From positions 1 to 41,278 of the IMG/VR virus record IMGVR_UViG_3300021960_000176: a stretch of 41,278 nt of DNA. The stretch is one strand, 5' to 3'. This DNA is from a virus. The notes under the pieces are model-generated. The model searched no databases. It had not been told where the DNA came from and saw nothing but the letters and a program-made list of their open reading frames with translations. A program made the translations under genes and the position numbers. Of this stretch, positions 1 to 41,278 are shown one piece after another; the stretch's first letter is position 1; every line of letters starts with the position of its first letter.

Positions 1-11
1 AAATATAAATG

Positions 12-35
12 GATAGAAATAATTCTATCTTTGTT
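12..35 (+). terminator. weak terminator-like hairpin
   Basis: A 7-bp inverted repeat (GATAGAA/TTCTATC, loop ATAA) is followed by TTTGTT. The stem is A+T-rich and the T tract short, so at best it is a weak intrinsic terminator for a gene left of the window. The rest of the stretch up to 128 holds no clear promoter. Confidence 0.3.
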
Positions 36-128
36 AACCGCCAATCATCAAACTGTATAGTTCAATGACGGCACACTCTAGACGATATTAGATATCAAGT
101 CCTGAGTGAAATGACAGGAGATTTAAAA

Positions 129-1391
129 ATGTCAAACGTAAGTAACTTACGTTCTGTTAGTAGCTATGGGCCTTCCACTACAGGCAGAACAACAAAAATA
201 CAACCCAAAGGTGAAGACCTTTCAATACTTAACCCACAACTCTCTTTAGATAGATCACTAGAAGAATACCCCGTTGAAAGGTTTCTAAAACTTCTTAGAG
301 ATATTCAAAAGAAAGCAAAAGAAACTGGTCAAATATCAAAAGACTATGATATTCTATCAAAAGTTGTTAAGAGACAATTTTACAGAATGACAGATATCAC
401 ACCAGCACATATAGTAGGGAAACAAACAAAGAGTAACTCTGCAACAGAACAAAGAGTTAAGGCTTTGATCAACTCTTTTCAAGGTGGATTTAGATATGAT
501 CTACCACTACCCATATTAATTCATCTTACAGGACACTTTAAAAAAGTGTTAGCAGCAGGTGATCATCGTTTTGTTGCAAAACAAGACCTGAATTGGAAAG
601 CTGATATTTGTGATGGTCTAATACTAGATGTAGACGGCAATGAGGATGACGCAACCATTTATGATATGTTATCGACTCAATCTAATGACCATCCACCTGA
701 GTTTGCATTAACCAATGGAGAGTTAGCATCAAAACTTTATTCTAGAATAGTAAATAATGAAAAGTGGTTAAAAGTATTTGACCCAATGCAACAAAATTAT
801 CAAAAGAAAAAATGTTATGACTACATTACTTCTTATAAACACAACATTTCTGATACCACAAAAGGTAAGGTGTTAAAACTCATTCAAGAAAAATTGGGTG
901 AAGGAATAATTACAGGTATGTTTAAAACACTTGCAGGAACAGATGAAGTAATTGATGCTAGAAAACACCTAGGTATTGATGGAAGGAATGATATCATCAC
1001 TGTTGAAATTGGTTTGATTGATCGTTATCTTTTTGATACGATAGCTTACAATGCAAATAGTGGTATCACAACCAACATTATATTGAGAGTCAACAACAGT
1101 AACTTTGCAATTTCTCAAGAGAAATTAAACACCTCTAGAGGTAATGCACTTTTTGGTGGTAAGAAACAATTAAAATCATCTGCAAAACTTGCCTTTGATA
1201 ATTTTAGAAAACTTCAAATACCCGAAAAGTTTTTAAAAACTGTTAAGATTATAGGGTTCTATGCACAACATAATAATGAAACCCCAACTAAGGTGATTAG
1301 AGTTCAAGAAGTTGTTGGTAAACCACATACTTATGTTAGTAGTGAACATTCAATTGATGAAGCACTTCAAATGGACGGTATGGTAAACTAA
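129..1391 (+). CDS. ParB/Srx-like domain protein, function unknown
   Basis: A 420-aa protein. ATG 129 was chosen because ACAGGAG lies 8 nt upstream; an in-frame ATG at 111 would put that ribosome site inside the gene. Residues about 90-150 resemble the ParB N-terminal fold: an ITPAHIV strand, QRVKALINSF helix, LPLPILIHL strand and the signature AAGDHRF (near 144-148). In ParB-type proteins this region binds or hydrolyses nucleotides, or acts as a nuclease, but no specific role can be assigned here. The C-terminal 270 residues are not recognised. Its stop overlaps the next ATG (TAATG), so the two are probably translated in series. The domain call is by motif only. Confidence 0.6.
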   Translation: MSNVSNLRSVSSYGPSTTGRTTKIQPKGEDLSILNPQLSLDRSLEEYPVERFLKLLRDIQKKAKETGQISKDYDILSKVVKRQFYRMTDITPAHIVGKQTKSNSATEQRVKALINSFQGGFRYDLPLPILIHLTGHFKKVLAAGDHRFVAKQDLNWKADICDGLILDVDGNEDDATIYDMLSTQSNDHPPEFALTNGELASKLYSRIVNNEKWLKVFDPMQQNYQKKKCYDYITSYKHNISDTTKGKVLKLIQEKLGEGIITGMFKTLAGTDEVIDARKHLGIDGRNDIITVEIGLIDRYLFDTIAYNANSGITTNIILRVNNSNFAISQEKLNTSRGNALFGGKKQLKSSAKLAFDNFRKLQIPEKFLKTVKIIGFYAQHNNETPTKVIRVQEVVGKPHTYVSSEHSIDEALQMDGMVN

Positions 1392-1936
1392 TGAATATAT
1401 TCTACCTAAATGAAGACCCCCAAGTGTGTGCAGAAATGCACTTGGATAAACACGTAGTCAAAATGATTATCGAGTATGCTCAACTTCTATCCACTGCACA
1501 TCGTGTGTTAGATGGAACTGAATACTACGATAAAACTTCAAACGGTAGAAGAATCAAACGTTGGAAGATGGATGATACGATGATGGAGAACACTTTATAC
1601 AAAGCATCCCACATCAATCATCCATCAGCCAAGTGGGTTCGTGAAAGTGTAGAGAACTATCAGTTCCTTTTGAAACTGTGGCAACTACTATCATTCGAAT
1701 ACACTTATCGATATGGAAAGATACACATGACCTTTGACAAACTCAAGGATGTCTTAACAAGTGTTCCAAAGAATATTCCTAAAACTAAATTCTTTGAACC
1801 ACCTCAGGCAATGCCCGATGATGTCAAGGACAAAAACACTATAAAAGCATACCATAAATACTACAAAGTTCACAAGAGTGGATTTGCAAAGTGGACTAAT
1901 AGACCAGTCCCACAATTTATGATGGAGTGTGCATAG
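1391..1936 (+). CDS. conserved phage protein with DKHVVKM motif, function unknown
   Basis: A 181-aa protein starting MNIFYLNEDP, with a CAEMHLDKHVVKMIIE motif at residues 13-28 and a later HPSAKWVRES segment. I recognise this as a family common in T4-like and other marine phages and usually annotated as hypothetical. The conserved Cys, His and Asp/Lys cluster near the N-terminus could be an active site, but no reaction is known to me. The start overlaps the previous stop by one base, and its own stop overlaps the next start (TAGTG). No signal peptide or membrane segment is seen. Confidence 0.75.
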   Translation: MNIFYLNEDPQVCAEMHLDKHVVKMIIEYAQLLSTAHRVLDGTEYYDKTSNGRRIKRWKMDDTMMENTLYKASHINHPSAKWVRESVENYQFLLKLWQLLSFEYTYRYGKIHMTFDKLKDVLTSVPKNIPKTKFFEPPQAMPDDVKDKNTIKAYHKYYKVHKSGFAKWTNRPVPQFMMECA

Positions 1937-2244
1937 TGCCAACATACGTATTCTATAATACTAACACAAGTGAAATTGAAGAACATCTAATGTCCTACAC
2001 CAAGTTGGACGAGTTCAAACAATCCAATCCTCACCTAGAACAACGTATCACTGGGTTCCAAATTGTTGGGGGACATGGTGACCGTATCAAAACTGATAAT
2101 GGCATGAAAGAAGTGTTATCCAAGATAGGTGATGCACATCCTGGCTCAGTTGTCCATGAAAGACACGGGACTAAAGATATCAAACGAGAGAAGTCCGTAA
2201 ATATAATTAAAAAACATATGGACAAACAGTCCAAAACAAAGTAG
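1936..2244 (+). CDS. FmdB-like small phage protein lacking zinc ligands
   Basis: A 102-aa protein. GTG 1936 was chosen over GTG 1927 because it gives the family N-terminus MPTYVF and a one-base overlap with the upstream stop (TAGTG). MPTYVFxxxxxxxxxE is the opening of FmdB/zinc-ribbon proteins, but the usual CxxC pair is replaced by YNTNTSE, and the protein has no cysteine at all. The C-terminal half (KEVLSKIGDAHPGS, then a lysine-rich tail) matches the layout of small T4-like cyanophage proteins of unknown function. Role unknown; the basic tail could bind nucleic acid. Confidence 0.65.
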   Translation: MPTYVFYNTNTSEIEEHLMSYTKLDEFKQSNPHLEQRITGFQIVGGHGDRIKTDNGMKEVLSKIGDAHPGSVVHERHGTKDIKREKSVNIIKKHMDKQSKTK

Positions 2245-2253
2245 AATATAATA

Positions 2254-2931
2254 ATGAATATAGTGAGGACTGACCCCTTCAGTTTTGAAGAACTTGAAAA
2301 TATACAACTAGAAACTACAGAATTTGAAGGTAAGAGATACTACATTGATCAAAATGGTCAGAAATATCCTAGTGTAACAACTGTTACAGGTCTACACTCT
2401 AGGGAACAAATCAAACTATGGAGACAACGAGTTGGTGAAGAAGAAGCAAACCGAATCACCAAAGCTGCAACCACACGTGGGACAAAATTTCACGAAAAGG
2501 TTGAACACTATCTTCGTAAGGATGTCCCCTTTTTGGAGTTTGACAATCTAATTGAGGAAGCAATGTTTAAAGGAGTGCAACCCATTCTTGATGACATTTC
2601 ACCATTATCAATTGAGTCACCTCTTTATTCAGACATGTTAAGAATGGCAGGACGAGTAGACTGTATAGGTTTATTTGATGATGCACTTCAAATTATCGAT
2701 TTCAAAACTTCTGGCAAATGGAAGGAAGAAAAATATGCAAAAGGTTATTTTTTACAAATGACTGCTTATGCAATTATGGTGGAAGAGTTGACGGGCCATC
2801 CTATTGATGAATGCACAGCTATTGTTGCACTACCCGATGGGAATTGTCAACTGTTCTCTTGTGACCCTGTAGACTATGTCGAAGAACTACAACAACTAAG
2901 ACGACAATACTACAATCTTTACGGAGTATAA
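2254..2931 (+). CDS. PD-(D/E)XK exonuclease, MGME1/Cas4-like
   Basis: A 225-aa predicted DNA exonuclease. Visible motifs in order: YPSVTTVTG (about 38-46), RGTKFHEKVEHYL (about 75-87, the helix with H and E), AGRVDCIG (about 132-139, the motif II Asp) and IIDFKTSGKW (about 147-156, the D-x-K motif), followed by a QMTAYA helix as in RecB/MGME1-type nucleases. Members of this group trim single-stranded or recombination ends in phage replication. It lies among replication genes, 9 bp after the previous stop. No strong Shine-Dalgarno site is seen. Exact polarity and substrate are not deducible. Confidence 0.85.
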   Translation: MNIVRTDPFSFEELENIQLETTEFEGKRYYIDQNGQKYPSVTTVTGLHSREQIKLWRQRVGEEEANRITKAATTRGTKFHEKVEHYLRKDVPFLEFDNLIEEAMFKGVQPILDDISPLSIESPLYSDMLRMAGRVDCIGLFDDALQIIDFKTSGKWKEEKYAKGYFLQMTAYAIMVEELTGHPIDECTAIVALPDGNCQLFSCDPVDYVEELQQLRRQYYNLYGV

Positions 2932-2933
2932 TT

Positions 2934-3572
2934 ATGGCAAATCATGTGACCTATAGTTTTGACTTTGAGAAAGTTAATGACGAAGGAAAAGCATTTCTCG
3001 AAGGTATCTTTGAGGGTAAGGATGATCTACATCAAACAGAGTTTGAAGGTCAGAATCTATTTGAGTGTGGCCCTAAGTGGGCAACGATTGATGATACCGA
3101 TGGGTATCTTATAGATGGTGGAAACACCTTTAGTGTGTATGGTGAAAGTGCATGGAGTCCACCTACGGACTATGTAGAAGCACTACACAATGCACTATTG
3201 AAAGTGTCACCTGAGGCAACTGCACAGATTCACTTTGCAGATGAATCACCTAACTTTGCAGGTGTCTACTTTTGGGAACCAGTGTTCAATCCTGAAACTG
3301 ATTCTTATGAGTCTTGCATCGATGGTGTTGAACTAGAAGCAGAAGAAATCTTTGAACTGTGGACAGAAGAGTATAGTGAAGAATTTAATTCTGCACTAGA
3401 AGTAGTTGCAGAAGATGAAGGTGTCACTAAAGAAGAAGTGATTGCAAATGCAGAAGAATTTTATGAACTCATTGACCACGATGCAATTCAAGAAGCATAC
3501 TATGATAATGTTTGGGAAGTTATCTCTAACTACCAAGCAGAACAACTTGCACAACTAAAGGGGGATGCATAA
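2934..3572 (+). CDS. acidic protein, possible Api92/YubB ferredoxin-like fold
   Basis: A 212-aa, strongly acidic soluble protein preceded by GGAG 8-12 nt upstream of the ATG. The middle segment (about 60-115), with SVYGESAWSPP and later NFAGVYFW, resembles the Api92-like/DUF1281 family in which a Trp-rich ferredoxin-like domain contains 'ETAWSPP'. The second half is a run of Glu/Asp-rich helices. No catalytic residues can be named. Its stop overlaps the next ATG. The acidity could suggest DNA mimicry, but that is only a guess. Confidence 0.5.
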   Translation: MANHVTYSFDFEKVNDEGKAFLEGIFEGKDDLHQTEFEGQNLFECGPKWATIDDTDGYLIDGGNTFSVYGESAWSPPTDYVEALHNALLKVSPEATAQIHFADESPNFAGVYFWEPVFNPETDSYESCIDGVELEAEEIFELWTEEYSEEFNSALEVVAEDEGVTKEEVIANAEEFYELIDHDAIQEAYYDNVWEVISNYQAEQLAQLKGDA

Positions 3573-3847
3573 TGGCTGAAGTAAAATTTAAACAAAACGA
3601 ATTTCATCAAGTCTCTGTTAGAAAAGTGATGGTGACATCAACGACTAACTGGGATGGTGAAGAAGTAATCTCAGAAGAAGAGTTAAGACAATACATTGCA
3701 GAAGGAACAACTGGTGACGATGAGAAAGACGATATCTGTTGGGAAAGAGTTAGTGAAGCTGAATGTATCGAAGAAGAAGATATCGACTGGTGGTCTGAAA
3801 GAAAAGGTTGCACCGAATATGAGTATGAGGTGATCGATGCTGACTAG
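3572..3847 (+). CDS. small acidic protein, unknown
   Basis: A 91-aa protein, translationally coupled to the preceding acidic gene (TAATG) and overlapping gp33 by 11 nt. About a third of its residues are Glu or Asp, with WSERKGCTEYEYEV at the C-terminus. No family is recognised. Gene packing and normal codon use support it being real. It may act with its acidic neighbour. Confidence 0.6.
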   Translation: MAEVKFKQNEFHQVSVRKVMVTSTTNWDGEEVISEEELRQYIAEGTTGDDEKDDICWERVSEAECIEEEDIDWWSERKGCTEYEYEVIDAD

Positions 3848-4070
3848 AAAAGATTTCTCTGATAAAGTAGAAAAACTAATGGCAGGTGGTAAGGCCGATG
3901 TAATGAGTGCAATACTTAAAGTGTGTGAAGAACATCTACTTGAACCTGAGTCTGCAAAACGACTTTTAACTAATCCTCTTAGAGAGAAACTCGAAGCAGA
4001 AGCAACAAAAATGAACTTGGTTAACAGGGGACGAAACTCACAAGGAACCCTCACAAGTTTCTACGAATAG
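3837..4070 (+). CDS. 33: late transcription co-activator gp33
   Basis: A 77-aa protein matching the T4 gp33 co-activator family: a FSxKVEKLM start, then DVMSAILKVCEEHLLE, the ESAKRLLTNPL segment and KLEAEATKMNL. In T4, gp33 bridges RNA polymerase beta flap and the gp45 sliding clamp and works with sigma gp55 at TATAAATA late promoters, which are abundant in this window. It sits upstream of gp59 and gp32, the order found in T4 (33, 59, 32). The start overlaps the previous gene by 11 nt. gp55 and gp45 must be encoded outside the window. Confidence 0.85.
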   Translation: MLTRKDFSDKVEKLMAGGKADVMSAILKVCEEHLLEPESAKRLLTNPLREKLEAEATKMNLVNRGRNSQGTLTSFYE

Positions 4071-4079
4071 GAATATATT

Positions 4080-4373
4080 ATGGCAATGGTAAAAGGTGAT
4101 ATCGTCACAGTAGTGACAATCAGTGGTGAGTATGTTGGTAAACTCCTTGCAATTTCTGATGACGGAAATGCAAGTGTTGAAATGGAAAACCCTAGAATGA
4201 TTCTACAGAACCCACAAGATGGAAGTATGGGATTTGCAAAAGGTATTGCAGCTACAGGAGAAGAGAATCCTACACACGTGATATTCAATCAGTATGTGTT
4301 TATGACTCCTTCATCTAAGAAGGTTGCAGATGCACACTTACAAGCTACAACTGGTATAACACTGGTTAAGTAG
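4080..4373 (+). CDS. small Sm/LSm-like beta-barrel phage protein
   Basis: A 97-aa protein with AGGAA upstream of the ATG. The N-terminal pattern (VKGDIVTVVTISGEYVGKLLAI-, then ASVEMENPRMI) has the strand spacing of an Sm1 motif, and a MGFAKGIAATGEENP loop follows. Phages carry many such Sm-like proteins of unknown role. RNA binding or host regulation would fit the family but is not shown. It lies between gp33 and gp59, where T4 has nothing comparable, and its stop abuts the gp59 ATG with no gap. Confidence 0.5.
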   Translation: MAMVKGDIVTVVTISGEYVGKLLAISDDGNASVEMENPRMILQNPQDGSMGFAKGIAATGEENPTHVIFNQYVFMTPSSKKVADAHLQATTGITLVK

Positions 4374-4964
4374 ATGACAAGTAGAGAAGGATACGATGCA
4401 TACACTTTATACCTTGGAATAAAACTACACTTCTATTCCAAGGATTATGACTTTGTAAAATACAACGGTCAAGTAAAAGCAGATATCAATTCCTTTCTTA
4501 AACGAAAAGATAAGTATCATTTCGGTAAACTGTTTAAGACATACAAACAAGAACTACAAGATTTTTATATTGCAAATCTATCAGTTAAAGATCAATGGGT
4601 GGGTGATCTACTCAGTGAAGAATCTGATAAGGTCTACAAGGAATGGAAAAAATTAAAACAGAAACAGTTCTATATGTTTGAAACGGAAGTAGCTGATCAG
4701 ATTAGAAAGTTTAAGATTGATACACTACTAAAGGTAGACAAAGGACAACACCCTCGTCTTCTGAAAGCATACCTCAGTAAACAAATTAGTTTACAGACAC
4801 TATGCATTATGGATGAGATTATCGGATTTACGAAAGACTGGGAAAAGTTGATTTCGGAAAATGTGGTATACCCTGAGGTGCATACTAAGATTAATAAGTA
4901 TAAAACCTTTTTGAGTTACGACCACAACAGGTATAAACAGAAGTTAATTGAGTTGTGTTCTTAA
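4374..4964 (+). CDS. 59: gp59 DNA helicase assembly (loader) protein
   Basis: A 196-aa protein, close to the 217 aa of T4 gp59. Several segments line up with T4: DAYTLYLGIKLHF (T4 KSVYKLYLMIKQHM), YDFVKYNG, KRKDKYHFGKLFKTYK and LSVKDQWVGDL (T4 NQDAWIGDI). gp59 loads the gp41 helicase onto gp32-coated fork DNA and binds the acidic tail of gp32, encoded next. It is mostly alpha-helical and basic. The start directly follows the previous stop, suggesting one operon from gp33 to gp59. Confidence 0.92.
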   Translation: MTSREGYDAYTLYLGIKLHFYSKDYDFVKYNGQVKADINSFLKRKDKYHFGKLFKTYKQELQDFYIANLSVKDQWVGDLLSEESDKVYKEWKKLKQKQFYMFETEVADQIRKFKIDTLLKVDKGQHPRLLKAYLSKQISLQTLCIMDEIIGFTKDWEKLISENVVYPEVHTKINKYKTFLSYDHNRYKQKLIELCS

Positions 4965-5034
4965 TGTATATTATCCCCCCTGTGGAAGATAACACAGTTA
5001 TATATAAAAAAACAATTTTCAAGAACACATTTCA

Positions 5035-5042
5035 TATAAATA
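5035..5042 (+). promoter_or_regulatory. T4-type late promoter TATAAATA
   Basis: An exact TATAAATA octamer in the gp59-gp32 gap, 124 nt before the gp32 ATG. It would add a late transcript to the early/middle one from 5070-5098. Confidence 0.55.
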
Positions 5043-5069
5043 TATTTGCACTTTTTAGGAAAAACCCTC

Positions 5070-5098
5070 TTGTAGAGTTGACCTTAATTGTGTATAAT
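5070..5098 (+). promoter_or_regulatory. sigma70-like promoter of gene 32
   Basis: TTGTAG (5070-5075), a 17-nt spacer and a perfect TATAAT (5093-5098). The -35 is poor, so an activator may be needed. Predicted +1 is near 5105, which would place the hairpin at 5108-5123 at the very 5' end of the mRNA. Confidence 0.5.
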
Positions 5099-5107
5099 AA
5101 GATGGTG

Positions 5108-5160
5108 GACTACAGATGTAGTCTTAATAAAATGCAATACGATGCTTAATAAGATAGGAG
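5108..5160 (+). promoter_or_regulatory. gp32 mRNA leader, candidate autoregulatory operator
   Basis: A 6-bp hairpin (GACTAC/GTAGTC, 4-nt loop) at 5108-5123 is followed by an unstructured A+T-rich stretch with two copies of CTTAATAA and then the ribosome site AGGAG (5156-5160). In T4, gp32 represses its own translation by nucleating at a 5' pseudoknot and spreading over UUAAA-type repeats to the ribosome site. The same three parts are present here. Pseudoknot pairing itself was not found. Confidence 0.5.
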
Positions 5161-5166
5161 AATACA

Positions 5167-6060
5167 ATGACATCATTAGATAAGCTCAGAGCTGCAATGG
5201 AAGCAGCAACTCCCACAGCCAGTGGAGAGAAAAAATCCTACAATGACGATAGATATTGGAAACCTGAACTCGACAAGAGTGGTAATGGGTTTGCAGTAGT
5301 TCGTTTCCTACCTACTCCCGAAGGTGAAGAAATGCCATGGGTCTCATATTGGGATCACGGATTTCAAGGGCCTGGTGGTTGGTATATTGAGAAGTCTTTG
5401 ACTACTCTCAATAAACAAGACCCCGTGTCTGAATACAACACTCAGTTGTGGAACACTGGGATTGAAGCAAATAAGGAACAGGCTCGTAAACAGAAAAGAC
5501 GTTTACACTATGTGTCTAATGTCTTTGTTGTTTCTGACCCTAAAAATCCTGACAACGAAGGTAAAGTATTCCTCTTCAAATTCGGTAAGAAAATCTTTGA
5601 ACAACTCAAAGAAGCAATCTCACCTGCATTCGAAGATGAACAGGCAATCAATCCTTTTGACTTGAGAGAAGGTGCAAACTTCAAAATCAAAATCAGAAAG
5701 GTTGATGGTTATTGGAACTATGATAAATCAGAGTTCGATTCAATTGCACCACTTTTTGATGACGAAAATAAGCTAACTCAGATATATAATAATGCACATT
5801 CTTTAAAAGAGATTGTTGCACCAAATGAGTTTAAAACTTATGAAGAACTCAAAGAGAAACTTGATCGTGTATTAGGTCTCTCAGGTGGAGTATCTACTTC
5901 AACTGCTGAATCTGTTGCAGAAGACTTTGACGAAGTGCCTTGGTCAAATGTTAACAGTGCAGTTGCAGATGAACCTGTAGTTCCATCAGTTGACTCATCA
6001 TCAGACGAAGATGATGGTGATGATGCGATGGACTACTTCAAGAGATTAGCTAACGACTAA
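5167..6060 (+). CDS. 32: gp32 single-stranded DNA-binding protein
   Basis: A 297-aa ssDNA-binding protein of replication, recombination and repair. It follows T4 gp32 (301 aa) along its length: a basic N-terminus (DKLRAA) for cooperativity, a core with NHGF-like DHGFQGPGGWYIE, then VVSDPKNPDNEGKVFLFKFGKKI, EGANFKIKI and GYWNYDKSEF, and an acidic tail (DEDDGDDAMDYF) for binding gp59 and other partners. The three zinc cysteines of T4 gp32 (in CSSTHGDYDSCPVC) are absent; the aligned stretch reads KSLTTLNKQDPVSEY. The core must therefore fold without that zinc, as I believe is also true of cyanophage versions. AGGAG lies 6 nt before the ATG. Confidence 0.95.
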   Translation: MTSLDKLRAAMEAATPTASGEKKSYNDDRYWKPELDKSGNGFAVVRFLPTPEGEEMPWVSYWDHGFQGPGGWYIEKSLTTLNKQDPVSEYNTQLWNTGIEANKEQARKQKRRLHYVSNVFVVSDPKNPDNEGKVFLFKFGKKIFEQLKEAISPAFEDEQAINPFDLREGANFKIKIRKVDGYWNYDKSEFDSIAPLFDDENKLTQIYNNAHSLKEIVAPNEFKTYEELKEKLDRVLGLSGGVSTSTAESVAEDFDEVPWSNVNSAVADEPVVPSVDSSSDEDDGDDAMDYFKRLAND

Positions 6061-6070
6061 TTCTTGAGTT

Positions 6071-6240
6071 GGGGGGTGGTTGTTATAATTATGTGTGTCC
6101 GTGATAAAGACAACCACCAGCGACTAAGACCGTGGATAAAAAGGGGGTGCTTAGTAGGGGCAAGAACACCAGCAAAACACGCGGGGTGTTCGGTGAAGAG
6201 CGGGTTGCTGTAACAGAGTTCGGGGCGACTTCACAACTTT
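6071..6240 (+). ncRNA. putative structured, G-rich RNA or S21 leader
   Basis: A gene-free stretch between gp32 and the S21 gene. It is about 51% G+C (87 of 170 bases counted) in an otherwise AT-rich genome. Four consecutive helices can be drawn: GGTGGTTGT 6075-6083 with 6110-6118 (9 bp); ACTAAG 6123-6128 with 6150-6155; GAACACC 6164-6170 with 6185-6191; GTGAAG 6193-6198 with 6229-6234. Six G-runs of 3-6 lie on the plus strand. No intrinsic-terminator T tract follows any stem. It matches no RNA family I can recall (not RNase P, tmRNA, 6S or tRNA). It could be a free small RNA or a cis leader of the S21 gene that starts 18 nt later. Confidence 0.5.
6081..6089 (+). promoter_or_regulatory. extended -10 promoter candidate
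   Basis: TGTTATAAT forms a perfect extended -10 element with predicted +1 near 6096. It would transcribe helices two to four of the G-rich RNA and then the S21 gene. The -35 is poor (TTGAGT, 14-nt spacer). It overlaps the first helix, so only one of the two may be functional. Confidence 0.35.
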
Positions 6241-6257
6241 AAATTTATGAGAAAATT

Positions 6258-6491
6258 ATGCCAAGTGTAACACCAAGAACAAATCCAAAATCAAAATTCG
6301 TTGAACCATTCGACAAGATGCTACGTAGGTGGAAGAAAACCTGTGAACGAGCTGGCATCGTTCAAGAGGTTAGAGATAGAGAATACTATGAGAAACCTGC
6401 AACAAAACGTAATCAGAGAAATCAAGATATTAAAAGACGTAAGAAACTATTAGCAAAACGAGAATCAGTTAAAGGATATCGTAAGAGGTAG
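6258..6491 (+). CDS. rpsU: small ribosomal subunit protein bS21
   Basis: A 77-aa protein that is plainly bS21: [18 protein letters not shown], then [18 protein letters not shown], followed by a very basic tail ending GYRKR. bS21 binds the 30S platform near the anti-Shine-Dalgarno end of 16S rRNA and helps initiation. Phage copies are known in marine viruses, including pelagiphages, and are thought to replace host bS21 and favour viral mRNA. Length is normal (70-80 aa) and all core positions are present. The ribosome site is weak (GAGAAAATT before ATG), which would suit control by the structured leader upstream. The next gene starts 2 nt after its stop. Confidence 0.95.
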
Positions 6492-6493
6492 TC

Positions 6494-6706
6494 ATGAGTG
6501 GTAAAGGTTCAAAACAGAGACCTCGTTCTGTTTCTAAAGACAAATTCGATTCAAACTGGGATTCTATTTTCAGCAAGAAAATAAAGATTAAAGTTCGTAA
6601 GGAAACTCCTAAACACGGACTGACCAGTGTTCATCCTGATAAAACGAAATATAATCGTAGTAAGATTAATCGTGAGGTTATGCAGGAACAGCTGCAACTC
6701 GACTAG
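6494..6706 (+). CDS. small basic protein, MSGKGSxxRP family
   Basis: A 70-aa protein beginning MSGKGSKQRP and containing FDSNWDSIFSKK. This signature (SGKGS-x-x-RP ... NWD-x-IF) marks a widespread small phage protein family without known function. The rest is Lys/Arg-rich, fitting nucleic acid or ribosome binding, and it is co-transcribed with S21. Its last 29 nt overlap the convergent tape measure gene (6678-6706), so the two 3' ends share DNA on opposite strands. Confidence 0.7.
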   Translation: MSGKGSKQRPRSVSKDKFDSNWDSIFSKKIKIKVRKETPKHGLTSVHPDKTKYNRSKINREVMQEQLQLD

Positions 6707-8957
6707 CAGTTGGGTCAGAATTTCTAGTTCTACCTGTTGATGCAGTCACCGTTGAACTATTACTTACATTGTTAGTATTCTGTTGGACGGTGTTTACTTG
6801 CATGTTAACATCTGATTGTGCATCTGCAACATCTTGAGTTGCTTGACCAATCTCACCACCACGACCTGAAGCTTCTTGAACTTCAACTGGGGTAGGATTC
6901 ACGCCAGGTGCAGTTTCCATAGGGTTAATAGCAGCTCTGATTTGATCAACATCAACGTTACCCATATCTCTTTCAAACTGACCCTGAAAACCAACCTGAC
7001 GAGATATTCTAAACAAGTCAACACCAGCATCTGCGTTTGCTGACATCTCATCATATCTTGCATTGATGGCAGCTTGCATTTCTGCATTATCACCTACTCT
7101 TAGTAGTTCTTCTTGTCTCTTAATATTAATTTGATCTTTAAGAAGTGATCTATTTTCATTTTCTTTTGCAAGTCTTTGGTTATATTCTTCGTCAGTCTCA
7201 GAACCTATTCCCATGAAACCTTCTCTTCTACCACCTAACTCTCGTCTGTTTCCTTCTCGTCTTCGTCTTTCCCATTCAGCTTGTCTTTCTGCTTGAGATA
7301 ACTCACGAGCATTTTGTTCAGAGCCAGGGTCATCAGTGTTTTGCATGTCAGGTGCAGAGTCTTCTCCACCACCCCAACCTAACCAGTTCAATACCCAATC
7401 AGGTAGAACCTTCTTAGCAAAGTCTACTAGGATTTGACCGATGTCAACACCAAATACATTCTTAAAGAAGTCTCCAATTGCCGTGAAAGGTGCTTTAATT
7501 AAATCCCATAGTCCACCAAGGATATCCTTTAGACCACCGAACATTCTATCAAAGTCACCAGTAAACAGTCCTGCAAAGAAGTCATAGAACCCACCAAATA
7601 TTCTACCTATTGCTTCTATGATATTCATAAAGTATGATTTGACGGTTTCAAACAGACCACTGAATATACCAGTCTTTTCTTCTAACCACATTGCACCTGC
7701 GATTAATGCACCTACGAGTGCTACGATTGCAACACCGATTAAGATATATGGTGCAAGGAACATAAGACCACTCATCAATGCAGTAAATGAAGCTGCAAGG
7801 AAAGAAGCAGCTGCTTTTATCATATTAGCAGCACCTTTTGCTACTGTAGCTGCTCCTTTTTTGATTGCACCACCTGCCTTACCGATCATGTCACCAGTTG
7901 CAGTTGCTAAAGATGATGCCTTATCTTTTACAAAAGACCAACTCTTCTGTATACCTAAAACTGTTGCATCAACACCTTTTGCAACTACCCCACCTATAGC
8001 TGCCATACTACCACCTATTGCATTCATCATTTTCTTACCAAGATCAGGTAGACTTTTTAAACCATTGGTTAGACCATTGATAGCCTTTTCTTTAAAACTA
8101 GATAATCCACTAAAGATATCACCAACTAGGTCTTCATTCTTAAAAAACATTCTACCGAATGCATTTGTCCACTCTACTGCACTATCTAATGGGCCTTGAA
8201 GGTCAACTCCAAATATCTTTTTAAAATCAGTAAAGAATTGTCCGTTGTCTTCTGAAACATCTTTTAAACCTTGTTTTAATATGTCATTATACTCATCACG
8301 AATATTAATTTCTGTTTCGTTCTTATCTACAATAGATTGTTTCTCTTCTTCAATCATCTGATTAAAGATTTCTTTTTGTGCTTGGATATATTTGGTTCTA
8401 TCTTTTTGCTGTTCTATGATTAACTGTTCATACTCATAGATGTCTTTTTTATTTCCACTCTTTCTAACTTCATTGAGCATCCGATTACTATCTTGAAGAC
8501 CATCGTCTAGTTTTTTAAGTTCTTTATCATTTGATAATTGAGTTTGAAGTCTTGCAGCATACGAATCATCAATACCCTGAAGTTTATCATTCATAGCATT
8601 GACTGCTTCTTGAGATTTAATGAATCTATCTAAGTCAAACCCCTCAATCTCGTCAGTAAACTTTTTGAGTTGAGTCATTTGATCAGCTGAAACCTTAGAT
8701 GCATCTTTAGATACTTGACCAATTAGGTTTCCAATCTGAAGGAGTTTTCTAGATTGCAGAGCTCCTGCAAATGTATTTTTACTTGCTTCACGGACATCAA
8801 TAATAGATTTAGCTAGGGGTGCATTACTCTCCTTAACTAGATCAACTAATTCTTTAAAGGCAGGTTTGAGTCCTCTCTTACCTTTCTCTACTTCATCTTT
8901 TAATTGTGACAACTCCTTTTTGAGTTCTTGTGTTGTCTTATTGATGTCGTCAGCCAT
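6678..8957 (-). CDS. 29: tail tape measure protein (gp29-like)
   Basis: A 759-aa protein with tape measure architecture: a charged coiled-coil N-terminal third (KELSQLKDEVEKGK...), a central Gly/Ala-rich hydrophobic part with KKGAATVAKGAANMIKAA and the membrane-like FLAPYILIGVAIVALVGALI (about 400-425), amphipathic GLFxGDFxxMFGGLKDILGG segments, and a Gln/Asn/Ser-rich tail. The tape measure sets tail length and enters the cell envelope at injection. T4 gp29 is 590 aa. Assignment also rests on position: it follows the gp26/gp51 pair, as tape measure genes follow chaperone pairs in most long-tailed phages. Little sequence similarity to T4 gp29 can be judged by eye. Confidence 0.7.
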   Translation of the reverse strand: MADDINKTTQELKKELSQLKDEVEKGKRGLKPAFKELVDLVKESNAPLAKSIIDVREASKNTFAGALQSRKLLQIGNLIGQVSKDASKVSADQMTQLKKFTDEIEGFDLDRFIKSQEAVNAMNDKLQGIDDSYAARLQTQLSNDKELKKLDDGLQDSNRMLNEVRKSGNKKDIYEYEQLIIEQQKDRTKYIQAQKEIFNQMIEEEKQSIVDKNETEINIRDEYNDILKQGLKDVSEDNGQFFTDFKKIFGVDLQGPLDSAVEWTNAFGRMFFKNEDLVGDIFSGLSSFKEKAINGLTNGLKSLPDLGKKMMNAIGGSMAAIGGVVAKGVDATVLGIQKSWSFVKDKASSLATATGDMIGKAGGAIKKGAATVAKGAANMIKAAASFLAASFTALMSGLMFLAPYILIGVAIVALVGALIAGAMWLEEKTGIFSGLFETVKSYFMNIIEAIGRIFGGFYDFFAGLFTGDFDRMFGGLKDILGGLWDLIKAPFTAIGDFFKNVFGVDIGQILVDFAKKVLPDWVLNWLGWGGGEDSAPDMQNTDDPGSEQNARELSQAERQAEWERRRREGNRRELGGRREGFMGIGSETDEEYNQRLAKENENRSLLKDQINIKRQEELLRVGDNAEMQAAINARYDEMSANADAGVDLFRISRQVGFQGQFERDMGNVDVDQIRAAINPMETAPGVNPTPVEVQEASGRGGEIGQATQDVADAQSDVNMQVNTVQQNTNNVSNSSTVTASTGRTRNSDPTASRVAAVPA

Positions 8958-8967
8958 TGACTATTTC

Positions 8968-9354
8968 CTATTGTTTTCCGAATGCCTTTCCAGCTTCTGC
9001 AATACCGAATGAACCTAAAGTAACTACCACGAATGAAGTGTAGATAGTGTCTGAGATTACTAAATCCTGTCCAACATAACCTGTTACTAGGTCTGCTATA
9101 CCGAAAACGACCATCATTAAAAATGAGATAAAACCAATAATGGACTTCTCATTGATGTGATTATCGTCCATAAACAAAGACCCTAGTGTGAACTTCTCTT
9201 TAGGTTTTGCTTCCATAGCTGCAACCTTTAAGTCTTTGGTTAGTTGTTCCATCTCTTTAATCTTGTCGTTTGCATCGTCTAACTTTAACATTAGATCGGT
9301 GTATTTCTCAAGATCGATATTTACTTCGTTCCTGTTGTCTGTTTGTTCTGTCAT
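8968..9354 (-). CDS. small membrane protein, coiled coil plus two TM segments
   Basis: A 128-aa protein. ATG 9354 was chosen because GAGGA lies just upstream on the minus strand; an in-frame TTG at 9369 would include that site. The N-terminal half (KYTDLMLKLDDANDKIKEMEQ) is a coiled coil. The C-terminal half has two membrane spans, IIGFISFLMMVVFGIADLV and TIYTSFVVVTLGSFGIAEAG. Size and topology would fit a holin or a tail-associated membrane protein, but no family is recognised. It lies between the chaperone pair and the tape measure gene. Confidence 0.6.
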   Translation of the reverse strand: MTEQTDNRNEVNIDLEKYTDLMLKLDDANDKIKEMEQLTKDLKVAAMEAKPKEKFTLGSLFMDDNHINEKSIIGFISFLMMVVFGIADLVTGYVGQDLVISDTIYTSFVVVTLGSFGIAEAGKAFGKQ

Positions 9355-9397
9355 ATTATGTGTCCTCAAATTAATGACTCACCTACACATAATATAA

Positions 9398-9601
9398 TTA
9401 TCTTCTACTTTTTGCTCGGGCCTCTCTTGCCTTTTGCCTTTCCTTTTCTTCTTCTAGATACTGTAAAAGAAGATTAATATAAATCTCTCTTTCCCATGGT
9501 ATCATCTCGTCTAGTTCAGTTAATGAATACTTGTGGTGTTGCATCAACTGAAAGTTTGTGTTATAATAATTAAACACACTCTCATGAGAAAGAGCTACTA
9601 A
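9398..9601 (-). CDS. 51: gp51-like C-terminal frame, probably expressed by -1 frameshift from gp26
   Basis: A 67-codon frame (LVALSHESVFNYY ... HHKYSLTELDEMIPWEREIY ... AKSRR) in the -1 frame relative to gp26. The 'HHKYS...MIPWEREIYI' core resembles T4-like gp51 hub assembly proteins and the T-part of lambda gpGT-type tail chaperones. The first in-frame ATG (MQHHKYS, 20 codons in) has no Shine-Dalgarno site, and protein-like sequence extends upstream of it to the slippery run. A fusion of gp26 (234 aa) and these 67 residues gives 301 aa. An independent start at an internal ATG or GTG cannot be excluded. Confidence 0.65.
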   Translation of the reverse strand, partial: LVALSHESVFNYYNTNFQLMQHHKYSLTELDEMIPWEREIYINLLLQYLEEEKERQKAREARAKSRR

Positions 9602-10302
9602 AAAAAACTTTGTAGACCCTCTAAGTGACGTGTCTGTTCTGTTGAACACTTATTACACTTGAAACTCACATCTTTAGTAAGTTTGGGTGCTTGGTCAAAC
9701 CATTCCCCTAGTAGTGTAATTTGTCCATAAGTCAAACTGTCAACAAACTCATTGATGTCAGAAGAAGATATCTCAGATGTGTTATACACATTTTCTCCAT
9801 CAAAGATACTGACTATTGATCTCTTTAGAATCTCAATAACCTGATCTTCTTGTGCGAGCTTATCAACTCCGTCCATGTTTTTAACTTTTAGAAGTTGAAG
9901 TGTAACACCAACGTCATCGTTAATCATAACGGTGTTGTTTTCGGGCATCTTTCCACTCACTTCGATTTCATCTAAGTTGATTTCAGCATCACCCGTTCCA
10001 CGACACTCTGTATCACTACAAATTAATTTTAAGTTTACTGTTTCTCCTACAGAAACACTTCTAATCTTGAGGAACAACCACTCTAAATCAATCATAGGTA
10101 GTTCATCAGGATTAATTTTTTCGAAGGTAACTGCTCGAACTAAATCCTTTGTTGCAGAAATTTGTTCTTTGACACTTTTACCTTCTCTTGCAAGAACTAA
10201 TGTCTTTTGTTCTTTAACCAAAAAGGGACGGAATTCAACTTCTCGTCCATCACTTGGTAGCACCGTAGTATACTTTGGTGCCGATTGGATTGGTAATCCC
10301 AT
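9598..10302 (-). CDS. 26: baseplate hub assembly protein gp26
   Basis: A 234-aa protein resembling T4 gp26 and its cyanophage forms: a SDGREVEFRPFLVKEQKTLVLA start, DLVRAVTFEKINPDELPMIDLEWLFLKIR and a C-terminal HLEGLQSFF. Two cysteine pairs (C-x5-C in SDTECR near residue 95, and CNKC near 217) look like a split zinc-binding site. gp26 acts in hub/tail initiation in T4; by position it is the counterpart of lambda gpG, the short form of the tail assembly chaperone. GGAG lies upstream of the ATG. It ends in the 8-T slippery run and tandem TAG codons. Confidence 0.82.
   Translation of the reverse strand: MGLPIQSAPKYTTVLPSDGREVEFRPFLVKEQKTLVLAREGKSVKEQISATKDLVRAVTFEKINPDELPMIDLEWLFLKIRSVSVGETVNLKLICSDTECRGTGDAEINLDEIEVSGKMPENNTVMINDDVGVTLQLLKVKNMDGVDKLAQEDQVIEILKRSIVSIFDGENVYNTSEISSSDINEFVDSLTYGQITLLGEWFDQAPKLTKDVSFKCNKCSTEQTRHLEGLQSFF
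9601..9607 (-). other. slippery heptamer T TTT TTT for -1 frameshift
   Basis: On the minus strand the gp26 frame ends AGT TTT TTT TAG TAG. The run of eight T (9600-9607) places an ideal X XXY YYZ heptamer (T TTT TTT) directly before two tandem stops. A -1 slip reads TTA GTA GCT into the gp51-like frame. A small hairpin (CTCT ... AGAG) can form a few nt downstream. Confidence 0.65.
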
Positions 10303-10326
10303 AATTTACTCCATTCTAAAAAGAGG

Positions 10327-11043
10327 TTAGTCTCCTAGACCAAGACCTCGTGATAAATTTGAACCTCTAGCAAGTGCAGTGTCAAAACTTTCTAATCGAT
10401 TGAGCATTGACCCTGCTTTCTTGTTAAACCTAGAAGCTACTTTAAGACCATCTAGTGCAATATCTAGATAACGTCTTCCCTTATTTAGTGCAGACAGTTC
10501 AGGAGTTTGTGCATACTCGGTTGAGAATGTTCTAAACGACCATGTCACACTAAATTTTAAAATTGAATCTGTTTCTGTCATGTTCAAATTCATCGGGGCA
10601 TATGACAGAGGAAATACATCGTAGAGTTTATACTTCATTGCAAACTTATCATCTTTACGATATTGATAGATTTCCATCTCACCCATGTATTCATCAGGAT
10701 ACATGAAGATAGGATGAATTGCACTACCTTCTACATTCCGACCTTGTGCAGTAAAGATTTGTGTTTGCCATGCTTCTATGATAAAACGATCATAGAATGT
10801 TGAGTCACAACGAAACTCCATAGTTGTCTGTTGTGAATCTTGGTCTATATTAAAGACCTTATTTTCAAGAGGGCCATAGGTTGAATGTGTTTCAGATGTA
10901 AGTTGTCTGCCAGGCAAAACGGCAGTCTCCACTCTCCATCCTTCTAACTTTAGTCCCAATTTGGGACAGTGTATGTTCACACTAAACTGATTTGATCTTG
11001 CACCAACATCAAAGTTAGCTTTAAATTTATCTATTTGTGCCAT
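10327..11043 (-). CDS. 54: tail-tube-fold baseplate protein, gp54-like tube initiator
   Basis: A 238-aa protein with a tail tube fold pattern: GARSNQFSVNIHCP, VETAVLPGRQLTSETHSTYG, QQTTMEFRCDSTFYDRFIIEAW, YDVFPLSYAPMNLNMTETD and ILKFSVTWSFRTF. T4 gp54 contains the comparable 'VKMPENRLSYETDWNYNSP ... VISFRMDS ... NYRAMQDWV'. gp54 sits on the hub and starts tube polymerisation. The major tube protein gp19 shares this fold, so gp19 is the alternative. The baseplate gene context and extra Ala/Ser-rich C-terminus favour gp54. It is coupled to the upstream gene by a one-base overlap. Confidence 0.65.
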   Translation of the reverse strand: MAQIDKFKANFDVGARSNQFSVNIHCPKLGLKLEGWRVETAVLPGRQLTSETHSTYGPLENKVFNIDQDSQQTTMEFRCDSTFYDRFIIEAWQTQIFTAQGRNVEGSAIHPIFMYPDEYMGEMEIYQYRKDDKFAMKYKLYDVFPLSYAPMNLNMTETDSILKFSVTWSFRTFSTEYAQTPELSALNKGRRYLDIALDGLKVASRFNKKAGSMLNRLESFDTALARGSNLSRGLGLGD

Positions 11044-11615
11044 TAGAATCTTGCCCTACTTTCTGCATATACGGTATTTGCATTTATGTTAAATTGTTGT
11101 GTTGGTAGCATTGCAACTATCTCCCAATACTGAGGGGGGACTTCTGTGATTCTACTGTCAATGTGATTATAGAGATATTGTTTGACACAAGGTTTTGCAT
11201 ACTTCAATGTTGATGTTGCCATTAACAATTCATATGTCATTCTTAATCTTGTGTCTTTATTCATATCCTCATTGTTGAGAAACTCAAAAAGACCATCCAT
11301 CAGTCTTACACGATAACGAGGTGCAAGATAGTGTAGATTGATACCTAACATTCCTGTTCCATATCTTCGTATAGGGAACATGAGTGGGAATCTATCCCAA
11401 TAGGGAAGTGTCTCTTGATGTTTTGCATCATACATAAACATATACATCTTTCCCAACTCCATACGAGATACAAAGTTATCAGTCTGTCTCTGAAGTGAAT
11501 CAGGAGTGACTTTTATATCTCTAAGCTGAGAACGAAACCAATCTAGAGATTCTATTGACCTCTTTCTTATACTTGATGGTAGTTCGTTGTCTAACTTTTC
11601 AAGAAGTTTTCCCAT
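11043..11615 (-). CDS. conserved virion-type protein, possibly gp2-like
   Basis: A 190-aa protein: RSIESLDWFRSQLRD, then GKMYMFMYDAKHQETLPYWDRFPLMFPI and GINLHYLAPRYRVRLMD, with a C-terminal PPQYWEIVAMLPTQQF. This family is common in T4-like marine phages and often listed as structural. T4 has gene 2 (DNA end protector) beside gene 4, and here the gene follows gp4, so gp2 is a possible identity. I cannot confirm it by sequence. No Shine-Dalgarno site precedes the ATG, which lies exactly 5 nt after a CATAAATA late promoter octamer. Confidence 0.6.
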   Translation of the reverse strand: MGKLLEKLDNELPSSIRKRSIESLDWFRSQLRDIKVTPDSLQRQTDNFVSRMELGKMYMFMYDAKHQETLPYWDRFPLMFPIRRYGTGMLGINLHYLAPRYRVRLMDGLFEFLNNEDMNKDTRLRMTYELLMATSTLKYAKPCVKQYLYNHIDSRITEVPPQYWEIVAMLPTQQFNINANTVYAESRARF

Positions 11616-11620
11616 CTAAC

Positions 11621-11628
11621 TATTTATG
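11621..11628 (-). promoter_or_regulatory. late promoter CATAAATA, 5 nt before an ATG
   Basis: On the minus strand the sequence reads CATAAATA GTTAG ATG. T4 late start sites fall about 5-7 nt after the octamer, so the mRNA would begin at or next to the ATG. Confidence 0.55.
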
Positions 11629-11631
11629 CAT

Positions 11632-12063
11632 TTATAGTAGATGGTCTTCAGTTAAAATTCGAAAACCCATACGTCTGTCCTTGCAAAATTCTTCTGCAGC
11701 TTTCCATTTTGCTTGGTTGATCATATAGGTTGCACACTCTTGTAGGTATTTTCTTGTTTGTCGTTTAGGTTGCTTGGGGGGACTGCACTGTTTTTTAGGT
11801 TTGACTTCTATCAGTTCACGAATGTTATGACCTTGTCTGTTTACATACTTAATATAGAAGTCAGGAAAGTATCGATGCACTTTTTGATCAAGTGGAGACT
11901 TATAAGGGATGATAACTTCTTCACTTCCCCATTCTATAATCGCAGGGTTGTTATCACAATAGACCATAAATCTCCTTTCCCATAGTGAACGGTAGAAGAT
12001 TTTAGTGGGGTCGCCCTTATACTTTTTATAGTTCTTGGGTTTGAACTTACCTTTATAAGACAT
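11632..12063 (-). CDS. 4: head completion protein gp4
   Basis: A 143-aa protein matching T4 gp4 (also called gp50/65): YKGKFKPKNYKKYKGDPTKI, FYRSLWERRFMVYCDNNP, EWGSEEVIIPY, HRYFPDFYIKY and LIEVKPKKQ. The RSxWE ... PDF ... EVKP series is the PD-(D/E)XK-type nuclease fold found in this family. In T4, gp4 is needed to finish DNA-filled heads before tail joining. It is transcribed from TATAAATA at 12087-12094, divergently from gp48. Confidence 0.92.
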   Translation of the reverse strand: MSYKGKFKPKNYKKYKGDPTKIFYRSLWERRFMVYCDNNPAIIEWGSEEVIIPYKSPLDQKVHRYFPDFYIKYVNRQGHNIRELIEVKPKKQCSPPKQPKRQTRKYLQECATYMINQAKWKAAEEFCKDRRMGFRILTEDHLL

Positions 12064-12068
12064 AAATA
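12061..12068 (+). promoter_or_regulatory. late promoter CATAAATA for gp48 operon
   Basis: CATAAATA lies 37 nt upstream of the gp48 ATG on the plus strand and overlaps the first codon of the divergent gp4 gene. Confidence 0.55.
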
Positions 12069-12086
12069 ACAGTAAACACTTTGGAT

Positions 12087-12094
12087 TATTTATA
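12087..12094 (-). promoter_or_regulatory. late promoter TATAAATA for gp4 operon
   Basis: A perfect TATAAATA on the minus strand, 23 nt before the gp4 ATG. It lies inside the predicted leader of the gp48 transcript, so the two late promoters face away from each other with overlapping start regions. Confidence 0.65.
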
Positions 12095-12105
12095 AGGTTT
12101 CTAAT

Positions 12106-13296
12106 ATGCCCAATATAACAAAATTGCTAAACAAAGTCAATCAGGCAAAATCAGCAGTGAATTCCGTTAAGGGAATTGCATCTAAATTATCGAACATCAA
12201 CTACGCTAGTGTTGCAAACTCAGATGAACTACTACAACAAGCTGAACAAGCAAAGGACTTATTAAATAGTAGAAGGGAATCCTTAGAGAAAGCTTTGGAT
12301 GCATCGAATGTTGCAAAACATAAAGCAAAAAAAGTCCCCTGCACAAACTTCATTGAACTTATGTATCCTATTCATGATGAGTTGGAGAATTCAATTATCT
12401 TTACAAGTAGACCTAGAAAAAATCGTGCAACAGGTTCAGATGATACTGCAAGAAAAAGTCTACTATCATCTGACGAGCAAGTAGAGATTCAACTCTATGT
12501 TCCTGATGAAATTAACTCAACATCTAATGTTTCATATGAAGCTCAGGGTGTAGGTGCAGGTGCAAGAGCAGCTGCAGAAGCAGTTAATAGAATAGGGGGT
12601 GCTCAGGGGTTCATGGGAACGATTGATGCAATAGGTGACAGTGTCATGGCAGGTGTAACAGCTGCAATGACGGGTCTACAGAATATGATGAACAATGCAA
12701 CAGGTAATGTGATGTTCTTCATGCAAGGTAAGGCACAGAACCCTATGCAAGAACAAATGTTAAAGGGTGTAGACTTTAGAACATTTACATTTAACTATAT
12801 TTTTTACCCTAAGTCACAACAAGAAGCACAGATGATTAACGACATCATCTATTATTTTAGAACTGCAATGTTACCTGACACTTACCCTGCAATGGGTGGT
12901 GGTGGAGATGACCCATCAGATATCGAAGGGTTTTTCAACATGCCGAATGTTTGGGATATTCAATTCGGTGGGCCAATTGCAGATAAGGTAGATGGTTTCC
13001 TTCCATGTGTATTAACTAAGTGTGATGTAAACCACACAGGTGGTCTTAAGTTCTCTACTTACTATGACGGTCAACCAATCAAAACTTCTATATCATTAGA
13101 CTTTGCAGAGATTAAAATTCTTACTCAAGAGTCTTATCAAGAGATTACTGCAAATCCAAAAGGTGCAGAATCAGGTCTCAAGTCTATGGACAGTCTTTTA
13201 GATAGACAAACTAGTGATTCTGCATTTGCAGCTAATCAGGATGCAGCTGGTGGTGCAATTGAACAAGCACAAAATCAAGGTGGGGGTAATGGATAA
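12106..13296 (+). CDS. 48: baseplate tail tube cap gp48
   Basis: A 396-aa protein. The C-terminal half follows T4 gp48: FNYIFYPKSQQEAQMINDII, then MPNVWDIQFGG, GFLPCVLTKCDVNHT and IKTSISLDFAEIKILTQESY (T4: LTPRSTEDLMAIINIYQYF, NPTVWMVKNFG, GPCQIQSIRFDKTPNG, TLEITMREIITLNRASL). gp48 caps the hub and, with gp54, forms the platform for the tail tube. The N-terminal 75 residues are helical and Ala/Lys-rich, and an Ala/Gly-rich segment follows (about 145-205). The Gly/Asn/Gln-rich end is probably flexible. It is coupled to gp53 by TAATG. Confidence 0.85.
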   Translation: MPNITKLLNKVNQAKSAVNSVKGIASKLSNINYASVANSDELLQQAEQAKDLLNSRRESLEKALDASNVAKHKAKKVPCTNFIELMYPIHDELENSIIFTSRPRKNRATGSDDTARKSLLSSDEQVEIQLYVPDEINSTSNVSYEAQGVGAGARAAAEAVNRIGGAQGFMGTIDAIGDSVMAGVTAAMTGLQNMMNNATGNVMFFMQGKAQNPMQEQMLKGVDFRTFTFNYIFYPKSQQEAQMINDIIYYFRTAMLPDTYPAMGGGGDDPSDIEGFFNMPNVWDIQFGGPIADKVDGFLPCVLTKCDVNHTGGLKFSTYYDGQPIKTSISLDFAEIKILTQESYQEITANPKGAESGLKSMDSLLDRQTSDSAFAANQDAAGGAIEQAQNQGGGNG

Positions 13297-14009
13297 TGGC
13301 TAATCAATTATTCCAAAATTTTCCGAAACTACAATACAAACTTTCAGATGGAAAGATTGTAACTATTCGAGATTTCTTTCGTAAGGCTGCAGTAGAAAAT
13401 ATTTCAATTCCTAGTTTAACAAACTACACCTACTATGAAATTTTAGAAGGTGAAAGACCTGATATAGTAGCTGCAAAGTTATATGGAGACAGTGATCTAC
13501 ATTGGACTTTATTTTTGGTTAATGAATATACTAACTACTACGATTGGTATCTAGATCAAGAGAGTTTTGAACACTACATAAATGACAAATACCCTGGCCA
13601 AGCATTAATTGCATCCAACTATTCAGACATTATAGATTCATCTAAAAAGTTTTTACTAGGTGAAAGAATTACAACTTCTTCAGGAAAAGAAGGAAGAATT
13701 ATAAAAATAGAACCCCTACATAAAAGAATTGCCACAGAGGCAGACAGTTTCGTAAACGGAGAGGTGATCACTGGTGCAATCAGTGGAAAGTCTTTTACTA
13801 TTCAAAATGCAATTTGGGAAAGAGACTCAGTGAGTCACTATGTAAATGCAGATGGTCTAAAACGAAATCATGCAGGAGACGGATGGACTCCAGTCTCTAT
13901 ATTCGATCATGAATACGAACACAACGAAGAGAAAAGAAAAATTAAAGTTATTAGACCTGAGTTCATTAAGAGAGTAGTATCAGAGTTTGAAAAAGTAATG
14001 AGAAACTAA
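13296..14009 (+). CDS. 53: baseplate wedge protein gp53
   Basis: A 237-aa protein aligned with T4 gp53 (196 aa): VTIRDFFRKAAV, GERPDIVAAKLYGDSDLHWTL, LVNEYTNYYDWYLDQESFEHY (T4 NDNYDPYYGWITSQEAAYQ) and the C-terminal IKVIRPEFIKRVVSEFEKVM (T4 IKIIAKSDINSFMNDLIRIM). gp53 clamps neighbouring wedges and joins them to the hub. The extra length lies in a middle insertion (about 105-185) with EGRIIKIEP and GEVITGAISGKSF. It overlaps both neighbours by one base. Confidence 0.88.
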   Translation: MANQLFQNFPKLQYKLSDGKIVTIRDFFRKAAVENISIPSLTNYTYYEILEGERPDIVAAKLYGDSDLHWTLFLVNEYTNYYDWYLDQESFEHYINDKYPGQALIASNYSDIIDSSKKFLLGERITTSSGKEGRIIKIEPLHKRIATEADSFVNGEVITGAISGKSFTIQNAIWERDSVSHYVNADGLKRNHAGDGWTPVSIFDHEYEHNEEKRKIKVIRPEFIKRVVSEFEKVMRN

Positions 14010-15460
14010 TGATAGGTGAAAATCAAATACAGGGTCAATTTACAATTGAATCCCTTGCACTGATAAATCAATACGGTGAGTCAGTAGACATTAGAGGTCT
14101 AGTGGATGAGTTCAACTTGTTTAGTAGTATCTATAATAAATTTATCACAGGAACACTTTCTGTAATAGATGGTATCTCACTTTTGAAAAACTATCGTTTT
14201 TCAGGACAAGAGTTTGTTAGGATTTCAATCAAACAGATGGAAGGAATGGGTGAAGAAGCATCTAAAGAATACACAATCGATAAAACCTTTAGAGTATACA
14301 AAGTAGATAATGTATTACGACCATCAGAAAAAGTAGAAGCTTTCTTAATGCACTTATGTGAACCAAGAACCTATCACTGTAGAAGAACGAGACTCAGTAG
14401 AGTATTAAGAGGTTCCTTCGATGATATGTTAGAGAATGTATTAGTTAATGAAGCAAAGATTCCTATAGAAGAGTTTGATCACTGGGAAGAAACAATACCC
14501 GACAACTTTCAATTTATTTGTCCAAACTGGACAGCCTCTCAAGTTATTGACTATTGTGTGGTCAATGGAGATACAGGAGTGGGTGCAGACTGGAGAAACA
14601 GTATGTTCTTCTTTCAGACATTAAATGGTGGGTTTAGATATCAGAGTATTGGGGATATGTTCACAAAGGAATTTCCTCTACCGTTTTCTTTCCGACCTAG
14701 AAATTCTGACCCAAATACTGGAGAGGTAGACCTCAATGCAAAGGGGGGGTTGAATACACAGATACTTGCATTTAACAAACCACAAATATTTGATACACTA
14801 GGTGCAACAATGGGTGGTGCATATGCATCCATGATGAAGACTTATGACCCTGTCAGAAAAATTGAAGAAGATATTGTTTTTGATTTAAAAGAAACCTTTG
14901 AGAGAGGTAAACATCTTTCGGGTTATCCAATGATACATATGGAAGACGATTACGAATATGTCTTTACATCTGAGAACCAAGTAGATAAAACTCAGTCTCC
15001 TCAAATCAGTGAATTGGATGTAGACCTACCACCTAACAAACATTTCAATAGTTTGATTGAATACGAGTATCAAATGAATCATTCTTTTGATGATAGCAAT
15101 GATATCACAACCAACGATATTTTTAAAGGTGCTGATAACAAAGATAATTCAAAGTTAGAAAGAAGAGCTCTCTTAGAAACTCTTCAACAACAAGTCATTA
15201 CAGTGACTATTCCTTTGAGAACAGACTTGTCAGTTGGAACTGTAGTGATTTTAAAACTACCCTCAAACGAACCTACGTCTGAACAAGATGTATCGGACAA
15301 ACTAAATGATGGTAGATACTTGATCACTGATATAAATGTTGCAGGTAACCCAGCTAAAGGAGTGGGGGTCATACACATGGAGTGTGTAAAAGAAAGTTAC
15401 ATGGATAAACTAGTAAATGTCAAACCATTGACTTCAACTGCAAACCCTGAGGAAATATAA
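14009..15460 (+). CDS. 27: baseplate hub protein gp27-like
   Basis: A 483-aa protein placed directly before gp5, as expected for the hub protein that forms the trimeric ring above the spike. Visible features: GQFTIESLALINQYG and DIRGLVDEFNLFSSIYNKFITG at the N-terminus (the start of a tube-like domain), FRVYKVDNVLRPSEKVEAFL, WTASQVIDYCVVNG and a C-terminal TVVILKLPSNEP ... GRYLITDINVAG as in gp27/gpD hub proteins (a turn before VDEVIH in T4). T4 gp27 is 391 aa; the extra residues lie in the middle. Sequence similarity to T4 is low, and the call rests on pattern plus order. Confidence 0.8.
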   Translation: MIGENQIQGQFTIESLALINQYGESVDIRGLVDEFNLFSSIYNKFITGTLSVIDGISLLKNYRFSGQEFVRISIKQMEGMGEEASKEYTIDKTFRVYKVDNVLRPSEKVEAFLMHLCEPRTYHCRRTRLSRVLRGSFDDMLENVLVNEAKIPIEEFDHWEETIPDNFQFICPNWTASQVIDYCVVNGDTGVGADWRNSMFFFQTLNGGFRYQSIGDMFTKEFPLPFSFRPRNSDPNTGEVDLNAKGGLNTQILAFNKPQIFDTLGATMGGAYASMMKTYDPVRKIEEDIVFDLKETFERGKHLSGYPMIHMEDDYEYVFTSENQVDKTQSPQISELDVDLPPNKHFNSLIEYEYQMNHSFDDSNDITTNDIFKGADNKDNSKLERRALLETLQQQVITVTIPLRTDLSVGTVVILKLPSNEPTSEQDVSDKLNDGRYLITDINVAGNPAKGVGVIHMECVKESYMDKLVNVKPLTSTANPEEI

Positions 15461-16743
15461 TGAAAACATTTTACGGTATAGTAGAAGATAGAAATGACCC
15501 TCTTAAAATAGGAAGAGTTCGTGTTCGTGTGCATGGTATTCATACAGACGACAAACAAATGATCTCAACTCCTGATCTCCCATGGTGTCAAGTTCTTCTT
15601 CCTACGACCAGTGCAGGACTCTCAGGTATTGGAACACAACACGGACTCGTTGAAGGGTCAACAGTGTTTGGTGTCTTTAGAGATAAAGATATGCAAGACC
15701 CAATTGTATTTGGTGTTGCAGCTGGTATTCCTCAGGCAGGATATAAAGAAACAATCACAGATGAGTTATTAAGTCGTGGTGTTGAGAAAGGATTCAATGA
15801 CCCTAGACGATTAACAGTAGATGCATATGCAGAAACACCCGATGGGCCCAATCCTCAACATGCACCGAACAGACCACATGGTCTTACACTTGCAATGGAC
15901 ACTGCACCTAAGTCACCTGAATCATTAGAGATTAAATATGATTCAACTGGGTCAACCATCAAAGAACAAGAAGTTACAGAAGATAAACTTCCGTGGTATC
16001 CACTATATGTCGATGCTTCAGATTTGTCAAGTCTTGCACGAGGAGAAAAACTCAATCATGTGATTCAGGTAACGGAAGAAGAGAGACCTGAAGAACAAAA
16101 ACTACTAGATGACTTTGTAGATGTTCAGGCAGAACCCGTATATCCTTTTAACAAAGTTATTCAATCAGAGTCAGGACATGTCTTTGAGATGGATGACACA
16201 GTCGGAAAAGAACGACTAAACATTCATCACAGATCAGGAACCTTCCATGAGATACATCCCGATGGTTCTGAAGTAACAAGAGTTGTAAACAATAACTACA
16301 CTGCAATTTTAAAAGATGACAAGTTGTATGTAGCTGGTAATGTTGATCTACAAGTTGGTTACGGTAATGTGACCATCAATGTTAGCACTGGGAATGTGGT
16401 GACTAATGTTGCAAAGGGTAATGTAGACATGACAGTTTCAGAAGGTAATGTAACTTCAACCATAACTAAAGGAAACTTTACAGGAACGATTGGTGGGACA
16501 ACCGATGTAACCTCAGAAGGTAAGATTACAATCACTGGTAATAACACTACAGAGATTATTTCTGACACTACGGTGACAGGAACACTTCATGTGACTGGAG
16601 CTCAAACTAATGACTCTACCATCCATGCAAAAGGTGATATCTCTACAGATGCAGGTAACGGCCCAACACTTGCAACACATAAACACAAGTATAAGGTTCC
16701 TGTCCATGTTGCAAGTAATTCAGATACAGATAAACCTAGTTAG
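15460..16743 (+). CDS. 5: baseplate central spike gp5 without lysozyme domain
   Basis: A 427-aa spike protein. Residues 1-105 are the OB-fold (FYGIVEDRNDPLKIGRVRVRV-, DLPWCQVLLPTTSAG, GLVEGSTVFGVFRD, DPIVFGVAAG). Residues about 230-370 form the triple beta-helix needle with eight-residue steps (GNVTINVS, TGNVVTNVA, KGNVDMTVS, EGNVTSTIT). The tail has THKHKYKVPVHV, typical of spike tips or PAAR attachment. T4 gp5 (575 aa) carries a lysozyme between these parts. Here that place is a 120-residue acidic linker without the E-x8-D-x5-T lysozyme signature, so cell wall digestion must come from another protein. Confidence 0.9.
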   Translation: MKTFYGIVEDRNDPLKIGRVRVRVHGIHTDDKQMISTPDLPWCQVLLPTTSAGLSGIGTQHGLVEGSTVFGVFRDKDMQDPIVFGVAAGIPQAGYKETITDELLSRGVEKGFNDPRRLTVDAYAETPDGPNPQHAPNRPHGLTLAMDTAPKSPESLEIKYDSTGSTIKEQEVTEDKLPWYPLYVDASDLSSLARGEKLNHVIQVTEEERPEEQKLLDDFVDVQAEPVYPFNKVIQSESGHVFEMDDTVGKERLNIHHRSGTFHEIHPDGSEVTRVVNNNYTAILKDDKLYVAGNVDLQVGYGNVTINVSTGNVVTNVAKGNVDMTVSEGNVTSTITKGNFTGTIGGTTDVTSEGKITITGNNTTEIISDTTVTGTLHVTGAQTNDSTIHAKGDISTDAGNGPTLATHKHKYKVPVHVASNSDTDKPS

Positions 16744-16747
16744 GATG

Positions 16748-16755
16748 TATAAATA
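16748..16755 (+). promoter_or_regulatory. late promoter TATAAATA, 5 nt before gp25 ATG
   Basis: TATAAATA GTATA ATG, with the extended T4-like context (T4 consensus TATAAATACTATT). The predicted start coincides with the ATG, implying a leaderless gp25 mRNA. The nearest AGGA (16742-16745) is too far from the ATG to serve. Confidence 0.6.
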
Positions 16756-16760
16756 GTATA

Positions 16761-17177
16761 ATGGTTGATATAGTTAGCAAGGCAAAAACAGTAGCAAATA
16801 ACGAGTTATATTCAGATATAGATTTGTTATTCTCTGCACACCCTATAACTGGGGATGTTTCTAGAAGACTAGATTCAGATGCAATTAAGAGATCAATCAA
16901 GAACATAGTGTTAACCAACTACTACGAAAGACCATTCAAACCAAGTTTAGGTGGTGGTCTACGAAACATGTTGTTTGAGTTAGACACCGACAGAAGACTA
17001 CAGCGTGTTCAGAACAATCTCAAAAAGACTATTGAGAATTTTGAACCTAGAGTTAAAAATGTCTTCATCACTTTAAATAAACTTGACAATAACGAACTGA
17101 GTGTAACTGTGAACTACTCTATAAAATCAGGACAACCATCACAACAGACACAGTTTAACATAAGAAGGACACGATAA
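16761..17177 (+). CDS. 25: baseplate wedge protein gp25
   Basis: A 138-aa protein matching T4 gp25 (132 aa): NELYSDIDLLFS, DVSRRLDSDAIKRSIKNIVL, RPFKPSLGGGLRNMLFE (T4 RPFDPEFGCDLSDQLFE) and NFEPRVKNVFITL (T4 NYEPRIDKLAVNV). gp25 is lysozyme-fold-free despite an old name and nucleates sheath assembly on the wedge; homologues exist in type VI secretion (TssE). No alternative ATG is available further in. Its stop overlaps the gp6 start. Confidence 0.95.
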   Translation: MVDIVSKAKTVANNELYSDIDLLFSAHPITGDVSRRLDSDAIKRSIKNIVLTNYYERPFKPSLGGGLRNMLFELDTDRRLQRVQNNLKKTIENFEPRVKNVFITLNKLDNNELSVTVNYSIKSGQPSQQTQFNIRRTR

Positions 17178-19051
17178 TGGCAACAACTAAAAGTTCACAG
17201 ATTAATGTTACCGATTTAGATTTTGAAGCAATAGGTAATAACCTTAAGAACTATCTTAAAGGACAAGATCGTTTAAAGGATTACAACTTTGAGGGGTCTA
17301 CTCTTTCTGTTATTATTGATCTTCTTTCCTATGCATCACACATTAGTGCAGTAAACACTAACATTGCAGCTTCAGAGTTATTCTTAGACTCTGCACAAAT
17401 TAGAAAGAATGTAGTGTCTCGTGCAAAGGACTTAGGATTTGTTCCTGCATCTGAGAAAGCATCAAAGGCTATCGTTGAGATGAGTCTTAGAAATGTTAGA
17501 AATGCAAACGGAACATATCCTACACTTAATGATATGACTCTTTTAAGAGGTTCAAGGTTTCAAACAGTATTTGATGGTTCAACCTATGAGTTCGTAGTTT
17601 CTTCTTCAATCAAACCAACACAGAACAGTTCAACTTATAACTATGTGGACATCCCACTTGTTCAGGGAACTTATGTAACAGATGTATTCGTATATGACAG
17701 ACAGGTAAAAAATTCTAAGTTTGTGCTATCAAACGAGAGAGTAGATAGAGCATATATCGATGTATCTGTGAACTCAGGTGGTGTATCAACATCTTATACT
17801 CTATCCACAGATGTATCTACAATTAACACAACTAGCACAGTCTACTATACACAAGAAAACGAAGAAGGACACACTGAAGTATATTTTGGTGACGGTGTGT
17901 TGGGTAAGGAACTTTTAGACGGTGACATTATCACTGTTACTTATATTGTTGTTTCAAGTGAACATGCTGAAGGTGCAAAAGTATTTCAACAGTTGACATC
18001 TATCAATGGATTCAGTGATTCAATTATTACATGTATTCAACCAGCTCAAGGTGGTGCAGAAAAAGAATCAATAGAGTCTATTAAGTTTAAAGCAAATAAA
18101 TTCTATACTTCACAAAACAGACTTGTGACACTTAATGACTATAAAGCAAAAGTAAGTGAATACTATCCAAATGCAGATGCAGTTGCAGTATGGGGTGGTG
18201 AGGACAACAATCCACCTGAGTATGGTAAGGTGTTCCTTGCAATCAAACCAACAAACAGTGACTACTTAACAACAGAAGAAAAAAGAGTAATCAGAACTAA
18301 ATTAAATCAGTTAAACATGTTAACTGTTAGACCTGTTATTGTAGACCCTGCAATTGTTAAGATTATCATTTCAACAACATTTAAATATAATCCCTCTTTC
18401 ACACAGTTATCAAAAGGTGAATTGGAAACACTAGTGTCTAATGCAATTATAAACTATGATGATGAGAATCTAAATAACTTCGATTCTATCTTCAGACATT
18501 CAAAACTAGTGTTTGCAATCGATCAAGCAGAGACATCCATTCTTTCTAACATTACAAATATTCGTTTAAGAAAAAGAGAGAAAGTCACACTAAATCAAAG
18601 TCTAGGTTTTTATGCAGACTTTGCTAATGGATTCTACCATCCCAATAATAACTATAATAAGTCAGGTGGTGGTATACTCTCAACCACAGGATTTTATGTT
18701 CAAGGAGATTCCGTTAGAGTTCAATACTTTGACGATGACGGAGCTGGTAACTTGAGAAGATATTATCTCTCAGGTGCAACAAGAATTTACCAAGATAATC
18801 AAGCTGGTTCAGTTGATTATTCAAACGGAAAAATAACAATTGGAGCGGTCACAATTACTAATACAGTAAACACTGATCGTTCTATTGATTTCACTGTTAT
18901 ACCTAACAGTTATGATGTAGTGGCAACTAGAGGTAATCTAATTGATATATCTGCGTCAGACATTTCGGTAAAAGGTGAAGTAGACACCATCGCAAGTGGT
19001 GAATCGAGTGCAGGTGTTGGATATCGTTCAACATCAAGCTCAGACTATTAA
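17177..19051 (+). CDS. 6: baseplate wedge protein gp6
   Basis: A 624-aa protein, close to T4 gp6 (660 aa). It opens INVTDLDFEAIGNNLKNYLK and DYNFEGSTLSVIIDLLSY, the standard gp6/J-like beginning. It continues with FGDGVLGKELLDGDIITVTY (a conserved baseplate J signature) and ends with a beta-rich Ser-rich domain. gp6 dimers form the inner ring joining all wedges, and its conformational change triggers sheath contraction. Its partner gp25 is encoded directly upstream. Confidence 0.93.
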   Translation: MATTKSSQINVTDLDFEAIGNNLKNYLKGQDRLKDYNFEGSTLSVIIDLLSYASHISAVNTNIAASELFLDSAQIRKNVVSRAKDLGFVPASEKASKAIVEMSLRNVRNANGTYPTLNDMTLLRGSRFQTVFDGSTYEFVVSSSIKPTQNSSTYNYVDIPLVQGTYVTDVFVYDRQVKNSKFVLSNERVDRAYIDVSVNSGGVSTSYTLSTDVSTINTTSTVYYTQENEEGHTEVYFGDGVLGKELLDGDIITVTYIVVSSEHAEGAKVFQQLTSINGFSDSIITCIQPAQGGAEKESIESIKFKANKFYTSQNRLVTLNDYKAKVSEYYPNADAVAVWGGEDNNPPEYGKVFLAIKPTNSDYLTTEEKRVIRTKLNQLNMLTVRPVIVDPAIVKIIISTTFKYNPSFTQLSKGELETLVSNAIINYDDENLNNFDSIFRHSKLVFAIDQAETSILSNITNIRLRKREKVTLNQSLGFYADFANGFYHPNNNYNKSGGGILSTTGFYVQGDSVRVQYFDDDGAGNLRRYYLSGATRIYQDNQAGSVDYSNGKITIGAVTITNTVNTDRSIDFTVIPNSYDVVATRGNLIDISASDISVKGEVDTIASGESSAGVGYRSTSSSDY

Positions 19052-19126
19052 TCGTAATGAAAGAAGTGATCAGGAGTCCCCTGAGTAGTTTCCCATTAAC
19101 TTGGATTTAATAAGGAGAAAACCAAA

Positions 19127-19600
19127 ATGGCAGATAAGAAAATAAGTGCATTAACACAAGTTGCAGATTCAGACATCGGTGCCGATGATCTTTTGCATAT
19201 TGTAGATAACCCTGGCGGCACACCAGTAAATAAAAAGATGACCATCGGTCAGCTTTTTGAAAATATCCCAACTCACCTTGCAGTTGACGATATTAATACT
19301 TTAACCTCAACAGCATCTAACCTTGCATCAACCTTTGCAACAGCAATCGATGGTTCTGCATGGTCAGCTAACGTTGCATTCACATTGGATGATGGAACAG
19401 ATACAGGACAGATCAAAGTGATCTATGCCTCAACTGAACCAGCTTCAACCTATCAGGCTGCAATCACAGTAAGTTCATGGGGTTATTCAACTGACACATC
19501 AGAGCAGATCATTCTTGATACAAGAGGTGAAGCTGTGATTTTAATTTGGGATGGTTCAAACTGGTTCCCAATTTCAAATGTTGGAGCAACATTAAGTTAA
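19127..19600 (+). CDS. small virion structural protein, KISALTQ-type N-terminus
   Basis: A 157-aa protein with a strong ribosome site (AAGGAG) after a 75-nt gap. The N-terminal MADKKISALTQVADSDIGAD and LLHIVDNPGGTPVNKKMTIG pattern is frequent in phage tail and fibre proteins, where it is probably an attachment domain. The C-terminal half is a beta-sandwich-like Thr/Ser-rich domain ending NWFPISNVG. It has no T4 counterpart at this place, between gp6 and gp7. Probably a baseplate decoration. Confidence 0.6.
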   Translation: MADKKISALTQVADSDIGADDLLHIVDNPGGTPVNKKMTIGQLFENIPTHLAVDDINTLTSTASNLASTFATAIDGSAWSANVAFTLDDGTDTGQIKVIYASTEPASTYQAAITVSSWGYSTDTSEQIILDTRGEAVILIWDGSNWFPISNVGATLS

Positions 19601-19612
19601 GGTAACTTTTAG

Positions 19613-22600
19613 ATGGCACATCAAGAGTATGTTATAGATAAGATAAGTCATAGACTTCCATCTCTGCTTCCTGAGCATTTGAGAGAAGAGTCTCCTGCAC
19701 TTGAACAATTCTTAAGAGCATACTTTGAATTCTTAGAATCTGAAATTATTGTTTTAGAGTCTCAGAGCGATCTAGATGGAGTTGCGTTGGAAGACGGTCA
19801 AGGTTCTCTTTTATTAGAGACTGCGACCGTCGCACCTTCTCCTGATCAGGATACTTCTAGAGTAGTCAACGAAAGAAGTGCAACAAATACAAATTCAGAT
19901 GCAGACCCATTTGTCGTAGGTGAATACATCTATGGTAAGTCAAATGGTGCTGTTTCTCGCATTGATGTAATCAATGGAAATACACTACACATTAGAACCG
20001 TTTCAGGAAACGGATACTCTCCAAAAGAAGTTGTAGAGGGTAGAGATGGTGGTCAAACTGCAATTGTTAAGTCTTACAAAGAAAACACAATTATTGCAAA
20101 CAATAAACTGTTAGACTATTCAGATATTGATCATACCACAGAAGACTTCTTAGACTATTTTCAAAAGGACTTTGTTCCTTCACTAGATTTAAAAAATGTT
20201 GTCAATAAACGATTGACAATAAAAAACATTAAAGACTTATACAAGAAAAAGGGAACACAAGAATCAGTTAAGTTCCTAATGCGTCTACTATTCGGTCAAG
20301 ATGCAGAAATAAGATATCCCGATAACGAAACCATGTATCTCTCTGATTCAAATTATAATCAGAGAAGAAGTCTTGCAGTTAGAATGACCTCAGGTATTCC
20401 AAATGCTACAGACCAAATTATAGAATACTATGATGACGTTAATAGAAAGGTTGTTACAGCTGAAGCTAATGTAGAGAATGTCTACACAATCAATACCAAC
20501 AATGGGTTATATTATTGTGATATTACACAAAACCATTATGGTGATTTCACCATTGGTAAGGTTGTATCTTTTAAAGATAGAGACCAAAAAACAGAATACT
20601 TTGGAACAATATTAGGAATTGTCTCAGATTTTGATAGAGGAACAGACTCTTCTTCTATTTTCATTTCACACGATGATGACGGTATTATTCTCTTAGAGAC
20701 AGGAGATGCAGTTACACTTGAATATAGTAGAAGTGGTTCTATGTATTCAATCAATGACAAACTAAACTTTAAAGGTGCAGTTAACAATACTCTAGATGCA
20801 GATGAATCTAAAACAGTCATTAGTGCATTATTATCAGGAACCGTAGATAAAATCTATATTGAAGATGGTGGTCTAAACTACGAAGGTGGTGAGATGATCG
20901 TCTTTGAAGAAGACGGAACGGAAGGTAATGGTGCAGAAGGTGTAATTGGTTCAACTGGTGATGAGATTGTATTAGAGAATGCAACCTACTGGGGACAATT
21001 TGAAATTCATGCAGAGACAAATGGTCAAACACTATTCGGTGGGCCTGGTGTCAAAGATGTTAATGGTAGATACATTGTCTTCAACGATAATCAGATTGAT
21101 GTATATGTTGATGGTATTCTTCAATCTAAATCTGCATACACATCACAAAATGATCGAGTCACCTTTGTAACAGGATTAAATGCAGGTCAGATAGTTGAGA
21201 TATACACACAGTATAATAGATTATTAAATGAAGATGGTAGTATCATTAACTATGATGGTTATGATGATGGAACTGGAACTATTGTATCAAACGATGGTAG
21301 AATCAGAAGTCTTCAGATTAATGACGGTGGTGTAGGATTTACTAAACCACCAAAAGTATATCCAGGCGGATATATTTATTTTGAGGATATAACAGGTTTT
21401 GTAAAAGGTGAACAAGTAGTTGGAACTACAAGTGGTGCAACTGCAACTATTATTAAACTACAACCAAAAGAAAAAAGAATTCTAGTCAAACGAGAATCAA
21501 CTGATACAGGTGTTTTTCAAAACATTGAAGAGATCGTTGGACAAACATCAACTACTGCAAAATTAAATAAAAAACAAACCGTTGCAACTGGAACGGGTGC
21601 AAAACTATTTGTTTGGTCAGATAGTATTGGTGGTGTGGGAACGATTAATGTTCAAAGTCAAGGATACGACTTTGACAGGGATGCACAATTATCAGAAACA
21701 TCCTTCTTTAATATGTTGATCACCACTCCAACTGCAAACTTGACAAGAGACCTAACCATCACTGGAGATATTTCAGGAACCACAGGTAAGGTTGTGAATT
21801 ATGATTCAAATACTCATGTTCTCACCTACACAGCATTAGACGGATACTTCTTAGACAACGAGACAGTAAGTTTTAACAATACTGATGAGTTCACTATTCT
21901 TCGTTCCAATCCATTCTTTGGTAGAGGTATTCAAGCAGGTGAAGGTATTATCCAAAAACAATTATTGGGTGACAGAGGAACACTGGATGCAGATGCAGTA
22001 AACCTACAAGATGGTTTATACTACCAAACACACTCTTATGTAATTAGAGTTGGTGAGTCAATTAACAAATATAGAAGTATTGTTAAAGATTTAATTCACC
22101 CAGCTGGTCACATATTCTTTGGTGAGGTTGCAATTAAGAATGTGATTGATGATGCACAAGTTGATTCAACATTCCGTCCTACTATCATTATCAAACTTCA
22201 TCCGACTTGGAGATACGAACTCGAAGATGCAAGTAGAACTTTATATACATCCGTTGCAGAGAGAGACGATGAGTCTCATATAATCTTTGAACAGGGTGGT
22301 TACCCTCTCTTAGAAGACGGCCCTGACATGAAGGCAGTTACCGTTCACGAACATCTTCTTATACTACAGTTGGATGATGGTGGTATTGGACATGACTTAA
22401 AGTCTATTCTAAGAGCTGCAGGGGTTCCCGTTGCAGAAACAGACCCTAGAACAGGTCTTGCAATAACTAATACAGTATACGACACTACAAACGTTACTAA
22501 CCCCGCAGGTGCAGTAAGTGGAAGAAGCACTGAAGTCGGCGACTCTTCAATGAGAAACAGACACTTAAACATTAATATTATTAATTCATTTGCACACACT

Positions 22601-23353
22601 TATACACAAGGTTCACCTCGTTTAGATGGTGCAACATCTGTGTTAAACTTAGTTAGAGCAGATAATAACTACCTTGCATTAGGAACAGACAATGCAGATA
22701 ACATCTCATGGCCCTACACATTAAGACCAGCTGATCAAGGTAAGGTGTATCAAATTTCTGATGCATTTACAGAAGAACATTTAGTTCATGAGGATGGTAG
22801 TCACATTGTGTTGGAAGAAGAAGTATGTCTCTTAAGACTTGAACCTTCTGCATGGGCAGTCCATAAAGGTGACTATGGAGACAATATTTTAAGTGAGGAT
22901 GGGGAAACACTTCTTAGATTAGAAGACCTTACAGTCGATGAGGAAACTAATTTCTTTGTAACAGAAAGATCAATAGAATTAACCGACAAACATGTTTATT
23001 TTGAAGATGGAACAACCATCATTACTGAAGATGGAAACTATATTATTAATGAAGAAAGTGGTGCAAATCATTCAACATCGTTTATTCCATTTGGTTCATC
23101 TGTAAGAACGATAAATACAATCAGTAGACAGAATACTTTTGATATTGCATACTACTTAAAAGATGAAACCGATGGTGATGATATCCTACTTGAAGATGGT
23201 TATGGTAACCTACTCAGTGAAGCATCCAAATCTGAAGGTTTAAGAATAAATCAGTTAGATGAATTCTATCCAAAATTCTTTGTTGCAGAATACGAACATC
23301 ATGCAAGAAGAAGAACAAATTTAACATTTAGTGCTTATGTAAAGTCTGCATAA
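19613..23353 (+). CDS. 7: baseplate wedge protein gp7-like
   Basis: A 1246-aa protein between gp6 and gp8, where gp7 (1032 aa) lies in T4. The N-terminus (YVIDKISHRLPSLLPEHLRE, ESPALEQFLRAYFEFLE) and the KNIKDLYKKKGTQESVKFLM segment are characteristic of T4-like wedge proteins of this position. The middle has fibre-like beta domains (IYFEDITGFVKGEQVVG, TSGATATI). The C-terminal third holds repeated EDG-x2-4-hydrophobic-E steps. gp7 is the wedge spine that carries gp8 and gp10 in T4. AT-rich codon use matches its neighbours. Confidence 0.75.
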   Translation: MAHQEYVIDKISHRLPSLLPEHLREESPALEQFLRAYFEFLESEIIVLESQSDLDGVALEDGQGSLLLETATVAPSPDQDTSRVVNERSATNTNSDADPFVVGEYIYGKSNGAVSRIDVINGNTLHIRTVSGNGYSPKEVVEGRDGGQTAIVKSYKENTIIANNKLLDYSDIDHTTEDFLDYFQKDFVPSLDLKNVVNKRLTIKNIKDLYKKKGTQESVKFLMRLLFGQDAEIRYPDNETMYLSDSNYNQRRSLAVRMTSGIPNATDQIIEYYDDVNRKVVTAEANVENVYTINTNNGLYYCDITQNHYGDFTIGKVVSFKDRDQKTEYFGTILGIVSDFDRGTDSSSIFISHDDDGIILLETGDAVTLEYSRSGSMYSINDKLNFKGAVNNTLDADESKTVISALLSGTVDKIYIEDGGLNYEGGEMIVFEEDGTEGNGAEGVIGSTGDEIVLENATYWGQFEIHAETNGQTLFGGPGVKDVNGRYIVFNDNQIDVYVDGILQSKSAYTSQNDRVTFVTGLNAGQIVEIYTQYNRLLNEDGSIINYDGYDDGTGTIVSNDGRIRSLQINDGGVGFTKPPKVYPGGYIYFEDITGFVKGEQVVGTTSGATATIIKLQPKEKRILVKRESTDTGVFQNIEEIVGQTSTTAKLNKKQTVATGTGAKLFVWSDSIGGVGTINVQSQGYDFDRDAQLSETSFFNMLITTPTANLTRDLTITGDISGTTGKVVNYDSNTHVLTYTALDGYFLDNETVSFNNTDEFTILRSNPFFGRGIQAGEGIIQKQLLGDRGTLDADAVNLQDGLYYQTHSYVIRVGESINKYRSIVKDLIHPAGHIFFGEVAIKNVIDDAQVDSTFRPTIIIKLHPTWRYELEDASRTLYTSVAERDDESHIIFEQGGYPLLEDGPDMKAVTVHEHLLILQLDDGGIGHDLKSILRAAGVPVAETDPRTGLAITNTVYDTTNVTNPAGAVSGRSTEVGDSSMRNRHLNINIINSFAHTYTQGSPRLDGATSVLNLVRADNNYLALGTDNADNISWPYTLRPADQGKVYQISDAFTEEHLVHEDGSHIVLEEEVCLLRLEPSAWAVHKGDYGDNILSEDGETLLRLEDLTVDEETNFFVTERSIELTDKHVYFEDGTTIITEDGNYIINEESGANHSTSFIPFGSSVRTINTISRQNTFDIAYYLKDETDGDDILLEDGYGNLLSEASKSEGLRINQLDEFYPKFFVAEYEHHARRRTNLTFSAYVKSA

Positions 23354-23356
23354 GTG

Positions 23357-23375
23357 TATAAATAGTATATAAATA
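23357..23375 (+). promoter_or_regulatory. tandem late promoters TATAAATA x2
   Basis: Two exact TATAAATA octamers at 23357-23364 and 23368-23375, starting 11 bp apart, which is one helical turn. They precede gp8 by 26 nt from the second octamer. AGGAG lies in the leader. Confidence 0.65.
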
Positions 23376-23401
23376 ATTAAAATATCTGAGGAGATATAAC
23401 A

Positions 23402-24868
23402 ATGGCAGCAATAATTACGGAAAAGTTTAGAGTTCATAACGCTAAACAATTTAAGGAAGACTTTGGTGAATCAGCTTCATCAACCTATGTCTTCATTGGT
23501 AGACCACAAGCATGGACTGATGAAAACTCACCCCCTACACCTGCAAATGGTATTGGAGAGGAAGTAGATTCATGGTCAGATATGATCGCACTCAAAAAGA
23601 TTGGTTCAGCTGATGTATCACACGGTTTAACAAGATATGACTGGACAAGTGGAACAACCTACGATGAGTATGCACATGACTATAGTGCAACCAACACTTC
23701 AGTAGCTACTAGTGCTAGTAACCTATACGATTCAAGATTCTATGTAATCACAGATGAGTATCATGTATACAAGTGTATCAGAACAGGAAGAGATTCAAGT
23801 GGTTCTGTCGTAGCTTCAGATGTCAAACCAACTGGAACAAGTGCAACTTCTATTTTAGAAACCTCAGACTCTTTAGCTGCCGCAGGTCGTGGTTACAAAT
23901 GGAAATACATGTATACAATTGGTGCCTCAGATACAATTAAATTCGTAACCAGTGACTTCATGCCTGTTAAAACACTTGGTGCTCAAACAGAAGTTGATGG
24001 AACAGGTTCAGGTGGTTCATTAGGTTCAGCTGCAACCGATGATGGTTCTGCACAATGGGATGTAGAGAACAGTGCAATCGATGGTGGAATCTTCCACGTA
24101 GTTGTAACAAATGGTGGTTCAGGATATACAGACGGAACTTATACTAGTGTTGCAATTAATGGTGACGGTTCAGGTGCTACATGTTCAGTTGTTGTTTCAT
24201 CAGGTGCAATTTCATATGTTACTGTCCCAGCTGGACAGGAAGGAACTGGATACAGACGTGCATCTATAGATATAGATAATATTGCAGGTATTGGTTCAGG
24301 TTCAAATGGAACTGTTAAACCAATTATCTCACCTGAAATTGGACATGGTGCAGACCCCGTTCAAGAACTTGGTGGTAACTATGTAATCGTAAACTCAAGA
24401 CTTGAGTTTGCAGAAGGTTCAGGTGACTTCCCAACAGATAATGACTTTAGAAGAATCGGTCTTATTCAAGACCCATTTACAGTTGGAACAACAACAGTTG
24501 CTACTGCATCTACACTTGCAGCTTACAACAAAATGACACTTTCTACAGTGTCAGGTTTATCAGTTGATGACATTATTATGAATGCATCCTCAAACGGAGC
24601 AGGAGTTGCAGTTGGAAGAATAATTTCAATCTCCTCTAATGATGTATCATACATTCCTATTGCAAACAGTGGTGGTGGATATGTAAATTTTGCCAACTCT
24701 GATACAATATATAAGAATGGTTCATCAATAGGAACAGTATCTAATGTTAACAGTTCATTCCCTGAAGTTGCAAGATTCTCAGGTCAAGTAATGTATGTTG
24801 AAAATAGAGGTGCAGTTTCAAGAGCAGCAGACCAAATCGAAGATATTAAACTTATCATCGAAATGTAG
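23402..24868 (+). CDS. 8: baseplate wedge protein gp8
   Basis: A 488-aa protein. It starts AAIITEKFRVHNAKQFKEDF and YVFIGRPQAWTDEN (T4 gp8: VTSKFRTEKMLNFYN, FITFGRSEPWSSNEN) and ends FSGQVMYVENRGAVSRAADQ then IEDIKLIIEM (T4 HSGEMIYMENRPPIIMAMDQ, TEEINILFTF). The invariant WKYMYTI occurs near 175. T4 gp8 is 334 aa; the extra 150 residues are Gly/Ser/Thr-rich beta segments (about 195-300 and 370-455), probably surface loops. gp8 dimers strengthen the wedge. Confidence 0.9.
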   Translation: MAAIITEKFRVHNAKQFKEDFGESASSTYVFIGRPQAWTDENSPPTPANGIGEEVDSWSDMIALKKIGSADVSHGLTRYDWTSGTTYDEYAHDYSATNTSVATSASNLYDSRFYVITDEYHVYKCIRTGRDSSGSVVASDVKPTGTSATSILETSDSLAAAGRGYKWKYMYTIGASDTIKFVTSDFMPVKTLGAQTEVDGTGSGGSLGSAATDDGSAQWDVENSAIDGGIFHVVVTNGGSGYTDGTYTSVAINGDGSGATCSVVVSSGAISYVTVPAGQEGTGYRRASIDIDNIAGIGSGSNGTVKPIISPEIGHGADPVQELGGNYVIVNSRLEFAEGSGDFPTDNDFRRIGLIQDPFTVGTTTVATASTLAAYNKMTLSTVSGLSVDDIIMNASSNGAGVAVGRIISISSNDVSYIPIANSGGGYVNFANSDTIYKNGSSIGTVSNVNSSFPEVARFSGQVMYVENRGAVSRAADQIEDIKLIIEM

Positions 24869-24871
24869 TAG

Positions 24872-24893
24872 TTTGACCTCTAGAGAGGTCAAA
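24872..24893 (+). repeat. 9-bp inverted repeat after gp8
   Basis: TTTGACCTC and GAGGTCAAA separated by TAGA make a strong hairpin directly after the gp8 stop. There is no T run after it, so it is not a standard intrinsic terminator. It may protect the gp8 mRNA 3' end or pause the polymerase. Confidence 0.55.
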
Positions 24894-24899
24894 TAAATA
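24892..24899 (+). promoter_or_regulatory. late promoter AATAAATA
   Basis: AATAAATA, one mismatch from TATAAATA, 17 nt before the ATG of the giant tail protein. It overlaps the end of the inverted repeat. The predicted leader of about 12 nt carries the AGGA ribosome site. Confidence 0.4.
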
Positions 24900-24916
24900 A
24901 CTTAAAGAGATAGGAC

Positions 24917-27900
24917 ATGGCAGAAAAAACCGATTTAAATATATCACCATATTATGACGACTACAATGAAGATAAGAATTTTCACAAGGTTCTTTTCCGT
25001 GCAAGTCGTCCACTACAAGCTAGAGAGTTAACTCAGTCTCAATCTATACTTCAAAATCAGGTTGAGAAGTTTGGTGATCACTTCTTTAAAGAAGGTGCAA
25101 TCGTTCAAGGTGCTCAAACAGATATTGACATGGAAGCATACTATGTCAAGGTATCTTCTGCTAATCCAAATGCAAGTGGTGATGCAAATGTTGAAACATA
25201 CAGAACTGCAACCCACGAAAAATATCTTCAAGGTAAAACCTCAGGTGTTATTGCAAAGTGTGTTTACTCTGCAGCTGAATCAGAAAGTGATTCACTCACT
25301 TTATTTGTTAAATACATTTCACAAGGAACCAACGATGCACACTCATTTGCTTTCCTAGCAAACGAAGAACTTCAAGTAGTCACACTTGATGAAAATGGTG
25401 CAGCCTCAGATGTTGGTTCAAACTACAACGACTTTACAGTTTTAAGTGCAGACAAACTTCCAATCGGAAGGGGGTCTCTTGCAAAGATTACTGAAGGGGT
25501 CATTTATGTCAGAGGTTTCTTTGTAAAGGTTGCAGAACAGACAATTATTTTAGAAAAATATTCAGGTAAACCATCCTATAGAGTTGGTTTAAGTATAGTT
25601 GAGTCTTTGATCAGTTCAGCAGAAGATAACACACTTTTAGATAATGCAACAGGAACAAATAACGAAAACGCTGCTGGTGCTGACCGTTTAAAGATTACAC
25701 TTACATTATCTAAATTTGCAATCGATTCAACAGATGATATTAACTTTGTTGAACTTGCAAGAGTTAATCAAGGTCTTATTGAATCCCTAATCAATACTAC
25801 AAGATATGGTGACGGTATTACCTCAACACTTGCACGAAGAACATACGATGCAAACGGTGACTTTGTTGTTAATCAATTTACTCACTCACTTAGAGAGCAC
25901 TTAGACGATACCACAAACAGAGGATTCTATCCAAAGAGATATGGTGGTAAAGAAGATAAATTCGTCCTACAGATTTCGCCAGGTAAGGCATATGTTCGTG
26001 GTTATGAAATTGATAAAATTGGAACAACCAATCTACCTTTCTCTAAAGCACGAACAACAAAAAGTATCGAAGATGCAAACACTCCTATTCGTTTAGGTAA
26101 TCATCTTAGAGTATACAATGCACACTCACTTCCTGAGTTTGGTAACGAATCAGGTTCAGACACTATTGACCCATTCAACACATGTAAGTTATGGCCTAGT
26201 GTTGTTTCAAGTGCAGGAACAGAAAACTCAGAAGACTATATTGGTTTTGCAAGAGTTAGAGACATTACATTAAGAGAAGGAACAGATTCCTCTAATGTCT
26301 ATACCAATGCAAGTATTTGGGAACTCTCAATGTTTGACATTAAGATGTTCACAAAAATTTCAGGAACCCAAACAGGAACATTCACAGCTGGTGACAGAGT
26401 CCTTGGTTCCTCTTCAGGTGCATCAGGTATTGTTGCATACACTTCATCAGGACAACTATATGTTCACGATGTAATCGGAACATTTACAACTTCAGATTCT
26501 ATTTCATCTGAGGGTTCAACTACAGGGTCGATTTCAACAGTAACAGCTGTTAGAAACTACAACATTGATAGAGTAAGATCAATCACACAGGTTCCTGAAA
26601 ACACTTCTAGAGAAGTGTTCACTGCTGATGTCCAATTAGATTCAGACAAGACTCTAACAGGAACCGTTATCTTTGCAAGTGGAAATTCCACTGTCACAGG
26701 TTTTGGAACAAGGTATGCTTCTGAACTCAAAGAAGGTGATTTAGTTTACAACCCTGGCGCATCCGAACTTCTAATCGTAAGTTCAATAACAAGTGACACT
26801 TCCTTCACTGCAACATCAAATGCAGGTGGGACATACCAAGGTAGTGCAACAAGAAGAAGAGCTCAACTGCACAATCAAGATCAGACAGTTAACATCTTCT
26901 CATGGCCAAGAAACTGGGTTGCATCACACACACCCGAATCAGTAAATATTAAAAAACAGGAAGTTGTCACAATTTCTTCAGGTTCGTTTACTATCGATAC
27001 AGATTCAAACGGAACTTTCTTACAGAGAAATACTGATAACTTCTCTATTGCAGTAGTTGAACAAGCATCAGGTTCACCAACAATTAACAATGGTGATATT
27101 CTAAACATTGAAGATTATACACTAAGTGTAACAACTTCAGGTTCAGGACAACAGTTAACAGTATCAGGATTTAACACAGCAGACAACGGTGCAAGGTTGA
27201 AGGTAACCTTCTCTGCATCATATGTCAATCCAGTAAACAGAGATAAAACACTACGACAAGCAAGATGTTTGAAAGTAGGTAGTCCAAGAAGTGCTGGTGG
27301 TTTCTACGGAACTGCATACAATGATAAAGATATTTCATTGGGTGTCACAGATGTATTTAAAGTTCGTGGTGTTTACGAAGGTGTAGATGGAACCCCTCTA
27401 CCACCGAATGCAGCATTTAGTATTTCAAGTGGAACACCAGTTGCATATGAAAAGATTATCGGACAAACATCAGATGCACACGCTGTAATCATTACATACA
27501 ACGGTAGTGGTGCAACATCATACTACTACTATACAAACAACAATAGATTCCAAGATGGTGAAACTGTTATTGGTCAAACATCAAATGCAATTTTTACTAT
27601 CGGTTCAATCTCAGCTGGTTCACCAAATATTACAAAGAGATTCTTCTTTGACGATGGACAGAGAGATGGTTTCTATGACCTTTCAAAACTTACAAGAAAG
27701 GCAGGAGAACCTGCACCAAACAATCCTATACTAGTAGTATTTGACTACTTCACTGCATCAGGTGGTGGTGACTTCTACGATGTTAACTCTTATTCATCAA
27801 TTGATTATAAAGACATCCCTGTCTACTCTCCAAGTAGAGTTGACTTAGGTGGTTTAGAACCCGATGGAACTTATGAGTTATCAGATGCAGTAGACTTCAG

Positions 27901-30900
27901 ACCATCTGTTGGACAGATCATAGGAAGTTCTACATTTGCAACTGTAAATGCAGACCCAACATCTCCAATTGATTTATCTAATTCAACCAGTGGTGCTGTT
28001 TATGCACCGATGGGTTATGACACTGGTAGATCATATAAGAGTAGTAGAACAGGTATCACATCATCAAATGCAAGTGTTGTAGACACACCTGTCAATGAAA
28101 CATCCGTAGTAGGTGACCTAAGTTTCTATGTGGGAAGAATTGATAAAGTGTTCCTACACAGAAGTGGAGAGTTTAGACTTTCACAAGGTATTCCAGCTCT
28201 TTCACCGACAAAACCTAAATCTCTAGATGAATCTATCGAGATGTTTGAGGTGTCAATTCCACCTTACACTTTAAATCTATCAGAGATAAAGGTAAGATCG
28301 TTTGAACACAGACGATACACAATGTCAGACATTGGTAAGATCAACAACCGTGTAACTAACCTTGAAAGAATTACATCTCTTTCTTTATTGGAAAAAGATA
28401 CACAAACTAAACAGATTTTAGACACAGATGGATTTGATAGATTCAAATCAGGTTTCTTAGTAGACAACTTTAGAGGTCACAGAGTTGGTGACACTCAACA
28501 CCCCGACTATTCAATTTCAATTGATAACAAATTGGGTGCAATGAGACCTAAGAATTATACACAGTTTTTTGATATTGAATTAAACACAGGTGCTTCAGGA
28601 AGTTATCAGAAGACTGGTGACTTGATTACACTACCTTATACTGAAAAGAGTTTAATCAATAACAATAAAGCTTCAAGACAAATAAATGTTAATCCATATA
28701 ATGTATTTGCATTTATCGGTAATATCAAACTAACTCCTGCAACAGATATTTGGCAGGATACCGAGCAACTACCTGAAGTAAGAGTGAACAGAGAAGGAAA
28801 CTTTGATGCACTTTCAGGTTTAAATGGTATTGGAACAGTTTGGAATAACTGGCAGACAACATGGGTTGGTGAACCTAGAACAGTTTCTAGTCAAGTCACT
28901 GCAACCTCTAACGGTCAGTGGTCAGGTGACCCTGCACAAGGTGGTGAATGGCAAGCTGGATTCCAGTTGACAAGAGAGATCACCGAAACACCCGAAACAC
29001 AAACTAGAACAGGTGTAACAACAAGTGTTGTAGAAGACTTTGTAGAAACAAGAAACGATAGAATCGTGTCAGTATCAGTTGTTCCTTTCATTCGTGCAAG
29101 AACAATTGAAATTGATGCAACCAACTTAAAACCTAATACTAATCACTTTATATTCTTTGATGGTATAAGAGTTGATCAATATGTAAGACCATTTAGTTCT
29201 ACCTTCTCACAAGACGGTGGAACTGGTGCATCTTCAGGTGTAAAAACAAATGGTAACGGTAGACTTCGTGCATACTTTGATATTCCAAGTAATTCTGCAC
29301 AGAGGTTCCCAACTGGTCAAAGAGATTTAAGAATTACATCAAGTTTCTATAACTTGACTAACCCTGCATCTAGTGGAAACACTCAGTATCAAGCACAGGG
29401 TCTTCTTCAATCTTCACAAACAGAAATTATCTCAACTAGAAATGGTAAGATTGTAACAGAAACAACATCACAGGCACGAGACTTCTCAAGTAGAGGAGAA
29501 ATTCTAAACTCAACTGCAATTGATACATCTGCAACTCCTTACCCATCTCCACCTGAGATTCCACCAGCTGCACAGATTCCAGTTGATACTACACCTGTGC
29601 CTGTTCCGTCTACTCCAACACCTGAACCAGCACCTGTAACCTCACCAGTTACAGCTCCTGAACCAGTGCCAAGTCCGACTATACCTACGGTAAACATTCC
29701 AACAGTAGAAGACTTTTTTGAAGTGCCATGGTTTGAAAGAGATTTTGATAGAATTCCAATATGGAGACGAGAATTTCAACAAGATGTAGACCCACTTGCA
29801 CAATCATTCTTGGTTGATGCATCAGGTGGTATATTCTTAACTTCAGTGGATGTATACTTTGCAACTAAAGATGAATCACTTCCAGTAAGAGTAGAAATTA
29901 GAAATATGGTTAATGGATATCCAGGCCAAATTATTCTACCTTTCTCAGATGTGGTTAAAAATCCTTCAGAGGTTAATACTTCAGTTGATGGTTCTGTTGC
30001 AACTACATTTACATTTGACTCACCTGTCTACTTAGAACAAGGTAGAGAATTTTGTTTCGTAGTATTATCAAACTCTAACAAGTATGAAGCATTCATTTCT
30101 AGAATGGGTGAACCTGATCTTATCACTGGTCAAACAATTGCAGAACAACCTGCAACTGGTTCACTATTCTTATCTCAGAATGCATCTACATGGACAGCAG
30201 AACAGACAGATGATCTTAAATTTAATTTAAAACATGCAAAATTTGATGTATCAAAATATGCAGATTTAAGATTTGATAACGCTGCACTACCTATTGCAAA
30301 TCTTCAGGATAATCCTGTTGAAGCATTTAGTGGTCAGAATTATGTAAAAATTTACAGTTATACTCACGGTATGTATACCACTAATTCTAATGTAACTATT
30401 AGTGGTGTAACAGGAAACATGACAGGATGTGTTGTGAATATAGGTGGGGCAACATTGGCCTCAGGAAGTCTACCCGTTGATGGAACATACACAGGTCTTG
30501 CAACCACTACAAGTGGTAATGGACAAAACTGCACAGTAGATATTATTGTATCTTCAGGTGCAATCACATCAACTAAGATTTCAAATCCAGGCTTATCATA
30601 CACAACAAGTGACACACTAACAGTTACAAACTTTGGTAGTGCAACAAACAGTCTAACCATAGCAATTGATACAGTTGCAGAAACACTGGGTGGTATACCA
30701 GTTGATACAATTAATCAGACATTTACATCTATCTCTAATATAACTATTGACTCATTCTGTGTAACACCCGATGTGTCATCATACGATTTCATTTCAGGTT
30801 ATACATCAGTTGAGTCAACATTGAGTGGTGGTGCAAATGCAAAATCAACTAGAAACTACTACTTTGATACCATTCACACAATGATTCCAAATACTATGTT

Positions 30901-31618
30901 GGAAAACACTATGATTAGTGTTGCAGTAAACACAACTGCAATGGATTCACCTGAAGGATATACAGGGGGTGGAACTGCTTATCAAATGAGAGCAGCTGGA
31001 GAGATGATCACATTGAATGATAATGTGTTCTTTAGTTCACCAAGTATTGTTGCATCACCTATTAATGAAACCAATGAAATGTCTTCACAGAAATCATTCC
31101 ATTGTAGAGTTCAGATGAAGACACAAAACAGTAATATCTCACCTGTATTAGATGTTGCAACTATTGGATGTTTAGGTATTGCAAATAGATTGAATCAAAT
31201 TAATTCATCTTCAGACGTTCCAAGTGGAACCGTTTATGTTGCATCTACAGAACCCGATGGTGATAATAACAAGATGGTTTATGTAACGAAAAAGGTTAAC
31301 TTAAAAACTCCTGCAACTGCATTGAGAGTCACAGCTGATATCTTCAACCCACCTACAACGAATGTTAAGTTCATGTATAAAGTATTGAGAAATGATGAAG
31401 CAACTCCTTTCGATGATACAGGATGGGAATATTTCAACACTAATGGTTCACCTGATACTTCATTAGTATCCGATGCAAGGAACTTTAAAGAATACGACTT
31501 TACAGTTGATAACCTACCTGAATTTGGTGCATTTGCAATCAAAGTTATAGGACAAGGAAGTAATACTTCAGTAGTGCCACTCGTATCTGCACTTAGATGT
31601 ATTGCACTTGCAACATAG
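24917..31618 (+). CDS. giant distal tail/baseplate fibre-base protein, DUF4815-like N-terminus
   Basis: A 2233-aa protein, the largest in the window. The N-terminus (ISPYYDDYNEDKNFHKVLFR, ASRPLQARELTQSQSILQNQ, HFFKEGAIVQG) is the DUF4815 pattern seen in large cyanophage and marine phage virion proteins. Later parts include FxxGDxVxGxxSGAxG modules, a proline-rich hinge (about 1538-1600: PSPPEIPP, PVPVPSTPTPEPAPV), then DPLAQSFLVDASGGIFLTSV (about 1625) and a C-terminal beta domain. Position after gp8 suggests it replaces T4 gp10 and other distal baseplate proteins as fibre anchor. This is inference from order. Confidence 0.7.
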   Translation: MAEKTDLNISPYYDDYNEDKNFHKVLFRASRPLQARELTQSQSILQNQVEKFGDHFFKEGAIVQGAQTDIDMEAYYVKVSSANPNASGDANVETYRTATHEKYLQGKTSGVIAKCVYSAAESESDSLTLFVKYISQGTNDAHSFAFLANEELQVVTLDENGAASDVGSNYNDFTVLSADKLPIGRGSLAKITEGVIYVRGFFVKVAEQTIILEKYSGKPSYRVGLSIVESLISSAEDNTLLDNATGTNNENAAGADRLKITLTLSKFAIDSTDDINFVELARVNQGLIESLINTTRYGDGITSTLARRTYDANGDFVVNQFTHSLREHLDDTTNRGFYPKRYGGKEDKFVLQISPGKAYVRGYEIDKIGTTNLPFSKARTTKSIEDANTPIRLGNHLRVYNAHSLPEFGNESGSDTIDPFNTCKLWPSVVSSAGTENSEDYIGFARVRDITLREGTDSSNVYTNASIWELSMFDIKMFTKISGTQTGTFTAGDRVLGSSSGASGIVAYTSSGQLYVHDVIGTFTTSDSISSEGSTTGSISTVTAVRNYNIDRVRSITQVPENTSREVFTADVQLDSDKTLTGTVIFASGNSTVTGFGTRYASELKEGDLVYNPGASELLIVSSITSDTSFTATSNAGGTYQGSATRRRAQLHNQDQTVNIFSWPRNWVASHTPESVNIKKQEVVTISSGSFTIDTDSNGTFLQRNTDNFSIAVVEQASGSPTINNGDILNIEDYTLSVTTSGSGQQLTVSGFNTADNGARLKVTFSASYVNPVNRDKTLRQARCLKVGSPRSAGGFYGTAYNDKDISLGVTDVFKVRGVYEGVDGTPLPPNAAFSISSGTPVAYEKIIGQTSDAHAVIITYNGSGATSYYYYTNNNRFQDGETVIGQTSNAIFTIGSISAGSPNITKRFFFDDGQRDGFYDLSKLTRKAGEPAPNNPILVVFDYFTASGGGDFYDVNSYSSIDYKDIPVYSPSRVDLGGLEPDGTYELSDAVDFRPSVGQIIGSSTFATVNADPTSPIDLSNSTSGAVYAPMGYDTGRSYKSSRTGITSSNASVVDTPVNETSVVGDLSFYVGRIDKVFLHRSGEFRLSQGIPALSPTKPKSLDESIEMFEVSIPPYTLNLSEIKVRSFEHRRYTMSDIGKINNRVTNLERITSLSLLEKDTQTKQILDTDGFDRFKSGFLVDNFRGHRVGDTQHPDYSISIDNKLGAMRPKNYTQFFDIELNTGASGSYQKTGDLITLPYTEKSLINNNKASRQINVNPYNVFAFIGNIKLTPATDIWQDTEQLPEVRVNREGNFDALSGLNGIGTVWNNWQTTWVGEPRTVSSQVTATSNGQWSGDPAQGGEWQAGFQLTREITETPETQTRTGVTTSVVEDFVETRNDRIVSVSVVPFIRARTIEIDATNLKPNTNHFIFFDGIRVDQYVRPFSSTFSQDGGTGASSGVKTNGNGRLRAYFDIPSNSAQRFPTGQRDLRITSSFYNLTNPASSGNTQYQAQGLLQSSQTEIISTRNGKIVTETTSQARDFSSRGEILNSTAIDTSATPYPSPPEIPPAAQIPVDTTPVPVPSTPTPEPAPVTSPVTAPEPVPSPTIPTVNIPTVEDFFEVPWFERDFDRIPIWRREFQQDVDPLAQSFLVDASGGIFLTSVDVYFATKDESLPVRVEIRNMVNGYPGQIILPFSDVVKNPSEVNTSVDGSVATTFTFDSPVYLEQGREFCFVVLSNSNKYEAFISRMGEPDLITGQTIAEQPATGSLFLSQNASTWTAEQTDDLKFNLKHAKFDVSKYADLRFDNAALPIANLQDNPVEAFSGQNYVKIYSYTHGMYTTNSNVTISGVTGNMTGCVVNIGGATLASGSLPVDGTYTGLATTTSGNGQNCTVDIIVSSGAITSTKISNPGLSYTTSDTLTVTNFGSATNSLTIAIDTVAETLGGIPVDTINQTFTSISNITIDSFCVTPDVSSYDFISGYTSVESTLSGGANAKSTRNYYFDTIHTMIPNTMLENTMISVAVNTTAMDSPEGYTGGGTAYQMRAAGEMITLNDNVFFSSPSIVASPINETNEMSSQKSFHCRVQMKTQNSNISPVLDVATIGCLGIANRLNQINSSSDVPSGTVYVASTEPDGDNNKMVYVTKKVNLKTPATALRVTADIFNPPTTNVKFMYKVLRNDEATPFDDTGWEYFNTNGSPDTSLVSDARNFKEYDFTVDNLPEFGAFAIKVIGQGSNTSVVPLVSALRCIALAT

Positions 31619-31619
31619 T

Positions 31620-31832
31620 ATGTCAGAGTATAGTAGAGTAGAAGGACACTCAAATCTTATAAGAGATGAAGAGACCACTGCTATCGTTAATACTGATATT
31701 AACTCATACTATATGGCAAAAAGGAGAAAAGAGATATTTCGATCACAGGTAAACGAAATAAATACACTAAAGAGTGAAGTTCAAGAAATTAAACTTCTTC
31801 TCAGAACAATGGTAGAGAAACTAAATGGCTAA
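31620..31832 (+). CDS. small coiled-coil phage protein
   Basis: A 70-aa protein starting at ATG 31620, 1 nt after the upstream stop; an in-frame start at 31602 would lie inside the giant gene. MSEYSRVEGHSNLIRDEET is a pattern I recognise from small T4-like marine phage proteins of unknown role. The C-terminal part (FRSQVNEINTLKSEVQEIKL) is a coiled coil. It could be a trimerisation or assembly factor for the fibres. It overlaps the next gene by 8 nt. Confidence 0.65.
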   Translation: MSEYSRVEGHSNLIRDEETTAIVNTDINSYYMAKRRKEIFRSQVNEINTLKSEVQEIKLLLRTMVEKLNG

Positions 31833-32913
31833 GACAGTAGACAACCACAGCACGATTGAAGATTTTAGAAGACGGTATAACGAACTGGCAACAGATGTTG
31901 GTGATATCTCTGGCTTAAGACAAACGATCAAAAATTTTAATGGTGGAACACTTGTTGATGCTGTTAATGCAATTGAAGACAAAGTATTTTTCTTCAAAGA
32001 ATTTACCTTTACTGCAACTTCAGGACAACAGACTTTTAGTGGAAACGATGACGGTGGAGAGGAACTTAAATTTAAACCCAACCGTCTACAAGTTTTTAAA
32101 AATGGGGAACACTTACTTAGTAATGTTGACTTCACTGTCAGTAATCCTTCAGGGGGTTATTATTTAAATATTCAGTTAACAAGTGGTGCAACACTAGGTG
32201 ATGTCATCACTGTCTACTCATTCACAGGTTCTTTTGAAGGAACATCAACTGCACAAGGTTCAGTTGGTTATTTTGTAGAGACTGCACAAAACATCATATA
32301 TAACTCTAATCAAAGTGGTGTTATATTAAATGGTGATAACTCAACACCAACAACAGCACTTCAAAGTGGTTTTACAATTCAACTTGCAGGAAAGACCTAT
32401 GCAGAAGATAACATAGAACTTGCAAGTGGTAAAAGTTTCGTGGGTAATCTGACTGGTAATGTAACAGGCAATGTAACAGGTAATGTAACAGGAACAGTTT
32501 CCTCAATAACAAATCATAGTGTAAACTCACTTAATGATGTTGATACTACTGGTGCTACAAACGGTCAATTATTGATTTATAGTTCATCAACTAGTAAGTG
32601 GGAAGCTTCCGATGCACCTGTAAACTATACTGATGAACAAGCACAAGATGCAGTAGCAACCATGATTACTAATGGTTCACATTCTAACATTACTGTTTCT
32701 TATGATGATGCAAGTAACACACTTTCTTTCACAGGGTCAAACTCTGTTACAGGTGGTGACGGACTAACACTAACAGGAACAGACATGAGTGTAAATACAA
32801 GCAATGGTGTGAAAATTTCAGGTGATAATGTCGTATTGGATTACGAAACCACGTCCACTGCACCATCTAGTGTTGGTTCAACATCTACTGGACACCTTTG
32901 GTTTGTAATTTAA
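31825..32913 (+). CDS. tail fibre-type structural protein
   Basis: A 362-aa protein. The N-terminal 60 residues (STIEDFRRRYNELATDVGDI) are helical and probably attach to the tail. A beta domain follows (FTATSGQQTFSG, LQVFKNGEHLLS). Residues about 207-222 are short GNVT steps (GNLTGNVTGNVTGNVTGTV), as in fibre shafts. Then comes the common LNDVDTTGATNGQLLIYS-x5-KWEA module and a Ser/Thr/Gly-rich end. Part of the host-contact cluster. No catalytic motif is seen. Confidence 0.7.
   Translation: MAKTVDNHSTIEDFRRRYNELATDVGDISGLRQTIKNFNGGTLVDAVNAIEDKVFFFKEFTFTATSGQQTFSGNDDGGEELKFKPNRLQVFKNGEHLLSNVDFTVSNPSGGYYLNIQLTSGATLGDVITVYSFTGSFEGTSTAQGSVGYFVETAQNIIYNSNQSGVILNGDNSTPTTALQSGFTIQLAGKTYAEDNIELASGKSFVGNLTGNVTGNVTGNVTGTVSSITNHSVNSLNDVDTTGATNGQLLIYSSSTSKWEASDAPVNYTDEQAQDAVATMITNGSHSNITVSYDDASNTLSFTGSNSVTGGDGLTLTGTDMSVNTSNGVKISGDNVVLDYETTSTAPSSVGSTSTGHLWFVI
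32443..32490 (+). repeat. four 12-nt tandem repeats coding GNVT
   Basis: Four copies of GGTAATGTAACA (the first diverged, GGTAATCTGACT; the third with C for T) encode the GNLT/GNVT shaft steps. Such in-frame repeats can change number by slippage. Confidence 0.75.
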
Positions 32914-32922
32914 TGGGACAAA

Positions 32923-34611
32923 ATGACAGATATATACGTAAATACTGGGACAACGTTTCAACAACCCTATAATGCTCGTCAACCTGCAAATGGTAGGGTT
33001 CCTGCCAATGCACAGTTAACTGCAAGACAACCAAGAAACGCACAAAACCCTTTCACATATCAGAACAGATCACCGTTTACCTATCGGAATCCTTCGGCTG
33101 CTCAACAACCATATATTGCTAATGCACAACAGCCTTATCCGTATATTGCAAATGCTCAACAACCTTATATAGCTAATAGTCAGACACCGTTCACTTATCA
33201 GAACAGACAACCTGTTAATGGTCAAAATCCATATCAGGCAAATGCACAGCAACCTTATATTGCTAATGCAAGACAACCTTTTACTTATCAGGCACGATAT
33301 CCTGCAAATGCTCAGACACCCTACATTGCAAATGCAAGAAATCCATTTACTTATCAGGCACGATCACCTTTTACTTATCGTGTCCCCTATATTGCCAACG
33401 GTCAAAATCCATATATTGCAAATGCACAGCAACCATACATAGCAAACGCTAGACAACCATTTATATATCAAACAACATATAACGCATCAGGGAGTTACCA
33501 AGTTCCTTTTACCTATCAGGTCACTTATAATGCTACAGGAACAGCACCTGCTATAGGAACACAGCCAGGTGCAACAACCGAAATTAATAACACCTTTAAT
33601 CAAACATCAACAGGAACTTCATTGTGGGTTTACAAAACAACGAGCACTATAATTAGTGCAACTTATCTGACTGCCCGTCTTCAGTTGTTCATTACTACTC
33701 CTACAACGTTTGGTGTTTCGGTAAAATTTCTTACTGGTGGTTATACTAATAGATCAGCCCCAAGTTGGTATACTACATGGGGAGCATATTACACTATGTT
33801 TTATGCTACAATAGGTTCTGCACCTAATTCATATAAGCTGATAAATGATGTCACTACTACTGAAGAGGGCTTCAATGGAACTTCCAGCCATACCACAGCT
33901 TTTAGTTCAAATCCTGATGCAACCTATTCTATAAATGGGACTACACAAACATATACATGGCCAACTTCAAATGGATATACAGCAGGTTATCAATTACAAA
34001 CTAGTGTTTCTCAACAATATGGTGGTAGTCCCTCGGTGTTTGTTTCAAATGACCACACACTAAAATTACAAAAAACAGGATATCCTGAATTTACTTTTAC
34101 AACAATTGATACTGATTATGAAGTCCTTGTATTTAATACTGGTGGTAGTGATGGTGGATGTCCACTATGTTGTGTTCACGATAGTATGTTGATTGCAACT
34201 GGAGATGACATGAAGAGTATATACGATATACAAATAGGTGATAAAGTTGTGTCTCACAATTTCGAAACTGGTCAAGATGAACTTACAGAAGTAACTGATA
34301 TAATCATTGTTGACAGAGATGTGGACTACAAAGTTAATGATCTCATTATGACAGAAGATCACCCTGTCTACTTAGAAGGTGGAAGAAAGGCTTCAGTAAA
34401 TCCTGAAGCAACACTTTTGAACTACAAACAAGAAGTTGATCAGTTAGTTGTTGGTGATAAAATGATGAAACTTGATGGAACTTTAGAAGAGATTGTTTCT
34501 ATTGAAAGACATGAGGGAACACATAAAAACTTTGCAGTTCAAACTAAGTATAATAATTTCTATGCAAACGGTCATCTAGTAGACTCAGTAATTGATAGGG
34601 GAGTTGAATAA
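32923..34611 (+). CDS. repeat-built fibre protein with C-terminal Hint (intein-like) domain
   Basis: A 562-aa protein in three parts. Residues about 13-205 are proline/aromatic repeats of eight residues (PYIANAQQ, PFTYQARS) with six-residue variants (PANAQT). Residues about 215-408 are a Thr/Ser-rich beta domain. Residues about 413-555 are a Hint domain: CCVHDSMLIATGDDMKSIYD then IQIGDKVV (block A, candidate nucleophile C417), TEDHPVYL (block B/F-like His), LVVGDKMMKLDGTLEEIVSI and FYANGHLVDS (end block). Hint domains self-cleave through a thioester. The usual terminal His-Asn of splicing inteins is Asp-Ser here and only eight residues follow, so splicing is unlikely; N-terminal cleavage or ligation is possible. 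Confidence 0.75.
   Translation: MTDIYVNTGTTFQQPYNARQPANGRVPANAQLTARQPRNAQNPFTYQNRSPFTYRNPSAAQQPYIANAQQPYPYIANAQQPYIANSQTPFTYQNRQPVNGQNPYQANAQQPYIANARQPFTYQARYPANAQTPYIANARNPFTYQARSPFTYRVPYIANGQNPYIANAQQPYIANARQPFIYQTTYNASGSYQVPFTYQVTYNATGTAPAIGTQPGATTEINNTFNQTSTGTSLWVYKTTSTIISATYLTARLQLFITTPTTFGVSVKFLTGGYTNRSAPSWYTTWGAYYTMFYATIGSAPNSYKLINDVTTTEEGFNGTSSHTTAFSSNPDATYSINGTTQTYTWPTSNGYTAGYQLQTSVSQQYGGSPSVFVSNDHTLKLQKTGYPEFTFTTIDTDYEVLVFNTGGSDGGCPLCCVHDSMLIATGDDMKSIYDIQIGDKVVSHNFETGQDELTEVTDIIIVDRDVDYKVNDLIMTEDHPVYLEGGRKASVNPEATLLNYKQEVDQLVVGDKMMKLDGTLEEIVSIERHEGTHKNFAVQTKYNNFYANGHLVDSVIDRGVE
32952..33537 (+). repeat. proline/aromatic coding repeat array 1
   Basis: About 190 codons made of 24-nt units coding P-[YF]-[IT]-[AY]-[NQ]-[AN]-[QR]-x and 18-nt units coding PANAQx/PVNGQx. 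Near-identical units recur in the next gene. Confidence 0.75.
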
Positions 34612-35387
34612 TGGCTCAACAGATTTGGACAGCAAACCCATCTTCTTATACGTTTCAACAACCGTATCCGTATATTGCAAGACAACCTGCAAATGCAAGA
34701 TATCCTGCAACATATCCGTATATTGCAAGAACACCTGCAAATGGTCAAACACCGTTCACCTATAATGCAAGGAGTCCGTTTACTTATCAGGCAAGACAAC
34801 CATTTACCTATAATGCAAGGTATCCTGCTAATGCACAACAACCTTATCCTGCTAATGCACAACAACCCTTTACTTATCAGAATAGATCACCATCGACCTA
34901 TCAGGTTCCTTATATTGCAAATGGTCAAACACCTTTCACCTATAATGCAAGGAGTCCGTTTACTTATGCAAACAGACAACCGTTTACCTATCAGGTTCCT
35001 TATATTGCAAATGCAAGACAGCCAGGAACTTATCAATCAAGGTCACCGTTTACGTATCAAGCAACTGGTAGAACACCGTTTACATATCAGGCAAGGACTC
35101 CGTTCACTTATCAAAATCCAGTGAATGCTCAACAACCCTATATTGCAAATGCAAGACAACCGTTTACTTATCAAGTGGTTTATAGAGTTCCAACAATTTA
35201 TCAGAATCCATATTCATATACTGTTCCATACATTGCATCTAGACCTATTGGGCCGATTGCAAAAGTCAAAGGTGTATTTGTAAATGATGGTGGAACACTA
35301 AGAAAACTAGACGAAGTGTATGTAAATGATAGTGGAACTGTTAGAAAAATTCATCAGTCAGTTCCAACTGCACAGTTTTCAGAATAA
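34611..35387 (+). CDS. second proline/aromatic repeat fibre protein
   Basis: A 258-aa protein coupled to the Hint gene by TAATG. Residues about 12-215 are the same repeats (PFTYNARS, PFTYQARQ, PYIANARQ, PANAQQ). The end (VKGVFVNDGGTLRKLDEVYV then NDSGTVRKIHQS) holds two copies of a v-x-VNDxGTxRKx motif common in phage tail proteins. There is no Hint domain. The pair most likely arose by duplication of the repeat part followed by different C-terminal fusions. Probably a fibre or adhesin subunit; the receptor is unknown. Confidence 0.7.
   Translation: MAQQIWTANPSSYTFQQPYPYIARQPANARYPATYPYIARTPANGQTPFTYNARSPFTYQARQPFTYNARYPANAQQPYPANAQQPFTYQNRSPSTYQVPYIANGQTPFTYNARSPFTYANRQPFTYQVPYIANARQPGTYQSRSPFTYQATGRTPFTYQARTPFTYQNPVNAQQPYIANARQPFTYQVVYRVPTIYQNPYSYTVPYIASRPIGPIAKVKGVFVNDGGTLRKLDEVYVNDSGTVRKIHQSVPTAQFSE
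34644..35255 (+). repeat. proline/aromatic coding repeat array 2
   Basis: The same 24-nt and 18-nt coding units as at 32952-33537. The sharing of near-identical blocks between two adjacent genes makes recombination or gene conversion likely. Confidence 0.75.
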
Positions 35388-35393
35388 ATGAGA

Positions 35394-35401
35394 CATAAAT
35401 A
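35394..35401 (+). promoter_or_regulatory. late promoter CATAAATA, 5 nt before an ATG
   Basis: CATAAATA GTATT ATG. The extended context equals the gp25 promoter (ATAAATAGTAT). No ribosome site lies at a usable distance, so the mRNA is predicted to be leaderless. Confidence 0.6.
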
Positions 35402-35406
35402 GTATT

Positions 35407-35739
35407 ATGGCTATTATTGCAAACCTATACATAGATCAAGGAACAGACTTCTCAGTGACGGTAGATGTGACTGATTCTGCTGGTGAGGTTTTAGAGTTAG
35501 ATGGATATACTGCATCTGCACAAATTAGAAAAACATACAGTTCTTCTAGTGTCAGTGCAACATTCTCAACTTCTATCGCTGCACTTGCAGGACAAGTAAC
35601 ATTAAGTCTTACCGATACACAGACTTCTGCGATTGAAGCAGGAAGATATGTATACGATCTAAATATAACAAGTGGTGCTGGATTGGTGACACGAGTAATT
35701 GAAGGTCAGGCAATCGTGACGCCTGGGGTAACGAGGTAA
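35407..35739 (+). CDS. small beta-sandwich virion protein (BppU/Ig-like)
   Basis: A 110-aa protein: IANLYIDQGTDFSVTVDVTD, LDGYTASAQIRKTYSSSSVS, GQVTLSLTDTQTSAIEAGRY and VYDLNITSGAGLVTRVIEGQ. This is the 'qGtdf ... l.Gy.a..qir ... yvyDv' pattern of N-terminal baseplate/fibre domains in many marine and Gram-positive phages. Here it stands alone as a complete protein. Probably a fibre adaptor. Confidence 0.65.
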   Translation: MAIIANLYIDQGTDFSVTVDVTDSAGEVLELDGYTASAQIRKTYSSSSVSATFSTSIAALAGQVTLSLTDTQTSAIEAGRYVYDLNITSGAGLVTRVIEGQAIVTPGVTR

Positions 35740-35742
35740 AAT

Positions 35743-35958
35743 ATGACAAATGTAAAGGCAAGAATTTTAACGAATAACACTATTCGTGCAAAACAAGTCG
35801 CAATTGGTAACTCATCAACTAATGTAAACCTTTCTGCAAAATCTATCAACGAACTTGCAGATGTTGATGTTACAGAAACAGATGATGGACTTCTTTCCTA
35901 TGATGCTGCTACCGACAAATGGGTAACTAAAACTGTTTTAGATGGTGGAACATTTTAA
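35743..35958 (+). CDS. small fibre-module protein ending DGGTF
   Basis: A 71-aa protein carrying the module INELADVDVTETDDGLLSYD-x4-KWVTK, which also occurs inside the 362-aa fibre protein, and ending DGGTF. It starts 3 nt after the previous stop. It is too small to be a fibre itself and may be a free-standing copy of a fibre segment or a tip. Confidence 0.6.
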   Translation: MTNVKARILTNNTIRAKQVAIGNSSTNVNLSAKSINELADVDVTETDDGLLSYDAATDKWVTKTVLDGGTF

Positions 35959-35963
35959 ACTCT

Positions 35964-36872
35964 GTGTATCCTACATTATGGTCAAGTGATGAGTGGTCAC
36001 CTCTAAAAGAAATTATCATTGGTTCTCTTAGGGGTCATGAAGAACTCAGACATTATTCTCATTATATCAAAGATATATCAGTCTTAAAAGATATTATAGA
36101 TGAATCTCAAGAAGGATTGGATTCCTTTCAATCTATTTTAGAAAATCTCAACATAAAAGTTTACAGACCTCACGGTTTTTGTTATAATGTGAGAGATTGT
36201 GCTACTGTTATAGAAGATACTATAGTAGAAGCTTCTATGAGATATAAAGCAGAGTATATTTTTCTCAAAGCTTTAAGACCTATATTTGAAGAAAAAGTTT
36301 TAGAAGGTGCAAAATTAATCACTGCACCAAAACCTACATGGAGACCGTGGGTAAACCCAACCGAACCTATTTTTGATGGAGCTAATATATGTCGTTTAGG
36401 TAAAGACTTGTTCATGAGTATTAATGAGACTGCAAACGAATATGGGAGAGATTGGGTTATTCAAAACTTCAATCATCTAACTCATCACTACATAATTCAA
36501 GGAAACAGAATATCTCATAATGACACAACTTTTGTTCCTCTATCTGAACATACCGTTATGATAAATCAAGAAAGAGTAAAGGGAGTAAAGGAAATCCCAC
36601 CTGTCTTTAAAGATTGGAATCATATCTTTATTAATAGAGAAGATTTGGTGGAAGAGGAAGTAAATTTAACATCGAGATGTGCAGGGGTTTTTATTGGAAT
36701 AAACACTCTTTCTATAAATAATAATACAGTATGTGTAAATCAAAGTCAAGTAAAATTGATAGAAAAATTAGAAAAACACAACTTCAATTGTATACCTATA
36801 CCCCTTAAACATACTAGAACTTTGTCAGGGGGACTACATTGTTGCACTTTAGATTTACTACGAACATTTTAG
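35964..36872 (+). CDS. amidinotransferase-like enzyme (glycine amidinotransferase family)
   Basis: A 302-aa pentein-fold enzyme. Motifs line up with glycine (AGAT-type) amidinotransferases: VRDCATVIEDTIVEASMRYK (76-95), EPIFDGANICRLGKDLF (134-150; AGAT EPCFDAADFIRAGRDIF), NEYGRDWVIQNF (158-169), SHNDTTFVPL (184-193; AGAT MHIDATF), INTLSINNNTVCVN (246-259) and SGGLHCCTLDLLR (288-300; AGAT GGGFHCWTCDVRR). Predicted catalytic residues D138, H185 and C293 are all present. The family moves an amidino group from arginine to an amine; the acceptor here is unknown, and a deiminase activity is possible. GTG 35964 is the only sensible start, with no clear ribosome site. It sits among fibre genes. Confidence 0.85.
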   Translation: MYPTLWSSDEWSPLKEIIIGSLRGHEELRHYSHYIKDISVLKDIIDESQEGLDSFQSILENLNIKVYRPHGFCYNVRDCATVIEDTIVEASMRYKAEYIFLKALRPIFEEKVLEGAKLITAPKPTWRPWVNPTEPIFDGANICRLGKDLFMSINETANEYGRDWVIQNFNHLTHHYIIQGNRISHNDTTFVPLSEHTVMINQERVKGVKEIPPVFKDWNHIFINREDLVEEEVNLTSRCAGVFIGINTLSINNNTVCVNQSQVKLIEKLEKHNFNCIPIPLKHTRTLSGGLHCCTLDLLRTF

Positions 36873-36875
36873 TTT

Positions 36876-36883
36876 TATAAATA
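36876..36883 (+). promoter_or_regulatory. late promoter TATAAATA with long structured leader
   Basis: An exact octamer just after the amidinotransferase stop, 138 nt before the next ATG. The leader can form hairpins at 36900-36920 (GATACC/GGTATC), 36924-36938 (CCAC/GTGG) and 36957-36969 (CTTTC/GAAAG), and ends with AAGGAG before the ATG. Confidence 0.6.
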
Positions 36884-37021
36884 TTCATATCAAATCAAGG
36901 ATACCGATCAGTGAGGTATCGACCCACATAGTGAGTGGACAGAGTATATAATGTATCTTTCTCGGAAAGTGAAGAGAAAAAAATCTTAATTAAGCTTTTT
37001 AAAAATTTCAAGGAGAAATAA

Positions 37022-38593
37022 ATGGCTACAGTAATTCAAATTAAAAGGTCTACTGGTCTATCCGCTCCAACGACTTCTGACTTATCAGAAGGAGAATTGG
37101 CGTATGTCCAAGACCGTGCTAACAGTGGTGCTTCTGCAAAACTGTTTATCGAATCTGTTGACTCTGACAACTCTACTCCATTAATCCACGCAATCGGTGG
37201 TAAATACTTCACCGATATGTTGAGTGGTTCATCAGCAACACCTGCTAACTTTAAAGTTGGTAACGGTGCAACAGCTGGTGGTTCTATTCAGTTGATGGAA
37301 GATTCAGACAACGGTTCAAACTATGTTGCATTGAAAGCACCTGACTCAGTCGCATCTAACTTAACATTTGTTCTACCATCATCAGACGGTAGTGCAAACC
37401 AAGTTTTAGGAACAGACGGTTCAGGAAATCTTTCATTCTTATCAACAACATCAACACTTGCAGGTGCAACAGACTCAAATATCACTGCTCCATCATCAGG
37501 ACAAATCCTTGTTCATGATGGCACAGATTCATTTGACAACGTATCACTTTCAGGTGATGTAACAATGGACTCAGCAGGTGTTGTGACAATCGGTGCTAAC
37601 GCTGTTCAAGTTGGTAACATTGACTTCTTAGTTGACGAAGACAACATGGCTTCTGATTCAGCTGTCAAAGTTCCTACTCAACAGTCAGTTAAAGCATATG
37701 TTGATTCACAAGTAACTGCACAAGACCTAGACATGGCTGGTGATTCAGGAACAGGTGCAGTCGATTTAGACTCACAGTCAATCACTTTCGCAGGTGGAAC
37801 TGGTGTAACAACTTCTGTTTCAGGTCAAACAGCAACTTTTGCTATTGGTCAGGCAGTTGGAACATCTGATAATGTTCAGTTCAACAACGTTCAAGTTGAC
37901 GGAACATTGACATCAGACGATATCACATCAACAAATATTTCTGCAACAGGCAACTTAACAGTTTCAGGAAACTTAACAGTTAACGGAACTACAACTACAG
38001 TTAACTCAACAACTACATCAGTTGCTGACCCTGTATTTGAAATCGGTGACGACGCTTCAGACGATAACCTAGACAGAGGTATCAAATTTAAGTGGAACAA
38101 TGGTTCTGCTGCTAAAGTTGGTTTCTTTGGTATGGATGATTCAGACGGTAAGTTTAAATTTATCCAAGACGCTACTGATACTTCATCAGTATTCTCAGGT
38201 TCCGTTGGTAACGCAGTATTCGGTGACTTAGAAGTTACAGGACTTGCACTTTCAGGTTCAATCACATCAGTCGATGGTGCAGCTCCAACCGCTGGACAGT
38301 TACTAATTGGTAACGGTTCTAATGGTGACATGGAACTTGCAACTTTAACTGCTGGTGAAGGTCTTGATATAACAAATGCAGATGGAAGTATAACACTTTC
38401 AGCTGAAGATGCAACTGCTGGTAATAAAGGTATTGCTTCATTCTCAGGTAGCTATTTCACTGTAACAAGTGGAGACGTTGCTATTAATGATGCAACCACA
38501 TCTGCAAAAGGTATTGCAAGTTTTGCTTCAGAAAACTTTACTTTATCTTCAGGTGCAGTTTCTATTACAGCTATAGATGGCGGAACATTTTAA
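37022..38593 (+). CDS. tail fibre-type structural protein, MATVIQIKRS family
   Basis: A 523-aa protein with a strong ribosome site and the structured leader upstream, suggesting high expression. The N-terminus MATVIQIKRSTGLSAPTTSD and LSEGELAYVQD is a recurrent attachment domain in marine phage fibre proteins. The body is Ser/Thr/Gly/Asp-rich beta repeats, and the module GNLTVSGNLTVNGTTTTVNS, then TTTSVADPVFEIGDDASDD and GFFGMDDSDGKFKFI is shared with the 246-aa protein at 39977. It ends DGGTF. No enzyme motif is seen. Confidence 0.7.
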   Translation: MATVIQIKRSTGLSAPTTSDLSEGELAYVQDRANSGASAKLFIESVDSDNSTPLIHAIGGKYFTDMLSGSSATPANFKVGNGATAGGSIQLMEDSDNGSNYVALKAPDSVASNLTFVLPSSDGSANQVLGTDGSGNLSFLSTTSTLAGATDSNITAPSSGQILVHDGTDSFDNVSLSGDVTMDSAGVVTIGANAVQVGNIDFLVDEDNMASDSAVKVPTQQSVKAYVDSQVTAQDLDMAGDSGTGAVDLDSQSITFAGGTGVTTSVSGQTATFAIGQAVGTSDNVQFNNVQVDGTLTSDDITSTNISATGNLTVSGNLTVNGTTTTVNSTTTSVADPVFEIGDDASDDNLDRGIKFKWNNGSAAKVGFFGMDDSDGKFKFIQDATDTSSVFSGSVGNAVFGDLEVTGLALSGSITSVDGAAPTAGQLLIGNGSNGDMELATLTAGEGLDITNADGSITLSAEDATAGNKGIASFSGSYFTVTSGDVAINDATTSAKGIASFASENFTLSSGAVSITAIDGGTF

Positions 38594-38622
38594 TTAATCA
38601 CTAAAGTCTATAGGAGAAACTC

Positions 38623-39450
38623 ATGGCAACAGTAATACAATTTAAAAGGAGTTCTACTCAAGGTGCAACACCAACTACTGGTGATTTATCCTTAGGGGAA
38701 CTCGCTGTTAATACCTATTCAGGTAGATTCTACACTGAAAAGAACGATGGTAGTGCAGCTGTTGTAGAGGTTGGTTCTAATCCATCAACCTTAACTGTGA
38801 ATGATGCTTTTTCCTTCCCTACAAGTGATGGTTCTGCCAATCAGATATTAAAAACTGATGGTGCAGGAACATTGGGTTGGTCAGACCAACCATCTTCAGG
38901 TGTTACAACATACACATATACAATTACTGGAACAACTACATCTATTACAGGTGCAGATGATAACAGTAATACTTTAGTTTATACTTCAGGGTATGAGCAA
39001 GTGTATATCAATGGTGTTAAACTTGTCGGTGGTGGTTCAGATTATACTGCGACCAACTCTTCAACAATCACTTTAACGGAAAACGCACTTAGTGGTGATG
39101 TCGTAGAAGTAATTGCAATTACAAGTGCAGCTAACCTTGTTCAAGGTTATTTCACTAATAGTTCATTTACAGCTACAACAGCAGATCAGGTATTAGCAGC
39201 TAATTCAATTGCAAATAAATCTGTTAAATATGTGATCTCTGCCACTCATTCATCAGCAGGAACACACGCAGCTGAAGTGTTGTTGGTAAATGATGGAAGT
39301 AATGCATACTTTGTTCAATATGGTGATGTTTATTCAAACTCATCATTATTTTCATTGAGTGCAGATATTTCAGGGGGTAATGCAAGGTTGTTAATAACAC
39401 CTGCAAATACCAGCACAACAGTTAAAACATTCCAAATTCGGTTATCATAA
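38623..39450 (+). CDS. tail fibre-type protein with shared C-terminal domain
   Basis: A 275-aa protein. Its N-terminus MATVIQFKRSSTQGATPTTG then LSLGELAVNT is paralogous to the 523-aa protein. The middle holds a YVNGVKL-like beta domain (YEQVYINGVKLVGGGSDYT). The last 90 residues (KSVKYVISATHSSAGTHAAE, VLLVNDGSNAYFVQYGDVYS, SSLFSLSADISGGNARLLIT) are the domain repeated in the next two proteins. Preceded by AGGAG. Confidence 0.7.
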   Translation: MATVIQFKRSSTQGATPTTGDLSLGELAVNTYSGRFYTEKNDGSAAVVEVGSNPSTLTVNDAFSFPTSDGSANQILKTDGAGTLGWSDQPSSGVTTYTYTITGTTTSITGADDNSNTLVYTSGYEQVYINGVKLVGGGSDYTATNSSTITLTENALSGDVVEVIAITSAANLVQGYFTNSSFTATTADQVLAANSIANKSVKYVISATHSSAGTHAAEVLLVNDGSNAYFVQYGDVYSNSSLFSLSADISGGNARLLITPANTSTTVKTFQIRLS

Positions 39451-39463
39451 GGAGATATGAATA

Positions 39464-39874
39464 ATGGCTAAAACGAAAGCATTCCAAATAGCAGAACTTA
39501 TTCGTCATCTTCAATACGATGCTGATAACGATGTTATTACCACAGATAAATCAACTCGTGATAAAAACAAAAAGAGAGGTAATGCAACTAAGACATCTAC
39601 AGCAGAATTTGCTTTAGATACTTTTGCAAAAACTGACTACAGAGCTGCAAGATATATTGTAGCAATGTCAGATGGGTCTAAATTCCACTCTACAGAAGTT
39701 GTTTTAGTTCATGACGGTAGTTCTGTAACAATGACACAATATGGAACACTTAAATCACATTCATTGGCTACCTTTGATTCAGATATAAGTGGTTCAGATG
39801 TTAGATTGTTGGTAACACCCGCATCAAATTCATCAACAGTTATCAAGTTTGATAGAACAGTTGTAGAAGCGTAA
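39464..39874 (+). CDS. short structural protein with the shared C-terminal domain
   Basis: A 136-aa protein. About 40 N-terminal residues (MAKTKAFQIAELIRHLQYDA, lysine-rich) precede the shared domain: YRAARYIVAMSDGSKFHSTE, VVLVHDGSSVTMTQYGTLKS, DISGSDVRLLVTPASNSSTV. AGGAG precedes the ATG, and an intrinsic terminator follows the stop, so this ends the transcription unit that began before 37022. Confidence 0.7.
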   Translation: MAKTKAFQIAELIRHLQYDADNDVITTDKSTRDKNKKRGNATKTSTAEFALDTFAKTDYRAARYIVAMSDGSKFHSTEVVLVHDGSSVTMTQYGTLKSHSLATFDSDISGSDVRLLVTPASNSSTVIKFDRTVVEA

Positions 39875-39898
39875 CAAATAAGTTTTGTAAAAACTTTG

Positions 39899-39926
39899 AA
39901 AGGGGACTTTATGTCCCCTTTCTTTT
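39899..39926 (+). terminator. intrinsic terminator
   Basis: A perfect 9-bp stem AAAGGGGAC/GTCCCCTTT with a 5-nt loop (TTTAT), followed by TTTCTTTT. This is the clearest rho-independent terminator in the window. It separates the 37022-39874 genes from those further right. Confidence 0.9.
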
Positions 39927-39939
39927 ACCTGTTAAAAAC

Positions 39940-39947
39940 TATAAATA
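39940..39947 (+). promoter_or_regulatory. late promoter TATAAATA after the terminator
   Basis: TATAAATAGTATTTG, matching the extended T4 late consensus, 29 nt before the next ATG and 13 nt after the terminator T tract. The leader has no strong ribosome site. Confidence 0.65.
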
Positions 39948-39976
39948 GTATTTGTAATTAGAGAGAATACTAGAGT

Positions 39977-40717
39977 ATGGCAACTAAAAAAAACTTAATA
40001 GCTGAGATTGGATTAGAAACACACGGTAGTTTAACCGTAGATGGTAACGCTACCATTACGGGTAATCTAACTGTCAACGGAACAAGCAACACAGTTAACT
40101 CTACAACCACATCGGTTGAGGATAACCTCATTGAACTTGCAAGTAATAATACCAGTTCTGATACACTTGACATTGGTATCTATGGTAACTATGATGATGG
40201 ACTAGGAGATGGAGTATCAGAGTATACTGGGTTCTTTAGAGATGCAAGTGACTCTACTTGGAAACTATTTGATGGTTTAGAAGTCGAGCCTGGTTCTACA
40301 GTTAATCTATCAGGGGCAGGATATGCAAAAGCAGCTTTAGAAGTTGGTGACTTATCATGCACAACTATTACTGCAACAGATTCACTTACTATCGATAGTT
40401 TAGTCGTAGATTCATCCAGTGGTTCAACACTTACCACTGCAAGTGAAACAGATTTAGATACATGGGCAACTTCTACATATAGAAGTGCAAAATATGTTCT
40501 TCAGGCAACTGAAGGAACTAAATATCATACAACAGAAGTGATCGTTATACATGATGGAACAGATGCATACTTCACTCAATTTGGTGAGATTATAACAAGC
40601 TCCTCACTCTTTGAAGTTTCCACAGCAGTTGAAAGTGGAAATGTGAAGTTAAAGGTAACACCTGCATCTAGTAGTTCAACAGTTTTTAAATGGTCACGAA
40701 CTTTAATTAAAACTTAA
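39977..40717 (+). CDS. tail fibre-type protein with two shared modules
   Basis: A 246-aa protein. The N-terminal half (GSLTVDGNATITGNLTVNGT, SNTVNSTTTSVEDNLIELAS, YTGFFRDASDSTWKLFDGLE) repeats the module found inside the 523-aa protein. The C-terminal 85 residues (YRSAKYVLQATEGTKYHTTE, VIVIHDGTDAYFTQFGEIIT, ESGNVKLKVTPASSSSTVFK) repeat the domain of the two preceding genes. It shows module shuffling in this cluster. Confidence 0.7.
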   Translation: MATKKNLIAEIGLETHGSLTVDGNATITGNLTVNGTSNTVNSTTTSVEDNLIELASNNTSSDTLDIGIYGNYDDGLGDGVSEYTGFFRDASDSTWKLFDGLEVEPGSTVNLSGAGYAKAALEVGDLSCTTITATDSLTIDSLVVDSSSGSTLTTASETDLDTWATSTYRSAKYVLQATEGTKYHTTEVIVIHDGTDAYFTQFGEIITSSSLFEVSTAVESGNVKLKVTPASSSSTVFKWSRTLIKT

Positions 40718-40750
40718 TACAATAAAGTGGTTCGTTGACGAATTTAATGT

Positions 40751-40758
40751 GATAAATA
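40751..40758 (+). promoter_or_regulatory. late promoter-like GATAAATA
   Basis: One mismatch from TATAAATA, 37 nt before the ATG at 40796, in a 78-nt gap. An AGGA follows in the leader. Confidence 0.4.
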
Positions 40759-40795
40759 TAAGAGTTAAAACCACAATCACTAGGACACACAAACT

Positions 40796-41056
40796 ATGGC
40801 AACAACAAACACATTTGTTATAGAGTATGGATTGTCGGTTGGTTCGACAGAAGTAATCAATTCTTCAGGTAAATTGCAGGCTGCTGCCATTTCAGAGTTG
40901 ACGACTGATTCACTGTCAGAAGGTTCCACCAATCAATACTTTTCAAACACAAGAGCAAGAGGTGCAATTTCACTTGCATCAGGAGAGGCAAATTTGAGTT
41001 ATAACTCTACAACTGGTGAAATATCTTTGCCACAGGTTGACGGAGGCACATTATAA
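40796..41056 (+). CDS. small structural protein ending DGGTL
   Basis: An 86-aa protein: TNTFVIEYGLSVGSTEVINS then SGKLQAAAI, a middle NQYFSNTRARGAISLASGEA that is common in fibre proteins, and the end VDGGTL. The N-terminus is paralogous to the next, truncated gene. The stop and next start overlap (TAATG). Confidence 0.65.
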   Translation: MATTNTFVIEYGLSVGSTEVINSSGKLQAAAISELTTDSLSEGSTNQYFSNTRARGAISLASGEANLSYNSTTGEISLPQVDGGTL

Positions 41057-41278
41057 TGACAGCTAAAAATTTCATAATCAAGAATGGTCTTACCGTTGGA
41101 ACTACCGAAGTAATCGATAGTTCAGGTAATGTTACTGCAGCTGCTGTTGGTTCAGCAGTTCAAGAAGCAATTGCAGACAAAATCGGTGGTATCATTCAGG
41201 GTTCAGGTTCAACCACAGTAACTTATGATGATGCAAACGATACTATCACGATTTCATCAACTGGTAAAACCGAAGAAG
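41056..41278 (+). CDS. fibre-type protein, cut by the window end
   Basis: At least 74 codons are open to the window edge, starting at ATG 41056 coupled to the upstream stop. The product begins MTAKNFIIKNGLTVGTTEVI then DSSGNVTAAAVG, like the previous protein, and continues IGGIIQGSGSTTVTYDDAND, a common fibre segment. The rest lies outside the window. Confidence 0.75.
   Translation, partial: MTAKNFIIKNGLTVGTTEVIDSSGNVTAAAVGSAVQEAIADKIGGIIQGSGSTTVTYDDANDTITISSTGKTEE

Follow-up and report, generated by a model that had tools for sequence, protein, structure and literature searches.

The question raised by this locus is whether gp26 and gp51, the neighbouring tail genes of a T4-like virus, are here two genes or a single gene read in two frames. 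The window, by which we mean the whole stretch of DNA analysed (41,278 nucleotides of the IMG/VR record IMGVR_UViG_3300021960_000176), contains on its minus strand a gp26 frame that ends TTA GAG GGT CTA CAA AGT TTT TTT TAG TAG, with a run of exactly 8 Ts (9600-9607). Direct reading of the letters bears out the preliminary description, which had placed a T TTT TTT heptamer right before two tandem stops, had described the -1 frame as open for 67 codons of gp51-like sequence, and had put the first ATG of that frame 20 codons in. The -1 frame runs from TTA (9599-9601) to TAA (9398-9400), and the predicted fusion of gp26 and its extension is 301 aa long (Table 1). Runs of eight Ts are under-represented in the window (2 found versus 8.6 expected from shuffles), and among the 49 ORFs of at least 80 aa only gp26 has a homopolymeric heptamer within 31 nt of its end. 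The sole other T8 run is found at 39986-39993, also on the minus strand.

Table 1. Coordinates of the features discussed, as positions in the window
Feature	Positions	Strand	Details and support
Phage-encoded ribosomal protein bS21	6258-6488	+	PF01165 3.6e-13; converges on tape measure gene
Tape measure protein gene	6678-8957	-	phrog_1272 6.1e-10
Small gene between chaperone and tape measure genes	8968-9354	-	
-1 frame extension, gp51-like	9398-9601	-	67 codons + stop; phrog_634 1.7e-27
First in-frame ATG of the -1 frame	9542-9544	-	extension residue 20; not a likely start
Predicted downstream hairpin	9549-9584	-	starts 16 nt after heptamer; -8.7 kcal/mol; covariation in the window's clade
Tandem TAG TAG zero-frame stops	9595-9600	-	stops 9598-9600 and 9595-9597; read directly
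Slippery heptamer T TTT TTT	9601-9607	-	read directly; T TTT TTN in 100/100 representatives
GAGGG, SD-like element	9617-9621	-	ends 9 nt before heptamer; conservation in relatives exceeds that in synonymous shuffles
gp26 ORF, short tail assembly chaperone form (TAC-N)	9598-10302	-	234 aa; PF12322 2.6e-50, phrog_150 1.2e-53
Tail tube protein gene, directly upstream of gp26	10327-11043	-	phrog_45 2.8e-27

Both parts of the locus are homologous to T4 gp26/gp51 (PF12322, phrog_150 and phrog_634). The gene order in the window is tail tube - chaperone - (one small gene) - tape measure, the same as in HTVC008M, and the tape measure gene is indeed found where it had been said to follow after one small gene. 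A single PF12322 ORF is present in the 41-kb record, which is a fragment, such that a second gene could lie elsewhere; within this fragment the two-gene gp26/gp51 arrangement of the T-even phages was not found. Family searches with the small gene between the chaperone and tape measure genes gave no significant match. By eye its C-terminal stretches are hydrophobic and lend it a holin-like look, and HTVC008M also has a small gene in this slot.

From IMG/VR and the genomes of isolates we gathered 185 loci with gp26 junctions, among which 158 are unique, and reduced these to 108 cluster representatives, of which the 100 outside the T-even-type phages and the Ackermannviridae-type Vibrio phages form the set considered below; the collections may omit the records closest to the window. 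All 100 representatives carry T TTT TTN, 7, 10 or 13 nt upstream of the gp26 stop. T is invariably the last base of the codon preceding the Phe codons, and TTT is invariably the first of the Phe codons; in the rest of gp26 TTC encodes a third of the Phe residues. The two wobble positions of the heptamer are the only ones among 68 testable codon-alignment columns to have 100% T, the median being 74%. The heptamer is intact in 28 of 28 lineages when clusters of less than 50% identity are compared, with a log10 P of about -18 under the codon usage of each locus, a figure that takes the lineages as independent and is hence overstated; P values are indicative because the relatives share ancestry. 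Just six Ts (TTTTTTC/A/G) are present in 73 of the 100 lineages with the same phase kept, and the reading phase is therefore independent of a long homopolymer. The same phase is seen in sequenced isolates such as S-PM2 and the Pelagibacter phage HTVC008M, the junction of which carries GAGGGTTTACAAAGTTTTTTTTAA. A scan of 2.9 million viral contigs (IMG/VR) with the bare DNA pattern GAGGGNNNACAAAGTTTTTTT recovered 85 stretches, and a gp51-like -1 frame follows in all 80 of those analysed. Scans with gp26 of K567 and RL38J1 recovered zero and one locus, respectively. The preliminary description had proposed conservation of the T run among marine T4-like phages as a check, and in marine as well as other T4-like relatives the run is kept in the same place and phase. 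It had also regarded relatives that combine a disrupted run with a separate, well-placed start of the second gene as grounds for refutation; those without the run prove to be either T-even phages, with a gene pair of in-frame fused gp51 and separate gp26, or Ackermannviridae.

Two further signals accompany the heptamer. The first is an upstream SD-like element, which in the window lies within the 9-14 nt published as the spacing of -1 stimulators (PMC5009743), as in dnaX. Among the relatives, complementarity to the anti-Shine-Dalgarno sequence has a sharp peak in 8-nt segments starting 13-18 nt upstream of the heptamer, with a mean of -6.2 versus a background of +0.2 kcal/mol, and at the best position 82% of lineages are at or below -4. 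This signal is stronger than in 200 of 200 synonymous shuffles, the ratio of GAG to GAA at the site is 42:22 versus 633:1697 elsewhere (Fisher 3e-10), and of the 89 lineages with an exact SD match, 76 have it ending 8-10 nt upstream of the heptamer. The element is equally strong in lineages with and without a gp51 start, and is therefore not simply the gp51 ribosome-binding site. The second signal is downstream structure: in both main groups the RNA just 3' of the heptamer is more stable than its synonymous versions (0/60 shuffles as stable). In lineages whose heptamer is 10 nt from the stop, the median distance from the heptamer to the start of the best hairpin is 7 nt, and the cyanophage groups have long stems such as AAGTATGGCTC...GAGTCATACTT. 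In the window's clade compensatory changes are concentrated at two pairs (17 double-change cells, 0/500 shuffles); the role of the hairpin in the window itself is uncertain because its 16 nt spacer exceeds the usual stimulator distance. The S-PM2 group displays weak covariation, with double changes at one pair (2/500 shuffles), and in the GTATGGCTC group the hairpin core never varies, hence covariation is uninformative. The hairpins are thus lineage-specific and differ between groups, and because of this variation RNAalifold did not find a single consensus structure of the downstream region across all lineages. We also considered a UCAY-loop hairpin fixed across all lineages and dropped it, as only two inner pairs exceeded permutation.

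The conserved heptamer and the selection on the -1 frame, described below, support the earlier suggestion that gp26/gp51 are a frameshifting tail chaperone pair, and a programmed -1 frameshift very probably yields short and long tail assembly chaperones from what would in this phage be one gene. We infer the slippage, its rate and the chaperone roles along the following lines. Most ribosomes would read to the gp26 stop and produce the 234-aa short chaperone; a fraction, with their tRNAs on TTT TTT, would slip back one base at T TTT TTT and continue with TTA GTA GCT... to give the 301-aa long form. Slippage is probably aided by pairing of GAGGG, 9 nt upstream, with the 16S anti-Shine-Dalgarno, and in many lineages probably also by the downstream hairpin. 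By analogy with lambda gpG/gpGT, the short form may coat the tape measure protein and the extension may recruit tail tube subunits, in which case the ratio set by slippage would matter for tail assembly.

Of the alternatives, the one that survives best, though it is decidedly unlikely, is termination-reinitiation (translational coupling) near the gp26 stop, which would produce a separate gp51 and no fusion. An ATG is indeed found near the gp26 stop in 34 of the 100 lineages, in some overlapping it as TAATG or TGATG, the Ackermannviridae retain the gene pair without the heptamer, and the window has an in-frame GTG at extension codon 9, which is missing from the preliminary description, as is a GTG at 9649 that opens an 83-aa -1 ORF overlapping gp26. 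However: 1) no ATG, GTG or TTG occurs near the junction in 43 of the 100 lineages, and the heptamer is invariant where the start codons are not. 2) The SD-like element keeps a constant distance to the heptamer, is too distant from the ATGs for ordinary initiation and is as strong where no start exists. 3) The hairpin of several cyanophages encloses the ATG. 4) The gp51 of T-even phages is a one-frame fusion.

Slippage of the polymerase rather than the ribosome on the T run could likewise join the frames, given that the 8 Ts of the window come near the 9 at which bacterial polymerases slip (PMC5009743), but this has a very small probability, with just six Ts in 73 of the 100 lineages and a conserved pattern which is that of a tRNA re-pairing heptamer with the SD and hairpin signals of ribosomal frameshifting. 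Even less credible, to the point of being nearly dismissible, is a start of gp51 at the internal ATG, as the annotation of HTVC008M has it. An ATG is present in this column in 80 of the 100 lineages and absent in the other 20, but the preceding extension codons 1-18 are under purifying selection across relatives: their pN/pS is 0.26 when read in the -1 frame but exceeds 1.2 in the two alternative frames, which are moreover interrupted by stops. Coding upstream of the internal ATG, which the preliminary description had singled out for comparison, is thus conserved. The junction of the joined protein falls in one alignment column in 100 of 100 lineages. Finally, despite the 8-T homopolymer in a metagenome-derived virus record, the notion that a sequencing or assembly indel split one gene appears already refuted for practical purposes: the phase is shared by 100 independent lineages, the majority of which have shorter runs, and by isolates such as HTVC008M and S-PM2. 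An error making the run 7 or 9 T seems very unlikely because the 73 relatives with six Ts keep the phase.

A frameshifted chaperone gene is also consistent with the predicted fold. In an AlphaFold model of the window gp26 (pLDDT 88), residues 1-85 match the HK97 tail assembly chaperone gp13 (2ob9_A) with a Z of 7.4, the next row being 2.9, and the match covers 83 of 107 residues, pointing to an HK97-like N-terminal fold. This match is moderate, because Z is below 8 and a plain Foldseek search of the model against the PDB gave nothing significant; the sequence profile search against solved structures gave no match. Together with the tail tube - chaperone - tape measure order, the fold match supports by analogy a G/GT role for gp26 and its extension.

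The T-even phages shed further light on this relationship. When a profile of the predicted gp26+extension proteins is aligned to gp51 of T4, JS98 and 44RR, the alignment continues through the junction, and T4 gp26 matches the N part of the profile only, ending where the short form ends. The T-even genes 26 and 51, which are two adjacent divergent genes, therefore encode the short and the long forms, and gp51, judging by these alignments, is the same fusion encoded in one frame. T-even gene 26 has no slippery site. A model of T-even gp51 has the same order of secondary structure elements as the window gp26, plus C-terminal helices; compared with structures it gave no chaperone match, by which the fold is not excluded. 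Two members of the Straboviridae, Aeromonas phage CC2 and Vibrio phage V05, still have the frameshift form, and hence the two-gene form probably arose inside this family. In the Ackermannviridae and Vibrio phage K475 (L184, L189, L193-L196) the gp26/gp51 pair lacks the canonical heptamer and has NTT TTY in the homologous place (GCT TTC in phage YC), several of these having an overlapping TAATG.

Frameshifting tail chaperones as such are already known, lambda G/GT being the classic case; Xu, Hendrix and Duda are said to have described lambda gpG/gpGT and homologous -1 frameshift tail assembly chaperones in 2004. The window locus resembles gpG/gpGT in its position between the tail tube and tape measure genes, in the slippery site at the 3' end of the short form, in a -1 extension without its own start and, as predicted here, in short and long products; it differs in belonging to PF12322, in its T TTT TTN site and in the additional SD-like element and hairpins. 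With E. coli dnaX it shares a heptamer with an internal SD in the 9-14 nt range (PMC5009743), and a 3' hairpin is predicted as well, but the window heptamer is T-type (U), frameshifting here gives the longer product, and the hairpin lies 16 nt off in the window's clade (median 7 nt in the other group). For the tail assembly chaperone of Vandenendeviridae (PMC12846349) a -1 frameshift is similarly predicted from a conserved T-rich motif and an open -1 frame, though the motif there is GTTTTT. The T4 gp26 and gp51 proteins are homologous to those of the window, gp26 being the short form and gp51 the short form plus extension; the T-even phages have two divergent genes without a slippery site where the window has one gene and a frameshift.

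A standard review holds that the tail-chaperone frameshift is conserved in long-tailed phages 'except T4' (PMC5009743). Contrary to this view, the frameshift is indicated through most of the sampled T4-like superfamily, with carriers of the site among cyanophages, pelagiphage HTVC008M and Rhizobium, Stenotrophomonas, Aeromonas (CC2) and Vibrio phages, and in light of this breadth the T-even two-gene arrangement looks like a derived exception. The novelty that the preliminary description implied for gp26/gp51 as chaperones is weaker than stated: according to papers that cite them, Vladimirov, Gautam and Davidson (2022) identified the T4 pair as tail assembly chaperones, their two-gene solution is noted in PMC10274946, and PMC12846349 credits them with polyT signals in T4-like phages. 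Within the literature searched, the helper signals, the breadth and the adjacent phage bS21 gene appear to be new. The strong SD-like element and the hairpins provide a testable model of how slip efficiency is set in marine phages.

Of the 25 close relatives whose flanks are long enough, 21 have a bS21 homologue near the tail module, compared with 0 of 13 relatives in the other group. bS21 mediates mRNA-16S pairing (PMC6375957). The position of its gene beside the tail module hints at a link to the SD-like element. The phage bS21 might alter SD recognition on host ribosomes and thereby tune SD-stimulated frameshifting and the short/long ratio, a role we regard as improbable; lineages in which no neighbouring bS21 was found have the SD-like element just the same.

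None of the records inspected has a joined gp26/gp51 feature at this locus; gp51 is either overlooked or given as a gene of its own, in some cases with an improbable start. It is unannotated in ACG-2014b, CC2 and Atu_ph04 (loci L087, L182 and L183), and in HTVC008M it is annotated from the internal ATG about 50 nt downstream (L192:4193-4330), which is probably the wrong start.
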